Shown here: in pieces, positions 1-64,000 of the stretch
How positions within the stretch are numbered: position 1 is the stretch's first letter
Layout: each line of letters begins with the position of its first letter
Position numbers and translations under genes: made by a program
NCBI GenBank assembly: GCA_017519185.1
Contig: JAFWSX010000023.1
Span: 62,001-126,000 of the forward strand
Source of the DNA: Bacteroidales bacterium
Lineage (GTDB): Bacteria > Bacteroidota > Bacteroidia > Bacteroidales > UBA932
Reading direction: 5' to 3'
Length of the DNA stretch: 64,000 nucleotides
Notes under the pieces: model-generated
The model's input: the letters and a program-made list of their open reading frames with translations, nothing else
Databases searched by the model: none
What the model was told of the DNA's origin: nothing

Positions 1-797
1 TGGTTCTCGTAGGAAGCCCGCTGCTGTTCGATGCGCTCCTTGCGCAGCTCCACGAACTTGCTGTAGCCCACCTTGTAGTCGTATATCTGGCCGAGGATGA
101 TCTCCACGGTGCGGTCGGTGCAGTTGTCGAGGAACTTGCGGTCGTGGGAAATGAGCACTATCGTGCCCGGGAAACCCTGCAGGTATTCCTCCAGCCACTG
201 GATGGACTCGATGTCCAGGTGGTTGGTGGGCTCGTCTAGCAGCAGGATGTCCGGCTTGCGCAGCAGTATCTTGGCCAGTTCGATGCGCATGTTCCAGCCC
301 TGGCTGAAGGTGCTTGTGGGGCGCTGCAGTTCGCCTGCCTTGAACCCGAGGCCCTTGAGCACTATCTCCGCCTGAGCCTGGGGCGACGGGCCACCGTGGA
401 GCGACAGTTTGTCGCTGAGGTCGTTGAGCTCCACTATCAGGTCGGAATATGCCTTGGAGTCGTAATCCTCCCTTGTGGCAAGCTCGGCCGAAACGGCGTC
501 GAAGCGCGCCTGCATCTTGAAGTAACCGTCGAACACGGTCATCGTCTCGTCGATGACGTTGCGGCTGTGGTGGTGCTCCATCTGCTGCGGGAGGTAGCCT
601 ATCACGGCACCTGCGGGTTTGACGACCTTGCCGGACGTGGGTGACTGCAGGCCGATGATGAGCTTCAGCAAGGTGGTCTTGCCGGCTCCGTTCTTGCCCA
701 CGAGTCCTATGCGGTCACGGTCGGATATGTGCAGGTTGATGTTGTCCAGAAGCGTGTAGCCCCCGAACGACACTGTCAGATCGTTGATGGAGATCAT
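1..797 (-). CDS. ABC-F family ATPase, C-terminal part beyond the window
   Basis: The N-terminal ~265 residues of an ABC-F protein, a soluble twin-ATPase family that acts on the ribosome rather than in membrane transport. The first nucleotide-binding domain is complete: Walker A GKNGAGKTT at about residues 34-42, a signature of the form FSQGWNMR, Walker B followed by DEPTNHLD, and the switch histidine in LISHDRKF. The sequence then enters the charged inter-domain linker and leaves the window. The ATG at 797-795 overlaps the tatC stop codon as ATGA, so translation is probably coupled to tatC. The exact subfamily (Uup, EttA or other) cannot be decided without the second half. Confidence 0.93.
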   Translation of the reverse strand, partial: MISINDLTVSFGGYTLLDNINLHISDRDRIGLVGKNGAGKTTLLKLIIGLQSPTSGKVVKPAGAVIGYLPQQMEHHHSRNVIDETMTVFDGYFKMQARFDAVSAELATREDYDSKAYSDLIVELNDLSDKLSLHGGPSPQAQAEIVLKGLGFKAGELQRPTSTFSQGWNMRIELAKILLRKPDILLLDEPTNHLDIESIQWLEEYLQGFPGTIVLISHDRKFLDNCTDRTVEIILGQIYDYKVGYSKFVELRKERIEQQRASYEN

Positions 798-1678
798 TCG
801 CCGGCCTCCCCGGCTTCTATGAGAATGTGGTCGTCGACGTCGCTTTCGTCTTCGTCCATCTCCTCGTAGTCTTCCTCATCGTCGCCGTCGCTCTCCTTGT
901 TCTGGTCCTTTTCGCTGCGGCATACCATAATGCTGAACTCATAGAGCAGATAGAGAGGAATAGCCACTATCATCATCGTGAAGGCGTCGCCGCTCGGCGT
1001 GATGATGGCCGCCAGGATCACCAGGATGACGATTGCGTGCCGCCTGTATTTCTTGAGAAGCTCCTTGTTGATGATGCCCACGCGCGACAGCAGGGCTGCC
1101 AGGATAGGCATCTCGAATACGATTCCCATCACCAGTATCAGTCCGAGGAACATACCGATGTAGGATGTCAGCGAGATTTCGTTGGGGATGTCGGGCGATA
1201 CCTGATAGGTTCCCAGGAACTTCACGGTAAGGGGGAGTACGAGGAAGTAGCCGCAGGCGAGTCCCATATAGAAAAGGATGCCTGCAAAGCCGAACGTGCC
1301 CCTGATGGCCCTCTTCTCCTTCGGGTAGAGCGCAGGACGGATGAAGGTCCACATCTCATAGAAGAAAAAGGGCATTCCGATGATCAGGGCCACGAAAAAC
1401 GAGACTTTCAGATGCGTAAAGAACTGTGCGGACATTTCGATATTCATCACTTTGATATCGAAACTGTCCACTCCCTTCAAACCCACCAGGCCGAGCAGCT
1501 TGTCGAAACCCCTGTAGAGGATGAAATCGGAGTTCAAGGGACCGAAGATGACATTGAACATCGGCTCCTTGAAGAAGAATGCCGCCACGGTGAGAACCAG
1601 CAGCACTCCGATTATCCGGAACAGTACTTTTCGAAGCTCGTCAAGATGGTCCCAGAAGGACATCTTTACGTCTGACAT
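794..1678 (-). CDS. tatC: Sec-independent protein translocase TatC
   Basis: TatC is the multispanning receptor of the twin-arginine translocase and binds signal peptides of folded exported proteins. The family marks are present: SFWDHLDELRK near the N-terminus and FYEMWTFIRPALYPKEKR after the second membrane helix, with six hydrophobic segments up to about residue 250. The last ~40 residues form an unusually acidic Asp/Glu-rich tail that is not needed for the TatC fold. The gene follows tatA by 6 nt and overlaps the ABC-F start by four bases. No tatB is seen, which is usual for a two-component TatA/TatC system. Confidence 0.97.
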   Translation of the reverse strand: MSDVKMSFWDHLDELRKVLFRIIGVLLVLTVAAFFFKEPMFNVIFGPLNSDFILYRGFDKLLGLVGLKGVDSFDIKVMNIEMSAQFFTHLKVSFFVALIIGMPFFFYEMWTFIRPALYPKEKRAIRGTFGFAGILFYMGLACGYFLVLPLTVKFLGTYQVSPDIPNEISLTSYIGMFLGLILVMGIVFEMPILAALLSRVGIINKELLKKYRRHAIVILVILAAIITPSGDAFTMMIVAIPLYLLYEFSIMVCRSEKDQNKESDGDDEEDYEEMDEDESDVDDHILIEAGEAGE

Positions 1679-1684
1679 GCCTCT

Positions 1685-1903
1685 TTATTTTTTAGTGTCG
1701 TCAGACATTACGTCCTTCTTGATGTCGTCGAATTCCTTCTCGGCTTCTTTCATTCCGCCTTTGAATTCCTTGACGCCTTTACCGAGACCGCGCATCAGCT
1801 CGGGAATCTTCTTGCCTCCGAAGAGCAGGAGGACTACAAGGACGATGGCTACTATTTCCCAGGTTCCCAGGGTAAGGGGCATAATATACAATGCTGTGAT
1901 CAT
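1685..1903 (-). CDS. tatA: Twin-arginine translocase subunit TatA/TatE
   Basis: Small pore-forming Tat component: one N-terminal transmembrane helix ([15 protein letters not shown]), the hinge [15 protein letters not shown], an amphipathic helix, and a charged C-terminal tail ending DDTKK. It has 72 residues from the ATG at 1903. A second in-frame ATG at 1882 (residue 8, giving MPLTLGTWE) matches the very short N-tail usual in this family and may be the true start. Neither ATG has a convincing Shine-Dalgarno sequence. The gene lies 21 nt downstream of valS and 6 nt upstream of tatC, so it is probably part of a valS-tatA-tatC-abcF transcript. Confidence 0.93.
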
Positions 1904-1924
1904 AGCTGTAAGTATTATTGATTG

Positions 1925-4609
1925 TTATGATAATTCTTTCAAACGGGCCTTGAGAGCCTCGATCTTGGCAGTGGCGTCGGAGAGCTTCTTGCGCTCTGTC
2001 TCGACCACCTGTGCGGGAGCGTTGGCCACGAACTTCTCGTTGGAGAGCTTGGCGTTAACGCCTTTCAGGAAGCCTTCGTAGCGGGTGATCTCGGCCTGGA
2101 TCTTGGCAATCTCCCCTTCCTTGTCGATCATTCCTTCCAGAGGAACGAAGAACTCGAGGGTGCCTACCAGGAAGCTCTGGCCGCTGCCTTCGTTCTCGAA
2201 GCCGGCTGACTTGGCGATGGAGCCGATGTTGGCCATCTTCTCCACTACAGGGTACATAGTTTCACTGAAGTCGCCTTTAACCTTGAGGTTCAGAGCCTCC
2301 TTGGGTGAGATGCCCTTGCCCTGACGGAGGGCGCGGAGTTCCATCACCACCTTGCAGGCTGCCTCGAAGTCGGAAATCAGCTTGTCGTCGCTGTCACCTG
2401 CGACAGGCATATCCTGAAGCATTATGGTCTCACCTTCCCTGCGCTCTGCGATGTTCTGCCACAGTTCCTCAGTGATGAACGGCATAAACGGATGCAGAAG
2501 CTTCAGCAGGGCGTCGAAGAAGCCGATGGTGGCGTCGTAGGTGGCGCGGTCTATCGGCTGTCCGAAGGCAGGCTTGACAAGCTCGAGGTACCAGGCGCAG
2601 AAGTCATCCCAGAACAGTTTGTAGACTGCCATCGCGGCGTCTGAGATGCGGAACTTGCTGAAATGGTCTTCGTAGGCCTCGATGGTCTTCGACAGATGGC
2701 TTGAGAACCAGTCTACGGCAACCTTGGCGGCCTTGTCCTGCTCTTTGTCGGCAACCTGCCAGCCTTTCACGAGACGGTAGGCGTTCCATATCTTGTTGCA
2801 GAAGTTGCGGCCCTGCTCCACCTGGCTCTCGTCGAAGAGAATGTCGTTGCCCGCAGAGGTGCAGAGCATCATTCCCAGGCGGACGCCGTCGGCGCCGTAG
2901 TTGTCGATAAGGCCTATGGGGTCCGGGCTGTTGCCGAGCGACTTGCTCATCTTGCGGCCGAGCTTGTCACGGACGATGCCGGTGAAGTATACGTTCTCGA
3001 AGGGGAAGTCTCCCATATATTCCTCGCCAGCCATAATCATACGGGCCACCCAGAAGAAGATGATGTCCGGGGCGGTCACAAGGTCGCTGGTGGGATAGTA
3101 ATATTTGATCTCCGGGTTGCCGGGATTGTTGATGCCGTCGAACAGCGATACAGGCCAGAGCCAGCTTGAGAACCAGGTGTCGAGGGCGTCCTCGTCCTGA
3201 CGCAGGTCGGCGTCGGTGACGCCTGAATCCTTGGCCTGGGCCAGCTTCAGGGCTTCCTCGCGGGTCTCAGCCACCACATAGTCGCCTTTCTCATTGTAGT
3301 AATATGCAGGAATGCGGTGTCCCCACCAGAGCTGGCGGCTGATGCACCAGTCCTGGATATTCTCCAGCCAGTTGCGGTAGGTGTTGACGTATTTCGGAGG
3401 ATAGAAGTGCATCTGCTCCTCGACCACAGGCTTGAGGGCGATTTCGGCGAAGTGCTTCATGGAGAGGAACCACTGCATCGACAGACGGGGATCGATGGCG
3501 GTGTCCATATTGCGCTCCGAATAGCCCACCTTGTTGACATAGTCCTCGACGCGCTCCATCAGGCCGGCTTCCTGCAGGTCCTTGGCGATCTGCTTGCGGC
3601 AGGCCATACGGTCCATACCCACATAGATGGGGCTCTGGTCCGAGATGGTCGCATCCTCGTTGAAGATGTCGATGGTCTCGAGGTTGTGGGTCTTGCCGAG
3701 CATATAGTCGTTCACATCGTGAGCGGGAGTCACCTTGAGGCAGCCTGTTCCGAACTCGATGTCAACGTAGCGGTCCTCGATCACGCGGATCACGCGGCCG
3801 ACCAGGGGCACAATCACCTTGCGGCCCTTGAGCCACTGGTTCTTCGGGTCCTTGGGATTGATGCACATCGCGGTATCTCCCATTATGGTCTCGGGACGGG
3901 TTGTGGCAACTACTGCATAGTAGCCTTTCTCATCCTTGTGGATGACGTTGCCGGCAGCCTTCAGTTCTTCCTCGTTCTCAAGGGAGGTCAGGCCGTCGAC
4001 ATAATATTTCAGGTGGAAGAGATGGCTCTTCTCCTCCTTGTAGATGACTTCTTCGGTAGAAAGCGCGGTGAGGGCCTTGGGATCCCAGTTCACCATACGC
4101 AGGTCGCGGTAGATGTAGCCTTTGCGGTAGAGGTCCACGAAGACCTTGATGACGCTCTGCGAGCGAGTCTCGTCCATCGTGAAGGCCGTGCGGTCCCAGT
4201 CGCAGGATGCACCCAGGCGGCGCAGCTGCTTGAGGATGATACCGCCGTGCTCGCGGGTCCAGTCCCAGGCGTGCTCAAGGAACTGCTCACGGGTGAGCTC
4301 GTGCTTCTTGATGCCCTGCTCAGCGAGCTTCTTCACCACCTTCGACTCGGTAGCGATCGATGCGTGGTCGGTGCCTGGCACCCAGCACGCATTCTTGCCT
4401 TTCATACGTGCGTGGCGCACCAGCACGTCCTGGATCGTATTGTTGAGCATATGCCCCATATGGAGCACGCCAGTCACGTTGGGCGGGGGAATCACTATCG
4501 TATACGGTTCCCTCTCATCAGGCTCCGAATGGAAAAACTTATGGTCTACCCAGTAGGCATACCACTTCCCCTCAACATCTGCCGGATTATATTTAGCGGA
4601 TAATTCCAT
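1925..4609 (-). CDS. valS: Valyl-tRNA synthetase
   Basis: Class I aminoacyl-tRNA synthetase charging tRNA-Val; 894 residues, the normal length. The HIGH-type motif appears as [17 protein letters not shown] near residue 45 and the KMSKS loop as [14 protein letters not shown] near residue 550. The editing (CP1) domain lies between them with [12 protein letters not shown]. The C-terminal ~70 residues form the coiled-coil arm typical of ValRS. A good promoter lies 30 nt upstream. It is the first gene of the leftward group that continues into tatA and tatC. Confidence 0.98.
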
Positions 4610-4638
4610 AGTATCAAATAATTCTAATGCAAAGTATG

Positions 4639-4670
4639 CAAAAATACAGAATTACTTGAATCTAATCAAG
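4639..4670 (-). promoter_or_regulatory. Bacteroidetes-type promoter of valS
   Basis: On the minus strand TTG (4669-4667) is followed after 20 nt by TATTTTTG (4646-4639), matching the -33/-7 consensus (TTTG, 19-21 nt, TAnnTTTG). The predicted transcript starts near 4633, giving a leader of about 24 nt before the valS ATG. It is one of the best promoter matches in the window. Confidence 0.7.
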
Positions 4671-4685
4671 CGCCAAGGGTATATT

Positions 4686-5834
4686 TCAGATATCAGGATT
4701 GGCGTGAGCGTCAAAATAGGCGTCGAAGGCCGCAACAACTTCTTCGGAGTCCATCAGCACGCTCATTTCGTGATTGGTCTTGATGGAGAGTTGGTCCAGA
4801 TTGTGCGAACCGACCAGCAGCAGGTGACCGTCGATGGAAATGACCTTTTCGTGATGGAAGCCTCCCGGCTGGATGAAGAGCGTCAACTGGTCGTCCTGGA
4901 AAAAACGCTCGGCTCGGCGCATCAGCATCCTGTCGATGACCGGCGGCATATCGGTGGACTCGCCCATCAGCATCTCCACGTCTACTCCACGCCGTGCTGC
5001 GTCCCTGAGACTTTTCTCTATGGCCGGCGTAGGATTGAAGTAACCGCTGATGAAGCGTATCGAGTGCTCCGCCATCGAGAAAAGTGCAGCGAACAATTCT
5101 TCAGGGTTGGGATGGATGGCAGCCCCCTGCGTCTCCAGAACGATGAGCGGGACATCTCCTGCGGGAGCCGGAACTTCGGGAAAAGAAAGTGTCAGCGGCC
5201 GGTCGCCGCATTTATTCCACATACGGACGAAGCCCGTGAAGAACGACTGGACCGCCGGGCCTTCTATCTTGAGACTCATATCCCAGAACTGTCCGACGCC
5301 TTTTATGCCGTTTATGTAAAGGTCTGTGACGTTCATCCCGCCGGTATAGGCCACCTTTCCGTCCACCAGCGTGAGTTTCCTGTGGTCGCGTGGCAGGAGG
5401 CCAGTCCTGTTGAAGAAGACGACGTCAACCCCGCTGTCCATATAGCGTTCCAGGAAGCCGTGCCTGAAAGACCACATACTCTGCCGGTGGCCTTTATCTT
5501 CCATATGCTGGGCGCAGCCGTAATAATCGAGTATCACGCAGGTGCGCACGCCTTCCCTGGCTCTTTCGGCCAGGGCGTCCATTATCGCAGTGGAGACCGG
5601 ATCTTCCCGGAAGATATAGTACTCCATAAAGACGAAAGACTCCGCGCCACGTATGCTTTCGAGCATTTCATCATAGAAGACGTTGGGATCATCGATGAGC
5701 TGGACCCTGTTCCCTTCCACTGCAGGCTGGCAGCCGGTACTCTCACAGTACAGGCTGAGACTGGCCGAGGGCTGGGCGGCAGACGCAATGAAGCATAGAA
5801 GAAAAACCGCTATGAACGAGCGTTTCAGTGTCAT
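4686..5834 (-). CDS. Secreted phospholipase D / cardiolipin synthase-like protein
   Basis: 382 residues with two HKD active-site motifs of the PLD superfamily: HRKLTLVDGKVAYTGGMN in the first half and HEKVISIDGHLLLVGSHNLD in the second. An N-terminal signal peptide (MTLKRSFIAVFLLCFIASAA) replaces the membrane anchors found in true cardiolipin synthases, so the enzyme probably acts in the periplasm or at the outer membrane as a phospholipase or transphosphatidylase. The start was set at the ATG at 5834 because the longer frame begins with a TTG at 5843. A -7 box lies just upstream at 5867-5860. Substrate is unknown. Confidence 0.88.
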   Translation of the reverse strand: MTLKRSFIAVFLLCFIASAAQPSASLSLYCESTGCQPAVEGNRVQLIDDPNVFYDEMLESIRGAESFVFMEYYIFREDPVSTAIMDALAERAREGVRTCVILDYYGCAQHMEDKGHRQSMWSFRHGFLERYMDSGVDVVFFNRTGLLPRDHRKLTLVDGKVAYTGGMNVTDLYINGIKGVGQFWDMSLKIEGPAVQSFFTGFVRMWNKCGDRPLTLSFPEVPAPAGDVPLIVLETQGAAIHPNPEELFAALFSMAEHSIRFISGYFNPTPAIEKSLRDAARRGVDVEMLMGESTDMPPVIDRMLMRRAERFFQDDQLTLFIQPGGFHHEKVISIDGHLLLVGSHNLDQLSIKTNHEMSVLMDSEEVVAAFDAYFDAHANPDI

Positions 5835-5841
5835 ACGATGC

Positions 5842-5874
5842 AATTCCCTGTTATTCTATCAAAGATAGGGAATT
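5842..5874 (-). promoter_or_regulatory. Promoter of the PLD-like gene inside an inverted repeat
   Basis: The minus strand carries TATCTTTG (5867-5860), a full -7 consensus. It sits inside an 8-bp inverted repeat, AATTCCCT (5842-5849) and AGGGAATT (5867-5874), with a 17-nt spacer. The arrangement could be an operator or a short hairpin; no clear -33 element is seen. Confidence 0.45.
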
Positions 5875-5887
5875 TGTATTACATCAG

Positions 5888-6472
5888 CTACAGGCTTCGC
5901 AGTGCTGCGTAAACTTTGTGGACGGGCAGACCCATCACGTTGTAGAAAGAGCCGCGGATGGTGCCGATGGAAGCATAGCCGAACCATTCCTGCACGCCGT
6001 ATGCTCCAGCCTTGTCGTATGGGCGGAAATGGTCCACGTAATATTCGAGCTCCTCTTCAGACAGCACATCGACATCCACCTCGGTGGAATCGGTAAAAGT
6101 GACGGTCTTGTCATTGCTCCGCAGGCAGACGCCGGTAAGGACATAGTGCGTATGGCCGCATAGCTCGCGCAGCATCTTCAGCGCATCTTCCCTGTCGGCC
6201 GGCTTGCCGAGTATCTTCATATCCTCACCGTCAGGAAGGAACACCAGCGTGTCGGCAGTGATCAGGATTTCTTCCGGCAGCAGTTCCCTGTGGAAAGTCT
6301 CGCTCTTGTGACGCGCAAGGAACTCCGGCACCTCCTGCCACGGGATGTCGTCGGTAAAAGCCTCCTTCTCGTCCTTTGCGGGTTCCACGATGAACGGGAT
6401 GTTCAGACCTGCAAGCAGTTCCCTGCGGCGGGGCGAAGCGGAAGCAAGCGTGATCTTGAGATTATTCAACAT
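5888..6472 (-). CDS. maf: Maf family nucleoside triphosphate pyrophosphatase
   Basis: 194-residue Maf protein, a house-cleaning enzyme that hydrolyses non-canonical or dTTP/UTP-type nucleotides to monophosphates. The signature LASASPRRRELLAGL is at the N-terminus and the ITADTLVFL and GKPADREDA motifs follow. The ATG at 6472 lies inside the last codons of kdsC (11-nt overlap), so the two are translationally coupled. It is the last gene of the leftward chain punA-mtnA-MBL-kdsC-maf. Confidence 0.95.
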   Translation of the reverse strand: MLNNLKITLASASPRRRELLAGLNIPFIVEPAKDEKEAFTDDIPWQEVPEFLARHKSETFHRELLPEEILITADTLVFLPDGEDMKILGKPADREDALKMLRELCGHTHYVLTGVCLRSNDKTVTFTDSTEVDVDVLSEEELEYYVDHFRPYDKAGAYGVQEWFGYASIGTIRGSFYNVMGLPVHKVYAALRSL

Positions 6473-7037
6473 AGCGTCCGGACTTGAATTGTGCTGAGTT
6501 GACCTCTTCCCTGTAACTGAAGCCCCAAGGCTGCTCAGGATCGAAAAGCCACTTGTCCTGGGAACGTAGGGTCCTCTCGACTATATCCCTGACGAACCTG
6601 CGGCCGCCGCAGAAATCAGAAACCACGTCGGCTGCTTCCTGGCACTCCACGCAGGCATCCTTGGGGCAGATGCCGAGGCCTGCAGCCTTGATAGCAGCTA
6701 CGTCCGGGACATCGTCTCCTGCAAATATCACCTGGCTTATGTCGAGGTTGTGACGCTTGCAGAAATGCAGAAGGTCGGGCAGCTTGTTCTTCGACATCTG
6801 GTAGATGTCGGAAGCAGGTATTCCAAGCGAGTTGAAACGGCTGATGATGCTCTCCGAACAGCCGCCGGTGATGATGGCAACCGGGAATCCGTTCATCACG
6901 GCCGTGCGCACAGAGAAAGAGTCCTTGGCATTGAATATGCGCAGCAGGTCACCGTTGTCCAGGGCGAGTACGCTGCCGTCGGTGAAGATGCCGTCCACGT
7001 CGAAAGCAAAAGCTTTTATGTCTTTGAGGTCTGTCAT
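6462..7037 (-). CDS. kdsC: KdsC-like HAD phosphatase (KDO 8-phosphate phosphatase family)
   Basis: 191 residues of the HAD superfamily, C0 subtype without a cap domain, as in KdsC, which removes the phosphate from KDO 8-phosphate during lipopolysaccharide core synthesis. Motif I is FAFDVDGIFTDGS near residue 11, motif II lies in AIITGG, and motif IV in IFAGDDVPDVAAIKAAG. The chain is slightly longer than E. coli KdsC at the C-terminus. Start and stop overlap the neighbours (ATGA with the MBL gene, 11 nt with maf). Other sugar phosphates are possible substrates. Confidence 0.87.
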   Translation of the reverse strand: MTDLKDIKAFAFDVDGIFTDGSVLALDNGDLLRIFNAKDSFSVRTAVMNGFPVAIITGGCSESIISRFNSLGIPASDIYQMSKNKLPDLLHFCKRHNLDISQVIFAGDDVPDVAAIKAAGLGICPKDACVECQEAADVVSDFCGGRRFVRDIVERTLRSQDKWLFDPEQPWGFSYREEVNSAQFKSGRYVE

Positions 7038-7828
7038 GATTCGAATACGAAGAGTTCAGAAGAAGTCCTGCGCGGCAGGGCTTTAAGCAATATGTGTGTT
7101 GCGCCGGCATCCTGCAGTGCTGCGGAAGCGCTTTGCAGGGCCAGCTCAGGTGTGTTGTTGTTCTCGCTCAGATGGCACAGGAACACCGACTGCACGTCAG
7201 GGCCGGCCACCTTGCGCAGCAGCCCGGCAGCCTGGTCGTTGGAGAGGTGTCCTCTTCCGTTGCGGATGCGCCGCTTAAGCTCGGGAGTGTAGGGTCCGTA
7301 CATCAGCATCTCCAGGTCATAGTTGCTTTCCACGATGAGATGGGAAGCCTTGCTGCAGTACCGGACCACGTCGTCGGTGACTTCACCGACATCGGTTATG
7401 AAAGTGAAGGTGGTGCCGAAGAAATCGATATGATAGCCCACCGTGTCGTGAGCGTCGTGCGGAACCCTGAACGGGGTGAACTTCACTCCCAGGCACTCGG
7501 TGGTCACACCGGGCTCCGTCTCCTTCACGCAGCCGTAGAGGCGGCCCCGCGTGCAGAAGTGGTTGTCCAGGGCACGGTGCAGCTCCTTCGTGGCAAAAAC
7601 AGGCTTGTGGTAATGCTCGGTGAACGAGCCCAGGTATTTGATGTGGTCCACGTGATCGTGCGACACCAGCACGAAATCCACGTCGTTTATGTCGATTCCC
7701 AGCGTGGCGAGCCGCTTGCGTATGGTCCTGCCTCCTACCCCCACGTCGATGAGGAAGGACACATCGTCATTGCCGATGTAATAGCAGTTACCGTTGCTTC
7801 CGCTCGACAGACTGACGAACCTTGTCAT
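7034..7828 (-). CDS. MBL-fold metallohydrolase, YycJ/WalJ-like
   Basis: 264-residue metallo-beta-lactamase fold protein. It begins RFVSLSSGSNGNCYYIG, typical of the YycJ/WalJ group, followed by the metal-binding motif SHDHVDHIKYL near residue 57 and the later ligand in FITDVGEV. WalJ-type proteins have been linked to exonuclease activity and DNA repair in Firmicutes; the role in Bacteroidales is not established. The gene overlaps kdsC and mtnA by ATGA junctions, placing it in the middle of the chain. Confidence 0.88.
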   Translation of the reverse strand: MTRFVSLSSGSNGNCYYIGNDDVSFLIDVGVGGRTIRKRLATLGIDINDVDFVLVSHDHVDHIKYLGSFTEHYHKPVFATKELHRALDNHFCTRGRLYGCVKETEPGVTTECLGVKFTPFRVPHDAHDTVGYHIDFFGTTFTFITDVGEVTDDVVRYCSKASHLIVESNYDLEMLMYGPYTPELKRRIRNGRGHLSNDQAAGLLRKVAGPDVQSVFLCHLSENNNTPELALQSASAALQDAGATHILLKALPRRTSSELFVFES

Positions 7829-8865
7829 TTGTAGATTCCGTTTTCAGTGATTATGCCGGTAATCATCGAAGCCGGAGTGACGTCGAAGGCCGGATTGTAG
7901 ACCTTGGTGCCGATAGGTGCCGAAGGTTTCTCGAAATACATCTCGGTGACTTCGTAGCCGGGCCTCTCCTCTATCTTCACGTCAAAGCCTGTGGGACGGT
8001 TGCTGTCTATGGTCTGTGACGGGCAGAGCACGTAGAACGGAACGCCGTAATGCTGTGCGAGGATGGCCAGTCCGCTGGTGCCGACCTTGTTGACCACGTC
8101 TCCGTTGGCGGCCACGGTATCGGCGCCCACGAAGATCATATCCACCTTCTTGCGGCTCATCACTATCGAAGCCATATTGTCGCAGATAAGGGTGGCGTCC
8201 ACTCCGGCCTTGCCCAGCTCATAGGCAGTCAGCCTTGCTCCCTGCAGCAGAGGCCTTGTCTCGCAGACGAAAACCTTCGGCATATAGCCGTTCTCCTGCG
8301 CAAGGAAGATCGGGCCGAGGGCGGTTCCGTAGCGCGACACTGCCAGGTGGCCGGCATTGCAGTATGTCATAATGCAGGCACCGGGCTTCATAAGTCCGAA
8401 GCCGTATTCTGCTATGGCGAGACAGGTGCGGATCTTCTCGAGTTTTATGTTCCTTGCCTCGGCGGTGAGGCGCTCCTTGATCCGGCCTATGGCCTCGCCG
8501 CTTTCCTCGGCAGCGCTCATCTGCTCATAGAAGCAACTTTCCATCCTGTTGAGGTCAGTGAAAAGGTCGACCGCCGAAGGACGGCTTATGACCAGATATT
8601 TCTTCACGCGGAGGAACTCCTTCTCGAGCACCCTCAGGTCATTGGTCTCGAAACGGTTCATGCACATCGCAAGGCCGAGGGCGGCAGAAATGCCGATGGC
8701 GTGTGAACCGCGCACCTTCAGCAGGGTGATTGCATAGAAAAGCTGCTCAGCCGTCGTGATGTGGATGTATTTCTCCTGGTTGGGCAGCAGCGTCTGGTCG
8801 AGTATGATCAGTTCCTTACCGTCTTGGGTAAGCTCTACGGCATCGTTCTCAAAAAAGCTTTTCAT
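7825..8865 (-). CDS. mtnA: S-methyl-5-thioribose-1-phosphate isomerase (MtnA)
   Basis: 346-residue member of the eIF2B-related aldose-ketose isomerases. MtnA converts methylthioribose 1-phosphate to methylthioribulose 1-phosphate in salvage of the methylthioadenosine made from S-adenosylmethionine. The catalytic Cys lies in TYCNAGHLAVSRYGTALGP, and the acidic partner lies in FVGADTVAANGDVVNKVGT. The neighbouring purine nucleoside phosphorylase could make its substrate if it accepts methylthioadenosine, but no other mtn genes are present here. The related ribose 1,5-bisphosphate isomerase is the main alternative. Confidence 0.85.
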   Translation of the reverse strand: MKSFFENDAVELTQDGKELIILDQTLLPNQEKYIHITTAEQLFYAITLLKVRGSHAIGISAALGLAMCMNRFETNDLRVLEKEFLRVKKYLVISRPSAVDLFTDLNRMESCFYEQMSAAEESGEAIGRIKERLTAEARNIKLEKIRTCLAIAEYGFGLMKPGACIMTYCNAGHLAVSRYGTALGPIFLAQENGYMPKVFVCETRPLLQGARLTAYELGKAGVDATLICDNMASIVMSRKKVDMIFVGADTVAANGDVVNKVGTSGLAILAQHYGVPFYVLCPSQTIDSNRPTGFDVKIEERPGYEVTEMYFEKPSAPIGTKVYNPAFDVTPASMITGIITENGIYK

Positions 8866-9689
8866 CAGAGAGATTCTATCAGCTTTGTAAATAATACAGT
8901 CAGTTTGCCGGCGGCCTCAGCGGCAGCCTTGATGACTTCTTCGCCATCTATGAAATAGTCGGCAGCCGTGTCGTGTGGAGCGCTTGAAACCACTGACACT
9001 CCGAAAACACGGATGCCTGCGTGCCTGGCTACGATAACCTCCGGAACGGTCGACATCCCTACTGCGTCGGCGCCCATCCGCTTGAACCAGTCGTACTCGG
9101 CCTGCGTCTCGTAGGAAGGGCCGCTGGTGGCAAGATAGACACCCTTGCGGAGGGCAATGCCATTCTCTGCGGCAACCTTGAAAGCCTTTTCTATTAACTC
9201 AGGGTCATAGGCGTTCAGCATATCCGGAAAGCGTGGGCCGAAACTGTCGGCGTTGGGACCGACGAGGGGGTTCGGCAGCAGGTTGATATGGTCGGTAATG
9301 ACCATTATGTCGCCCACCTTGAATGCGCTGTTGATCCCGCCGGAGGCATTGCTGACAAATAGGCATTGCACTCCGAGAAGACGCATCACTCTCACCGGCA
9401 GGGTCACCTGCCCCATTTCATATCCTTCGTAGCAATGGAAACGGCCCTGCATCGCGCATACCATCTTCCCGCCAAGGCGGCCGGTTATCAGCCTGCCTTT
9501 GTGGCCGTCGGCCGAGCATTGCGAAAAACCGGGAATGTCGGAATATGGGATGACGGTCTTGTCCGAGATGATTTCGGCCAGGTCGCCGAGGCCGCTGCCG
9601 AGGATGATGCCTACGGAAAACTCTGCCCCGCCGGTCTTGCGGCGGATATAATCGGCGGCATTGCCGCATTGCAGCAGAGAATCTTCCAT
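8865..9689 (-). CDS. punA: Purine nucleoside phosphorylase, trimeric PNP/MTAP family
   Basis: 274 residues of the type II (trimeric) purine nucleoside phosphorylases, which split purine nucleosides with phosphate to base and ribose 1-phosphate. Visible motifs: GSGLGDLAE (phosphate loop), FVSNASGGIN, GPSYETQAE with the purine-binding Glu, and GADAVGMSTVPEVIVARH. The segment that in human PNP carries Asn243 (ITN) here reads VVSSAPHD, so the 6-oxopurine-selecting Asn is replaced by Ser. The stop overlaps the mtnA start as TGATG. A -7 box lies at 9714-9707. Confidence 0.92.
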   Translation of the reverse strand: MEDSLLQCGNAADYIRRKTGGAEFSVGIILGSGLGDLAEIISDKTVIPYSDIPGFSQCSADGHKGRLITGRLGGKMVCAMQGRFHCYEGYEMGQVTLPVRVMRLLGVQCLFVSNASGGINSAFKVGDIMVITDHINLLPNPLVGPNADSFGPRFPDMLNAYDPELIEKAFKVAAENGIALRKGVYLATSGPSYETQAEYDWFKRMGADAVGMSTVPEVIVARHAGIRVFGVSVVSSAPHDTAADYFIDGEEVIKAAAEAAGKLTVLFTKLIESL

Positions 9690-9706
9690 AGCCAGGTTTT
9701 AGTTTC

Positions 9707-9734
9707 CAAATGTACGAATTATTTATTAAATTTG
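9707..9734. promoter_or_regulatory. Divergent promoters of punA and the ATP-grasp gene
   Basis: TACATTTG on the minus strand (9714-9707) and TAAATTTG on the plus strand (9727-9734) both match the -7 consensus TAnnTTTG. Predicted leaders are about 12 nt for punA and about 15 nt for the gene at 9754. No good -33 element was seen for either. Confidence 0.5.
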
Positions 9735-9753
9735 AGAGATACAGAAAAGCACT

Positions 9754-10413
9754 ATGACCGAAACCAAAATAGATCCTCATTACCCTCCGGTAGACAAACG
9801 GATGATCAACGATGTGGTGCAGATAGCCAACCGCGGCTTTCTGTCACAGGTAGCGTCGAAAGTCCTTCTGGATGCCATCGGAATAACCCAGGCAAGGCAG
9901 TTCAGAGCCTACACGGTTGACGAAGCGCTATATGCCAGGATTGCCATCGGAGGCCCGGTGGCGATGAAAGGCGTCATCGACGGCGACAAGCAGGCCCTCG
10001 GAGCCATTGCCCTGAACGTAAATGACATAGGCACGCTGAAGATCGAGTTCGACCGCATAATGAACATCAAAGGCGTCTCTGCAGTAAGCATAGAGCCGAT
10101 GCTTGAAGGCGAAGAAGTGTATATCTACGCCACCCGCAAATATGTCGGCTGCTACGAGATTTCCTGCGGGCTGTGCGGCAAGTCTTCGCCGGTGAAGCGG
10201 GAAAGCCCGATTACTCCCCAGATTGCCTCGGAGATGGTCGAAGGCCTCGACACCGGAGTGAACAAATTCATATTTGCAGAAAACATAAGGAGAGTCAGCG
10301 CTTTGTGCGACGCGGCGCCGAGCATCCTGTCGGTGGAGATCAATCCCCTGATAGGCGACAGCCGCTCGATGAACGCGCTCAACGCACGCATCTCCATCGA
10401 CAATGACGACTGA
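9754..10413 (+). CDS. Stand-alone ATP-grasp domain resembling ADP-forming acyl-CoA synthetase beta part
   Basis: 219 residues. From about residue 63 it follows the order of the ATP-grasp domain of NDP-forming acyl-CoA synthetases: a GGPVAMKGVI strand with the conserved Lys, a GAIALNVND loop, then EPMLEGEEVYIYATRKYV, and near the C-terminus the SVEINPLIG motif. The CoA-binding and catalytic-His domains of the full enzyme (about 700 residues) are missing, the middle is shortened, and a Cys pair (CGLCGK) sits where the nucleotide-binding loop is expected. It could be a subunit, a regulator or a degenerate paralogue. A 55-codon membrane-protein gene follows after 2 nt. Confidence 0.6.
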   Translation: MTETKIDPHYPPVDKRMINDVVQIANRGFLSQVASKVLLDAIGITQARQFRAYTVDEALYARIAIGGPVAMKGVIDGDKQALGAIALNVNDIGTLKIEFDRIMNIKGVSAVSIEPMLEGEEVYIYATRKYVGCYEISCGLCGKSSPVKRESPITPQIASEMVEGLDTGVNKFIFAENIRRVSALCDAAPSILSVEINPLIGDSRSMNALNARISIDNDD

Positions 10414-10415
10414 CG

Positions 10416-10583
10416 ATGTTCAAGAAACTTAAAGACTGGTACGACAAGCAGAGCGACACGACCAAGGGTATGATATGGGTCGGTCTTGTCCTGATAGTTC
10501 TGATAGCCATCAGATGGAAGGCCATCGTCGCAGGCGTGATCAGAGGCTACAACTACTACACCCACGGCACCCTGCCGCAATAG
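10416..10583 (+). CDS. Single-span membrane miniprotein
   Basis: 55 residues starting MFKKLKDWYDKQSD, then one transmembrane helix (about residues 19-31, rich in Ile/Val/Leu), then a Tyr-rich tail ending in GTLPQ. The ATG lies 2 nt after the stop of the ATP-grasp gene, which argues for co-translation. No known family was recognised. Its stop codon at 10581-10583 directly abuts the last codon of the convergent methyltransferase gene, so there is no space between the two. Confidence 0.6.
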   Translation: MFKKLKDWYDKQSDTTKGMIWVGLVLIVLIAIRWKAIVAGVIRGYNYYTHGTLPQ

Positions 10584-11516
10584 CTAGATCTTTCTCGGAG
10601 CGGCGCCGTTCGTCACCTGCTTCAGCAGCCTGATGTGCTCCGGCGTAGTGCCGCAGCAGCCTCCGGCTATATTCACGATGACCGCATCGACCATCGCCTT
10701 CATATGTGCGGCGAACATCTCCGGCGTCTCGTCATATCCGCCGGCCGGGTTGGGCAGTCCGGCATTGGGATGCACGCTCACAAACACGTCAGCCGTCGCT
10801 GCAAGTTTTTCCACGAACGGGAACAGCAGTTCGGCTCCCATCGAGCAGTTAAGTCCAAACGAGAACAGTCCGTCATCCTTGATCTGGGCCCAGAGTTCTT
10901 CGATGCTCTCGCCGGAAAGCAGCCTGCCGAACGAGTCGGTGAGCGAAGCAGAGACCATTACCGGAATCTGCACGCCCTTCTCTTCCGACAGTTTCTTTAT
11001 GGCATTCAGGCCGCAGCGGATATTCAGCGAGTCGACCATAGTCTCCAGAAGGAGCACGTCTGCCCCACCCTCCACCAGACCGCGGGCCTGGTCGTAGTAT
11101 GCATTTTCGAAATCCTCGGGAGTCACCGGATCGTCCATCAGCGGAGCGAGCGTGGCGCTCTTGGACGTAGGTCCCATAGAGCCGACCACGAAACGGGGAC
11201 GCTCGGGAGTAAGGGCAGTATACTTGTCTGCGGCTTCGCGGGCTATCCTTGCTGCTGCAAGTGATATTGCATAGGCGTCCGCAGCCCTGTCGTATCCCTC
11301 AAGGCTGATTGCGTTGGCGCTGAAGGAATCGGTCTCGACGAAGTCAGAGCCGGCTTCGAGATAGCGCTCGTGAATCTCCCTTACGACTTCGGGATGGTCA
11401 AGGCAAGCCAGGTCGGGGCAGCCTGTGATGCCCGCGAGCTGCAGCTGGGTTCCCAGCCCGCCGTCGAGCAGCATTATCCTTTCGGAGAGGATTTGTCGGA
11501 TGGTCTCAGTGTTCAT
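10584..11516 (-). CDS. Homocysteine S-methyltransferase domain protein, MetH N-terminal type
   Basis: 310 residues forming one homocysteine-binding barrel. MLLDGGLGTQLQLAG opens the domain; the zinc-binding cysteines lie in FGLNCSMG and GGCCGTTPEH. It resembles the N-terminal module of cobalamin-dependent methionine synthase, but the pterin, B12 and reactivation domains are absent and do not follow. It may work with a separate B12/pterin protein or use a methyl donor such as S-methylmethionine. The start was placed at the ATG at 11516; the longer frame from 11546 would add ten residues that do not look like the family. Confidence 0.8.
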   Translation of the reverse strand: MNTETIRQILSERIMLLDGGLGTQLQLAGITGCPDLACLDHPEVVREIHERYLEAGSDFVETDSFSANAISLEGYDRAADAYAISLAAARIAREAADKYTALTPERPRFVVGSMGPTSKSATLAPLMDDPVTPEDFENAYYDQARGLVEGGADVLLLETMVDSLNIRCGLNAIKKLSEEKGVQIPVMVSASLTDSFGRLLSGESIEELWAQIKDDGLFSFGLNCSMGAELLFPFVEKLAATADVFVSVHPNAGLPNPAGGYDETPEMFAAHMKAMVDAVIVNIAGGCCGTTPEHIRLLKQVTNGAAPRKI

Positions 11517-11564
11517 ATTGTCAGTTTGAGACCTCAAAGTTATCAATATTTAACGCAAAAAGAC

Positions 11565-11572
11565 TACTTTTG
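11565..11572 (+). promoter_or_regulatory. -7 box of asnA
   Basis: TACTTTTG matches TAnnTTTG and lies 21 nt before the asnA ATG at 11594. It overlaps the earlier in-frame ATG at 11570, which therefore cannot be the start if this promoter is used. No clear -33 element is seen. Confidence 0.5.
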
Positions 11573-11593
11573 GAAGTCAAAAGGATTTCAGCA

Positions 11594-12634
11594 ATGAGCA
11601 AACTCACCATTCCCGCAAACTACAGCGCACTGATGGACCCCAGCCAGACCGAGCTCGGCATCAAGTTCATCAAGGATTTCTTCCAGCAGTCACTGGCTTC
11701 CGCACTCAGGCTCCGCCGCGTCACCGCTCCGCTTTTCGTGCTCAGCGGCACCGGCATCAACGACGACCTTTCCGGAACCGAGAGACCCGTGCGCTTCGCA
11801 ATCAAGGATATGGGTGACGCCAAGGCCGAGATCGTGCACTCCCTCGCAAAGTGGAAAAGGATGACACTCGCCGACTACGCCGTGCAGCGCGGCTTCGGCA
11901 TCTACACCGATATGAACGCCATCCGAGCCGACGAGGAGCTTGACAACCTCCACTCTATGTACGTCGACCAGTGGGACTGGGAAGCCGTCATCGGCCCCGA
12001 GGACCGCAGCGTCGACTATCTGAAGCAGGTGGTCACCCGCATCTACAACGCCGTCCTGCAGACCGAATATATGGTGTGTGAGCGCTTCCCCGCCATCAGC
12101 CCCATCCTTCCCAGGGAGATTACCTTCATCCACTCCGAGGAGCTGCGCAGGCTCTATCCCGACAAGGAGCCGAAGGAGCGTGAGAACATCATCACCAGGA
12201 AATACGGTGCCGTGTTCATCATCGGAATCGGAGGCAAACTGGGAGACGGCAAGCCCCACGACCTCAGGGCGCCAGACTACGACGACTGGTCGACTGTCGA
12301 CCCGCAGACAGGCCTGGCAGGCCTCAACGGCGACATCATGCTCTGGAATCCTGTCCTTGAGACTGCTTTCGAGCTTTCATCTATGGGAATAAGGGTTGAC
12401 ACCGAGGCTATGAAGCGGCAGCTCGAGCTGTCAGGCCAGCAGCAGCGCAGCGAACTCTATTTCCACCGCCGCCTTCTCGGCGGAGAACTTCCCCTCAGCA
12501 TCGGCGGAGGTATCGGACAGTCACGCCTCTGTATGTTTATGCTCCGCAAGGGCCATATCGGAGAGATCCAGGCAAGCATCTGGCCCGACGATATGCGCCG
12601 CGAGTGCCGCAAGCACGGAATGGCGCTGATCTGA
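11594..12634 (+). CDS. asnA: Aspartate--ammonia ligase (asparagine synthetase A)
   Basis: 346 residues. AsnA makes asparagine from aspartate, ATP and ammonia, using a fold related to class II tRNA synthetases. Family marks include AVQRGFGIYTDMNAIR, YVDQWDWE, and SIGGGIGQSRLCMF near the C-terminus. It is slightly longer than E. coli AsnA (330 residues). The ATG at 11594 (MSKLTIPANYS) was chosen over the one at 11570, which lies within the -7 box. A bidirectional terminator separates it from convergent pckA. Confidence 0.96.
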   Translation: MSKLTIPANYSALMDPSQTELGIKFIKDFFQQSLASALRLRRVTAPLFVLSGTGINDDLSGTERPVRFAIKDMGDAKAEIVHSLAKWKRMTLADYAVQRGFGIYTDMNAIRADEELDNLHSMYVDQWDWEAVIGPEDRSVDYLKQVVTRIYNAVLQTEYMVCERFPAISPILPREITFIHSEELRRLYPDKEPKERENIITRKYGAVFIIGIGGKLGDGKPHDLRAPDYDDWSTVDPQTGLAGLNGDIMLWNPVLETAFELSSMGIRVDTEAMKRQLELSGQQQRSELYFHRRLLGGELPLSIGGGIGQSRLCMFMLRKGHIGEIQASIWPDDMRRECRKHGMALI

Positions 12635-12648
12635 GCAGCGTATGGAAA

Positions 12649-12684
12649 TAAAAAACGCCGTCCGGACCGGACGGCGTTTTTTGT
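12649..12684. terminator. Bidirectional terminator between asnA and pckA
   Basis: A near-perfect GC-rich palindrome, AACGCCGTCCGG paired with CCGGACGGCGTT, has an A-run on its left and a T-run on its right. It can end transcription of both convergent genes. Confidence 0.85.
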
Positions 12685-12701
12685 TGGCTCAGTTCTGATG
12701 A

Positions 12702-14315
12702 TTAGAGCTGGGGACCTGCTGCTACGAGAGCCTTGCCGGCTTCGTTGCCTTCATACTTCTTGAAGTTCTTGATGAAGCGCTCTGCGAGGTCGCGGGCCTT
12801 TGCATCCCACTCAGCGCGATTCTGGTAAGTGTCGCGAGGATCGAGGATACCCCAGGCAACGCCGTCGAGCTGAGTCGGCACTTCGAGGTTGAAGTAAGGG
12901 ATCTTCTTGGTAGGAGCGTTCAGGATAGCGCCGCCGAGGATGGCGTCGATGATACCGCGGGTGTCGCGGATAGAGATACGCTTGCCGGTACCGTTCCAGC
13001 CAGTGTTCACGAGGTATGCCTTGGCACCGCTCTGCTCCATCCTCTTCACGAGTTCCTCAGCATATTTGGTAGGATGCAGCTCCAGGAATGCCTGGCCGAA
13101 GCAAGCTGAGAAGGTCGGAGTAGGCTCGGTGATTCCGCGCTCGGTACCTGCGAGTTTAGCGGTGAAACCTGAGAGGAAGTAGTACTTGGTCTGCTCGGGA
13201 GTCAGGATAGAAACCGGAGGAAGAACGCCGAATGCATCGGCTGACAGGAAGATGACGCTCTTGGCTGCGGGACCTGAAGAGATCGGGCGAACGTTCTTCA
13301 CGATGTTGGTGATGTGCTCGATAGGATAGCTTACGCGGGTGTTCTCGGTAACGCTCTTGTCCTTGAAATCGATCTTGCCTTCTGCGTCAACGGTAACGTT
13401 CTCGAGGAGGGCGTCGCGTTTGATGGCGTTGTAGATATCGGGCTCAGACTCTTTGTCGAGGTTGATGACTTTGGCGTAGCAGCCGCCTTCGAAGTTGAAG
13501 ACGCCGTTGTCGTCCCAGCCGTGCTCGTCGTCACCGATGAGGAGACGTTTCGGGTCGGTTGAAAGGGTGGTCTTGCCGGTGCCTGACAGGCCGAAGAAGA
13601 TGGCGGTGTTCTCGCCCTTCATATCGGTGTTGGCTGAGCAGTGCATTGCAGCGATGCCCTTCAGAGGGAGGTAGTAGTTCATCATTGAGAACATACCCTT
13701 CTTCATCTCGCCGCCATACCAGGTGTTGAGGATAACCTGCTCGCGTGAAGTGGTGTTGAATGCAACGCAGGTTGAAGAGTTCAGACCGAGCTCCTTGAAG
13801 TTGGGAACTTCTGCCTTTGAAGCGGTGTAAACCACGAAATCAGGCTCGAAAGATGCTTCTTCCTCAGCAGTGGGTTTGATGAACATGTTGCGTACGAAGT
13901 GTGCCTGCCAAGCAACTTCCATAAAGAAACGTACAGCCATGCGGGTATCCTTGTTAGCGCCGCAGAAAGCGTCGACTACATAAAGGTCCTTGCCTGAGAG
14001 CTCGTCAAGTGCCAGGGCTTTAACCTTGCCCCAAACTTCCTCGCTCATCGGGTGGTTGTCGTTCTTGTATTCATCAGTAGTCCACCATACGGTATCCTTT
14101 GACTGGGGATCCATAACGATGTATTTGTCTTTAGGAGAACGTCCGGTGTAGACTCCGGTCATTACGTTAACTGCTCCGAGTTCGGTGAGGACACCTTTGT
14201 CGAAACCAGTAAGAGAGGGATCCATCTCATCTTTGAATAACTCCTCGTATGAAGGATTGTAATGAACTTTACCGGCGTTTTTGATACCGTACTTTGAGAA
14301 ATCGATCTTTGCCAT
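12702..14315 (-). CDS. pckA: Phosphoenolpyruvate carboxykinase (ATP)
   Basis: 537 residues. It interconverts oxaloacetate and phosphoenolpyruvate with ATP/ADP; in fermenting Bacteroidales it often runs in the carboxylating direction towards succinate. The substrate loop [15 protein letters not shown], the phosphate loop [15 protein letters not shown] and the second kinase motif [18 protein letters not shown] are intact. Third codon positions contain more T than in neighbouring genes, consistent with high expression. A -7 box (TACTTTTG) lies at 14377-14370, giving a leader of roughly 50 nt. Confidence 0.98.
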
Positions 14316-14369
14316 AATTTTATTAAAAATATATTAATTGATTTTGAATAATGCCTTTTTGGTCAATTG

Positions 14370-14377
14370 CAAAAGTA
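14370..14377 (-). promoter_or_regulatory. -7 box of pckA
   Basis: The minus strand reads TACTTTTG, a full TAnnTTTG match 55 nt before the pckA ATG. No -33 partner at the usual spacing is obvious. Confidence 0.45.
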
Positions 14378-14431
14378 ATATTTTATTTTTGAAAAATCGA
14401 GCTGAAACAAGCAAAAACCGAGCCTGTTTGC

Positions 14432-14439
14432 TAACTTTG
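14432..14439 (+). promoter_or_regulatory. -7 box of recQ, predicting a near-leaderless mRNA
   Basis: TAACTTTG matches the consensus and ends only 7 nt before the recQ ATG at 14447, so the 5' leader would be a few bases at most. Confidence 0.5.
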
Positions 14440-14446
14440 TAGAGAT

Positions 14447-16093
14447 ATGGAAGCGACTCTCAAGAAATACTGGGGATATGACTCTTTCCGGCCGATGCAG
14501 AAGGAGATAATTTCGTCTGCGCTGGAGGGGAAAGACACCCTCGCCATCCTCCCTACCGGAGGAGGAAAGTCGATCTGCTTCCAGGTTCCGGCGATGATGC
14601 GCGACGGGATATGCATAGTCGTGAGCCCGCTCATCTCCCTGATGAAAGACCAGGTGGAAAATCTGTGCGCACGCGGCATCAAGGCCCTGGCCGTATATTC
14701 GGGAATGAGCTTCCGCGACATCGACATCGCCCTGGACAATGCTGTCTACGGAGGCTACAAGTTCCTGTACGTCTCCCCCGAGAGACTCCGGACCGAAATC
14801 TTCCGCGTGAGGGTGGCCAAGATGAAGGTGTGCTTCCTGGCCATCGACGAGGCGCACTGCATCTCGCAGTGGGGCTACGACTTCCGCCCCGACTATCTCA
14901 AGATCAAGGACCTTCGCGCCATCCTGCCGGATGTTCCGGTAATCGCCCTTACTGCCACTGCCACCCGCTTCGTGGCAGAGGACATAATGAAGCAGCTCGG
15001 CTTCGCAGAAAGCAATATGCTGGTCTCCGGCTTCGAGAGGCCGAATCTGAAATATGTCATTAGGGAGTCGGAAAACAAGCTTGGGCAGCTGCTCAAGCTG
15101 TGCAACGGCGTTGAGGGCAGCGGCATTGTGTATGTCGCCCGACGCAAGAGCGCAGAGGATGTCGCAGCCTTCCTGCAGAGCCAGGGAGTCGACGCCGCAG
15201 CATATCACGCCGGGATGAACGGCAAGGTGCGCGCCGACATCCAGCAGGAATGGAAGTCCGGAGCGAAGAGGGTAATTGTAGCCACAAATGCTTTCGGTAT
15301 GGGAATCGACAAGGGGGATGTGCGCTTTGTCTGCCACTACGAAATACCGGCTTCTCCGGAGGCTTATTTCCAGGAAGCCGGCAGGGCGGGCCGCGACGGC
15401 AAGCAGTCCTATGCCCTGCTGCTTTGGAACGAGAATGACCTGAGCCGCCTGAAGAAAACCGCCACGGCAGCCTATCCTCCCCTGGACTATATAAAGGATG
15501 TTTACCAGAAGGTCTTCGCATATCTGGGCATCCCTTACGAGGAAGGCGCAATGAGCAGCCGAAAGTTCAACCTCGAGGATTTCTGCCGCAAGTTCAAGCT
15601 GTTCAGCTCGAGTGCATACTATGCTATCAAATACATCGAAATGTCGGGCTACTGGTCTCTCACCGAAGAAATCGACATTGCTTCGCGCATTAATATGCTG
15701 GTGGACAGAGAAAGCCTTTATTCGCAGCAGCTGGGGCAGGATCTGGACAATCTGCTGAGCGTGATAATGAGGATGTATCCCGGTCTCTTCGGCGGATTTG
15801 TCACCATAGACGAGGAGAAGATTGCCGCCAGCGGCCACTATTCGGTGCTGGCTGTCGAGGCCAAGCTCAAGAGGCTGGAAGCCAGGCGTGTCCTGAAGTA
15901 TGTCCCCAAGGTAAAATCGCCCATCCTGAACATTGTCAACGAGCGGCTCTACGACAAGAACCTCCATCTGCCGAAGGATGAATATCAGGCTCGCGTGGAG
16001 CGCAATATGGCCCGCGTCGAGGCTATGGAGGAATATGTACGCACGGCTGCTGACGCCCCTGAGAAATTCCTGATAAAGTATTTTGGAGTGTAA
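14447..16093 (+). CDS. recQ: RecQ-family ATP-dependent DNA helicase, short form
   Basis: 548 residues, shorter than E. coli RecQ (about 610). The helicase core is complete: PTGGGKSICFQVPA (motif I), LAIDEAHCISQWGYDFRPDY (motif II with the RecQ aromatic loop), ATNAFGMGIDKGDVRFV (motif V) and QEAGRAGRDG (motif VI). After the core there is a winged-helix-like region, but the four zinc-binding cysteines of the RecQ-Ct domain and an HRDC domain are not visible, and the protein ends at KFLIKYFGV. It is therefore a zinc-less paralogue type. nnrD follows with its ATG 2 nt after the stop. Confidence 0.88.
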   Translation: MEATLKKYWGYDSFRPMQKEIISSALEGKDTLAILPTGGGKSICFQVPAMMRDGICIVVSPLISLMKDQVENLCARGIKALAVYSGMSFRDIDIALDNAVYGGYKFLYVSPERLRTEIFRVRVAKMKVCFLAIDEAHCISQWGYDFRPDYLKIKDLRAILPDVPVIALTATATRFVAEDIMKQLGFAESNMLVSGFERPNLKYVIRESENKLGQLLKLCNGVEGSGIVYVARRKSAEDVAAFLQSQGVDAAAYHAGMNGKVRADIQQEWKSGAKRVIVATNAFGMGIDKGDVRFVCHYEIPASPEAYFQEAGRAGRDGKQSYALLLWNENDLSRLKKTATAAYPPLDYIKDVYQKVFAYLGIPYEEGAMSSRKFNLEDFCRKFKLFSSSAYYAIKYIEMSGYWSLTEEIDIASRINMLVDRESLYSQQLGQDLDNLLSVIMRMYPGLFGGFVTIDEEKIAASGHYSVLAVEAKLKRLEARRVLKYVPKVKSPILNIVNERLYDKNLHLPKDEYQARVERNMARVEAMEEYVRTAADAPEKFLIKYFGV

Positions 16094-16094
16094 T

Positions 16095-16943
16095 ATGAAT
16101 GATACAATAGACTTGAAAATGCTTTCTGCTCTCGTGAAGTGGCGCGAGGACGACAGCCACAAGGGAGACTACGGCCATCTGCTGATCGTGGCGGGGTGTG
16201 AGCGTATGCCCGGGGCGGCAGTGCTTGCAACCGGTGCGGCCCTAAAGTCGGGATGCGGCCTTGTGTCATTGCATTCCACCTCCAGGGCGCTTCAGGCTGT
16301 GGTAAACAACTATCCTTCCGCGATGCTGTCGGAAAATCCGGGGAATTATTTCAGCGTCATACCCGATCTTGACAGCAGAACATTCTCTGCAATTGCAGTA
16401 GGCCCAGGGCTGGGCAAAGAGCCTGAAACTCGGAAAGCACTGGTGGAACTGCTCAAGAAGGCAAGGGAAAAGGAAATTCCGGCAGTCCTGGATGCGGACG
16501 CCCTGAACATCCTCTCTGAAACAGACGGATGGCAGGAGCTGGTGCCGGCAGGTTCCATACTCACTCCTCATCTCGGAGAGCTGAAGAGGCTGATGCCCGA
16601 CGGCATCAGTGACGAAGCCATAAGCAGATTGTGCGGACATACCGGATGTGTGCTTGTCCGAAAAGGATACCGCACAAAAGTATTCACTCCATCGGGAGAA
16701 TGCCTTGTCAACACGACAGGCACCCCGGGAATGGCAAAAGGCGGAAGCGGCGATGTGCTGACCGGACTGACAGGCGGGCTGCTCGCAAGAGGCTACTCCC
16801 CTGCCGACGCAGCTGCCATAGGAGTCTGGATCCACGGCTGCGCAGGAGACTTCCTCACAGAAAGATTCACTGCGGAAGCCTACAGCAGCAGGGATCTCAT
16901 AGATTACCTTTGGAAAGGTTTCGAGCTTTTGTATAAAGGCTGA
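16095..16943 (+). CDS. nnrD: ADP/ATP-dependent NAD(P)H-hydrate dehydratase
   Basis: 282 residues of the C-terminal (dehydratase) domain type of YjeF. It repairs hydrated NAD(P)H. The nucleotide and magnesium site GGSGDVLTGLTGGLLARG and the earlier PGLGKE motif are present. The NnrE epimerase domain fused to it in many bacteria is absent, so the epimerase must lie elsewhere or be missing. The start was set at the ATG at 16095; the longer frame begins with TTG at 16083. The convergent barrel gene ends 4 bp away. Confidence 0.9.
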   Translation: MNDTIDLKMLSALVKWREDDSHKGDYGHLLIVAGCERMPGAAVLATGAALKSGCGLVSLHSTSRALQAVVNNYPSAMLSENPGNYFSVIPDLDSRTFSAIAVGPGLGKEPETRKALVELLKKAREKEIPAVLDADALNILSETDGWQELVPAGSILTPHLGELKRLMPDGISDEAISRLCGHTGCVLVRKGYRTKVFTPSGECLVNTTGTPGMAKGGSGDVLTGLTGGLLARGYSPADAAAIGVWIHGCAGDFLTERFTAEAYSSRDLIDYLWKGFELLYKG

Positions 16944-16947
16944 CGGA

Positions 16948-17478
16948 TCAGAGATTCATCAGGAAGCCGAATCGGAAGTCGTTGCCCTGGAGGCGGAAGC
17001 CCCAGCGACCGTCGACAACGTCACCGTAGCGTTCGCTCTGATAGCCGAGGAAGCCGACCTGCATTGTGATCGCATACCTCTCTCCTATCGGAATCACCAG
17101 ACCAGGCCTGATACCCACATCAAAGACGCGGATTAGTTCCTGATAATCGGTGCGGCGTGTGAGTCCAAGCTTCATCCCAGCCTCGGCGGAGATACCGAAA
17201 CGCTTGTAGATGTAGTAATAATAGCGGAGGTGAGGAATGACGCCGACAGAGAAATCGGAATAACTGTTGTTGTCGTAGTAGCCGAACCCGGCCTGGACAC
17301 CGGCGTAGAGATTGTTTCCCACGCGCCATCCGACTTCAGGATAAACCACGATGCTGGTGCGTCCTGATCCTACAGAGAGTCCGAAATCGCCGCCGAGATA
17401 GACAGGCGACCTCCGCTCCTGAGCCAAAGCGGCGACGCTGCACAGCACAAACGCCAATACTAGAAAATACCTTTTCAT
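16948..17478 (-). CDS. Secreted outer-membrane beta-barrel-like protein of unknown function
   Basis: 176 residues with a clear signal peptide (MKRYFLVLAFVLCSVAALAQ). The rest alternates polar and hydrophobic residues with many Gly, Tyr and Phe (for example VGNNLYAGVQAGFGYYDN) and ends in Phe-containing FRFGFLMNL, the pattern of a small eight-stranded outer-membrane barrel. No specific family could be named. It follows DUF3467 by 6 nt in the rny group, which gives no functional hint. Confidence 0.75.
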   Translation of the reverse strand: MKRYFLVLAFVLCSVAALAQERRSPVYLGGDFGLSVGSGRTSIVVYPEVGWRVGNNLYAGVQAGFGYYDNNSYSDFSVGVIPHLRYYYYIYKRFGISAEAGMKLGLTRRTDYQELIRVFDVGIRPGLVIPIGERYAITMQVGFLGYQSERYGDVVDGRWGFRLQGNDFRFGFLMNL

Positions 17479-17484
17479 TGCGGA

Positions 17485-17784
17485 CTATGCCTCACCGGTG
17501 AATCCCAGCGGTGGAACGACGGGGGCCGGCGTGGCGGGAAGCTTGATCTCCCCATTCTCGCGCTCGTACTTGCTGATATTGTCCTGAAGCGCCTTCAGAA
17601 GCCTCTTGGCATGCTCCGGAGCCATAATCACGCGGCTGACGACCTTCGGTTTGGGGACACCGGGCATCATCTGTACGAAATCCATCACGAATTCACTCTG
17701 GGAATGGGTGATGATGGCCAGATTGGTATAGATACCCTGTGCAATCTCAGGGCGAAGTTCGATGTTGAGTTCTTTCTTTTCCAT
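17485..17784 (-). CDS. DUF3467 domain-containing protein
   Basis: 99 residues matching the DUF3467 pattern: IYTNLAIITHSQSEFVMDFVQMMPG followed by SRVIMAPEHAKRLLKALQDNI. The function of this small soluble family is unknown. It lies 10 nt after rny. The Pro-rich end (LPATPAPVVPPLGF) is typical. Confidence 0.9.
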   Translation of the reverse strand: MEKKELNIELRPEIAQGIYTNLAIITHSQSEFVMDFVQMMPGVPKPKVVSRVIMAPEHAKRLLKALQDNISKYERENGEIKLPATPAPVVPPLGFTGEA

Positions 17785-17794
17785 ATCCTGCAGG

Positions 17795-19333
17795 CTATTT
17801 GGCGATGGCGACAGAGCGTGTCTCGCGGATTACTGTGATCTTGACCTGACCGGGGTATACCATCTCTTCCTGAATCTTCTTGGCAATCGAAGCTGAGAGC
17901 TCCTCGCACTGAGCGTCTGACACCTGCTCGGCACCTACGATCACGCGAAGCTCGCGGCCGGCCTGGATGGCGTAGGTCTTGGTTACGCCGGGATGAGAAA
18001 GGGCAATGCCTTCCATATCCTTCAGCCTCTTGATGTAAGACTCGATTACCTCGCGGCGTGCACCGGGACGTGCGCCTGAAATGGCGTCACCTACCATCAC
18101 GATCGGGGCGATGAGTGAATTCATCTCGATCTCCTCGTGGTGTGCTCCGATGGCATTGCAGATCTCGGGTTTCTCTTTGTATTTCTCGGCAACCTTCATT
18201 CCCATCAGTGCGTGCGGAAGTTCCGGCTCATCCTCGCAGACCTTGCCGATGTCGTGGAGCAGACCGGCCCTCTTGGCAGCCTTCACGTTCAGGCCGAGCT
18301 CGGCAGCCATAGTGGCGCAGAGATTGGCAACCTCACGGGAGTGCTGAAGCAGGTTCTGTCCATAAGAACTGCGGTATTTCATACGGCCGATGAGACGCAC
18401 GAGCTCGCTGTTCAGACCGTGGATGCCAAGGTCGATGCAGGTGCGTTTTCCTGTCTCGAGGATCTCCTCCTCAAGCTGTTTCTGAACTTTGGCCACCACT
18501 TCCTCGATGCGGGCGGGATGGATGCGGCCGTCGGTCACAAGCTGGTGAAGCGCCAGGCGGGCGACCTCGCGGCGGACAGGGTCAAAGGCTGAGATGAGGA
18601 TGGCCTCGGGTGTGTCGTCAACCACCAGCTCGACTCCTGTTGCGGACTCCAGAGCACGGATGTTGCGTCCTTCACGACCGATGATGCGGCCCTTGATCTC
18701 GTCGCTTTCGATGTTGAAGACTGTGACTGCATTCTCGATGGCAGTCTCGGGAGCAGTACGCTGTATGGTGTTGATCACGATGCGCTTCGCTTCCTTGCTG
18801 GCGGTCAGCCTTGCCTCGTCCATCACGTCGTTGATGTAGGTCTGCGCCTCAGTCTTAGCCTCGGCCTTCATTGTCTCGACAAGCTGTGCCTTAGCCTCTT
18901 CGGCAGTCATACGGGCCATTTCCTCGAGTTTGACAATGGCTTCGCTGCGGAGTTTGTCGTATTCTTCAGCCTTCTTGCTGACTATCTCCATCTGAACCTT
19001 CAGGTTCTCCTTGATGGATTCGTTCTCTTTCTGCTTGCGGCCCAGCTCGCTGCTCTGCTGGTTGAGAGCCATCTCGCGCTGCTTGAGCTTGCTCTCTGCC
19101 TGTTGTATCTGCAGATTCTTTTCGTTTATGAATGTTTCATGCTCGCTCTTGAGCTGCATGAATTTTTCCTTGGCCTGGAAGATCTTGTCTTTCTTGATAG
19201 CCTCACCCTTGGCTTCAGCTTCACGGATGATCTGATCGCCGCGGTTCTTGAGGATGATCCTGTTGATGAAAATGTACACCAGAATGCCTAGGGCAGCGGC
19301 CAGAATGGCAGTTATAATGATTGTTGCGGTCAT
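17795..19333 (-). CDS. rny: Ribonuclease Y
   Basis: 512 residues. RNase Y is a membrane-anchored endoribonuclease that initiates mRNA decay. Domains in order: an N-terminal transmembrane helix (residues 3-25), a long coiled coil to about residue 190, a KH domain with [12 protein letters not shown], and an HD domain with LLHDIGKV. The order agrees with the family and the length is normal. It lies downstream of a 250-nt non-coding interval that probably encodes a 6S-like RNA, so its own transcription may start there or read through. Confidence 0.97.
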
Positions 19334-19399
19334 TTGGTGAAAATATTTTAGTTATAAAATATACTCAAATGACAACCGGTCGTCCTATAGCTTTTGAAA

Positions 19400-19578
19400 A
19401 AAAGCCGTTAGCATGCGTTATTAAGTCCAAAAATCTTAAAATAATTAAGATTTGAGCTCCGGATTATGCGCCGCAAACTTCCTCCGTCCCGCAATTGGAA
19501 TCCCCCGAAAGGTAACCTAGGCCTGTTTTTGGCTTCCGAGTTGACTCGTTTAATTTAAAAATGTTGATTTTGGCAAAG
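19400..19578 (-). ncRNA. Candidate 6S-like RNA between zapA and rny
   Basis: The minus-strand interval can form a long interrupted closing stem: CCAAAATC (19573-19566) against GATTTTTGG (19435-19427), continued by AATTAA/TTAATT. Inside are a small CGAG-TCAA-CTCG hairpin and a GC-rich apical part. A promoter fits its 5' end: TTG (19613-19611), 21 nt, TAGTTTTG (19589-19582), overlapping the zapA stop region. A T-run at 19403-19397 may end it. 6S RNA is next to zapA in many bacteria. A competing 9-bp hairpin (19431-19453) could instead be a terminator. The identity is inference from synteny and shape. Confidence 0.45.
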
Positions 19579-19581
19579 TTG

Positions 19582-19613
19582 CAAAACTAACGGCTAGAAA
19601 TGTATTTCTCCAA
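19582..19613 (-). promoter_or_regulatory. Promoter of the candidate 6S-like RNA
   Basis: TTG (19613-19611), a 21-nt spacer and TAGTTTTG (19589-19582) on the minus strand match the Bacteroidetes promoter layout. The site lies in the last codons of zapA and predicts a transcript starting near 19577. Confidence 0.5.
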
Positions 19614-19874
19614 TTTCTTGTCCAGATCCTGCAGTTGCTGCATCACGTCACCCATCTCGTCCTTGTTCTCCATTGAGATCAGGCTCAGAGTTGTATCCAA
19701 CAACACTATGCTCAATATATCCTGCATATCTTTATTTTCATATCTCTGAAGATAAGACGTCACCTTGGTCTCGATCTTCTTGGCGGCCGCCCGGACTTTG
19801 GACTCGTTTTCAGGCGCTACCTGAAACTTGTAGCTCCTCCCTCCTATGATAATATTTATTGTCTGTTTCTCCAT
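19587..19874 (-). CDS. zapA: Cell division protein ZapA
   Basis: 95 residues. ZapA binds and bundles FtsZ filaments at the division ring. The N-terminal part NIIIGGRSYKFQVAPENESKV matches the ZapA globular head, followed by a long helix ending QLQDLDKKLEKYISSR. The ATG at 19874 was chosen; the frame extended to 19901 begins inside the preceding gene. It lies 2 nt after the coiled-coil gene upstream. Confidence 0.92.
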   Translation of the reverse strand: MEKQTINIIIGGRSYKFQVAPENESKVRAAAKKIETKVTSYLQRYENKDMQDILSIVLLDTTLSLISMENKDEMGDVMQQLQDLDKKLEKYISSR

Positions 19875-19876
19875 CG

Positions 19877-20182
19877 TCACATATTCAGCATTGCAATACA
19901 ATTATCAATCTCCTGAATTATCTTCTCCACACTCCTTTTCGCACGGGCACGGTCATTGGCAGAGATGTTGAAAGCATCGACCAGTTGTAAATTCTTGTTT
20001 TTAAGTTTTAGTTGATCTATTTGGGTTTTTAGTTCTTCAATTGTTGTGTTTCTTGCAAGGAGCTTGTCCTGATAGCTTTCAAGCGTGGCCTCCAGACGCT
20101 GATTTTCCGCCTTGCAGGCTTCGTACATCGAAATCAAAGTCTCTATTTTCGAGTTAAGTCCTTCGATAAGCGCTTGTTCCAT
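19877..20182 (-). CDS. Coiled-coil protein paired with ZapA
   Basis: 101 residues, almost entirely predicted helix with heptad-like spacing (for example LEATLESYQDKLLARNT then LKTQIDQLKLKNKNLQL). It has no signal peptide or membrane span. It precedes zapA by 2 nt, so the two are surely co-expressed. The size and coiled-coil form recall ZapB, the ZapA partner of gammaproteobacteria, but no sequence family was recognised, and a ZapB-like role is inference from position. Confidence 0.7.
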   Translation of the reverse strand: MEQALIEGLNSKIETLISMYEACKAENQRLEATLESYQDKLLARNTTIEELKTQIDQLKLKNKNLQLVDAFNISANDRARAKRSVEKIIQEIDNCIAMLNM

Positions 20183-20222
20183 AGGATTACCTCCAGTATG
20201 TTCTCGGCAAATTTAGTAATTA

Positions 20223-21815
20223 TTATTCTACAAAACACCAATTATTTCTGATTTCCGGAGTCAGGGTGCCTTCGGCCTCGAGCTGTTTGAATATCAGGTC
20301 CCTGATGTCATCGTAGATATCCACAATATAGCTGCTGCCGTCCGAAGTGTCCACTCCTGCGCCGTCGGCAAGAAGGCTGCCGCCGCCCATAGCCCTGTAG
20401 GAAGTCATTGCAACGGTATACACGGCATCCATATCGAAAGGTTCGCCGCTTTCTAGCGAAACAATCTCCACCCTCTCGCCTTTCGGCTTGCTGCGGTGCA
20501 CCCTGTAGTTGATGCCAGCCGCCGAATCGAAGTTGTAGGTGGCTCCGCGACGGTTCACCCAGTTGTCATAGACAATCTCCAGATAGTCCTTTACCTGGCG
20601 GCCTGTGAGTTTGACCTTGTAGAGCGAATTCTCGAAGGGATAGATCGAGAACAGGTCGTTGTAGCACAGGTCTCCGCTCTTTATGATGCCGGAGCGGCCG
20701 AGCGGTGCGGCAAACGACAGCTGGGCGCCGGACACGTCGAGCTGAACCTCGTGGAGCAGGCTGACATAAGGATTGGGACCGTCGAAGACGTCATTGAGGT
20801 CGATGTCGGACGTCAGGATGCCGACCTTGCGGTTGGTGAAAGCCTTGACCTTCTCGAAATCTTCTGCAAAACGGGCCTCGTAGGCTGCATCCCTGGGCTT
20901 TCCTGCCATCGGAATGAGGTCGCAGCTGATGTGCTTGTCGACAGGCTTGCCGCCCTGGTAGGTCAGCACGATCTCGCAGTGTGCCACGTTCCTGGCCCTG
21001 TCGGCGGAATTCATCAGCATAGTGTGCTGATGGAAGTTTTCTGCATCGACGACAGCCGGAGTGTGGTCGTGCCCGGCGATGACCAGGTCGACGCCTTGCA
21101 GGTTCTCAGCCAGCCAGAGGGAAGGATTCTCGATGTCGTCAGGCCTTCCGCTGCCGGTACCGGCGTGGATGGAGAGTATCACTACATCAGGCTTCTCCTT
21201 TGCGATGACCCTGTCCACAAGATTCTGGGCGAAGTCTGCTGCTTCCAGGAAGTCGATGCCCTTGTATTTCTCCTCGGGCAGCCAGTTGCCGATGCACGGG
21301 GTGACCATACCGATCAGGGCGACTTTCAGCCCGCCGCGGCGGAGTATCGTGTATTCCTGGAAATAAGGCTTGCCGCTGTCTTCATACACGGCGTTCGCTG
21401 CCAGAAGCGGCATCTTGTATTCCTTCTTGAGCCTGTCATAGACTGCGTGCCCGGGCTCGATGTCGTGATTGCCGACTACGACCGCATCGAATTTCAGGTA
21501 ATCGGTAATCCTTGCATAGAGATGCGGAACACCCGTCTCGATGTAGTTGAAATAGTAGGCTGCGTTGTCGCCCTGGAGGTTGTCTCCGTTGTCAATCAGT
21601 ATGAGCTCGGGATTGGCCTTGCGCATCTCGTTGATATAGGCAGAAACGTTGGAGATGGATGTCTGGTCCTCCCCTCCGGTGTAGCTTTCGCTGAAATAGC
21701 GGCCGTGAACGTCGGACACGGCGTATATGTCCAGCTTATATTCTCCGTCCTTATGCTTGCAGGAGCAGGCCAGCGTAAGTATGGCCAGCACCGCAACGAA
21801 TATTTTCCTTATCAT
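20223..21815 (-). CDS. Lipoprotein 5'-nucleotidase / metallophosphatase, UshA family
   Basis: 530 residues. A lipobox (LTLAC) follows a short signal peptide, so the enzyme is probably anchored in the outer or inner membrane facing the periplasm. The calcineurin-like metallophosphoesterase domain carries VSDVHGRYF, GNHDIEPGH and AGHDHTP. The C-terminal 5'-nucleotidase domain follows with GRSGIIKSGDL and YNFDSAAGINY. The family dephosphorylates nucleotides for salvage. The ATG overlaps the stop of the preceding amidase gene as ATGA. Confidence 0.92.
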   Translation of the reverse strand: MIRKIFVAVLAILTLACSCKHKDGEYKLDIYAVSDVHGRYFSESYTGGEDQTSISNVSAYINEMRKANPELILIDNGDNLQGDNAAYYFNYIETGVPHLYARITDYLKFDAVVVGNHDIEPGHAVYDRLKKEYKMPLLAANAVYEDSGKPYFQEYTILRRGGLKVALIGMVTPCIGNWLPEEKYKGIDFLEAADFAQNLVDRVIAKEKPDVVILSIHAGTGSGRPDDIENPSLWLAENLQGVDLVIAGHDHTPAVVDAENFHQHTMLMNSADRARNVAHCEIVLTYQGGKPVDKHISCDLIPMAGKPRDAAYEARFAEDFEKVKAFTNRKVGILTSDIDLNDVFDGPNPYVSLLHEVQLDVSGAQLSFAAPLGRSGIIKSGDLCYNDLFSIYPFENSLYKVKLTGRQVKDYLEIVYDNWVNRRGATYNFDSAAGINYRVHRSKPKGERVEIVSLESGEPFDMDAVYTVAMTSYRAMGGGSLLADGAGVDTSDGSSYIVDIYDDIRDLIFKQLEAEGTLTPEIRNNWCFVE

Positions 21816-22594
21816 AGTTCTATCTTGAATTTGTCATTGTCCTTCCAGATGGGGAATCCTTCCCGATAGGCGTCGAGAAGCCCCTTTTTTATCTCAGCCT
21901 CCACGAAATCGAACCCGGCTGTTTCCATTTCCTTCCCGACAGGCTCTCCGCCGAAGTCCCATACGTTCGAGCGGCCGTCATACCTGCAGTGCGGGTCGCT
22001 GCCGGTGCGGTTGCTGAACGCCATATAGCAAAGGTTTTCAATAGCCCTCGAGGCAGCCATCCTGGTGGCGAAGATGCTCCTTGATGCAGGCCAGGATGCC
22101 ACGGTCAGCATCAGGTCGTAGCTGTTGCCTTCGTTGCGCATCCACACGGGAAAGCGTAGGTCGTAGCACACCGTCAGTGCGATGTTCCAGCCTCGGTAGT
22201 TCAGGACGGTCCTGCCGGAGCCGCAGCTGATGACCTTGTCCTCCCCTGAATATGAGAAAGCGTGCCGCTTGTCATAGCTGTGGATTTCGCCGTTCTCCGT
22301 GACGAAGTAGCAGCGGTTGAAATAACGGCCGTCTTCCTCTACTATTGCGGAACCGGCAATCGCACATCCGGCATCCTCCGCCTTCCTGACCATAGTCTCG
22401 AGAGTAGGGCCGCCGGAGGCAGGCTCTGCGAAGTCGAGGTTGAACGTGTAGGCGGTATTGAAACACTCGGGAAAAACGAGCAGGTCGGGTGCACCACGCT
22501 CAGCCACGTAACGGTCGACGGCTTCGCCGAAGGCTCCCAGGTTGAACTGCGGGTCTTCCCAACGCGAATCCAGCTGACATAATGCGAGTTTCAT
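21812..22594 (-). CDS. Carbon-nitrogen hydrolase, omega-amidase-like
   Basis: 260 residues of the nitrilase superfamily. The catalytic triad is visible: Glu in LLVFPECFNTAYTF, Lys in DKRHAFSYSGEDKV, and Cys in TVCYDLRFPVWMRNE. The CYDLRFP context and length match omega-amidase/YafV-type enzymes, which hydrolyse alpha-ketoglutaramate and similar amides in metabolite repair. The start was set to the ATG at 22594 (MKLALCQLD); the longer frame begins with TTG. It is co-transcribed with the nucleotidase gene. Confidence 0.88.
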   Translation of the reverse strand: MKLALCQLDSRWEDPQFNLGAFGEAVDRYVAERGAPDLLVFPECFNTAYTFNLDFAEPASGGPTLETMVRKAEDAGCAIAGSAIVEEDGRYFNRCYFVTENGEIHSYDKRHAFSYSGEDKVISCGSGRTVLNYRGWNIALTVCYDLRFPVWMRNEGNSYDLMLTVASWPASRSIFATRMAASRAIENLCYMAFSNRTGSDPHCRYDGRSNVWDFGGEPVGKEMETAGFDFVEAEIKKGLLDAYREGFPIWKDNDKFKIEL

Positions 22595-22621
22595 AGCTTG
22601 GCTCAAGTTGCGCTAAGATAC

Positions 22622-22654
22622 AAAAAAAAAGACGGCTGCGAGAGCCGTCTTCTT
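22622..22654 (-). terminator. Terminator of the rpmB-rpmG-DUF4295 group
   Basis: AAGACGGCT and AGCCGTCTT form a 9-bp stem with a 5-nt loop, followed on the minus strand by an uninterrupted T-run. It stands 19 nt after the DUF4295 stop codon. Confidence 0.85.
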
Positions 22655-22672
22655 TATGTTAGTCAGGAAAAA

Positions 22673-22831
22673 TTATTTCTTTGCGAAAAAATCTTTAACC
22701 TTGTCTGTGGGAACGAGATCCTCGTCAAAAGCATAAGCACCTGTGCGCTCTGATTTGACCATACGGATGCACTTAACTACATTTTTCTGGGTTTTGTCAC
22801 CACGGAAACCTGCAACTGCTTTCTTTGCCAT
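22673..22831 (-). CDS. DUF4295 small protein
   Basis: 52 residues, starting MAKKAVAGFRGDKTQKNVVK and ending VKDFFAKK. DUF4295 is a tiny basic protein family of Bacteroidetes encoded next to rpmG and rpmB, as here; it is presumably ribosome-associated, but its function has not been shown. A strong terminator follows. The gene is too short to be found by a 60-codon cut-off. Confidence 0.9.
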   Translation of the reverse strand: MAKKAVAGFRGDKTQKNVVKCIRMVKSERTGAYAFDEDLVPTDKVKDFFAKK

Positions 22832-22850
22832 AATTCTTGGTCTTTAAAAA

Positions 22851-23033
22851 TTATTTAATCTCGCGATGGAGGGTTACCTTCCTCAGATAAGGATTGTATT
22901 TCTTGCGCTCCAGACGCTCTGTAGTATTCTTTTTGTTCTTAGTGGTTACGTATCTTGAGATACCCGGAACACCGCTTTCTTTCTGCTCGGTGCATTCCAG
23001 AATAACCTGTACCCTGTTACCTTTCTTTGCCAT
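22851..23033 (-). CDS. rpmG: 50S ribosomal protein L33
   Basis: 60 residues, the normal L33 length: [18 protein letters not shown], then the [22 protein letters not shown] core. It has a single Cys rather than the two CxxC pairs of the zinc-binding form, so it is the zinc-independent (C-minus) type. It lies 12 nt downstream of rpmB. Confidence 0.97.
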
Positions 23034-23045
23034 GGCCGTGTGATA

Positions 23046-23288
23046 TTAAACGATGTCGATTAAACCTTTTTCCTGTGAACGTTTAAGGGTTGCAGCAAGA
23101 CCGTTCTTATAGATGGTCTTCATACCGTTGCAAGACACCTTAAGAGTAACGAATCTCTTCTCCTCTTCTGACCAGAACCTCTTGGTTTTCAGGTTAGGAG
23201 CGAATTCGCGTTTTACACGCCTTCTTGAATGGGAAACGTGGTTTCCTATCATTCTGGTCTTTCCTGTAACTTGACAAACTCGTGACAT
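23046..23288 (-). CDS. rpmB: 50S ribosomal protein L28
   Basis: 80 residues with the L28 marks MSRVCQVTGKTRMIGNHVSHS and RRVKREFAPNLKTKRFW. It is the first gene of the short rpmB-rpmG-DUF4295 transcript. The AT-rich 70-nt interval upstream should contain the promoter, but no full TAnnTTTG match was found. Confidence 0.97.
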   Translation of the reverse strand: MSRVCQVTGKTRMIGNHVSHSRRRVKREFAPNLKTKRFWSEEEKRFVTLKVSCNGMKTIYKNGLAATLKRSQEKGLIDIV

Positions 23289-23359
23289 AGTATACTATTT
23301 TTATATATTATCTGCTTTTGGGGGCTGCAAATATCAAGAATTATTTTTTAATACGCAAA

Positions 23360-24721
23360 TTATTTTTGCTTTAAAACAATCTTTAGCAGGCGATTCCATC
23401 TGATGTTGCGCGGGAAGGACTTGTTCTGGTCCATAGAGAGCCATATTACAGAGGGTTTGCCCACAATATGAGTCTCCGGGACGAAGCCCCAGTAGCGCGA
23501 ATCGAGGGAATTGTGCCTGTTGTCGCCCATCATGAAATAATAGTCATACTTGAAGGTGTAGCTGTCGGTCTGGGTTCCGTTGATGTAGAACTTTCCGTCC
23601 CTTACCTCGAAGTCGTTGTCCTCATAGACGTCGATGATGCGGCGGTAGAGGGCGATGTTGTCTTTGGTGAGGGTTACGGTTGCATCCTTCTTGGGGATCC
23701 AGAGGGGACCGTAGTCATCCCTGGTCCATCCGGTTGCGGTGAAGGGGAAGAGCATCAGCATCTCCTGGCTTCCTGCGGGGTAGCTGGTCTCGAGATTGTC
23801 GGTCACAGACACCACGTTCTTCAGGGCTTTCACCTTCTCGAGGCCTTCTGCGGTGAGGAACAGCGACGGATATCCGGGAAGGTTGGCATTGTACCACGAC
23901 TCGCCGAGATTCACCCCAATCTGCGAAAGGAATTTCGGATTGATGGGGGAGCCGTCAGTCACCACAGTATAGCTGTACTGGATACCCTTGTAGTCTTTCT
24001 GCTTGCTGCCGTTGACATACACTTCTCCGCCGATGACTGAGAGAGAGTCTCCTGCAACCGCCACGCAGCGTTTCACATAGTGGTCGGTCTTGTCGGCGGG
24101 ACGGGCGATCACGGGACCGTACGTCTTTTCGGTGTATTCCTTTCCGTTGAAGCGGACGTGCATATAGTAGTCGTCGGCCGGGAGGCGGGAAAGGACTGTG
24201 TCACCGTGAGGGAAGTTGAAGACCACATAGTCGTCGCGCTTCACCTGCGAGAAACCTTTGAGCCTGCGGTATTCCTTCTCGAAGCCTTCCACATAGCATT
24301 TCTTGAGCGTACCCGGGAAAACGTTATGCATAAAGGGCATCGAAATGGGATGTTCGGGAACTCTCGGTCCGTAGCTCAGTTTGTCCACGAAAAGGAAGTC
24401 ACCGGTCATCAGGCTGGATTCCATCGACGACGAGGGAATCTTGAAAGACTGGAAGAAGAAGATGTTGATGAAGGTTACAAAGATTACGGCGAAGATGATG
24501 GAGTCGAGCCATTCGTTCCAGCTGCTGTGCTTCTCCCCTTCCTTGTAACGTTTCTTCCAGAAATTCCAGTGTACCTTCTTGGTGATGAAGATGTCGAAGA
24601 TTACTGCAAGGCCCAGCAGCCACCAGTAATTCCCCAACCAGATTACCCATAGAACATAGAGTACGGCCCATATTCCGAACCGTACCCATCTGTTCTTCAA
24701 GTATGATTTTTTTTCAGCCAA
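23360..24721 (-). CDS. lepB: Signal peptidase I, long Bacteroidetes form
   Basis: 453 residues. LepB removes Sec and Tat signal peptides at the outer face of the inner membrane. Two N-terminal hydrophobic segments lie before residue 90. The catalytic Ser lies in PSSSMESSLMTGDFLFVDK, the catalytic Lys in DHYVKRCVAVAGD, and the C-terminal box is MGDNRHNSLDSRYWGFVP. A long insertion between the Ser and Lys regions is usual in this phylum. The start is a TTG at 24721: there is no in-frame ATG between an upstream TAA and residue ~97, and AAGGA precedes the TTG. It follows rplT by 2 nt. Confidence 0.95.
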   Translation of the reverse strand: MAEKKSYLKNRWVRFGIWAVLYVLWVIWLGNYWWLLGLAVIFDIFITKKVHWNFWKKRYKEGEKHSSWNEWLDSIIFAVIFVTFINIFFFQSFKIPSSSMESSLMTGDFLFVDKLSYGPRVPEHPISMPFMHNVFPGTLKKCYVEGFEKEYRRLKGFSQVKRDDYVVFNFPHGDTVLSRLPADDYYMHVRFNGKEYTEKTYGPVIARPADKTDHYVKRCVAVAGDSLSVIGGEVYVNGSKQKDYKGIQYSYTVVTDGSPINPKFLSQIGVNLGESWYNANLPGYPSLFLTAEGLEKVKALKNVVSVTDNLETSYPAGSQEMLMLFPFTATGWTRDDYGPLWIPKKDATVTLTKDNIALYRRIIDVYEDNDFEVRDGKFYINGTQTDSYTFKYDYYFMMGDNRHNSLDSRYWGFVPETHIVGKPSVIWLSMDQNKSFPRNIRWNRLLKIVLKQK

Positions 24722-24723
24722 GC

Positions 24724-25071
24724 TTAATCCTTAACTGAATTTACAATTGCTTCGAATGCTTTAGGATCATTCATAGCCAGGTCGGCAAGAACCTTGCGGT
24801 TGAGTCCGACGTTCTGCGCGTTGAGCTTACCCATGAACTGAGAGTAAGTCAAACCGTGCTGACGTGCAGCAGCGTTGATACGGGTGATCCAAAGGGCGCG
24901 GAAATTGCGCTTTTTGGTTTTGCGGTCACGGTATGCGTAGGTAAGACCTTTCTCGTAGGTATTCTTCGCAACGGTCCAGACATTCCTTCTTGACAGGAAA
25001 TTACCGCGGGTCTCTTTCAGGACTTTTTTACGGCGTGCTCTTGAAGCAACCGAATTTACACTTCTAGGCAT
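24724..25071 (-). CDS. rplT: 50S ribosomal protein L20
   Basis: 115 residues: [20 protein letters not shown], then the [21 protein letters not shown] core. L20 binds 23S rRNA early in assembly and in other bacteria represses its own infC-rpmI-rplT operon. The ATG at 25071 was chosen; an extension to 25104 does not fit the family. It is the last translation gene before lepB. Confidence 0.97.
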
Positions 25072-25145
25072 AATTTTGCGTTTTTGAATGTCAGCGCCGG
25101 GCAATCCCGGACTTGTCAGCTGTCCACTCGGTTAATAATTAATTT

Positions 25146-25340
25146 TTACTTGACCAGCAGAGTTCTGATTCTCTTGTTGTCTGCAGGGGTAACGATGGCG
25201 ATGTGGCCGAGGTTCCTTTTCTGCTTGTTGGTCTTCTTGGTGAGAATGTGGCTGTGATAAGCGTGTCTTCTCTTGATTTTACCGGATCCGGTGAGCGTGA
25301 AACGCTTCTTTGAACCGGAATTCGTTTTCATTTTAGGCAT
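25146..25340 (-). CDS. rpmI: 50S ribosomal protein L35
   Basis: 64 residues, [20 protein letters not shown] followed by [14 protein letters not shown], the usual L35 sequence and length. It lies between infC and rplT, the standard order. Confidence 0.98.
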
Positions 25341-25373
25341 TTTCGAAAGTTTTTATTTGTTTGTCGTAATGTT

Positions 25374-25967
25374 TCATTTCTTGGTCACAGGTCCGAGCAT
25401 CATAATCATCCTCTTCCCTTCAAGCTTGGGCAGCTGCTCTACCTTGCCGTAATCCTCGAGCTCGATGGCGAACCTCAGAAGGAGCTTTTCGCCCTGCTCT
25501 GAGAAGAGGATCGAACGTCCGCGGAAGAACACGTAGGCCTTGACCTTGCTACCTTCCTTGAGGAAGTTGATGGCATGTTTCAGTTTGAACTGGAAATCGT
25601 GCTCATCGGTCTGCGGACCGAACCTTATCTCCTTGATCACGACCTTCGACGCATTTGCCTTCTGCATCTTGGCCTTCTTGCGCTGCTGATACTGGAACTT
25701 CTGATAATCAATAATCTTACATACAGGCGGATCGGAATTGGGCGCAATTTCGACCAAATCCAACTCCTGTGCTTCAGCCATGGCAAGAGCTTCCCTCAAC
25801 GGGTAAATCCCCTGCTCTACGTTGTCTCCCACGACACGCACCTGCGGTGCGGTGATTTCTTCGTTGATGCGATTCCTGTCCTCGTTCTTGGCATTCCTCT
25901 GAGGGTTGGAATTCTTTTTCTGAGGTGTGGGTTTGGGCCGCGGCGGCCGATAATTAGAAGTTGCTAT
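25374..25967 (-). CDS. infC: Translation initiation factor IF-3, apparent ATA start codon
   Basis: 197 residues. IF-3 binds the 30S subunit and rejects non-canonical start codons. The core matches the family ([51 protein letters not shown]). The frame is open from the thrS stop codon onwards and contains no ATG, GTG, TTG or CTG before the conserved N-domain. The ATA at 25967-25965 is preceded by AGGAGG (25981-25976) with an 8-nt gap, giving a protein beginning (M)[10 protein letters not shown]. Non-AUG starts in infC underlie IF-3 autoregulation in E. coli (AUU). The GTG at 25841 would cut off conserved residues. Confidence 0.93.
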
Positions 25968-25981
25968 TTTGGTATCCTCCT
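25965..25981 (-). promoter_or_regulatory. infC ribosome-binding site with ATA start
   Basis: AGGAGG overlaps the last base of the thrS TAG stop and lies 8 nt before ATA. This is a much stronger Shine-Dalgarno sequence than those of most genes in the window, as needed for a non-AUG start. Confidence 0.75.
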
Positions 25982-27914
25982 AGTTAAGTTGTTGGTAAAT
26001 CTCGTCCTTTATCAGTTTCACAAAATCTTCAATTTTCATAGTACCGACGTTCACTCCACCCTGCCTGCGCACTGACACTGTGCCTGACTCGGCTTCCTTC
26101 TCGCCGACGATCAGCAGATACGGGATTCTCTTGAGCTCATTTTCGCGTATCTTCTTGCCAATGGTCTCGTTACGGTCGTCTACGGAGGCGCGAATATCGG
26201 AATTATTAAACAATTCGCAAACTTTTTTTGCAAAATCGTTATACTTCTCACTCAGCGACATAACTACCACTTGGTCAGGAGCAAGCCACAACGGAAGCTT
26301 GCCGGCGGTGTGCTCGAGGAGCACTGCCACGAAACGTTCCATCGAGCCGAACGGGGCGCGGTGGATCATCACGGGACGGCTGCGCTTGTCGTCAGAGTCG
26401 ATATATTCGAGCTCGAAACGCTCCGGAAGGTTGTAGTCAACCTGGATGGTACCAAGCTGCCACTTGCGTCCGAGGGCATCCTTCACCATAAAGTCGAGTT
26501 TAGGGCCGTAGAAGGCAGCCTCACCGGTCTTCACGGTGGTGTTCAGGCCTTTCTCAGCCGCAGCCTCGATGATGGCGCTTTCGGCTTTTGCCCAGTTCTC
26601 GTCAGTACCTATGTATTTCTCCTTGTCTTCAGGGTCGCGGAGAGAGACCTGAGCCTCGTACTCCTTGAAATCCAAAGTCTTGAAGACATAGAGGATGATG
26701 TCGATCACTTTGCAGAACTCTTCCTTGATCTGGTCGGGACGGCAGAAGAGGTGGGCGTCGTCCTGGGTGAAACCGCGCACGCGGGTCAGACCGTGCAGCT
26801 CGCCGCTCTGCTCATATCTGTACACTGTTCCGAACTCTGCGAAACGCAGGGGCAGATCCCTGTACGAACGGGGCTTGCTGCGGTAGATCTCGCAGTGGTG
26901 AGGGCAGTTCATCGGCTTGAGCAGGTACTCCTCCCCTTCCTGCGGAGTAGTGATGGGACGGAACGAGTCGGCGCCGTAGTGTGCCCAGTGACCAGAAGTC
27001 ACATAGAGTTCCTTGCTTCCGATATGGGGAGTGATGACCGGCAGATAGCCGTATCTCTTCTGTACTTTCTTGAGGAATTCCTGCAGACGGTCGCGAAGGT
27101 CGGCACCTTTCGGCAGCCAGAGAGGAAGGCCCTGTCCCACCCTGTTGGAGAAGGTGAACAGTTCCAGCTCCTTGCCGAGCTTGCGGTGGTCGCGCTTCTT
27201 GGCTTCCTCGAGCAGCACCAGGTACTCGTCGAGCATCGACTTCTTGGGGAAGGTGATGCCGTAGATGCGGGTGAGCATCTTGTTGTGCTCGTCGCCGCGC
27301 CAGTATGCACCTGCGATGGAGGTGAGCTTGATGGCCTTGATGACAGAGGTGTCGCGAAGGTGAGGGCCGCGGCAGAGGTCGGTGAACGAGCCGTTGGTGT
27401 AGAAGCTGATGTGGCCGTCCTCGAGGCCTTCGATCAGCTCGCACTTGTACTGGTCGCCCTTCTCGGTGAAGGTCTTCATTGCCTCAGCCTTGGGAACGTC
27501 CTTGCGGACGAAGTGCTGGCCCTGGCGGGCGAACTCGGTCATCTTGTCTTCGATGGCCTTGAGGTCGGCGTCGGTGATCTGCTTGTCTCCGAGGTCCACG
27601 TCATAGTAGAAACCATTGTCGATGGCGGGTCCGATACCGAACTTGATGCCGTGATAAAGAGTTTCCAGAGCCTCGGCCATAAGGTGTGAAGAAGAATGCC
27701 AGAAGACCTTCTTGGCCTCCTCATCCTCCCATTTGTGGAGCTTAATTGTCGCATCCTCAGTAATGGGGCGCTCCAGATCATACACTGCACCGTTCACTGT
27801 AGCGGCAAGAACGTCTGCCGCAAGCCGGGGACTGATGGACTTGGCGATGTCATAGGCGCTTACGCCGCTTTCGTACTCTCGCACGCTGCCGTCCGGAAAT
27901 GTTATCTTTATCAT
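25980..27914 (-). CDS. thrS: Threonyl-tRNA synthetase
   Basis: 644 residues, class II synthetase for tRNA-Thr. Domains in order: TGS (residues 1-60), editing domain (HXXXH-type [11 protein letters not shown] near residue 73), catalytic domain with the zinc ligands in [10 protein letters not shown] and the class II motif 2 [19 protein letters not shown], and the anticodon-binding domain at the C-terminus. infC follows immediately in the same frame after the TAG. A -7 box lies at 27954-27947. Confidence 0.98.
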
Positions 27915-27946
27915 ATTCTGCTAGTTGATATTCTTATTCAGGCTGG

Positions 27947-28016
27947 CAAAGATATACATTTTTTCCTGATTGTTGATAAGTTATTGTTCAGGATGCCACC
28001 CTATTTGGTAATTTTG
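27947..28016. promoter_or_regulatory. Divergent promoters of thrS and the deoxynucleoside kinase
   Basis: TATCTTTG on the minus strand (27954-27947) and TAATTTTG on the plus strand (28009-28016) match TAnnTTTG. A TTG at 27984-27986 lies 22 nt before the plus box. Leaders of about 27 and 18 nt are predicted. Confidence 0.5.
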
Positions 28017-28038
28017 TAAGAGGAAAAGACAAGCAACA

Positions 28039-28650
28039 ATGCACATCGGTGTAGCCGGTAATATCGGAAGCGGAAAATCCACACTCACGAGGATGCTCTC
28101 GGAGCACTACGGGTGGACTCCGCAGTACGAGGCGGTGACATACAATCCCTACCTCGAAGACTACTACAAGGACATCCGGCGCTGGAGCTTCAATCTCGAG
28201 ATCTACTTCCTCGCACAGCGGTTCAAGGACCTCGTCGAGATCGGGAAGTCCGACAAGGTCATCATCCAGGACCGCACCCTGATGGAGGGCGTGCACATCT
28301 TCGTGAAGAACAACCTCGCCTTGGGCAACATCTCGCAGCGGGACTACGACACCTATATGGACCTTTTCAACCAGATGATCTCGACCGTGAAGCTGCCCGA
28401 CCTGCTCATCTACCTCCGCTCATCGGTGGCAAGCCTGGTGGCAAAGATCCAGAAGCGCGGCCGCGGCTACGAACAGGGAATGAGCCTGGAGTACCTCGGA
28501 GGCCTCAATGACTACTACGAGCAGTGGATAGCCTCCTACCCCGGCAAGGTCATCACCATCGATGCGGACAATATGGATTTCGAGAACAACCCCGAAGACT
28601 TCCGCAACATCACCGACCGTATCGACGCCCTTCTGTACGGCCTCTTCTAG
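28039..28650 (+). CDS. Deoxynucleoside kinase
   Basis: 203 residues of the dNK/dGK family, which phosphorylates deoxynucleosides in salvage. The P-loop is GNIGSGKSTL at residues 7-16. The base and sugar region WSFNLEIYFLAQRF and the DRT motif (IIQDRTLMEG) follow, and LIYLRSSVASLVAKIQKRGRGYE carries the lid arginines. The exact base preference (dA, dG or dC) cannot be told from sequence. A -7 box lies upstream. The gene is followed by a glycosyltransferase with its own promoter. Confidence 0.92.
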   Translation: MHIGVAGNIGSGKSTLTRMLSEHYGWTPQYEAVTYNPYLEDYYKDIRRWSFNLEIYFLAQRFKDLVEIGKSDKVIIQDRTLMEGVHIFVKNNLALGNISQRDYDTYMDLFNQMISTVKLPDLLIYLRSSVASLVAKIQKRGRGYEQGMSLEYLGGLNDYYEQWIASYPGKVITIDADNMDFENNPEDFRNITDRIDALLYGLF

Positions 28651-28657
28651 TTTTTTG

Positions 28658-28665
28658 TATATTTG
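28658..28665 (+). promoter_or_regulatory. -7 box of the glycosyltransferase gene
   Basis: TATATTTG, a full match to TAnnTTTG, lies 20 nt before the ATG at 28686 and 8 nt after the kinase stop codon. Confidence 0.5.
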
Positions 28666-28685
28666 TGGATTAATACTTCGCCAAT

Positions 28686-29636
28686 ATGGAACTGTCAGTC
28701 GTCATTTCGCTCTTCAACGAGGAGGAATCACTCAGGGAATTAGTAGCCTGGATCCACGAAGCCCTTGCAGGCAAGGTGTCAGATTATGAAATCATAATGG
28801 TTGACGACGGCAGCACGGACGGTTCCTGGAACGCCATCCAGCAGATGGCCGAAACCGACAAGACCATCCACGGCATCCGTTTCCGCCGCAACTACGGCAA
28901 GTCCGCAGCGCTCTACTGCGGTTTCGAAGCCGCACAGGGCGACATAGTCGTGACTATGGACGCAGACCTTCAGGACGACCCGACCGAGATTCCCGAGATG
29001 ATGCGGATGATACGCGAAGACGGGTACGACCTCGTCTCAGGCTGGAAGAAGATCCGCCACGACAACAAGCTGACCAAGAACCTTCCCTCGAAGCTCTACA
29101 ATGCCACCGCCCGCAAGGTCACCGGCATAAAGCTGCACGATATGAACTGCGGCCTTAAGGCCTACCGCAAGGAGGTCGTCAAGAACATCGAGGTCTACGG
29201 CGAGATGCACCGCTTCATCCCCTATCTGGCGAAGGAAGCAGGTTTCGGCAACATCGGCGAGAAGGTCGTACACCACCGCAAGCGCAAATACGGCAAGAGC
29301 AAGTTCGGGCTCAACCGTTTCGTCAACGGTTTCCTCGACCTGACGAGCATATGGTTCCTTCAGGTGTTCGGCCGCAAGCCCATGCACCTCTTCGGACTGA
29401 TGGGCACAATCACCTTCCTCATCGGTATCGTGATAACGCTCTGGCTGATCATCAAGAAGCTTGTGCTCCAGAGCCAGGGACGCGTGTTCCGCGCCGTCAC
29501 CGACCAGCCCCTGTTCTACCTCGCCCTGCTGGCGGTGATCATAGGCACACTGCTGTTCCTCACCGGTTTCATCGGCGAGCTGATAAGCCGCAACAGCAGC
29601 AGCCGCAACAGCTACAACATCAAGGAAAAATTCTGA
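28686..29636 (+). CDS. Polyprenyl-phosphate glycosyltransferase, GT2 (DPM1/GtrB/ArnC-like)
   Basis: 316 residues. The N-terminal GT-A domain has VVISLFNEEESLRELV, the VDDGSTDGSW loop and the acidic TMDADLQDDPTEIPE motif. Two transmembrane helices follow at about residues 233-258 and 273-300. This layout belongs to enzymes that load a sugar onto a polyprenyl phosphate at the inner membrane for later transfer across it. The sugar is unknown. The gene ends 7 bp from convergent lpdA. Confidence 0.92.
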   Translation: MELSVVISLFNEEESLRELVAWIHEALAGKVSDYEIIMVDDGSTDGSWNAIQQMAETDKTIHGIRFRRNYGKSAALYCGFEAAQGDIVVTMDADLQDDPTEIPEMMRMIREDGYDLVSGWKKIRHDNKLTKNLPSKLYNATARKVTGIKLHDMNCGLKAYRKEVVKNIEVYGEMHRFIPYLAKEAGFGNIGEKVVHHRKRKYGKSKFGLNRFVNGFLDLTSIWFLQVFGRKPMHLFGLMGTITFLIGIVITLWLIIKKLVLQSQGRVFRAVTDQPLFYLALLAVIIGTLLFLTGFIGELISRNSSSRNSYNIKEKF

Positions 29637-29657
29637 AAAACGGCTATTTGGCCGTCA
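29634..29657 (-). terminator. lpdA terminator overlapping its stop codon
   Basis: On the minus strand ACGGC, a 6-nt loop and GCCGT are followed by a run of T. The loop contains the lpdA TAG stop codon, and the T-run extends to the stop of the convergent glycosyltransferase gene, so the terminator is compressed into the gene end. Confidence 0.4.
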
Positions 29658-31032
29658 GCTGCCTGCAAGCCTCGCAGATTGCCTCGCTCATAGTCGGGTG
29701 AGGGAAAACTGTGTGCGACAACCTGTCGGCAGTGACTCCGCAGTCCATTGCAAGCACCAGGCCTCCGATCATCTCGCTCACGTTGGCACCCACGAGATGC
29801 ACGCCGAGTATGCGGCCGTCGTGTGCGTCGCAGATGACCTTGACGAAACCGTCTTTCTCGCCTGCAGCGACAGCCTTGCCGTTCGATGCGAACTGGCAGC
29901 GGCCTACCCTGTACTCTATGCCCCTTGCAACGGCATCACGCTCCCTGAGTCCTGCCGAAGCGACCTCAGGAGTGATGTAGGTGCAGGCCGGCATAGTCTC
30001 GTAGTTCACGGGCTTGTGCTCGTGGCCTGCTATTCCTTCCACGCACGCAACTGCCTCTGCGCTGGCAGCGTGTGCCAGAGCCGGAGTGGAAATGACGTCA
30101 CCTATGGCATAGATGCCTTCTACATTGGTCATATATGCAGAGTCAACCACAATCTTGCGTCGGTTCATTTCTACACCGACCTGTTCGAGACCTATGAAAT
30201 CTGTGTTGGGAACGACACCTGCGGCTGAAAGGACAACCTCAGCCTCAAGCTGCTCCTCCCCTTTCTTCGTCTTGACGGTAAGAGTGCATTTCTCTCCTTT
30301 TTCAACAGCCTGGACTGCAGAAGAGGTCATAACCTTGATGCCCATTTTGCGAAGGCTGCGGCTCACCTGGGCCGATATGTCGTCATCCTCGAGGGGAAGT
30401 ACTCTGTCAAGGAATTCGATCAGGGTCACCTCAACTCCGAGGCTGCGGTAGAAAAATGCGAATTCGGTGCCCACTGCTCCGGAGCCGATGACTGCCATCG
30501 ACTTCGGTATGAAGGGCGGCATCAAGGCCTGGCGCGAACACCATATCTTCTCCCCGTCGACGGGAGCGAACGGAAGGCTTGAAGGCCTGGCGCCAGTCGC
30601 GATGATGATGTGTCCGGCCTGCAGCACGCTGGTCGAACCGTCTTCGGCGATTACCTCGACCTGCTTGCCGGGAAGTATGCGTCCTGTTCCCTGGACGAGT
30701 TTCACGCCCGCCTTGTTGAAAAGGAACTCGATGCCGCGGCTCATAGTGGCAGCGACCTCGCGGCTGCGGGCGAATATGCGTTCTATGTCGGGCTGGACAT
30801 TGTCGGCAGAAAAACCGTAGGCTGCGCCCTCGCGGGAATGGTTGATCACCTGTGCGCTCTTGAGCAATGCCTTGGTGGGTATGCAACCCCAGTTGAGGCA
30901 GACTCCGCCGAGCGACGCGCTCTCGACGACAGTGACGTCGAATCCGGCTTTTGCGGCTTCAAGAGCGGCCACATAACCGCCCGGGCCTGAGCCGATGACG
31001 ATCAGGCTATTCTCCGGCTTGTTCTTTTCCAT
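29644..31032 (-). CDS. lpdA: Dihydrolipoyl dehydrogenase
   Basis: 462 residues, FAD-dependent disulfide oxidoreductase (E3) of 2-oxoacid dehydrogenase or glycine cleavage complexes. The FAD-binding GSGPGGYVAALEAAKAG, the redox pair in GGVCLNWGCIPTKALLKSA, the NAD-binding GSGAVGTEFAF, and the C-terminal active-site base in FPHPTMSEA are all present. The ATG at 31032 lies 26 nt inside the end of secA. No E1/E2 genes are nearby. Confidence 0.95.
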   Translation of the reverse strand: MEKNKPENSLIVIGSGPGGYVAALEAAKAGFDVTVVESASLGGVCLNWGCIPTKALLKSAQVINHSREGAAYGFSADNVQPDIERIFARSREVAATMSRGIEFLFNKAGVKLVQGTGRILPGKQVEVIAEDGSTSVLQAGHIIIATGARPSSLPFAPVDGEKIWCSRQALMPPFIPKSMAVIGSGAVGTEFAFFYRSLGVEVTLIEFLDRVLPLEDDDISAQVSRSLRKMGIKVMTSSAVQAVEKGEKCTLTVKTKKGEEQLEAEVVLSAAGVVPNTDFIGLEQVGVEMNRRKIVVDSAYMTNVEGIYAIGDVISTPALAHAASAEAVACVEGIAGHEHKPVNYETMPACTYITPEVASAGLRERDAVARGIEYRVGRCQFASNGKAVAAGEKDGFVKVICDAHDGRILGVHLVGANVSEMIGGLVLAMDCGVTADRLSHTVFPHPTMSEAICEACRQLTAK

Positions 31033-34000
31033 GGCAATTCTTGTATTTCTTTCCGCTTCCGCAAGGGCAAGGGTCGTTGCGGCCCACTTTCTTGGCCACC
31101 CTCACCGGGGCGTTGCTCTTCGGTTCCGAACTGTGGTTGAGGAGGTCCGGTCTTCCGGCCTGCATACGGCTCATATCTGTCTTGCGCTCGTGGGCTTCAG
31201 TGGCCACTTCTTCAGGCGACTGCATGTCGTTCCTGAGGAATATCTGAGCCCTGAGCAGGAAGGTCAGCACATCCTTGTAGATGCCTTCCAGAGCCTTGAT
31301 GAAGAGGTCGAAGCTCTCGGTCTTGTAGATGAGCTTCGGGTCTTTCTGCTCATATGAAGCGTTCTGGACTGACTGTTTCAGGTCGTCCATATCGCGCAGA
31401 TGGATCTTCCAGTATTCGTCGATGACCCTGAGGGTCACGGTCTTCGAGATGGCGCGGGTAAGCTCCTTGCCTTTGCTTTCGTAGGCCTTGCGCAGGTCCA
31501 CGAGCACGTTAAGCACCTTGCGGCCGTCGGACACGGGAATAGCGATGTTCTGGTAGAACATACGCTTCTTCTCGTAGACGTAGTTGATGATCGGCCAGGC
31601 CTGGGCGACGATGGTGTCGTTGCGGCGTTTCTGTGTGTCTATGATAGTGTCCTTCAGGCGGTCTGAAATCTCGCCTTTCTTGGCCTTGTCGTAGAAAGCT
31701 TCGTCGAAGTCAGGCTCGATGGAGAGAGTTTCCATCAGCATCTCGCGGAAGCCTTGATAGTCCAGGTCGCCGTACTTGTCGACGAAGATGTCGCAGTAGT
31801 CGCTGGCCATATTCATCACGTCCACGTCGATGCGCTCTCCAGTGAGGGCGCTGCGGCGTTTCGAGTATACAACCTCGCGCTGCGAGTTCATCACGTCGTC
31901 ATATTCCACGAGGTTCTTACGTATTCCGAAGTTGTTCTCCTCCACTTTCTTCTGAGCCCTCTCGATGGAGCTTGAGAGCATAGAATTCTGAAGAGCCTCG
32001 CCCTCGGTCAGACCCATCTTGTCCACAACTCCGGCTATCCTTTCTGAACCGAACAGACGCATCAGGTTGTCTTCGAGGGATACGTAGAAGATTGAAGAAC
32101 CCGGGTCTCCCTGACGGCCGGAACGACCGCGCAGCTGACGGTCGACGCGGCGGCTGTCGTGACGCTCGGTGCCGATGATGGCAAGACCTCCGGCTTCACG
32201 CACATCAGGATCGATCTTGATATCGGTACCACGGCCGGCCATATTGGTGGCGATGGTAACGGTGCCGGCCTTGCCTGCCTGTGCGACAATCTCGGCCTCA
32301 CGGGCGTGCTGCTTGGCGTTCAGCACCTGGTGCTTGATACCTCTCATCTTGAGCATCCTGCTCAACAGCTCGGATATCTCGACTGAGGTCGTACCCACGA
32401 GCACCGGCCTTCCCTGGGCCACGAGCTCCTGGATCTTCGCTATGACGGCGTTGTATTTCTCTTTCTTGGTCTTGTAGATGAGGTCGTCCTCGTCCTTGCG
32501 GATGACTGGACGGTTGGTGGGGATTACCACCACGTCGAGCTTGTAGATCTCCCAGAACTCGCCTGCTTCCGTCTCGGCGGTACCGGTCATACCGGCAAGC
32601 TTGTGATACATACGGAAGTAGTTCTGCAGGGTGATGGTAGCGAAAGTCTGGGTAGCGGCCTCGACCTTCACCATTTCCTTGGCCTCGACAGCCTGGTGGA
32701 GACCGTCGCTCCAGCGGCGTCCCTCCATTATACGGCCGGTCTGCTCGTCGACGATCTTGACCTTGCCGTCGATGATGACGTAGTCCACGTCGCGGTCGAA
32801 CATTGCGTAGGCCTTGAGCAGCTGGTCTACCGTATGCATACGCTCAGCCTTGAGCGAATAGTTCGAGTAAAGCTCGTCTTTCTTTACTTTCTTGGCCTCG
32901 GCGTCCAGCCCGGGATCGTGTTCGATCTTCGACACTTCGTCAGCCAGCTGGGGCATCAGGAAGAACTCGGCGTCGCCCACAGCCTTGGCGAGCTCTTCGT
33001 TACCGTTGTCGGTGAGCTCCACAGAGCGCTGCTGCTCGTCCACGACGAAATAGAGGTCGTTGGTGATGACGCGCTGCTCGATGTCCTTGTCGGTGAAAGC
33101 GGCCCTGATGACCTTCGACTCTGCTTCCTGCAGGATGGTCTTGATGCCGGGTTCACTGAGATACTTGATCAGAGGCTGGTATTTGGGCAGACCCTTGTAG
33201 GCCTTGAGAAGCATTATCTCTCCTTCGTCCTTCACCTTGCCTGCAGAGATGAGCTTGCGGGCTTCGTTGAGGAACTTGTTCACCACTTCACGCTGGGCTT
33301 TGTAGAGCCTTTCCACATAGGGTTTGTATTCTATGTAGGCTTCGTCGCCGCTGCGCTGCACGGGACCTGATATGATCAGAGGGGTACGGGCGTCGTCGAT
33401 CAGCACGGAGTCGACCTCATCGACGATGGCGTAATGATGCTTGCGCTGCACAAGGTCGTTGGGGTTGATGGCCATATTGTCCCTCAGGTAGTCGAAACCG
33501 AACTCGTTGTTCGTACCGAAGGTGATGTCGCAGCGGTATGCCCTCTTGCGGGCCTCGGTGTTGGGTTCGTGCATATCGATGCAGTCCACGCTCATTCCGT
33601 GGAACTCATAGAGCGGACCCATCCACTCGCAGTCACGTTTGGCCAGATAGTCGTTGACGGTCACTACGTGGACGCCTTTCTTGCCCATAGCGTTCAGGAA
33701 CACGGGAAGCGTGGCCACGAGGGTCTTTCCTTCACCGGTCGCCATCTCGGCTATCTTGCCCTGATGGAGCACGATGCCTCCGATAAGCTGCACGTCATAG
33801 TGGACCATATCCCACTTGATCATATTGCCGCCGGCCATCCAGCTGTTCTTCCAGATGGCATAGTCGCCCTCGACCTTCACGAAATCCTTGGTCGTGCTCA
33901 GGTCGCGGTCGAAGTCGGTGGCAAGGACCTTGATGGTCTCATTCTCCTTGAAACGTCGGGCAGTCGACTTCACGATGGCAAATGCCTTGGGAAGGGCTTC

Positions 34001-34309
34001 GTCGAGCGCCTTCTCGATTTCGACATCTATCTTCTTCACAAGCTCGTCGAGCCTGGTGGCAAGTTCTTCCTTGGTGCGGACATCTATCTCGACGTCTTCG
34101 AGCTGAAGCCTTATCTGCGCGGCTTCCTCTTCTTCCTTGGCAGTGCGGGAGGCTATCTGCTCCTTCAGCGCGGCGCTCTCAGCCCTGAGCTCGTCGTCGG
34201 TCAACGCATCTATCCTTTTATATTCGTCCAGGATCTGGTTCAGAATGGGGGTAATAGCCTTGACATCCCTTTCTGCCTTCGATCCGAAAAGTTTCTTAAG
34301 TATGTTCAT
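31007..34309 (-). CDS. secA: Preprotein translocase ATPase SecA
   Basis: 1,100 residues, longer than E. coli SecA (901) because of insertions common in Bacteroidetes. SecA drives Sec-dependent secretion through SecYEG. Visible: MATGEGKTLVATLPVFLNA (Walker A), VDEVDSVLIDDARTPLIISGP (DEVD box), TNMAGRGTDIKID and RQLRGRSGRQGDPGSS in the second motor domain, and the C-terminal zinc finger VGRNDPCPCGSGKKYKNCHG, which binds SecB or the ribosome. A -7 box lies at 34343-34336. Confidence 0.98.
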   Translation of the reverse strand: MNILKKLFGSKAERDVKAITPILNQILDEYKRIDALTDDELRAESAALKEQIASRTAKEEEEAAQIRLQLEDVEIDVRTKEELATRLDELVKKIDVEIEKALDEALPKAFAIVKSTARRFKENETIKVLATDFDRDLSTTKDFVKVEGDYAIWKNSWMAGGNMIKWDMVHYDVQLIGGIVLHQGKIAEMATGEGKTLVATLPVFLNAMGKKGVHVVTVNDYLAKRDCEWMGPLYEFHGMSVDCIDMHEPNTEARKRAYRCDITFGTNNEFGFDYLRDNMAINPNDLVQRKHHYAIVDEVDSVLIDDARTPLIISGPVQRSGDEAYIEYKPYVERLYKAQREVVNKFLNEARKLISAGKVKDEGEIMLLKAYKGLPKYQPLIKYLSEPGIKTILQEAESKVIRAAFTDKDIEQRVITNDLYFVVDEQQRSVELTDNGNEELAKAVGDAEFFLMPQLADEVSKIEHDPGLDAEAKKVKKDELYSNYSLKAERMHTVDQLLKAYAMFDRDVDYVIIDGKVKIVDEQTGRIMEGRRWSDGLHQAVEAKEMVKVEAATQTFATITLQNYFRMYHKLAGMTGTAETEAGEFWEIYKLDVVVIPTNRPVIRKDEDDLIYKTKKEKYNAVIAKIQELVAQGRPVLVGTTSVEISELLSRMLKMRGIKHQVLNAKQHAREAEIVAQAGKAGTVTIATNMAGRGTDIKIDPDVREAGGLAIIGTERHDSRRVDRQLRGRSGRQGDPGSSIFYVSLEDNLMRLFGSERIAGVVDKMGLTEGEALQNSMLSSSIERAQKKVEENNFGIRKNLVEYDDVMNSQREVVYSKRRSALTGERIDVDVMNMASDYCDIFVDKYGDLDYQGFREMLMETLSIEPDFDEAFYDKAKKGEISDRLKDTIIDTQKRRNDTIVAQAWPIINYVYEKKRMFYQNIAIPVSDGRKVLNVLVDLRKAYESKGKELTRAISKTVTLRVIDEYWKIHLRDMDDLKQSVQNASYEQKDPKLIYKTESFDLFIKALEGIYKDVLTFLLRAQIFLRNDMQSPEEVATEAHERKTDMSRMQAGRPDLLNHSSEPKSNAPVRVAKKVGRNDPCPCGSGKKYKNCHGKEQAGE

Positions 34310-34335
34310 TATCTAAACTTTAAATCTCAATCTTG

Positions 34336-34343
34336 CAAAAGTA
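34336..34343 (-). promoter_or_regulatory. -7 box of secA
   Basis: TACTTTTG on the minus strand, a full TAnnTTTG match 27 nt before the secA ATG. It lies between the stop codon of the metal exporter gene and secA. Confidence 0.5.
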
Positions 34344-34351
34344 ATGGAATT

Positions 34352-35215
34352 TTAGATTCCAAAGAAATAAAGTGCATATCCCGCGACTGCGGCGACAGCG
34401 CAGTTTATAAGTTTCGCCTTGAGGAAGCCTGCCTTGTTCTCGGCGAGCAGCGGCAGGGCGCAGTGTCCGTCCTGGCTGATGCTGCTGGCAAGCAGCACTG
34501 AGAACGGCACCAGTCCGCTGGCGAACATAGTCACGAATATCAGGTGCGGACCGGAATCGGGTATAATGCCGATCAGCACGGCCAGCAGCATTACCAGGGC
34601 GATATTCTCTTTCATCCACGACTCCAGGTCGATGTATTCCATTCCCAGATGGATGAGCAGCAGGGCCCCGAATGTCCAGCAGAAGATGGACAGTGCGTGC
34701 TCCTTTATCACGTGATGCCAGAGATGCTCCCTGAAAAAATGCCTGTCAAGGATGTGATGATGGCTGTGACCGTGCTCCTCCAGGTCGTCTTCGTGAAGGC
34801 CATAGGACTGTTTGCAGACAGCTTTCTCCTTTCCTGCCGGCCTGAGGTCGACCAGCAGTCCCACTGCGACGGCAATGACGAAAAGAACCGCGAAGAGCAG
34901 CAGCGCCTTACCCGGAAACATAGCAAGCATCACGAATGCTTCGTCGCCGCTGGAAGCTATCATCATCGCAACCAGTGCGCCGAAGGAAATCATTCCGTGG
35001 GAATAGAGCGACACTGTGGCAAAGCCGCCGGCGCAGCCGGGAATCATTCCCATAGCAGCTCCGAACAGCACTCTTGTGAATCGGTTTGAATTGAGACGCG
35101 AGAAGAAATGGCCGTGGGAGGCCACATTTACGAATTCGATCACCAGCATCATAAAGATCACCAGGGCGGTGATCAGGATGCTGTCCCACAGCACTTCTGC
35201 AAGGATGTGGATCAT
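34352..35215 (-). CDS. Putative heavy-metal exporter, ArsP_2-type membrane protein
   Basis: 287 residues with about eight to ten hydrophobic segments split by a His-rich cytosolic loop (HGHSHHHILDRHFFREHLWHH). The two halves repeat one pattern, GMIPGCAGGFATVSLYSHG in the first and GIIPDSGPHLIFVTMFASG in the second, as expected from an internal duplication with re-entrant loops. This fits the family annotated as putative 10-TM heavy-metal (manganese or arsenic) exporter. The metal is unknown. The ATG overlaps the meaB stop as ATGA. Confidence 0.75.
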   Translation of the reverse strand: MIHILAEVLWDSILITALVIFMMLVIEFVNVASHGHFFSRLNSNRFTRVLFGAAMGMIPGCAGGFATVSLYSHGMISFGALVAMMIASSGDEAFVMLAMFPGKALLLFAVLFVIAVAVGLLVDLRPAGKEKAVCKQSYGLHEDDLEEHGHSHHHILDRHFFREHLWHHVIKEHALSIFCWTFGALLLIHLGMEYIDLESWMKENIALVMLLAVLIGIIPDSGPHLIFVTMFASGLVPFSVLLASSISQDGHCALPLLAENKAGFLKAKLINCAVAAVAGYALYFFGI

Positions 35216-36327
35216 ATTTTGCCCAGGTACTTGTCAATGAGCTCCTCCGCCGCAGAGAAAGATTCCAGCTGACCGTCGAGCACAGCGCTCTCATAATCGG
35301 GAAGCAGGCCCTCCACGCGGGGATTTTCGTAGAACATATTCTTGAGTGTCTCGTTGATGCTTTCGTACATCCAGTAACGTGCCTGCTCGCGGCGGTGACG
35401 GTCATAGTAGCCGTTCTCCCAGACAAGTTTGAAGTATTCTTCTATCTTGGCGAGGATGTCGTCCAGTCCGGTCATGTCGACTGCCGATGAAGTGACTGCA
35501 GTGGGCACCCATCCTGACTCTGTCGGCGGGAAGAGATGCAGCGCATTCGCATACAGGGCCCTTGCCAAATTGGCCTTGTCCACGTTGTTGCCGTCGGCCT
35601 TGGTGATGGCGATGAGGTCCGACATCTCCATTATGCCTCGCTTGATGCCCTGCAGGTCGTCTCCGGCTCCGGAGAGCATCAGCAGCAGGAAGAAATCGCT
35701 CATCGAATGGACAGCCGTCTCGCTCTGCCCCACTCCTACCGTCTCTATGAAGATCACGTCATAGCCTGCAGCCTCGCAGAGCAGTATTGTTTCGCGAGTC
35801 TTGCGTGCCACTCCTCCGAGGGAGCCTTCGCTCGGGCTGGGGCGGATGAATGCGTGGGGATCGTGCACAAGTGTTTCCATCCTGGTCTTGTCGCCGAGGA
35901 TGGAGCCTTTGGACCTTTCGCTGGAAGGGTCGATGGCCAGCACTGCAAGGTTGTGGCCCTTGCCGGTGATGTGAGAACCGAATGCCTCGATGAATGTGCT
36001 CTTGCCCACGCCGGGCACTCCGGTGATGCCGATGCGCATCGTGCGCTTTCCCGAAGAAATCTTCTGGCAGCGCTGGATGATCTGGGCAGCCACCGCCCTG
36101 TGGGACGGAAGAGTGCTCTCCACCAGAGTTATCGCCTGGCTGAGGATGACACGGTCACCACCGACGATGCCGTCCATATACTCGTCAACCGACTTGATAG
36201 CCGGCTTCTTGTTGATCTTGAGATAAGGGTTTATGATGGGAGGCTGCTTGACTCCGTCGTTGACGTTGAGGGCAGTGTCCTTGTTTTCGTAATCTCCGAA
36301 GAAATCTCCTTGCTTGTTCAGGTCCAT
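35212..36327 (-). CDS. meaB: Methylmalonyl-CoA mutase-associated GTPase MeaB
   Basis: 371 residues of the MeaB/ArgK G3E GTPases, which guard adenosylcobalamin loading of methylmalonyl-CoA mutase. The P-loop GVPGVGKSTF, the switch ETVGVGQSE and the base-specificity motif TKADG are intact; the N-terminal ~90 residues are helical as in the family. The mutase genes are not in this window. Together with the OadB-type pump at the right edge it is consistent with the methylmalonyl-CoA route to propionate. It is followed by the metal exporter (4-nt overlap). Confidence 0.95.
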   Translation of the reverse strand: MDLNKQGDFFGDYENKDTALNVNDGVKQPPIINPYLKINKKPAIKSVDEYMDGIVGGDRVILSQAITLVESTLPSHRAVAAQIIQRCQKISSGKRTMRIGITGVPGVGKSTFIEAFGSHITGKGHNLAVLAIDPSSERSKGSILGDKTRMETLVHDPHAFIRPSPSEGSLGGVARKTRETILLCEAAGYDVIFIETVGVGQSETAVHSMSDFFLLLMLSGAGDDLQGIKRGIMEMSDLIAITKADGNNVDKANLARALYANALHLFPPTESGWVPTAVTSSAVDMTGLDDILAKIEEYFKLVWENGYYDRHRREQARYWMYESINETLKNMFYENPRVEGLLPDYESAVLDGQLESFSAAEELIDKYLGKI

Positions 36328-36334
36328 GAAAGGC

Positions 36335-37438
36335 TTAGTCTACGATATTGGCTGTAACGAAATAGTTCAACTGCGGTTTGCTCACCGAATTGGTTATCAG
36401 CGTCAGCACGTTGATGATCTCGCCGTCACCTTTTGATGCGTCGAAAGAGAAATCGACGGTGGCAGAGGCTCCGGGCTTGACGGTGATGGGCATACGGGTC
36501 ACGACCTTGCTGTTTTCTCCGTCAATGTCGATCTTGTGGATGAGAAGGTCGCTCTTGCCCGCGTTGGCCACCTTGAAACTCTTGCGGACCGTCGTTCCTT
36601 TCTTGACTTCTTTCAGTTCGCTGTAGGTATTGTCGAGACGGGGTGCCGGAGCGTTGTTGATCTGGCGTACCGTCATGTTGTCGAAATCGTCGTTGATGGT
36701 GGCGTTGAGCCTGACCGCTCCGTCCTGACGGGTTCCGTCAGTCAGGAAACTGACCCTGTAGGTGGTCTTTCCCCAGTTTTTGGGACCGTTGTTGGTATTG
36801 ACTGTGTATTTGACCTTCGCTGCAGTGCGGGCTGGAATGGGGTTGGGAGAGATAGAGACGCTGACCGCCTCGTCTCCGGTAACGGTCACCTTCACGGGCT
36901 TGTTGGACATATTGGCAATCTCACCGTCCTCGCTTTTGCGCTTTCCCTGGGCGATGTAGCCCATATCGACCGAAGTCGAACGCACTGCCACGGGGCCCAT
37001 TGAAACCTTGTAGAGCTCCTCGAGCGATTTCTTGCGCTCGTGGACCTGGCCCTTGATCTTGAGCACTATCGGCCTGTTGACATTCGAAACATAGACGGTT
37101 ATGGTCTTGTTGAAAGGATAAGGCCCCTGGTCGTTGGCGTAGGTCACTTCGATGGAAGTGGAACTGCCGGGCTGTATGGGTTTCTTGTCATAGTCAGGCA
37201 CGGTGCAGCCGCAGCTTGACACGACATTGTGGATTACAATCGGACTGTCACTTATGTTTTTCATGACAAACTTGCAGGAAACGGGCCCGTCGGAGAGCAG
37301 GATGTCGCCGAAGTCGTAGGTCTTGGTGTCGAAGCTGACCACTTTCTCTTCAGGCTGGCTCGCTTTCCCGGTCTGGGCGAATGTGGCAAGAGTCCCTGCC
37401 AGGAATGCTGCAAGAAGCAATATCGCATACTTTTTCAT
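36335..37438 (-). CDS. DUF1573 domain protein, secreted
   Basis: 367 residues with a signal peptide (MKKYAILLLAAFLAGTLATFAQ). Residues ~30-130 contain the DUF1573 hallmark VSSCGCTVPDYDKKPIQPGSS. Further Ig-like beta repeats follow (TRMPITVKPGASATVDFSFDAS near the end). DUF1573 modules are ASPM/SPD-2-like Ig folds widespread in Bacteroidetes envelopes; the function is unknown. A TATCTTTG -7 box lies at 37463-37456. meaB starts 7 nt after its stop. Confidence 0.9.
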   Translation of the reverse strand: MKKYAILLLAAFLAGTLATFAQTGKASQPEEKVVSFDTKTYDFGDILLSDGPVSCKFVMKNISDSPIVIHNVVSSCGCTVPDYDKKPIQPGSSTSIEVTYANDQGPYPFNKTITVYVSNVNRPIVLKIKGQVHERKKSLEELYKVSMGPVAVRSTSVDMGYIAQGKRKSEDGEIANMSNKPVKVTVTGDEAVSVSISPNPIPARTAAKVKYTVNTNNGPKNWGKTTYRVSFLTDGTRQDGAVRLNATINDDFDNMTVRQINNAPAPRLDNTYSELKEVKKGTTVRKSFKVANAGKSDLLIHKIDIDGENSKVVTRMPITVKPGASATVDFSFDASKGDGEIINVLTLITNSVSKPQLNYFVTANIVD

Positions 37439-37455
37439 GGTTCCTTTATTTTTTA

Positions 37456-37492
37456 CAAAGATACGTCTAAATCAAAAATTATGCTATATTTG
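37456..37492. promoter_or_regulatory. Divergent promoters of the DUF1573 gene and ferredoxin
   Basis: Minus strand TATCTTTG (37463-37456) and plus strand TATATTTG (37485-37492) both match TAnnTTTG. Leaders of about 13 nt (DUF1573) and 26 nt (ferredoxin) are predicted. Confidence 0.55.
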
Positions 37493-37522
37493 TGCTGCAT
37501 TAACACTTAAATCAAAAAAACG

Positions 37523-37693
37523 ATGGCTTACAAGATTTCAGAAGACTGTGCAGCTTGCGGCACTTGCATTGACGAGTGCGCAGTAGGTGCAATTTCAGAA
37601 GGCGACATCTATATGATCGACCCTGATCTGTGCGTAGAATGCGGTTCTTGCGCAGCAGTTTGTCCTATGGGTGCTATTTCAAAGGAAGACTAA
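37523..37693 (+). CDS. 2[4Fe-4S] ferredoxin
   Basis: 56 residues, a clostridial-type bacterial ferredoxin. Two cluster motifs are complete: CAACGTCIDECAVGAI and CVECGSCAAVCPMGAI. Such proteins carry low-potential electrons for pyruvate:ferredoxin oxidoreductase, Rnf and hydrogenases in anaerobes. It is a single-gene transcript, with a -7 box at 37485 and a strong terminator after the stop. Confidence 0.96.
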   Translation: MAYKISEDCAACGTCIDECAVGAISEGDIYMIDPDLCVECGSCAAVCPMGAISKED

Positions 37694-37712
37694 AATAATA
37701 CCCATTATACTT

Positions 37713-37746
37713 ACAAAAAGACCGGCCTCCCAGCCGGTCTTTTTCT
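37713..37746. terminator. Bidirectional terminator between ferredoxin and DPP IV
   Basis: AAAAAGACCGGC and GCCGGTCTTTTT pair perfectly around a 6-nt loop, with A-rich and T-rich ends, serving both convergent genes. Confidence 0.88.
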
Positions 37747-39774
37747 TTACTTGAATCTTTCGCGCAAGATCTCCGGGAGGTCCTGCTCGAGTAGGTATTC
37801 ATACCAGAAGCGGTAATCCTGCAAGTTGCTCTGGGTGCTCTGGTAGCCGCGGTAGCCGTGCATACCCTGCGGATAGATCATCAGCTCGAAGTCCTTGTCC
37901 AGCTCCTGCATCTTGTCGATGATCTGCAGGCCGTTCTGGAAGTGGACGTTGTCGTCGCCGGTTCCGTGGGTATACCTCAACATATTGGTGCGGTCACCCT
38001 TGTAACTGCCGAGCCTGTCGAACACTGCAGCCGCAGCGTAACCCTCTGGATTGTCCTGAGGCGTATCCATATACCGTTCCGTATAATGAGTGTCGTAGAG
38101 CCTCCAGTCAGCCACGGCACCGCCCGCTATCGCATACTGGAAATATTCGTTGCCGGCAGTGACGCACAGCACCGACATCGTACCTCCGTAAGAGAATCCC
38201 TCGATGCCGACCTTCTTCTCATTGACATACGGGAACTGGCGGAAATAGAAGATGCCGTCGATGAAATCCTGAAGCTCCAGCACGCTCAGCTTGCGGTAGA
38301 CCTGGTTCATACCGGCCTTGCCGAGGTGTCCTGAAGACCTTGTGTCAAGCACGACCTGGATCACGCCGTGGTTGGCCCACCACTGGTTGTTGAATGTAAC
38401 ACCCTTCCAGCTGTCCAGAACCTGCGGGCTGTCCGGGCCTCCATAGATATTCACCTTCACGGGATATTTTACCGCACCCGAACGGTCCATACCTATCGGC
38501 CATATCACAGTCGCCGGAAGGCTCAGGCCGTCACGCGTGGTAATGTACACAAGCTCAGGCACGGCTATCTCATAAAGGTCGAAGTCCGGACCTTTCGAAT
38601 CGAAAAGCACATCCATCGTCATCCTTGACAGATTGCCGCTGCGGGGGATGTTGAACACCACTTCCTGTGTCGGAGTAGACAGGTTGGACAGGCTGGCGTA
38701 GATTTTGGTGCCGCCGTCCTCCTCGCTCACGCGCACCGAAGTGTAATTGTATTCGCCACGGCTCACACGCTCCACCTTGCTGTCGGAAAGAGTGATGCGG
38801 TAGATGTCATTGCGGACGCTCGATTCGCGCTTAGCAGTGTAGTAAAGATATTTCTTGTCGACCGACAGAAGCCGGATGCTCCAGTTGGGGCCGCCGTCGG
38901 TGAGCTGGCGGAAAGTCTGCCCGTCATAACTGAGGAAATATATCTGCTGCCACATACTCATATCCCTGACGATGTACATACCTTTGTCAGTGAACAGCAT
39001 CTGGTCCATCCAGTCGATCCAGGTGTCCTGATGCTCCTCATACACCTTGTACTTGTTGCCGTAGGTAGGATCCACGGCATAGAGCACCAGATTGTCCTGG
39101 CTGCGGTCCATCCACGAAACCATAAAGCGGTTACCTTCCGAATTCCAGAACGGAATGCCGAAATACTGGTCGAGGCTGCTGTCGAAATCGGCCCATACAG
39201 TCTCGCCACCGCGGACGCTCACGAAACCCACCTTAACTTCGGGATTGGGATCGCCGGCCTTCGGATAGCGGGTCTCGTTGATGCTGCCGTGCTGCCCTGT
39301 AGAATTGTAGATGGGGAACATCGGCACCTTCGAATTGTCAAAACGGTAGTATGCCAGCATCTGGCTGTCGGGCGACCACCAGAAAGCCTTGTATCTCGAA
39401 GCACGGCCGAAAATCTCCTCGTAATAAACCCAGGAAGCATAGCCGTTCAGGATGATGTCGGAGCCGTCGAAAGTGTGGCGCACTATCTCGCGTGAGAACA
39501 CGTCGATGGAATACAGGTCGTTGTTCAGTGTATAAGCGATCTTGCTGCGGTCCGGGGACCAGGTAGGATTCACCCAGCCTTCTACGAGCTGAGGCATCTC
39601 AGCCACAGCAGGCATACCGGCTGCCGGGGCAGTCACCGGTCTTGACTTCAATATTCCTGCAGGTATGCGGGATACCAGCTGTTCGTCGGTCAGGCGTATC
39701 TTCTGCTGGGCCTGAGCCTGCGTGGCGGCAGCGAAGGCCGCCAGAGTGAATAGTGCGATTATGACTTTTCTCAT
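37747..39774 (-). CDS. Dipeptidyl-peptidase IV-like serine peptidase (S9)
   Basis: 675 residues. A signal peptide (to about residue 22, ATQAQAQ) precedes a beta-propeller that includes YYEEIFGRASRYKAFWWSPD, the Glu pair that holds the substrate N-terminus in DPP IV. The C-terminal alpha/beta hydrolase carries the catalytic Ser in GFSYGGTMS, the Asp in GTGDDNVHFQN and the His in MHGYRG. The enzyme should release X-Pro or X-Ala dipeptides in the periplasm. The ATG overlaps the stop of the RecD-like helicase gene as ATGA. Confidence 0.95.
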   Translation of the reverse strand: MRKVIIALFTLAAFAAATQAQAQQKIRLTDEQLVSRIPAGILKSRPVTAPAAGMPAVAEMPQLVEGWVNPTWSPDRSKIAYTLNNDLYSIDVFSREIVRHTFDGSDIILNGYASWVYYEEIFGRASRYKAFWWSPDSQMLAYYRFDNSKVPMFPIYNSTGQHGSINETRYPKAGDPNPEVKVGFVSVRGGETVWADFDSSLDQYFGIPFWNSEGNRFMVSWMDRSQDNLVLYAVDPTYGNKYKVYEEHQDTWIDWMDQMLFTDKGMYIVRDMSMWQQIYFLSYDGQTFRQLTDGGPNWSIRLLSVDKKYLYYTAKRESSVRNDIYRITLSDSKVERVSRGEYNYTSVRVSEEDGGTKIYASLSNLSTPTQEVVFNIPRSGNLSRMTMDVLFDSKGPDFDLYEIAVPELVYITTRDGLSLPATVIWPIGMDRSGAVKYPVKVNIYGGPDSPQVLDSWKGVTFNNQWWANHGVIQVVLDTRSSGHLGKAGMNQVYRKLSVLELQDFIDGIFYFRQFPYVNEKKVGIEGFSYGGTMSVLCVTAGNEYFQYAIAGGAVADWRLYDTHYTERYMDTPQDNPEGYAAAAVFDRLGSYKGDRTNMLRYTHGTGDDNVHFQNGLQIIDKMQELDKDFELMIYPQGMHGYRGYQSTQSNLQDYRFWYEYLLEQDLPEILRERFK

Positions 39775-41189
39775 TGCTTGATGAAATTATTCTTGAAATT
39801 GACAAGGTAAACCTTTTCAGTAGCCCTGGTCATTGCGGTGTAGAGCCATTTGAGATCCTCAAGCTCTATCTCGTCGCGCCAGAATGGGTTGTCGATGAAC
39901 ACGCATTTCCACTGTCCACCCTGCGACTTGTGGCAGGTCACGGCAGAGGCATACTTGATCTGAAGCGCATTGAAATACGGGTCCTCACGGACAGCCTCGA
40001 AACGTTTTTTCTTTGTCTTTACGTCAGCATAGTCAGCCAGCACACCCTCGAACAACTCGTTCTGCTGCTCTGCAGTCAGCGCCGGGCTCTCGCTCGAAAG
40101 GGTGTCGAGAATGATCTTGGCAGTTATCTCCAGGTCATTGTAGTCCGAGAAGCAGAGCACAGCCTCGGCGAAATGCAGGCCGTAGCGCTCTTCGTGCTTC
40201 GAAATCCTCATAAGCTGCGCCACGTCACCGTTCGCAATGAAAAACGACGGATCTTTGACCTGCTCGAGGAACTGGTAGCAGTTCTTGACAACCATCAGCT
40301 TGTCGCCGCGGTTGAGCTGTTCCTCACGGTAAAGGACTGCGGAACGGATTCCGGCATTGTAGCGGTTGGCTCTCTTGTTTGAGCGGCACAGCACCACCAC
40401 TTCGTCAAGACCGTAATGGTCTATGGTGTCCGAAAGTTTCTCTATTAGGTCGCCTCCGTTAATGCTCTCTATGTCGTCATAGCCTTCCAGTTCCATCGGA
40501 ACGGCGCACCCCATCCCCTGCTCTATCTGCCGGCGGATGAGAGTCGCATTGTGCAGGATGCCCGACTCGCTTGTCTGCCTCACCACCTGCGACAGCGAAG
40601 CCTCGACCACGGTGCCGTAGCAACTCTGCAGGAAATCGATGTCGAGCGCAGGACTCTCCTCCATCCCTATGGGAGGAAGCTGCCCCCTGTCGCCGACGAA
40701 AATGATATTGTTGCCGCGGCCGCCCCGCACGTATGTCACGAAATCTTCGAGGAGGTCGCCTGACCCGAAGATGGAGCCTCCGGCGCTGTCAATGGTTATG
40801 AGCGAAGCCTCGTCTACTATGTAGAAAGTGTCGCAGGCCTTGTTGATGTCGAGGTTGAACTTGCCTCCGGCAGCCAGGGACTGCTGGCGGTAGATATGCT
40901 TGTGGATAGTGAAAGCCTTCTCACCTGTGAAGCCCGAAAGGACCTTCGCGGAACGTCCGGTCGGAGCCAGCAGCACGAACTTGTACTCCATAGCCTTGAG
41001 GGTCTTCACAAATGCCGCCATCAGAGATGTCTTTCCTGTACCCGCATAGCCCGCAAGGACCATTATGTCGCTGTCATCCCTGAGCGTCACGAACTCGGCA
41101 AGGGCCGCTGCCGCACGGCTCTGATCCCCGGTAGGCTCGAAAGGGAGATTGCGTTCTATCTGCTGCTGAAAAAAATGCTCGACCCCCAT
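39771..41189 (-). CDS. RecD-like ATP-dependent DNA helicase
   Basis: 472 residues of helicase superfamily 1B. Walker A is VLAGYAGTGKTSLMAAF near residue 45, Walker B is YIVDEASLI, motif III is GDRGQLPPIG, and the UvrD_C_2-like end has CHKSQGGQWKCVFIDN and YTAMTRATEKVYLV. It lacks the RecBC partners and N-terminal RecD domains, like other short RecD2/AAA_30 proteins of Bacteroidetes. The start overlaps the trkH stop by one base (TAATG). Confidence 0.92.
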   Translation of the reverse strand: MGVEHFFQQQIERNLPFEPTGDQSRAAAALAEFVTLRDDSDIMVLAGYAGTGKTSLMAAFVKTLKAMEYKFVLLAPTGRSAKVLSGFTGEKAFTIHKHIYRQQSLAAGGKFNLDINKACDTFYIVDEASLITIDSAGGSIFGSGDLLEDFVTYVRGGRGNNIIFVGDRGQLPPIGMEESPALDIDFLQSCYGTVVEASLSQVVRQTSESGILHNATLIRRQIEQGMGCAVPMELEGYDDIESINGGDLIEKLSDTIDHYGLDEVVVLCRSNKRANRYNAGIRSAVLYREEQLNRGDKLMVVKNCYQFLEQVKDPSFFIANGDVAQLMRISKHEERYGLHFAEAVLCFSDYNDLEITAKIILDTLSSESPALTAEQQNELFEGVLADYADVKTKKKRFEAVREDPYFNALQIKYASAVTCHKSQGGQWKCVFIDNPFWRDEIELEDLKWLYTAMTRATEKVYLVNFKNNFIKQ

Positions 41190-42643
41190 TATGCGCCTTT
41201 TCTGAAGAGGAGGAATACTGAGAGTACGGAATAGAGTCCGAGACGGCCTATGATCATCTCTGCGGTCATCACCAGCTTGCCGAGCACAGATACGGCAGCA
41301 TAGTTCTCCAGGGAACCGAAATGGCCGAAGGCCGGGCCTATGTTGCCTATCATTGCCACGGAAGCGCTGATGGAATCAGTCATATCCATTCCAAGCGCCG
41401 CGTAGATCACTGCACATATGAAGGCGATGAAGATATAGAGCACTGCGAAGTGTGCCACCGAAGTGATGAGTTCCTTGTCGACTATGTCGTTGTCACCGTA
41501 TTTCACCTGAAGCACGGCATTGGGATGGATGGTCCGCTGCAGCTGGATGTACGTTGCCTTGAAGAGGATCCATACCCTGTCGACTTTCATACCTGCGGAT
41601 GTAGAACCGGAGCAGCCGCACTGGATCGAGAGATACATCAGGATCAGGATGCAGAAGAGCGGCCATACCGAAGTATCGCAGACTGCGAAACCGGTGGACG
41701 TAACGAGCGAAGCCACATTGAAGAAACCGTCCAGGAATGCGTCACCGGCATTGGTGTATGTATGGGTCAGCAGCAGGTCCAGGGAGATGGCCACACCGCA
41801 GATGAGTATCGACATAAGGTAGAACTTCGTGACCGGATGCTTGAAGAGGGTCAGGTCCCTTCGTGCGATGGACACATAGATCATTCCGAAGTGCATCGAC
41901 GACAGTATCATGAACACTATGGCGATGACATCTATCCAGCGGCTGTTGAAGGCGCCTATGGAAGCGTTCCTGGTGCTGAAACCGCCCGTAGCCACAGTGC
42001 TCATAGCGTGGTTGACTGCATCGAAAAGGTTCATTCCGGCAATCATATAGAGGACCATAGTGATCAGCGTCAGTCCTATATATACCGAAAGGACTACTTT
42101 CTTGAACTCGTCGGTCTTGTAGTTGTATCCCGGACGGGTGACGTCGGACACCTCCATACGGCTCATCTTCAGACGGACGGAGCCGATGGAAGGAAGGATC
42201 ATAACCATGAAGAGCACGACACCCAAGCCTCCTATGTAATGGGTAGACGACCGCCAGAAAAGAAGGCCCTTCGGCAACGACTCGATGTCGGAGAGGATGG
42301 TGGCTCCGGACGTGGTGATTCCCGACACGCTCTCAAACCAGGCGTTGGCAAGGGTAAACTCACCGCCCCAGAGAGCATAAGGCATCATTCCGAAAAGGCA
42401 CGCCAGAACCCAGGAAAGGATGATGATGACGACGCCTTCACGGGTGTTGATCTCAGCGTGCTTGCGGGAAACGAAGACAATGGGGAAAATGCCGCAGCAG
42501 AGCGTCAGGATTCCGCTAAGCAGCAACGGATAGAAAGACGAATCCAGGGAATCGATGGCGGCCACGACAGCTGACACCAGCATGAACGCTGCGACGAAAA
42601 GCAGCGCGACACCCACGTTTCTGGATATGGCCCTGATATTCAT
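41189..42643 (-). CDS. trkH: Potassium uptake protein TrkH
   Basis: 484 residues, integral membrane K+ channel subunit with four pore-loop repeats, visible as ESVSGITTSGATIL, STVATGGFSTRNAS, SLVTSTGFAVCD and QCGCSGSTSAGMKVDR. It normally works with the cytosolic NAD-binding TrkA, which is not encoded here. Instead an orphan HAMP membrane protein lies 2 nt upstream. Length and topology are normal. Confidence 0.96.
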   Translation of the reverse strand: MNIRAISRNVGVALLFVAAFMLVSAVVAAIDSLDSSFYPLLLSGILTLCCGIFPIVFVSRKHAEINTREGVVIIILSWVLACLFGMMPYALWGGEFTLANAWFESVSGITTSGATILSDIESLPKGLLFWRSSTHYIGGLGVVLFMVMILPSIGSVRLKMSRMEVSDVTRPGYNYKTDEFKKVVLSVYIGLTLITMVLYMIAGMNLFDAVNHAMSTVATGGFSTRNASIGAFNSRWIDVIAIVFMILSSMHFGMIYVSIARRDLTLFKHPVTKFYLMSILICGVAISLDLLLTHTYTNAGDAFLDGFFNVASLVTSTGFAVCDTSVWPLFCILILMYLSIQCGCSGSTSAGMKVDRVWILFKATYIQLQRTIHPNAVLQVKYGDNDIVDKELITSVAHFAVLYIFIAFICAVIYAALGMDMTDSISASVAMIGNIGPAFGHFGSLENYAAVSVLGKLVMTAEMIIGRLGLYSVLSVFLLFRKGA

Positions 42644-42645
42644 CC

Positions 42646-43431
42646 TTATTTGTTTTTCAAAGTCTTATGCACGTCGATGAGGTCGGTCAGCGCGTCGTTG
42701 AGGTCTGAGATTTCGTCATCATTGTCGAAGGTGATGTTGTAATCCTTGCCGAAGCGAACGAATTCCTTGACACCCTTGCCCATCTTCGAAACCGGCTTGA
42801 TCACGTAGTAGTTGAGATAGGCGTTGAAGAGAAGTATGACGATCAGGCCCACGATCAGGGCTGCCACCGCAGGCATCATGCTGCGGAAAAAAGTACTCTC
42901 CATCATCTCGGAATTGGCCTGAAGGGCGGCGTTGCTGATGGAGTTGAGGTCGTTGATGTAGTTGCGCAGATAGGAATAATACTGCTGCACACGGCCGAAG
43001 AACCACTCCTGGCGGGCAGCCGCGCCCTGCTCCCAAATCTCAGGGGCCTCCATCACCACCTGCATATATGCCGCGTAGGCGAAACGGACAGAATCCGCAT
43101 AGCGGTTCTCCTGTTCCGTAGTGAAATTGTCAGGGAGGTTTTCCAGAGTGGAGACGAACGAATCGTGAATGGAGTTGCTGAAGTCTTCTGGTGCAGTTTC
43201 TTCACCGAGCATCTCGAGCAGCGCCAGGTTGAACTGTTCGCTTGACTCCATCAGAGAACGTTCCTCATTTATGCTGAGGATGTTGTCATTCACAACTCCG
43301 GAACTTGCCCTGTTGATCCTGACAAACTCGAAAACAGCTATGACGCTAGAGAAGAACAGTATGGTGCCCAGGATGGTGAATCCCGTGCGGACTTTCCTGC
43401 GGATCGTTCTTCTGGCTTTCTTACGTTTCAT
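42646..43431 (-). CDS. Orphan HAMP-domain membrane protein beside trkH
   Basis: 261 residues. Basic N-terminus (MKRKKARRTIRRKVR), a first transmembrane helix at about 17-37, a helical periplasmic domain of about 150 residues, a second helix (MMPAVAALIVGLIVILLFNAY), and a HAMP linker (VIKPVSKMGKGVKEF then NDDEISDLNDALTDLID). It then stops: no kinase, methyl-accepting or cyclase domain follows. It looks like the input half of a sensor. Tight linkage to trkH suggests a role with K+ uptake, which is inference. The ATG at 43431 replaces a TTG at 43452. Confidence 0.78.
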   Translation of the reverse strand: MKRKKARRTIRRKVRTGFTILGTILFFSSVIAVFEFVRINRASSGVVNDNILSINEERSLMESSEQFNLALLEMLGEETAPEDFSNSIHDSFVSTLENLPDNFTTEQENRYADSVRFAYAAYMQVVMEAPEIWEQGAAARQEWFFGRVQQYYSYLRNYINDLNSISNAALQANSEMMESTFFRSMMPAVAALIVGLIVILLFNAYLNYYVIKPVSKMGKGVKEFVRFGKDYNITFDNDDEISDLNDALTDLIDVHKTLKNK

Positions 43432-43461
43432 AGATGACGGAATATAGCACAAATGTAATAA

Positions 43462-44577
43462 TTATTCGGCAAAAGATGCCTCGAGGAGGAACACCATTTC
43501 CTCTGCCGCACGAGCGGCCGCCCCACCCCTGCCAAGCAGCTGCTTCACTTTGGCACAGTCCTCGAGCTGGGCCGACCGGCAGCTTTCGTTGCTGACGAGC
43601 CTGAGCAGTTCTTCAAGAACTTTTTCAGCAGTGAAGTCTTTCTGGATGAGTTCTTCGAACACTTGTCTGTCCAGCATTATGTTGACCAGCGAGATGTATC
43701 TGGTCTTAAGCATCAGCCTGGCGATCCTGTATGACACGGGGTTCATCGCGTACACCACCACCTGGGGAACGGACAGCAGCGCAGCTTCGAGACTGGCGGT
43801 TCCGGAGTCGATGACTGCCGCCGCGGCGTTGCCAAGCACGGTATAGGTGCGGTCACGCACCAGTTCTATGGAAGAATCTTTCAGGTATTCATCATAAACG
43901 GCATCATCGATGGACGGTGCCGCGGCAATCACCATCCTGTAGTCCCGCAGGCTGCTGGATGCGACAAGCTTTTCAAGCTCGAGAAACACCGGCATCGTTC
44001 GGCTTATCTCCATCTTGCGGCTTCCGGGCAGCAGGGCGATGTAAGGCCGGGATTCCTCATCTGCAGGGGCCTCGCATCTTACTGTGTCCACGAGCGGATT
44101 GCCTACATAGACGGCTTCGATGTTGTGCTTGCGGAAATAGTCCAGCTCGAAGGGAAATATCACAAAGAGGCGGTCGACCCATTTCCTCAGTTTCTTAACC
44201 CGGCGTTCCCTGGTCGCCCAGACCTTCGGGGCTATGTACCAGAAAACCTTTATTCCGCGGCGCGAGGCGAAGCGGGCGATGCGAAGGTTGAAGCCCGGAT
44301 AGTCGATAAGGATCACTGCATCGGGTTGCCACGCGCTGATGTCGGACTTGCAGAAAGCGATGTTGCGGAATATCGTTCCTGCCTTTCGGAGTACCTCGAC
44401 AACTCCCATCACGGCACTTTCCCGGTAATCACGCACAAGCTGAACCCCCTCAGCAGCCATCTTGCCGCCGCCCCAGGCACGGAACTGAGCCTGTCCGTCG
44501 CGGTCTTTGAGGGCCCTTACCAGCCCGGCGCCGTGGAGGTCGCCGGAGGCTTCGCCTGCTATGATGTAATATTTCAC
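43462..44577 (-). CDS. lpxB: Lipid-A-disaccharide synthase
   Basis: 371 residues, GT19 enzyme that joins UDP-2,3-diacylglucosamine and lipid X into lipid A disaccharide at the inner membrane. The N-terminus KYYIIAGEASGDLHGAGLVRAL and the LLPGSRKMEISRTMPVF loop are typical. It starts with GTG (44577-44575), 4 nt after the surE stop; no nearby ATG fits. The surE-lpxB order recurs in Bacteroidetes. Confidence 0.95.
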   Translation of the reverse strand: MKYYIIAGEASGDLHGAGLVRALKDRDGQAQFRAWGGGKMAAEGVQLVRDYRESAVMGVVEVLRKAGTIFRNIAFCKSDISAWQPDAVILIDYPGFNLRIARFASRRGIKVFWYIAPKVWATRERRVKKLRKWVDRLFVIFPFELDYFRKHNIEAVYVGNPLVDTVRCEAPADEESRPYIALLPGSRKMEISRTMPVFLELEKLVASSSLRDYRMVIAAAPSIDDAVYDEYLKDSSIELVRDRTYTVLGNAAAAVIDSGTASLEAALLSVPQVVVYAMNPVSYRIARLMLKTRYISLVNIMLDRQVFEELIQKDFTAEKVLEELLRLVSNESCRSAQLEDCAKVKQLLGRGGAAARAAEEMVFLLEASFAE

Positions 44578-44581
44578 GGAA

Positions 44582-45379
44582 CTAAAGCTTCCACAAATGG
44601 GACAGCCTGTCTTTCTCGTTGTAATTCGTGGTGTCGATCTTATGGGGCACGATGGTGATATAGCCGTCGGCCAGCAATATATGGTCCGCCTCCGCGGCAG
44701 TAGTTTTCATCTCATAGTCCACGAACTGCCCTACCATCCAGTAGAACTCGCGGCCGTGACCGTCCCAGCTTCTCTGGAACTCTTTCTCCCAACGGCCGTT
44801 GCCCTGATGGGCAAACCTGATGCCTTTGATCTGGTCGACGGGAAGGTCGGGGAAATTCACGTTGAGGTAAGTCTGATGCACAGGCGGAATCTCGAACATC
44901 TGGTCGAGTATCCTCGGAAGGAAATGGAGAACCGCCGAGAAATCGGCATCCTCGGCGTGGGTGTCTATAGAAAGGCCTATCGAAGGAATGCCATAGAGGC
45001 TGCCTTCCTTGTTGGCTCCGAGAGTGCCAGAGTACAGCGCTGCGGCGGAGGCGTTGGAACCGTGGTTGATTCCGGAAACGAACAGGTCCGGATGGATTCC
45101 TCTCTCGATGCACATATTCGCCATCATCTTGGCGCAGTCGGCCGGTGTGCCGTTCATATAGTAGCAGCTCAGGCTTCCTTTGCCCTCTTCTGCCTCGTGA
45201 TATGCATAGCGGGTCACATACAGCGGATCTTCCATACTCAGCGCCATCGATCTTGCCGACTGGGGGTTCTTCGGAGCCACCAGCAGGACGTTTCCATATT
45301 TTCTCAGGAATTCAGCCACTTCAGTCAAACCTCGGGCTGTATATGAATCGTCGTTAGTCAATAAAATTTCTCTTGTCAT
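44582..45379 (-). CDS. surE: 5'/3'-nucleotidase SurE
   Basis: 265 residues, metal-dependent survival-protein nucleotidase acting on nucleoside monophosphates. ILLTNDDSYTARGL holds the metal-binding Asp pair (the usual Gly after it is Ser here); SGINHGSNASAAALYSGTLGA is the second signature. The ATG at 45379 was chosen over the longer frame starting 45403. A TAACTTTG -7 box lies at 45408-45401. It leads the chain surE-lpxB-HAMP-trkH-recD-DPP IV. Confidence 0.94.
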   Translation of the reverse strand: MTREILLTNDDSYTARGLTEVAEFLRKYGNVLLVAPKNPQSARSMALSMEDPLYVTRYAYHEAEEGKGSLSCYYMNGTPADCAKMMANMCIERGIHPDLFVSGINHGSNASAAALYSGTLGANKEGSLYGIPSIGLSIDTHAEDADFSAVLHFLPRILDQMFEIPPVHQTYLNVNFPDLPVDQIKGIRFAHQGNGRWEKEFQRSWDGHGREFYWMVGQFVDYEMKTTAAEADHILLADGYITIVPHKIDTTNYNEKDRLSHLWKL

Positions 45380-45400
45380 TCTGTTGAAAACTTGCAGCAG

Positions 45401-45438
45401 CAAAGTTACTTAATATAATAATTATTTTTTTACCTTTG
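45401..45438. promoter_or_regulatory. Divergent promoters of surE and gapA
   Basis: Minus strand TAACTTTG (45408-45401) for surE and plus strand TACCTTTG (45431-45438) for gapA both match TAnnTTTG. gapA would have a long leader of about 80 nt, in contrast to most genes here, while the surE leader is about 15-20 nt. Confidence 0.5.
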
Positions 45439-45510
45439 CACGGTTTCCGGAAAAAGTTTCGAAAACAACTGATTTTCAGATAAAGTCCTAAATTTTTTAT
45501 ACTCACATAA

Positions 45511-46539
<1,029 letters not shown>

Positions 46540-46561
46540 TCTTTTTTAGCAACATACATCG

Positions 46562-46597
46562 AAAACGGCCCGGCACCCCCGAGCCGTTTTTTTTTGC
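46562..46597 (+). terminator. gapA terminator
   Basis: AAAACGGC and GCCGTTTT form the stem around a C-rich loop, followed by a run of nine or more T. It lies 22 nt after the gapA stop codon. Confidence 0.85.
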
Positions 46598-46655
46598 ACT
46601 GTTTTCAACATTCAGACGTATGGTAGCAATGATTGTCAATACCGATCGCATGGCA

Positions 46656-46824
46656 GAGGGGAGTAAAGCAAGGCCTTCGGGGGGTTCCGTGAGCTGACGC
46701 TCACTCCAATCCCTCCCAACGCCATCATCGTCATTGCTTACGCAATAACTCGCTGTCGTCGGGTCCCTCCCGCTCTGCACGCCGCGGGTGGCCAGCCCCC
46801 GCTCAGGCCTTCTTTACTCCCCTC
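46656..46824 (-). repeat. Structured intergenic element, copy 1
   Basis: Read on the minus strand, it is closed by a ~20-bp stem (arms 46824-46805 and 46676-46656) with one bulged G on the 3' side. Inside, in order: GAG then TGGCCACCC (46794-46786), a CGAGTT-ATTGC-GTAA-GCAAT-GACGA hairpin, a GGGAGGG block and a perfect GTGAGC-GTCA-GCTCAC hairpin (46704-46689). The layout and conserved blocks are shared with copy 2, while the stem sequences differ but stay paired. No coding potential is seen. Likely a structured RNA or a hairpin DNA element; function unknown. Confidence 0.65.
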
Positions 46825-46888
46825 ATACCTGCTTCCCAACATGCTTATTATAGGCAATCGCGTCAGTATGCCACATACCTGTACTGTA

Positions 46889-47050
46889 TCAGATTGGAAA
46901 GAAGGTCTGAGGGAACATGGCCACCCCGGCCAGGGAAGAGGGAGGTTGCCTGCTGGATACGAGTTCTGCGAAGCAGGACGAAGTAGACAGGAGGAGGGTA
47001 CGAAGGAGCGAAGCGACTGAGCTTCCAGAAGACCTTGCTTTCCAATCTGA
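46889..47050 (+). repeat. Structured intergenic element, copy 2
   Basis: Read on the plus strand, it is closed by a 20-bp stem (46889-46908 with 47030-47050) that is perfect apart from one bulged G on the 3' side, the same place as in copy 1. Inside: GAG then TGGCCACCC (46918-46926), a CGAGTT-CTGC-GAA-GCAG-GACGA hairpin (46960-46980), a GGAGGG block and a GAAG/CTTC-closed segment. It ends 21 bp before the yggS stop codon, downstream of that convergent gene. Confidence 0.65.
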
Positions 47051-47071
47051 TTTCAGCGAGGAAATAAATCA

Positions 47072-47722
47072 CTACCTGGCACCGAAGATGGCGGTGCCGA
47101 TGCGTACCATTGTGGAGCCGCACTCGATGGCGATTTCGTAGTCGCCGGTCATTCCCATAGATATCTCGGGCTTTTCAATTCCGGCAATCGCGGCGATTTC
47201 TGAGCAGATGGATGCCGCATTCGAAAATTCACGACGGACCTGGTCTGTATCGTCGGTGAAAGTAGCCATGGCCATCACACCGCGCAGCCGCACGTTCGGA
47301 AAATCCGCCATACGTGACGCAAGATCCACAGCCTCCTCACGCGAAAGCCCGTGCTTAGTAGCCTCCGAAGCCACGAACACTTCAAGAAGGATATCCTGAA
47401 CCTTTGAGATTTTCGCCGCCTGGTCATTGACAGCCTTGAGCAGATGCTCGCTGTCAATCGACTGGATGAGCGCAGCGTAAGGCACCACGTTCTTCACCTT
47501 GTTGGTCTGGAGATGACCGATGAAATGCCATTCTATGTCCGCAGGCAGCTGGCGCGCCTTGTCCTGGAACTCGAGAGGCCTGTTCTCGCCGAACACCCTC
47601 TGCCCTGCCTCATACGCCTCCATCAGAGCCTCAACAGGCTTGAACTTGGAAACGGCCACCAGCTTTACGCCGGCAGGCAGACTGTTCCTGAAAAAAGCTA
47701 TCTGGTCACCGATGACGCCCAT
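47072..47722 (-). CDS. YggS-family pyridoxal-phosphate homeostasis protein
   Basis: 216 residues, a PLP-binding TIM barrel without known catalysis, involved in B6 and amino-acid balance. The PLP Lys lies in LVAVSKFKPVEAL, and FGENRPLEFQDK, HFIGHLQTNKVKNV and SMGMTGDYEIAIECGSTMVRIG match the family closely. The start overlaps the yidC stop as TAATG. It is the end of the DUF349-yidC-yggS group. Confidence 0.95.
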   Translation of the reverse strand: MGVIGDQIAFFRNSLPAGVKLVAVSKFKPVEALMEAYEAGQRVFGENRPLEFQDKARQLPADIEWHFIGHLQTNKVKNVVPYAALIQSIDSEHLLKAVNDQAAKISKVQDILLEVFVASEATKHGLSREEAVDLASRMADFPNVRLRGVMAMATFTDDTDQVRREFSNAASICSEIAAIAGIEKPEISMGMTGDYEIAIECGSTMVRIGTAIFGAR

Positions 47723-49629
47723 TACTTGCGCTGAGCCTTCTGCTGTTGCTGCTGGATCTTGTAGGCTTCCTCAAGACGCTGCTGGAATTTAGACTTCTTG
47801 GGGGCTTCCTTGGAATCGGCCTTCTGCTTCAGCTGGGCATAGAGCTTGTCCTCGTCGATGAACCACTTGCGGATGGCAAAGTTCTGGCCGACCGTGAACA
47901 GGTTCGACAGCAGGTAATAGTAGCTCAGACCGGCTGAGAAATTGTTACAGAGGCAAACCATGAAGATGGGCATGAACCATACCGACATAAACTTCATTCC
48001 GGGCATTTGCTGGGACGAAGCGGCACTGTTAGAATCGAAAGTCATCTTCGAATATGCCCACATCGAAATACCCATCAGCAATGCGAACAGAGAGATGTGG
48101 TCTCCGTAGAGAGGCAGCCTGAATCCGAAATCCAGGATGGAATCGTAGCAGCTGAGGTCTTCCGCCCAGAGGAACGGCTGCTGACGGAGCTCGAACGAAG
48201 CAGGGAAGAAACGGAACATCGCGTAGAGCAGAGGGAACTGGAAGAGCAACGGCAGACAGCCGCCGAACGTGCTCACACCAGCCTTCTTGTACAAATCCAT
48301 CGTAGCCTGCTGGCGTTTCATTGCGTCAGCCTCCTTGGGATAACGTGCGTTGATCTTCTCAACCTCCGGCTTGAGCACCCTCATCTTGGCTGAAGAAGCG
48401 TAAGACTTGTAGGTGAAAGGCGAAATCACAAGCTTCAGCATAATGGTCAGGATCAGGATGATCAGACCATAGCTGGAGATGGACTTGTGCAGCCAGTTGA
48501 ACACCGGAATGAGGATATACTTGTTGATGGAGCCGACCAGCCATCCTCCGAGAGGAATCAGCTTGTCAAACTTCATGTCGTAGCCCTTGAGGACGGGATA
48601 GTGGTTGGGAACGAAGAAGAACTGGAAGTTCTTGCTGAAATCTGCACTCTTCTCTCCGTATTCCACATTGAGGACAGCAGCATCGTGCATCAGATACTTG
48701 TCCGGATTGCTCTCCGCATAGGTTTGGCCACCCACGTCTCCCGAACTGAAGTTGTCGGCAGCCACAAGGATAGACGAGAAGAACTGCTGCTTGAAGGCAA
48801 CCCACTGGGTCTGGCCGGCAAGCGATTCACTTCCGCCATCCTTGCGCATCGATATCTCCTTCACGTTATCATTGTCCGCATAGCGGAATGCAACGCTTGA
48901 ATAGTTCTTTTCGTTGTCATAACCTTTCTCAAGACGAGGCACGTCCCAGGCCCACGAAACAGTGAACGAATATGCGCTGCGGGGAATGTACTCGTCCATA
49001 CCCACGAAGTGCAGGTCCATGTCCACGAAGTAATCGTCAGACGAAAGCGTATAAAGATTCTCGATGTATGAATTCTCGTCGAAATACAGACGCATAGCGA
49101 CGCTGTGGTCCGTCGTACTTGCTATGCGATAGTTGAAGTCCTCAGTGTTGATGTACTGCCCTGCGTCGAGTTCGATGTCGAAATTGCTGTTGCGGCGGGC
49201 GTCCACCAGATAGAGGGCGGTGCTGTCGTACTTATAGAATTCCTTTACAAGGACCTCGGCAACCTGCGCACCTTTAGTGGAGATGCCGACCTTGATCTTG
49301 TCATTTTCGAGATAAACTATGCTGCCTGCAGAATCAGCCGCGGCTGCATTGAGGAATTCGCTTTTGTAGTATGCTGTCTGTGCTGCGGCGCTGTCGGAAA
49401 CGACGGGCAGCTCGCCTTCCTGAAGAATTCTTGCAAGCTCTACAGAATCAGCCTCCGGGTATGCCTCGGCCGCAGCCCTCAATGCTTCAGCCCTCTCGAT
49501 GGAGTCACGAACCCTGCTCTCCTCAAGTTGGGCTGCCTGCTGCTTGTTGAACTGCCTTGTGTTATACCAGCTGAATGCAAAAAGGATCAGACCGATCAGT
49601 GCAAATCCGATAATGCTTTTCCTATCCAT
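47722..49629 (-). CDS. yidC: Membrane protein insertase YidC
   Basis: 635 residues. It inserts and folds inner-membrane proteins alone or with SecYEG. One N-terminal helix (IIGFALIGLILFAFSWYNT), a large periplasmic beta domain to about residue 360, then the conserved five-helix core containing KSISSYGLIILILTIMLKLV and LYKKAGVSTFGGCLPLLFQFPLLYAMFRFFP. The C-terminus is Lys/Gln-rich (KIQQQQQKAQRK). It overlaps DUF349 by 8 nt and yggS by 1 nt. Confidence 0.97.
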   Translation of the reverse strand: MDRKSIIGFALIGLILFAFSWYNTRQFNKQQAAQLEESRVRDSIERAEALRAAAEAYPEADSVELARILQEGELPVVSDSAAAQTAYYKSEFLNAAAADSAGSIVYLENDKIKVGISTKGAQVAEVLVKEFYKYDSTALYLVDARRNSNFDIELDAGQYINTEDFNYRIASTTDHSVAMRLYFDENSYIENLYTLSSDDYFVDMDLHFVGMDEYIPRSAYSFTVSWAWDVPRLEKGYDNEKNYSSVAFRYADNDNVKEISMRKDGGSESLAGQTQWVAFKQQFFSSILVAADNFSSGDVGGQTYAESNPDKYLMHDAAVLNVEYGEKSADFSKNFQFFFVPNHYPVLKGYDMKFDKLIPLGGWLVGSINKYILIPVFNWLHKSISSYGLIILILTIMLKLVISPFTYKSYASSAKMRVLKPEVEKINARYPKEADAMKRQQATMDLYKKAGVSTFGGCLPLLFQFPLLYAMFRFFPASFELRQQPFLWAEDLSCYDSILDFGFRLPLYGDHISLFALLMGISMWAYSKMTFDSNSAASSQQMPGMKFMSVWFMPIFMVCLCNNFSAGLSYYYLLSNLFTVGQNFAIRKWFIDEDKLYAQLKQKADSKEAPKKSKFQQRLEEAYKIQQQQQKAQRK

Positions 49630-51517
49630 TCTCCTGCCCGTTCTCCTTTTCGTCCAGTGATTTTATCTTCTGTTCAAGGTCTGCAAGTTCTTGTTTGGCC
49701 ACTTCTATCTTGCTTGAAAGCTCTGCCAGGAGCGACTCGGCGTTCTTGCTCTTGGCGAAGAAGCCCATGTTGTTCTCCCAGGTAGCTATATCCTGCTCCA
49801 TCTTGAGGAACTTCTGGATGAGACGGTCCTTCTCTGAAGGAGTCTTTGAATATGACTTGGCGTGCTGCTCGCCATAGCGCTTCCTGAAGCGTGAAACCCT
49901 GTCGGAAGGCTCGGCTGCTGAACCGAACTTGTCGCTGATGGCTTTGTTGTATGCGCTCTGGACATTGGCCTTGACCTTCAGCGGAACGAATCCGATTTCG
50001 TTCCAGCGGGCCTGGAAGTCGCTGAGAGCTTCCTTGTCGGCATCGGTGCCTGCCAGTTCATATGCGTTGATCTCTTCGATCAGGGCATTCTTGGCGGCGA
50101 GGTTGTCGTCATACTGGCTGTCCTGGTCTGAGAAATGCTTGTCGCGGCTCTCGAAGAAAGCGTCACAGGCTGCGCGGAATCTCTTCCATATCTGCTCTGA
50201 TTTCTTGCGTGAAACAGGGCCGATCTCCTTCCACTGCTTCTGCAGGTTGATCAGAAGGTCAGAGGTCTTCTTCCACTCCGTGCTGTTCGCAACGGCTTCG
50301 GCCTGCTCGCAGAGAGCAATCTTCTTCTCCATATTCTCCTGCATCTGATCCTTGAAGCCGTTGTAGAACTCCCTCTTGGCAGCATAGAACTTGTCGCAGG
50401 CTGCGCGGAAGCGTTCATATATCTTCTGGTTGTCCTTCTTAGAAGCGAAACCGATGGTGCGCCATTCCTTCTGGATGTTCTCGATCTCCTTTGAGAGTGC
50501 ATTCCAGGTGTTGGAGTCCTTAACCTCGCGTTCTTCTATCTCTTCTACCTTCTCGCAAAGGGCGGCCTTTGCCTCGAGGTTCTGCTGCTGGTTGCCTTTC
50601 TGCGACTCGAAATATGCCTGATGCTTCTTGTTGACAACAGAAGTGGCGGCCTTGAACCTCTCCCAGATAGACTCGCGGTGCTCCTTGTCGACGGGGCCGT
50701 ATTCCTTCCACTCGTCGTGGAGCTTCTGGATCTCGCGGAATGCCGCTACAGCATTGTCGCTTTCTGCCAGAGCCTCTGCCCTCTCGCAAAGTTTCTCCTT
50801 GGCTTCGAGGTTCTTCTTGAAATCGAGGTCGCGGAGCTCGCGGTTGATCTTTACATAATCATAGAAAGCTTCTACATAATGGCTGTAGGTCTCATAGAGG
50901 TCCTTGGCCTTGGTGGGAGGTACGGCGCCTGCCGCACGCCACCTGTTCTGCAGTTCCCTGAATGCGGGATATGCAGTGCCGAGGTCACCGGGATTGTCGA
51001 CCAGCACTTTGAGCTCGTCGATGATCCTGCACTTGGTCTCGTAGTTCTCTTCCTTCTTCTGGTTGAGCTCCTGGACGTATTTACCCCTGACGGTCTTGTA
51101 CTGACCATAAAGATCCTTGAAACCTCTTTCTATCTCTGCGAAAGGATTGACTGACACATCTTCGCTTTCCTGCTGGGCTTCTGCTTCGGGGGCTGCGGCC
51201 TCTGTCTCGGCTTCCTCAGCTGCTTCAGCAGCCTGCTGTGCGACGGCGGTCTCTACGGGCTGGAAACCTGCTGCGATCTTTTCCTTTTTCAGAGTCTTGT
51301 AGAATGCGGCCTTGATGCCTTCGGCATACTTGTAAAGCTGCTGGACATCGCCTTTGTCAAGCAATTCCTGGAAAAGGTCGACAAGTTCCTTAAGTCCTTT
51401 GTTCGAATAGTCAATAATTTCCTCGACGGGAGCAGCGACTGCTTCCGGATTCGTAACTACGGGTTGCTCCACGTTGTTTTCAACTTCTGAAGCAATCGGT
51501 TTCATATCTTCACTCAT
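49622..51517 (-). CDS. DUF349 repeat protein
   Basis: 631 residues. After an acidic, Ala/Glu-rich N-terminal ~120 residues come about five DUF349 helical repeats, each with a W-x(n)-G-x-V/A core (for example EIQKLHDEWKEYGPVDKEHRE and NLQKQWKEIGPVSRKKSEQI). The protein ends in a coiled coil rich in Lys, Glu and Leu. The family is soluble and of unknown function. The ATG at 51517 was chosen because the longer frame starts with TTG at 51526. It leads the yidC-yggS group. Confidence 0.93.
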   Translation of the reverse strand: MSEDMKPIASEVENNVEQPVVTNPEAVAAPVEEIIDYSNKGLKELVDLFQELLDKGDVQQLYKYAEGIKAAFYKTLKKEKIAAGFQPVETAVAQQAAEAAEEAETEAAAPEAEAQQESEDVSVNPFAEIERGFKDLYGQYKTVRGKYVQELNQKKEENYETKCRIIDELKVLVDNPGDLGTAYPAFRELQNRWRAAGAVPPTKAKDLYETYSHYVEAFYDYVKINRELRDLDFKKNLEAKEKLCERAEALAESDNAVAAFREIQKLHDEWKEYGPVDKEHRESIWERFKAATSVVNKKHQAYFESQKGNQQQNLEAKAALCEKVEEIEEREVKDSNTWNALSKEIENIQKEWRTIGFASKKDNQKIYERFRAACDKFYAAKREFYNGFKDQMQENMEKKIALCEQAEAVANSTEWKKTSDLLINLQKQWKEIGPVSRKKSEQIWKRFRAACDAFFESRDKHFSDQDSQYDDNLAAKNALIEEINAYELAGTDADKEALSDFQARWNEIGFVPLKVKANVQSAYNKAISDKFGSAAEPSDRVSRFRKRYGEQHAKSYSKTPSEKDRLIQKFLKMEQDIATWENNMGFFAKSKNAESLLAELSSKIEVAKQELADLEQKIKSLDEKENGQENG

Positions 51518-51539
51518 GGGGTACAAATAATAATTAAGC

Positions 51540-51570
51540 TTGCAAATATAACACTTTTAAAATATTTTTG
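51540..51570. promoter_or_regulatory. Overlapping divergent promoters of trmD and DUF349
   Basis: Plus strand: TTG (51540-51542), 20 nt, TATTTTTG (51563-51570). Minus strand: TATATTTG (51550-51543). The -33 of trmD abuts the -7 of the DUF349 gene, so the two promoters compete for the same DNA. The trmD transcript would start almost at its ATG (51576). Confidence 0.6.
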
Positions 51571-51575
51571 CGCAT

Positions 51576-52256
51576 ATGAGGATTGATATTCTTTCTGCCG
51601 TTCCGGAATTGCTGGAGAGCCCGCTGAATTACTCTATAGTCAAGCGCGCCAAAGACAAAAACCTTGTGGACATACACATCCACAACATCCGGGATTATGG
51701 TCTCGGCAACTACCGCCAGATCGACGACTACGCATACGGCGGAGACGCCGGTATGGTTATGATGGTCGAGCCCATCTTCAACATCATCGAGAAACTCAAG
51801 AAGGAACGCGACTACGACGAAGTGATCTACACATCTCCCGATGGGAAGATCCTGGACCAGGCCTGCGCAAACCACCTCAGCTGCCTGCAGAACATCATTA
51901 TACTCTGCGGACACTACAAAGGCATCGACCAGCGCATCCGCGACCATCTCATCACCCTTGAGATTTCTGCAGGAGACTATGTTCTGAGCGGAGGAGAGCT
52001 CCCTGCCGCCATCATCACCGACGCGGTGGTGCGCCTCATCCCGGGAGCCCTTGGCGACGAGACCTCCGCGCTGAGCGATTCTTTCCAGGACGAGCTGCTC
52101 TCCCCTCCCATCTACACCCGGCCGGCAGACTTCAACGGCTGGAAGGTGCCGGAAGTGCTTCTCAGCGGCAATCCTAAACTCATCAAGGCCTGGCAGGACG
52201 AGCAGGCGCTGGAGCGGACGAAGAGGCTCCGCCCCAACCTTTTGTCCAAAAATTGA
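51576..52256 (+). CDS. trmD: tRNA (guanine-N1-)-methyltransferase
   Basis: 226 residues, SPOUT enzyme methylating G37 of tRNAs. [21 protein letters not shown] opens the protein; the trefoil-knot S-adenosylmethionine site is [10 protein letters not shown] then [15 protein letters not shown] and [15 protein letters not shown]. It stands alone, not with rpsP-rimM-rplS as in many bacteria. A consensus promoter ends 5 nt before the ATG, predicting a leaderless mRNA. Confidence 0.97.
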
Positions 52257-52276
52257 ATTTTTTGGCCAGCTTTTTG

Positions 52277-52284
52277 TATTTTTG
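52277..52284 (+). promoter_or_regulatory. -7 box of the lipoprotein pair
   Basis: TATTTTTG, 32 nt before the ATG of the first small lipoprotein gene. No comparable box precedes the second copy (only the weaker TATTTTCA), so both are probably on one transcript. Confidence 0.5.
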
Positions 52285-52316
52285 TCCTGACAACAAATCA
52301 AATTTTTCTTTTTGTA

Positions 52317-52529
52317 ATGAAAAAAGTTATTCTGGCATTATTGCTTGCAGTATGTGTTGCAGGATTGAGCAGCTGCTCTAAACAATGCTATTGCAAGGCA
52401 TCGGTCAACGGTAAGGCGGTCAAAGGCAACACCTATTTCCTTGAAGAAGGAAAGAAGTGCAGCGACTACAACTACAAAGGCGTATGGGAGACCACAGCCG
52501 TCGAGTACACTTGCGCCGATACGATGTAA
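52317..52529 (+). CDS. Cysteine-rich small lipoprotein, copy 1
   Basis: 70 residues: signal peptide, lipobox LSSC with the lipidated Cys at position 20, then a 50-residue mature part. Four further Cys at 24, 26, 48 and 66 are all kept in copy 2, enough for two disulfides; the motif is SKxCYCKA...GKKCSDYNY...VEYxC. No known family was recognised. It is followed by its paralogue and by a MauE-thioredoxin fusion gene, suggesting a redox link in the periplasm. Confidence 0.8.
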   Translation: MKKVILALLLAVCVAGLSSCSKQCYCKASVNGKAVKGNTYFLEEGKKCSDYNYKGVWETTAVEYTCADTM

Positions 52530-52574
52530 TTTTTAGTATTTTCATATAAACAAACCCATTAAACACTTTTCATA

Positions 52575-52787
52575 ATGAAAAAAGTTCTATTTGCATTATT
52601 GGTTCTGGCTTGTGTAGCAGGCCTGAGCAGCTGCTCTAAGAAATGCTATTGCAAAGCAATGGTCAACGGCAAAGAGCAGGTCGGCAGCACTGTCACTCTC
52701 GACGACGGAAAGAAATGTAGCGATTACAACTACAAAGCAACTCTCCTTGGAGAAACTGTCGAGTACAAATGCACAATGACTCTCTAA
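52575..52787 (+). CDS. Cysteine-rich small lipoprotein, copy 2
   Basis: 70 residues and the same architecture as copy 1: 44 of 70 positions are identical in an ungapped comparison, with Cys 20, 24, 26, 48 and 66 in register. The most variable parts are residues 34-44 and 55-61. The last 19 nt overlap the start of the MauE-thioredoxin gene. A recent tandem duplication that has since diverged is the simplest history. Confidence 0.8.
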   Translation: MKKVLFALLVLACVAGLSSCSKKCYCKAMVNGKEQVGSTVTLDDGKKCSDYNYKATLLGETVEYKCTMTL

Positions 52788-53659
52788 GATTATTTTTCAG
52801 GGAACTCCTTGGACTAGTATTCATATTGTCGGCGGTCGCCAAACTGGCGGGCGCCGATAATTTTGAACTGTATGTCTACAGTCTCGGGCTATTCCCGCTC
52901 GGAGCATCTTTCGTAATAGCGAGACTGGTCATAGCCCTGGAACTGTTCCTGGGTGTATGGCTGATGCTCAACACTCATCCCAAAGCGGCCTTAAAGCTGG
53001 CCGTGGCGCTGCTCGCCGGATTCTCGGCCTTCCTGGTCGTAATGATAATCAAGGGCAGCAAGGACAACTGCCACTGCTTCGGCGACCTGATAGATTTCAC
53101 CCCCTGGCAGTCGTTCATCAAGAATGGGGTCCTGCTGCTGATCGCAGTCCTGTCTCTCAAGGCCAGGCCGTTCAACATTCCGCACAGGAACCTCATCGCA
53201 GCGCTGACTGCAGCCGCTTCATTGGCAGCAGTCTTCATCATATCCCCTCCTGACAACTTCAGGTATTCCAGCTATGCCATCGAAGGCTTCAACCAGGAGA
53301 TATTCGACAAAGCCGTAGCAGAAGGCCAGATAGACGAGTCGCTGGCCGAAGGAGAAGACATAACCTGCTTCTTCAGCTTCAGCTGCGAATTCTGCCATAT
53401 GACGGCAAAGAAACTCAGCATAATGCTCGAACGCGGAGCTTTCGAAGGCGCAGACGTCAATGTCATAGTCGGCGGCAAGCACGATGACTTCGCTGCAGAT
53501 GCAGCCGCCTTCTTCGCCGATTCACAATTGCCTTATGACAGAATAGACTCACTCTCCGCCAACACATTCCTCCACATCACAAACGGGCATTATCCTGTAG
53601 TCATCCACACGCAGGACGGAAAGCTCCTCGAGCAGTGGAGCTACCGCGATCTGCACTGA
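52769..53659 (+). CDS. MauE/DoxX-like membrane protein fused to a thioredoxin-like domain
   Basis: 296 residues. Residues 1-160 form a MauE/DoxX-like membrane domain of about five helices with the periplasm-facing DNCHCFGDLIDF motif (Cys 101 and 103). Residues ~165-296 form a soluble thioredoxin-like domain with the redox motif CEFC at 206-209 and an extra Cys at 200. MauE-type proteins carry reducing or oxidising equivalents across the membrane for disulfide chemistry. The ATG overlaps the second lipoprotein gene, so translation is probably coupled. The substrate is unknown; the Cys-rich lipoproteins are obvious candidates. Confidence 0.82.
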   Translation: MHNDSLRLFFRELLGLVFILSAVAKLAGADNFELYVYSLGLFPLGASFVIARLVIALELFLGVWLMLNTHPKAALKLAVALLAGFSAFLVVMIIKGSKDNCHCFGDLIDFTPWQSFIKNGVLLLIAVLSLKARPFNIPHRNLIAALTAAASLAAVFIISPPDNFRYSSYAIEGFNQEIFDKAVAEGQIDESLAEGEDITCFFSFSCEFCHMTAKKLSIMLERGAFEGADVNVIVGGKHDDFAADAAAFFADSQLPYDRIDSLSANTFLHITNGHYPVVIHTQDGKLLEQWSYRDLH

Positions 53660-53671
53660 CGGAATAGCAGA

Positions 53672-55153
53672 CTATCCGTGATGTTCCTTGCGGAGAAGGT
53701 CCAGGACAGTCTTCACGGGATTGAAAGTGATGAGCGGAACATCCACGAACTGAGTGTTCCAGTCCGACATCGCACCGTTCCAGAGTCCCGGCAGCTCAAG
53801 AGCCTTCAGGTTGCGCCCCTCATAACTCTTCGATGAAATGAACCCCGCCTGTGGATCCACGAAACGAGTCAGGTCGAACTTGCCGCCCTTGTAGTTCATC
53901 GGGCTGCAGACAAGATCCACCGGATTGAAATGAGTACCGGCTGCAAACAGACCCGCTGTAGCAGGATCCTCCGGATTCAGCTGCACGCTCTCCAGAATCT
54001 GAAGCGAAGTCGCACCGTCACGGTCCCTGACGATGAAAGGCCCACCGCCCGGCTCACCGAGATTGCGCACCATTCCGCACACCCTGATAGGACGGTTCAA
54101 CTTGGCGTGGATACGGGCAAGCATCCTGCGTTTTGACGAGTCGAAATCCGACTCCGGGAAAGTAACGCAGAACTCCTTGTCGAGGAAATCCACCATCTCC
54201 CAGATGAACTCGCTGTCATCACAGCCCTCGTCGATGCGGCGCAGATAGTCGAAGACACGGCCTCTGAGCTGCAGCAGACGGCCCGCCAGCAGCTTCTTCC
54301 AAAGCACAGTCTGCTCAATGCCAGACTGATGAATCACATTGTCGATATTCTTGATGACGATGACGTCAGACTTGATGTCATTGACATTCTCAATCAAGGC
54401 TCCGTGTCCGCCCGGGCGGAACAGCAGGCTGCCGTCAGCCTTGCGGAAAGGAGTGTTGTCCTCATTGACGGCCACAGTATCCGTAGACTTGGACTGGAGA
54501 GTGAACTTCACATCGTAACGCACACCGAACATAGCCTCATACCTCGGTCTTACGGCCTCATACATCGCCTTGTAGGCATCCAGATGCTCAGGAGAAACCG
54601 AATAGATGAGGTTGACCTTGCCCTCAGCATCCTTGGCGTATAGCGCACCCTCGACAAGATGCTCTTCAAAGGCGGTTCTGCTGTAGTCGGCGTAACGATG
54701 GAAAGCGACCTGCCCCTTCGACTTGCTTCCATAGCCCAGTCCGTCTTCCTTCAGTGTCTCGGACAGAATGCCCTTGTCATCCTTGCCGGCGAACTTCGCG
54801 TCATCGTAGAACGCAAACTCCTTGATGTGACGGCAGAAAACCTCAGCCGGAGAATCCGCAGGCAACTCCTCCCCTTTCTCCACGATGTCCAGACCCTTGA
54901 ACAGATCCTTGAACATCCTCGAGGCAGCACCGCTCGCAGGGACGAACTTCGTCACCTTTGCGCCGGAATCCTCAAGTGCCTTGAGAGCCGCCGCTTTCTG
55001 ATCATCGTCAAGAAACGTGATGCCCTTCTCTTCAGTTGCCGCATTTATTACGTCCAGATACGGGAATCCCGTCCTGAAAGCTTCCAGTTGTGTATTCAAT
55101 TTCTCCTCAGAGATGCCGAGGCGTTCAAGTTGAAGCAGATCTTTTTCTTCCAT
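53672..55153 (-). CDS. DUF4301 domain protein
   Basis: 493 residues, matching the DUF4301 family of Bacteroidetes over its whole length. Visible motifs include FVPASGAASRMFKDLF (resembling a nucleotide-sugar pyrophosphorylase loop), FRPGGHGALIENVND and the VCGMVRNLGEPGGGPFIV block. The function is not known. It is a single gene convergent with the MauE fusion (12 bp apart). A near-consensus -7 box TAACTTTA lies at 55186-55179. Confidence 0.9.
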   Translation of the reverse strand: MEEKDLLQLERLGISEEKLNTQLEAFRTGFPYLDVINAATEEKGITFLDDDQKAAALKALEDSGAKVTKFVPASGAASRMFKDLFKGLDIVEKGEELPADSPAEVFCRHIKEFAFYDDAKFAGKDDKGILSETLKEDGLGYGSKSKGQVAFHRYADYSRTAFEEHLVEGALYAKDAEGKVNLIYSVSPEHLDAYKAMYEAVRPRYEAMFGVRYDVKFTLQSKSTDTVAVNEDNTPFRKADGSLLFRPGGHGALIENVNDIKSDVIVIKNIDNVIHQSGIEQTVLWKKLLAGRLLQLRGRVFDYLRRIDEGCDDSEFIWEMVDFLDKEFCVTFPESDFDSSKRRMLARIHAKLNRPIRVCGMVRNLGEPGGGPFIVRDRDGATSLQILESVQLNPEDPATAGLFAAGTHFNPVDLVCSPMNYKGGKFDLTRFVDPQAGFISSKSYEGRNLKALELPGLWNGAMSDWNTQFVDVPLITFNPVKTVLDLLRKEHHG

Positions 55154-55222
55154 AATGTCATTTTTCGATATAGTTGGATAAAGTTACGATTCTTTTTTCT
55201 CTTTTAATAGATGTAAAATGAC

Positions 55223-55230
55223 TATTTTTG
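55223..55230 (+). promoter_or_regulatory. -7 box of lysA
   Basis: TATTTTTG, 18 nt before the ATG at 55249. It includes part of the TTG at 55228 that would be the start of a longer frame, so that TTG is unlikely to be used. Confidence 0.5.
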
Positions 55231-55248
55231 CGGTCAAATTGCCAAAGA

Positions 55249-56406
55249 ATGATCACCCAAAGCGCACTTCAGTCATTCAACAGGATGGAGACTCCATTTT
55301 TCTACTATGACATGGACATTCTCCGCCGTACTGTTGATAATTTCGCTTCCACGCTTGAAAAATATGGCATTACAGCCCACTATGCAGTCAAGGCCAACTC
55401 CAACGGCCGGATATTGAAAACCATCAGCGGCGCAGGCATCCAGGCCGAGTGCGCCACCGGCAATGAGATAACACTCGCCCTCGCGAACGGTTTTCCTGCC
55501 TCCGGCGTTTTCTTCGACGGAGTAGCCAAGACCGACAAGGAAATAAAAACCGCCCTTGAGGCCGGAGTCGAACTCTTCAACTGCGAGAGCATACAGGAAC
55601 TGGAAGTCATCGACGCCATTGCCGGCGGAATGGGGCTGAAAGCTGCCATAGCGGTCAGAGTCAATCCGGATGTTGATGCCAAGACGCACAAATACATCAC
55701 CACGGGAACTGAAGAAGACAAGTTCGGCATCAGCTCGTGGGCTTTCGAAGAACTGTTCGCCACCCTGGCACGCTGCCGCAACCTGACATTCACTGGCATC
55801 CATATGCACGCCGGCTCGCAGATCACTGACATGAACGTCTATGCAGAGCTCTGCAAGAAAGCCGCCGAGTTCGAGAAACTCTTCACCCAGAGGGGCTTCG
55901 ACGTCAAGGTGCTCAATCTGGGAGGCGGTTTGGGCGTCGATTACGAAAAGCCGCTGGACAACTGGATGCCGGACATTGAAGGGCTCTGCCGCACCATTTC
56001 GCAGAACATCTCCCTCAAGCCTGGCCAGTCAATCCATATAGAACCCGGCAGGGCGATGGTTGCGAACTGCGCGCACATCATCAGCAGGGCTGTCTATGTG
56101 AAAGAGGGACAGAAGAAGAAATTCGCCATACTGGACTGCGGTATGCACACCCTCATCCGTCCCGCCCTCTACCAGGCAAAACACCTTGTGGAAAATCTGT
56201 CCTGCAAGGAGCCGCTGGAGAAATATGACGTGGTGGGCTGCGTGTGCGAGTCGAGCGACACTTTCGCGAAAGACTTCGTGGGAGGCGCTCCCCACAGGGG
56301 AGACTTTTTCGCCATCCACAGCGCCGGTGCCTATGGCCAGGTTATGAATATGAGATATCTGCAGAGGGATCTTGCCCCTGCGGTTTATTCAGATGATATA
56401 AAGTAA
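55249..56406 (+). CDS. lysA: Diaminopimelate decarboxylase
   Basis: 385 residues, PLP enzyme producing lysine from meso-diaminopimelate. The PLP Lys lies in HYAVKANSNGRILK, the phosphate loop in NLGGGLGVDYE, the substrate loop in EPGRAMVANCAHI, and the catalytic Cys of the partner subunit in GCVCESSDTFAKD. The ATG at 55249 (MITQSALQSF) was chosen over TTG at 55228. ffh follows after 16 nt. Confidence 0.95.
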   Translation: MITQSALQSFNRMETPFFYYDMDILRRTVDNFASTLEKYGITAHYAVKANSNGRILKTISGAGIQAECATGNEITLALANGFPASGVFFDGVAKTDKEIKTALEAGVELFNCESIQELEVIDAIAGGMGLKAAIAVRVNPDVDAKTHKYITTGTEEDKFGISSWAFEELFATLARCRNLTFTGIHMHAGSQITDMNVYAELCKKAAEFEKLFTQRGFDVKVLNLGGGLGVDYEKPLDNWMPDIEGLCRTISQNISLKPGQSIHIEPGRAMVANCAHIISRAVYVKEGQKKKFAILDCGMHTLIRPALYQAKHLVENLSCKEPLEKYDVVGCVCESSDTFAKDFVGGAPHRGDFFAIHSAGAYGQVMNMRYLQRDLAPAVYSDDIK

Positions 56407-56422
56407 AAAGAATTACACGCTT

Positions 56423-57745
56423 ATGTTTGAAAATCTAACTGACAGACTGGAGAAGTCCTTCAAACTGATCAAGGGACAGGGAAAAATCACGGAAATAAAC
56501 ATTTCCGAGACTATGAAGGATGTGCGCAAGGCACTTCTCGACGCCGATGTCAGCTACAAGATAGCGAAGAGTTTCTGCGATGAAGTGAAGCAGAAAGCCC
56601 TCGGACAGGATGTCCTCAAGGCCGTCCGCCCGGAGCAGATGATAGTCAAGATAGTCCACGACGAGCTGGCCGAACTGATGGGCAGCGAGCACAGCGACAT
56701 CAACATCAAGGGCCATCCCGGCATTGTGCTGGTCAGCGGCCTCCAGGGTTCAGGTAAGACCACGTTCTGCGGCAAGCTGGCTCTCAACTGCAAGAGCAAG
56801 AGAAGCCAGAGAGTGCTTCTGGTGGCTGGAGACGTATACCGTCCTGCTGCCATCGACCAGTTGAAGGTTCTGGCCGAGCAGATACAGGTTCCGGTCTACA
56901 CCGAAGAAGGTGTCAAGGATCCGGTAGGCATCGCCCGCCGCGCCATCGACTATGCCCGCAAGGAGGGCTACTCTCTGGTGATCGTCGATACCGCCGGACG
57001 TCTGGCAGTCGACGAGCAGATGATGGACGAGATCGCTGCCATCAAGCAAGCCGTCAACCCTACTGAGACTCTCTTCGTAGTCGATGCAATGACCGGCCAG
57101 GATGCAGTGGAGACAGCCAAGGCATTCAACGACCGTCTCGACTTCGACGGAGTGGTTCTCACCAAGATGGACGGTGACACCCGTGGCGGTGCAGCGCTCA
57201 GCATCAAGGCCGTCGTCGGCAAGCCCATCAAGTTCATAAGCTCCGGCGAAAAACTCGAGGCTCTCGACATCTTCTACCCTGCCCGTATTGCAGACCGTAT
57301 CCTCGGTATGGGTGACGTCGTTTCGTTCGTGGAGAAAGCCCAGGAGCAGTTCGACGAGGAAGAAGCCCGAAAGCTCCACAAGAAACTCGCCCACGACCAG
57401 TTCACCATAACCGACTTCTACCAGCAGATCCAGCAGATCAAGAAGATGGGCAACATCAAGGACCTCGCGTCGATGATACCCGGCATGGGCAAGATGCTCA
57501 AGGACGTGGACATCGACAATTCGTCGTTCAAGAGCATCGAAGCCATCATCCAGTCAATGACCGTACAGGAGCGCGAGAACCCGACCATCATCAACGGAAG
57601 CAGGCGCAAGAGAATCGCAGCAGGCAGCGGAACTTCCATCGAGGAAGTGAACAGGCTCCTGAAGCAGTTCGAACAGACCCGCAAGATGATGAAGACCGTA
57701 GCCGGTGGACCGGCCGCCAAACTGATGAAGAAAAAACGCAGATAA
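56423..57745 (+). CDS. ffh: Signal recognition particle protein Ffh
   Basis: 440 residues. Ffh binds signal sequences of nascent membrane proteins with SRP RNA. N domain (residues 1-90), GTPase domain with [38 protein letters not shown] and [14 protein letters not shown], and a Met-rich M domain with [20 protein letters not shown]. The C-terminus is basic (LMKKKRR). folD starts 1 nt after the stop. Confidence 0.98.
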
Positions 57746-57746
57746 A

Positions 57747-58628
57747 ATGACACTACTCGACGGAAGAGCCACATCGGCAAACCTTCAGGCTCAGATAGCA
57801 GCCGAAGTTGATTACTTTGTAGACAAAGGATGGCGCAGGCCGCATCTGACTGCCATTCTCGTCGGTGAAGACGGCGCCAGCCAGACTTATGTTGCCAACA
57901 AGGAACGTTCCTGCAAGAAGGTAGGTTTCGACAGCACTGTGCTCCGCCTTCCTGAAAGCACCACCGAAGAAGAACTGCTTGCCGAAGTCAAAAGGCTCAA
58001 CAATGACGAAAGCGTCGACGGATTCATCATCCAGCTCCCGCTTCCCAGGCACATCGACGAGCAGAAGATAATAATGGCTGTCAGTCCCGCCAAGGATGTG
58101 GACGGTTTCCACCCCGAGAACGTTGGCCGTCTGTGTCTCGGGCTTGACACTTTCGTGAGCGCCACCCCCTACGGCATTATGACCCTTCTTGAGGAATATG
58201 GCATCGAGACAAGGGGCAAGCACTGCGTCGTGCTCGGCCGCAGCAACATTGTGGGACGTCCCATTGCCAACCTGCTTTCCGCCAAGGCAAAGCCCGGTGA
58301 CTGCACCGTGACGATCTGCCACAGCCGCACCCAGAACATCGAACAGTATACTAAGTCTGCCGACATCATCATAGCTGCCCTCGGAGTTCCCGGCTTCCTC
58401 AAGGGCGATATGGTCAAGGAAGGAGTCGTAGTAGTCGACGTCGGCATCACCAGGGTTCCTGCCGAGACCGAAAAAGGCTACCGCATAATGGGCGACGTCA
58501 ACTTCGACGAAGTGGCACCCAAATGTTCCTACATTACTCCCGTTCCGGGCGGTGTCGGTCCAATGACCATCGTTTCGCTGATGCGAAACACACTCAAGGC
58601 CTACAAGGCAAAACACGGCATCAAATAA
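57747..58628 (+). CDS. folD: Bifunctional methylenetetrahydrofolate dehydrogenase/cyclohydrolase FolD
   Basis: 293 residues. It oxidises methylene-THF and opens methenyl-THF to 10-formyl-THF. The active-site Lys lies in [16 protein letters not shown]; other marks are [41 protein letters not shown] and the C-terminal [16 protein letters not shown]. It lies between ffh and galM in a rightward group. Confidence 0.97.
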
Positions 58629-58641
58629 AAACAACCATACA

Positions 58642-59748
58642 ATGAAAAAACATATTGCAAGCATTTTTATGGCAGCACTCGTACTTTGCAGCTGCAGCGG
58701 CGAGAAGTTCTCTGCAGAACCGCTGATGCTCGACCCTGCCGCATTCGTCACTGAATACGAAGGCAAGCTTGTGGCCCTCTACACACTCAAGAACAAGAAC
58801 GGAATGGTGGTCCAGGTTACGAACTACGGTGCCAGGACTGCATCGATCATCGTTCCCGACAAGGACAACAATCCGGTGGACGTCATCGTAGGCCACGACA
58901 ACATCCAGAGCTATCTCAACACCGCCAGCGTATCTTCAGCTTCTATCGTAGGCCGCGTGGTGAACCGTATCGCATACGGCAAGTTCACCCTCGACGGAGT
59001 GGACTACGAGTTGCCCATCAACAGTGGAGTCAACCATATCCACGGAGGCCCCAACGCAATGTACAAGCACGTCTGGGATGCCGAGCAGCTGGCTGACAAC
59101 AAGGTCAAGATGAGCTACTTCTCTCCCGACGGCGAAGAAGGCTATCCCGGCAACTTCAACATCAGCGTCACTTTCAGCCTCACTGACGACAATGCGCTGG
59201 TACTCGAATATGAGGCATCTACAGATGCTCCTACCCTCTGCAACCCTACCTTCCATCCGTTCTTCAATCTTCACGGAACTACTGAGAAGAGCAGCAACAG
59301 CCACATCTACTGGATGGATGCAGACTACTACACTCCCGTAGACGAGAACACAAATCCTACCGGAGAGATCGCTCCCGTAGAGGGAACCATCTACGACTTC
59401 AGGACTGCCGCAAGGGTCGATTCGAAGACCGATGCAGGCTATGACCTCAACTTCGTCCTCAACACCAAAGGTGACTCTTCAAAACCCTGCGCCACTCTTT
59501 ATGAGCCTGAAACCGGCATATGCCTGACTCTCTACACCGACCGTCCTGGCCTCCAGTATTATTCAGGCGGCAATATGAACGGCTATGAGGTCGGCAAGCG
59601 CGGCGGCGTGTTCCACAAGTTCAGCGGCGTGGCTCTCGAGACACAGTTCTTCCCTGACGCTCCCCACCACGACAATTTCCCGAGCATCGTGCTCCGTCCC
59701 GGAGAGAAATATACTCACTACGCGAAATATCAGTTCTCTGTGAAATAG
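58642..59748 (+). CDS. galM: Lipoprotein aldose 1-epimerase (galactose mutarotase)
   Basis: 368 residues. An N-terminal lipobox (LVLCSCSG) indicates export and membrane anchoring; cytosolic GalM proteins lack it. Catalytic elements: NYGARTASIIVPD, GRVVNRIAYGKF, NSGVNHIHGGPNA with the His, the second His in NPTFHPFFNLHG, and the catalytic Glu in GVALETQFFPDAPHH. It probably mutarotates sugars released in the periplasm. It is the last gene of the lysA-ffh-folD-galM run, before a strong terminator. Confidence 0.93.
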   Translation: MKKHIASIFMAALVLCSCSGEKFSAEPLMLDPAAFVTEYEGKLVALYTLKNKNGMVVQVTNYGARTASIIVPDKDNNPVDVIVGHDNIQSYLNTASVSSASIVGRVVNRIAYGKFTLDGVDYELPINSGVNHIHGGPNAMYKHVWDAEQLADNKVKMSYFSPDGEEGYPGNFNISVTFSLTDDNALVLEYEASTDAPTLCNPTFHPFFNLHGTTEKSSNSHIYWMDADYYTPVDENTNPTGEIAPVEGTIYDFRTAARVDSKTDAGYDLNFVLNTKGDSSKPCATLYEPETGICLTLYTDRPGLQYYSGGNMNGYEVGKRGGVFHKFSGVALETQFFPDAPHHDNFPSIVLRPGEKYTHYAKYQFSVK

Positions 59749-59764
59749 CGGGAAGTTTTACAAC

Positions 59765-59802
59765 TAAGAAAGCCGGCCCTCGTCGAGAGCCGGCTTTCTT
59801 GT
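59765..59802. terminator. Bidirectional terminator between galM and the NCS2 permease
   Basis: AAGAAAGCCGGC and GCCGGCTTTCTT form a 12-bp stem with an 11-nt loop, and the T-rich end gives function in both directions. Confidence 0.85.
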
Positions 59803-59817
59803 TTTCAGGCGAGTGCC

Positions 59818-61134
59818 TTAGATGAAGATGTACTTGAGGATGAAGAGTACCGCAAGAACCCACATTGTGGGAGATATCTTCTTGAACTTGCCTGCGCAGG
59901 CATTGAGGACAACGTAAGAGATGACGCCGAGAAGGATACCGTCAGAGATTGAGTAGGCTACCGGCATAAGCAGCACGCAGATGAATGCGGGGATGCTCTC
60001 CGAGAAGTCTTCCCAGTCGATCTTGACGATAGGAGTCATCATCATCACGCCCACAATGACCAGTGCGGGAGCCGTAGCTGCGCTGGGGATGGCGAGGAAC
60101 AGCGGTGAAAGGAAGAGAGCCAGGGCGAAGCAGACAGCTACAGTGAATGCAGTGAGACCTGTACGGCCACCTGCGCCGACGCCTGATGCACTCTCCACAT
60201 AAGTGGTGGTGGTAGAAGTACCGAAGCAGGCACCTGCCACAGTTGCGATTGAGTCTGCCATGAACATCTTGTCGATGCCTTCCACGTTGCCTTTCTCATC
60301 TACCATCCCGGCTTTCTGGGAAACGCCGATGAGGGTACCCATCGTGTCGAACATATCGATGAAGAGGAAGGTGAAGACAACGGCCAGCATATCCAGGCTG
60401 AAGATGCTGCCCCACTCGAACTTGCAGAAGATGGGAGCGATGCTGTCGGGAGCAGAAACCACACCGTTGAAAGAGGTGATGGCCGCACCTGTTGCAGGAT
60501 CCTTGATGATGAGTCCGATGACAGTGGTGACAAGGATGCCGAGCAGGATGGCGCCCTTTACCTTGAGGATTACCAGCGCACCTGTGATGACGATGCCGAT
60601 GACGGCCAGCAGGGCTGTACCGTGGGTGATGTCGCCAAGTGCCACAAGGGTAGAGTCATTGTTGGCGATGATGCCGGCGTTCTGAAGGCCGATGAAGGCG
60701 ATGAACAGGCCGATACCGGCGCCGATGGCGTGCTTGAGGCTCAGAGGAATGGCGTTAAGTATCCAGGAGCGTACCTTGGTAAGGGTAAGGATGATGAAAA
60801 GGATACCTTCGATGAACACTGCAGTGAGCGCAAACTGCCAGCTATGCCCCATTCCGAGGCATACTGTAAATACGAAGAAAGCGTTCAGTCCCATTCCGGG
60901 AGCCAGGGCGAACGGCTTCTTTGCATAGAGAGCCATCACCAGCGTACCTACGAGGGCTGCCAGTGCGGTGGCGGTGAACACCGAGCCGCGCGGCATGTCA
61001 AGGGCGCCGAAGATATTGGGATTGACAGCAAGGATATAGGCCATCGTAAGGAAGGTGGTTATACCCGCTACAATCTCCGTACGGACTGCGTGCTTGGAAG
61101 CATCAAATCCGAAAGCTTTGCTTAAAAATCTCAT
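59818..61134 (-). CDS. NCS2 family purine permease (AzgA/PbuG type)
   Basis: 438 residues with about 12-14 membrane segments. It matches the AzgA-like NCS2 transporters for adenine, guanine and hypoxanthine: GITTFLTMAYILAVNPNIF, KPFALAPGMGLNAFFVF, and the substrate helix region ESASGVGAGGRTGLTAFTV. It is the third gene after apt and DUF5020, so purine base uptake coupled to apt is likely. The 17-nt gap to DUF5020 has no promoter. Confidence 0.93.
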   Translation of the reverse strand: MRFLSKAFGFDASKHAVRTEIVAGITTFLTMAYILAVNPNIFGALDMPRGSVFTATALAALVGTLVMALYAKKPFALAPGMGLNAFFVFTVCLGMGHSWQFALTAVFIEGILFIILTLTKVRSWILNAIPLSLKHAIGAGIGLFIAFIGLQNAGIIANNDSTLVALGDITHGTALLAVIGIVITGALVILKVKGAILLGILVTTVIGLIIKDPATGAAITSFNGVVSAPDSIAPIFCKFEWGSIFSLDMLAVVFTFLFIDMFDTMGTLIGVSQKAGMVDEKGNVEGIDKMFMADSIATVAGACFGTSTTTTYVESASGVGAGGRTGLTAFTVAVCFALALFLSPLFLAIPSAATAPALVIVGVMMMTPIVKIDWEDFSESIPAFICVLLMPVAYSISDGILLGVISYVVLNACAGKFKKISPTMWVLAVLFILKYIFI

Positions 61135-61151
61135 AGTAGATATCGTTTAGA

Positions 61152-61859
61152 TCAGAAAACCCACTTGGTACCGATGCAAGGCATAGCGTGGAAACCCTGC
61201 ATGCCGGCGAAATTATAGCTGAGCTCAACCTCGCCTCCGATGTTGAAATGGTCGAATACCTGGAACCAGAGCTGAGGCTCTGAGAGGAACACCAGGTTGC
61301 TGCCCTCGCACCAGAAATCTGCGAAGCCTGAGAAACGAAGACCCTTGAGTCCGAAGAGATCCTGGAGACCCCATACTGCAGTGAACTGAAGCGGAACTTT
61401 AGAAGCAAGGTTCACGAAATGTTTGTAGAGGACCTTGAGGTTGAGGGTGTTGTTGAAATCGGCTGAGTGGAGGAAATAATCGAATCCGAACAGGAAAGCG
61501 CTGTTGACAGGGAAAGCCAGGCCTTCAGCATAGGCAGGAGTGTTGGTAGCCATACCGAAACCGCCGTTGTACTCTACCTGAAGAGAAAGAGGAGCCATAG
61601 CGCTCTCAGACCAGAAGTTCAGGCAGCGTGCAATCTCGAAATAGGTGTTGCTGGGAGATATGATCTTGTTCCCGTCCTTGTTGTTGTAATCGTAATCAAT
61701 GAAGAAGAAGGTATTTCCCCAGTTGTCCTGGTGGAAGCCTTCCAGAGTTGTTGTGAAATGTCCTCTTCCGAGATCATAGAAAGTCTGGAAGTTGGTCTGG
61801 GCGCTGGACATCCAGACCATTGCAAACAGTGCAAACAGCGAAATGAAGATTTTTTTCAT
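61152..61859 (-). CDS. DUF5020 outer-membrane protein
   Basis: 235 residues with a signal peptide (MKKIFISLFALFAMVWMSSA). The body alternates aromatic and polar residues (FQTFYDLGRGHFTTTLEGF, NTFFFIDYDYNNK) and ends AMPCIGTKWVF with a C-terminal Phe, the signature of outer-membrane barrels. The pattern recalls the Tsx nucleoside channel; DUF5020 itself is of unknown function. Position between apt and a purine permease supports nucleoside or base passage, which is inference. Confidence 0.85.
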   Translation of the reverse strand: MKKIFISLFALFAMVWMSSAQTNFQTFYDLGRGHFTTTLEGFHQDNWGNTFFFIDYDYNNKDGNKIISPSNTYFEIARCLNFWSESAMAPLSLQVEYNGGFGMATNTPAYAEGLAFPVNSAFLFGFDYFLHSADFNNTLNLKVLYKHFVNLASKVPLQFTAVWGLQDLFGLKGLRFSGFADFWCEGSNLVFLSEPQLWFQVFDHFNIGGEVELSYNFAGMQGFHAMPCIGTKWVF

Positions 61860-61882
61860 AATTATGATTATTAGGTCGAATA

Positions 61883-62416
61883 TTATTTCTCCGAGAGTTG
61901 CAGCAGGCTTGTCACTTCTACTTCCGGGGGTATGGGGCTGCTGCGGGGTATGTCGACTATGTCGATGATGAAATTGGCATAAATGGCCTTGGGATTGAAC
62001 TGTTTCACAAGGCGGACCGCCGCCAGGGCCGTGCCGCCGGTTGCGAGGATGTCGTCGTGGATGAGGACTACGTCGTCAGGTCCGAGTGCGTCGGTATGCA
62101 TCTCGATGGTGTCGAGGCCGTATTCCTTCGAATACAGTTCGCGGACTGTCTCGGCAGGCAGTTTGCCGGACTTGCGAATAGGGACGAAGCCGATGCCGAG
62201 TTTTGCGGCTACGGCAGCTGCTACCACGAAGCCGCGGGATTCGATTCCGGCCACTTTGGTGACACCCTTGCCGCGATAAAGGTCGCAGGTGGCGTTCACT
62301 ATCTCATTGAAACATTCAGCATCCTTGAACAGTGTCGTAACGTCGAAAAACGTTATTCCCTTGACGGGATAATCAGGCACTGTACGGAGATTTTTAGTCA
62401 GTTTTTCCTTATTCAT
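61883..62416 (-). CDS. apt: Adenine phosphoribosyltransferase
   Basis: 177 residues, making AMP from adenine and PRPP. The PRPP-binding loop is VVLIHDDILATGGTALAAV; the N-terminal FFDVTTLFKDAECF and GIESRGFVVAAAVA match the family. A near-consensus -7 box TATCTTTA lies at 62428-62421, just before the ATG. It leads the apt-DUF5020-NCS2 group. Confidence 0.97.
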   Translation of the reverse strand: MNKEKLTKNLRTVPDYPVKGITFFDVTTLFKDAECFNEIVNATCDLYRGKGVTKVAGIESRGFVVAAAVAAKLGIGFVPIRKSGKLPAETVRELYSKEYGLDTIEMHTDALGPDDVVLIHDDILATGGTALAAVRLVKQFNPKAIYANFIIDIVDIPRSSPIPPEVEVTSLLQLSEK

Positions 62417-62535
62417 ACTATAAAGATAGTCCTAAACAAGGAGTCCGCCCTCCTACCCCCTTTACGTTTTATTCACAACTTTTGAACATAAAACAAATAC
62501 AATAGCTAAAAAGACATCCTGAGTTATATCAGATA

Positions 62536-62832
62536 AGAAGAAAGCAAGGCCAACAAGGATCCATCAAGGCAAGCGGCTTGGAGGGCACGAGTTCGCTCGG
62601 CCGGTGGATTTCGCTTCGCCCGCCTGTCGCGACGAACTCGCCCTTTTAGTCTGCATCTTTCGTTTTCGTCAGACTATGCCTGCTAACGCAGTCATGTCTG
62701 TCTCCACCTCAATCTGCGCCTAACGTGGCTCAGACAGCATCGCTCCCGAGCGGCGTTCTCTGCTCATCCACTGTTTCGGCCTCGCTCAAGTGCCCTTTAC
62801 GCCGCTGCCTTTGGAGACCCTTGCTTGCTCTA
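62536..62832 (-). other. Large structured element, possible divergent relative of the 46.7-47.0 kb pair
   Basis: The ends pair as AAGCAAGG (62542-62549) with CCTTGCTT, near 62820-62830. Internal hairpins include GGGC-ACGAGTTCG with CGAACTCG-CCC, TAGTCTG/CAGACTA, CTGC-TAAC-GCAG and TGTCTG/CAGACA. On the minus strand the blocks CGAGTT, GACAGG, GGGCGAAGCGA and a terminal CCTTGCTTTC follow the same order as in the 162-nt element at 46889. The match is weaker than that between the first two elements. Confidence 0.4.
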
Positions 62833-62943
62833 ATTTACGTCCATGGAATAAGCTGGCGTGCCGGCAGAATGCCGCAAGGCAACATTGTGCCCCACTTTGC
62901 GAGGCCGGCCTTTTTGCCGAGCAAAGAAGGGGGTCTGGAGGGG

Positions 62944-62968
62944 CGCGAAATTGTGGAATAATTTCGCG
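62944..62968. other. Perfect 9-bp hairpin
   Basis: CGCGAAATT, a 7-nt loop and AATTTCGCG form an uninterrupted stem in the non-coding interval. There is no T-run on either side, so it is not a standard terminator. Confidence 0.5.
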
Positions 62969-63030
62969 GTTGCCCTAGGCATTACTGCCGCACGACATTG
63001 CCTGCCAATCATATAACGAGTATTTACTAT

Positions 63031-63080
63031 ATAAAACGAAACACCCCGGAGGCGGAGGCCTTCGGGGCATTTCGAAATAT
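63031..63080 (-). terminator. Terminator of the OadB-type gene
   Basis: A 17-nt arm (63037-63053) pairs with 63058-63074 through CGAAA, CCCCG and GGC blocks with small mismatches, followed on the minus strand by GTTTTATAT. It lies 21 nt after the stop codon. Confidence 0.75.
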
Positions 63081-63095
63081 CGTATGTGCCAGGGA

Positions 63096-64000
63096 CTATG
63101 CGAGGAAGCCGAGGAGCATACCGGCTGCAACTGCAGAACCGATCACACCGGCCACGTTCGGACCCATAGCGTGCATCAACAGGTAGTTCTTGTCATCATA
63201 TTCCCTGCCGACGTTGTTCGAAACGCGGGCGGCATCAGGCACAGCGGATACACCTGCATTACCGATGAGCGGGTTGATCTTGTTACCCTCCTTGAGGAAG
63301 AGGTTGAAGAACTTCACGAACATCACGCCAGTGAAAGTAGCGATCACGAATGAAAGCGCGCCAAGACCGAAGATTAGCACAGACTTGAGCTGCAGGAACT
63401 GGTCAGCCTGGGTAGAAGCACCCACGGTAACACCGATGAGGATAGTCACGATGTCGACCAGCGGACCGCTTGCAGTATTGGCAAGACGACGGGTCACACC
63501 GCTTTCCTTGAGGAGGTTACCGAAGAACAGCATACCGAGCAGAGGAAGACCTGAAGGCACGATGAAAGCAGTCAGGAGGAAACCTACGATCGGGAATATC
63601 TTCTTCTCGGTCGGAGAGACGGCTCTCGGAGGTCTCATTCGGATAAGACGCTCTTTCTTTGTAGTGAGGAGTCGCATGATCGGCGGCTGGATCACCGGAA
63701 CCAAGGCCATATAAGAATATGCAGACACTGCGATGGCACCCATCAGGTCAGGAGCAAGACGTCCTGAGATGAAGATGGCGGTCGGACCGTCGGCACCACC
63801 GATGATACCGATGGCACCTGCCTCGCTGGGGCTGAAACCGAGCAGCAAAGCAAGTGCATACGCACCGAAGATACCGAACTGTGCGGCAGCACCGATCAAA
63901 AGCAGCTTGGGATTGGATATCAGAGCGCTGAAGTCTGTCATCGCTCCGATGCCGAGGAAGATGAGCGGAGGGTAGAAACCTCTCTGCACTCCTTGATACA
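63096..64000 (-). CDS. Sodium ion-translocating decarboxylase subunit beta, N-terminus beyond the window
   Basis: The C-terminal ~301 residues of the OadB/GcdB/MmdB family, the Na+-pumping membrane subunit of biotin-dependent oxaloacetate, glutaconyl-CoA or methylmalonyl-CoA decarboxylase. The conserved [23 protein letters not shown] region (with Na+-binding residues), [20 protein letters not shown] and [20 protein letters not shown] are present. The frame is open to the window edge, so about 80-110 residues are missing. The partner subunits lie outside, so the substrate cannot be stated; methylmalonyl-CoA is plausible given meaB. Confidence 0.93.

Follow-up and report, generated by a model that had tools for sequence, protein, structure and literature searches.

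The window, a stretch of 64,000 nucleotides from the genome of a Bacteroidales bacterium, contains two structured elements, A and B, in the gap between two convergent genes. The gene on the plus strand is one that, from its translation, we take to encode glyceraldehyde-3-phosphate dehydrogenase (gapA-like), and the gene on the minus strand presumably encodes a YggS-type PLP-binding protein (yggS-like). An earlier note on this DNA had described two related elements here on opposite strands; both are present and share one layout, with the bounds of element B now set at 46888-47051. The features are as follows.

45523-46539, plus strand: upstream gene (gapA-like), with a hairpin-plus-T terminator at about 46567-46595
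46656-46824, minus strand: element A, whole, roughly of the 150-175-base class, bounded by perfect inverted repeats
46816-46824 (GAGGGGAGT) and 46656-46664 (ACTCCCCTC), minus strand: outer arms of element A
46808-46815 (AAAGAAGG) and 46665-46673 (CCTTGCTTT), minus strand: inner arms of element A
46685-46774, minus strand: conserved core of element A (84.1 bits with covariance model R1)
46825-46887: spacer of 63 bp between A and B, which are head-to-head with their 5' ends facing
46888-47051, plus strand: element B, whole, bounded by perfect inverted repeats
46888-46897 (ATCAGATTGG) and 47042-47051 (CCAATCTGAT), plus strand: outer arms of element B
46898-46905 (AAAGAAGG) and 47033-47041 (CCTTGCTTT), plus strand: inner arms of element B
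46918-46932, plus strand: C-loop hairpin of element B, TGGCC-ACCCC-GGCCA, its C-rich loop facing the linker GAGGG at 46938-46942
46938-47022, plus strand: conserved core of element B (87.6 bits with model R1)
46949-46994, plus strand: main covarying hairpin of element B, CCTGCTG (46949-46955) with CAGGAGG (46988-46994)
46956-46957 with 46986-46987, plus strand: tandem GA of the main hairpin, then TAC/GTA and GAG/GACGA
Tip of the main hairpin, plus strand: terminal hairpin CTGC-GAA-GCAG
47004-47018, plus strand: second hairpin of element B, AGGAGC-GAA-GCGACT, containing a tandem GA
47072-47722, minus strand: convergent gene (yggS-like), with about 21 bp between element B and its stop codon

The perfect inverted repeats are 13-14 bp long (46656-46668 with 46812-46824 in A, and 46888-46901 with 47038-47051 in B). 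The minimum free energies are -95.9 kcal/mol for A and -70.8 kcal/mol for B, corresponding to z = -7.8 and -6.4 relative to dinucleotide shuffles, none of which (0/200) equalled either element. The elements belong to two different sub-types. The blocks that the earlier note had picked out as shared, namely AAAGAAGG, TGGCCACCC, CGAGTT-hairpin-GACGA, GGAGGG, and CCTTGCTTT with its extra G, align between them. The tandem GA of the second hairpin is exchanged for G-C and A-T pairs in some copies, including element A. Neither A nor B has a long T-run at its arms, and the terminators of the neighbouring genes are separate; thus, the GC-rich hairpin followed directly by a T-run that marks an intrinsic terminator is lacking. 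The region is not protein-coding, a possibility that the earlier note had set against its own reading, since the interior length varies among copies (143-152 nt) by non-multiples of three and hence no open frame is conserved.

The earlier note knew of no Bacteroidales RNA family with such a layout, and the database bears this out: Rfam 15 gives no match at the gathering threshold in the window and none at E<=5 in 46580-47100. At three other loci the only Rfam match was a sub-threshold miRNA hit, which lies outside the element and is due to chance. Known RNA families were accordingly rejected as the identity of the elements.

The family of structured intergenic repeats to which A and B belong had not been catalogued before, and in the genomes sampled it is confined to one Bacteroidales family. 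In the window's own genome (2.21 Mb in 37 contigs), BLAST-type searches found 21 places with B as the query and 16 with A. The copies fall into sub-types A, B, and C, plus one of type D, with a core of about 86 positions common to all; the inner arms are common within types A and B, the outer arms are not, and type C has different ends (CAGACTG..GGCGAC / GTCGCC..CAGGTCTG). The covariance model R1 was built from 28 cores, including those of A and B, whose E values of about 1e-20 or better therefore follow by construction. The earlier note had proposed searching related genomes with such a model and counting copies per genome. R1 finds about 26 cores in the window's own genome, and cores are present in 22 of the 26 genomes of the genus and in 79 of 300 sampled genomes of the family, representing 9 of 26 genera. 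When 393 sampled genomes of the order were searched with stricter filters, the sole match was the window's own genome; this sample takes in a few genomes of the family, which also lack the core, and those of its genomes that lie outside the family gave no core. Scanning named genomes for the pattern yielded 54 stretches, many of ruminant or horse origin; every title names a Bacteroidales, Bacteroidia, Bacteroidaceae, or Prevotellaceae MAG or a Candidatus genus of that group. Searches of phages, plasmids, and IMG/VR gave no match to the element.

Some individual matches differ from the general picture. A very weak R1 match in the window at 13069-13146, plus strand (13.7 bits, E 0.06), is probably due to chance. 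A longer variant of type B, with an extra self-complementary domain of about 80 nt, occurs in the window's own genome (L010/L007, G000:C25:41304-41532, where G000 is that genome) and in another species (L126, G022:C14), with the domain at the same internal position in both. Near a contig end of the window's own genome (L028/L019, the end of G000:C23) there are nested, partly tandem fragments of element ends in which GCAGGAAAGCAAGGTCTTCGGGAAGCTC is repeated.

The structure of the core is most clearly seen in the alignment of the 28 copies. The core stem CCCGTTG/CAATGGG has the variants CCCGACG/CGTTGGG, CCCGCCG/CGGTGGG, and CCTGCTG/CAGTAGG, all of which still pair, so that neighbouring pairs change together. 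Inward of this stem lies a variable tandem G.A/A.G step followed by TAC/GTA or TGC/GCA, and further inward a second, nearly invariant tandem GA followed by the inner hairpin already noticed in the earlier note, which is of the CTGC, ATCGC, or ATTGC kind. A separate hairpin, GTGAGC..GCGAAC, holds another tandem GA, which in 8/28 copies gives way, as one unit, to G-C plus A-T (GTGAGC..GCTCAC). Overall, 97.7% of cells in the core helices are paired and 11 pairs show double changes. The covariation score of 0.371 compares with 0.148 for shuffles (0/500 as high) and at most 0.120 for slid controls; since compensatory substitutions exceed these controls, the helices behave as those of a structured-RNA family. 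The mismatches are strand-polar, with 53 G.T cells and 0 A.C cells, although 50 of the 53 G.T cells come from two positions. Because G.T cells and tandem GA steps make sense on one strand only, that strand is the folded one.

We read the C-loop hairpin upstream of the core as forming a putative pseudoknot with the linker that follows it. The loops CCCTC, CCCGC, CCCAC, CCCGT, and CCCCC face the linkers GAGGG, GCGGG, GTGGG, ACGGG, and GGGGG, respectively. An automatic count gave complementarity in 19/45 copies, compared with a mean of 4.1 and a maximum of 12 in permutations, which here and below treat related copies as independent; the CCCCC/GGGGG cases were mis-registered in that count, and correction by eye raises it to 37/45. 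The pairing is clear in most other sub-types and is shorter and weaker in type B of the window.

The outer arms follow different rules. In the window's genus, interiors that are 93-97% identical are closed by unrelated, self-complementary outer arms of 5-14 bp, for example, ATCAGATTGG/CCAATCTGAT, GGCAGAGAG/CTCTCTGCC, ACACAGAAAGG/CCTTTCTGTGT, and TTCCGAAGGAAGA/TCTTCCTTCGGAA. The total perfect arm length is 220 when each arm is paired with its own partner, whereas swapped arms give a mean of 59 and a maximum of 139 in 10000 permutations. This total includes 60 from one copy (L068, G015:C88:68-214) whose perfect arms of about 60 bp, close to the end of a contig, could result from misassembly; without that copy the total is 160, still above the permutation maximum. 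The presence of unrelated arms around near-identical interiors means that the arms of A and B do not form a simple series of point substitutions. The difference between their outer stems (GAGGGGAGT/ACTCCCCTC versus CAGATTGG/CCAATCTG), which had been taken as compensatory change, is therefore poor evidence for it; the inner helices, and the subfamilies with related arms in other genera, supply the compensatory evidence instead. In those genera the arms are 20-30 bp long and again copy-specific (median alignment score 39.5 for own versus 14 for swapped arms), and groups of related arms recur at unrelated loci, which indicates that the arms travel with the unit. In the largest arm group, double compensatory changes are seen in 19 of the 26 arm pairs, and two copies beside the same gene in different genomes (G314 and G330) have arms that differ in this way. 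Such paired changes mean that the arms co-vary; the polarity of arm mismatches in these genera is weak (G.T 42, A.C 23). We infer the pace of this co-variation, and likewise its cause, which may be selection or hairpin-templated mutation.

Comparison of the same loci among related species gives information on gain and loss. The junction between the gapA-like and yggS-like genes was read in five sister species, and none has such an element there. In four of them the gap is short, and in the fifth (G008, L093) it holds a different large hairpin repeat with the parts GCAAGTCGGCAG..CTGCCGACTTGC and CCAGCCCTCC..GGAGGG. Another hairpin family occurs in G015 (L129), and several unrelated hairpin families use the same gaps. 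At a galM-side locus, G002 has the unit together with its arms, and G000, G001, G004, and G015 lack both. Locus L066 is filled in G001 and empty in G004 at 90% flank identity, and site L064 is occupied or empty depending on the species. A site between AKR and MFS genes (L052, L053, L126), also among those seen both occupied and empty, is filled in three species with related arms, and in G004 the interior is inverted when compared with G002 and G022. The divergence of the flanks at empty sites prevents a target duplication from being defined. Loci that are empty in sister species, together with one site filled in both orientations, show that the elements move or are lost; copy number ranges from 0 to about 26 among close species.

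These empty alleles also bear on where the arms come from. If a conserved hairpin unit had been inserted into pre-existing palindromes, such as terminator stems, the arms would derive from the target, and this would explain why they differ between copies with nearly identical interiors. On the other hand, the arms meet the element without loop bases, they are absent from the empty alleles at L066 and L064, and the sharing of related arms between unrelated loci of other genera shows that they move with the unit. Target palindromes are thus unsupported as the source of the arms, and we consider this origin highly improbable.

The placement of the copies relative to gene ends, a further check suggested in the earlier note, was tallied with simple ORF calls. 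For 124 copies there is a gene no more than 600 bp away on the 3' side, and in 91 of these the gene is directed toward the element; when the genes are clustered by protein, the count becomes 72/102 clusters (p = 4e-5). A weaker tendency of the same kind exists on the 5' side, and in the window's genus element orientation is weakly biased with respect to the 3' gene (30 versus 16, p = 0.054). In part of the cases the terminators of the converging genes lie between gene and element. Upstream of the elements the promoter motif TAnnTTTG is not enriched (15/71 on the plus strand, 14/71 on the minus strand), and sRNA genes with their own promoters were rejected on this ground. As a post-hoc remark, four head-to-head pairs lie within about 200 bp of each other (in the window, in C9, in G330:C14, and in G178:C13), and no tail-to-tail or tandem pair is equally close among the matches listed.

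It is conceivable that the elements are structured noncoding RNA genes or cis-acting 3'-UTR RNAs that are maintained by selection as many paralogues, with movement being incidental. The deep covariation of core and arms, the pseudoknot, and the strand polarity are all in keeping with this, as are the double compensatory arm changes between the orthologous copies of G314 and G330. Such genes would not be expected to vary from 0 to about 26 copies among close species with many sites empty in sisters, nor do the copies show a linked gene class or upstream promoter enrichment; we therefore regard this explanation as rather unlikely, but as one to be kept in mind.

If the units are mobile, an enzyme acting in trans is to be sought, and RAYT, the Y1 HUH transposase that would mobilise REP/REPIN-like elements, is one candidate. 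A RAYT-like gene adjoins a type-C copy in G000, G005, and G008 and a core in G017; G021 has a related remnant, and G321 is a further case. Despite this adjacency in the window's genus, RAYT was rejected as a general partner: for 40 other genomes that carry cores, the tables list 68 Y1_Tnp matches and 76 cores, and reading the two tables together showed none of these matches near any of these cores; 12 of the 40 have no Y1_Tnp match. Moreover, the RAYT genes read are flanked by their own short REPIN palindromes of different sequence, no GTAG-type tag was seen by eye at the element base, and the unit, with its conserved ends AAAGAAGG/CCTTGCTTT or those of other sub-types, measures 150-175 nt compared with 20-40 nt for a REP hairpin, which would carry a GTAG or CGTC tag. 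There is thus only a very small chance that the family is a RAYT-driven one. The RAYT-like gene of the window's own genome (L168, G000:C23:1000-4500; 983-1858, minus strand) encodes 291 aa with a weak Y1_Tnp match and is flanked by palindromic repeats, TTATGGGTCC..GGACCCATAA, that differ from those flanking other RAYTs in the genus. A reverse transcriptase, retron, or group II partner was also rejected, since PF00078 has no match in the window's genome. Neither search yielded a mobilising enzyme.

Alternatively, the copies might be passive remnants of a larger transposon, that is, strict MITEs, whose fold itself has no function. They are indeed short, dispersed, and non-coding, with terminal inverted repeats, and truncated and nested copies exist at the C23 end. 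The earlier note had named arms identical in sequence as the sign of a MITE; here the inner arms agree within types A and B and the outer arms do not. Interior pairs covary and mismatches are strand-polar, neither of which is predicted by terminal repeats alone. The loci read showed no larger element bounded by these ends, except that transposase genes adjoin cores in two genera only; there (L226 and L243) the start of a DDE-type transposase gene lies about 170 bp upstream of each core, and the two transposases are 64% identical. We consider a purely passive origin very doubtful. The earlier note had concluded that a conserved structure, and not a copied transposon end, was present: covariation in the core upholds the structure, and the contrast with a transposon-like repeat falls, because the family is dispersed over about 26 sites, is missing from sister sites, and occurs in both orientations.

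The reading that we favour, with a probability of roughly 0.6, is that the family of A and B is a new one, made up of structured intergenic repeats that are mobile but non-autonomous and act as a folded single strand, either RNA or DNA. The unit consists of a long self-complementary stem closing a conserved core made of the pseudoknotted C-loop hairpin, the tandem-G.A hairpin, and the GTGAGC hairpin. As covariation and strand asymmetry show, selection keeps the fold of one defined strand. This strand may be read as RNA, in a 3'-UTR or read-through transcript, or else as an exposed single DNA strand by a trans-acting enzyme that moves the unit. Moves do not leave the arms unchanged, yet the arms stay paired; they probably diverge fast, with both hairpin-templated correction and selection contributing to their complementarity. 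The units sit just beyond the 3' ends of genes, where they would do little damage and may shape transcript ends.

A bolder and distinctly speculative version, which we think unlikely, is that the unit acquires a rebuilt closing stem wherever it lands, for example, by fold-back copying of flanking DNA, which would make this a new class of mobile single-strand element. Every copy would then come to have complementary arms of its own while the pseudoknotted core stays constant, with the inversion at one site and the head-to-head pairs arising as by-products.

With this family, a group of Bacteroidales from rumen and gut that are uncultured gains a repeat that covaries strongly, is pseudoknotted, and is absent from Rfam. 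Since the paired arms evolve jointly while the core stays constant, the family offers a direct way to ask how long bacterial palindromes arise and stay paired, and raises the question of whether a trans-acting enzyme recognises the folded single strand.

Several known systems resemble this family in part. ERIC, BOX, NEMIS/Correia, and YPAL are clade-limited intergenic imperfect palindromes of 100-170 bp with dozens of copies, and the present family is like them in all these respects; unlike them, it has a pseudoknot, tandem-GA helices, strand-polar covariation, and a copy-specific outer stem, and its hosts are Bacteroidales. It shares with MITEs the small size, the lack of need for an ORF, the terminal inverted repeats, and the differences in presence and absence, but its outer terminal repeats are not common to the copies and its interior is structurally conserved. 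Of retron msr-msd and group II intron RNAs, which can be compared together, the retrons have long terminal inverted repeats around a folded RNA, and the family resembles them in this layout; it differs in being dispersed without a linked gene, in a genome with no reverse transcriptase match. The Bacteroidales and Bacteroides motifs of Rfam (PMC2864571 and later) are likewise structured and clade-limited, but no Rfam 15 model matches the family even at E up to 5. Finally, REP/REPIN repeats with RAYT (background in PMC3733652 and PMC6006769) are also palindromic repeats past gene ends, and RAYT-like genes occur in the present genomes; compared with these repeats, the present family is several times longer, has no general linkage to RAYT and no tag tetranucleotide that we saw, and is separate from the short RAYT-flanking REPINs that the same genomes carry.
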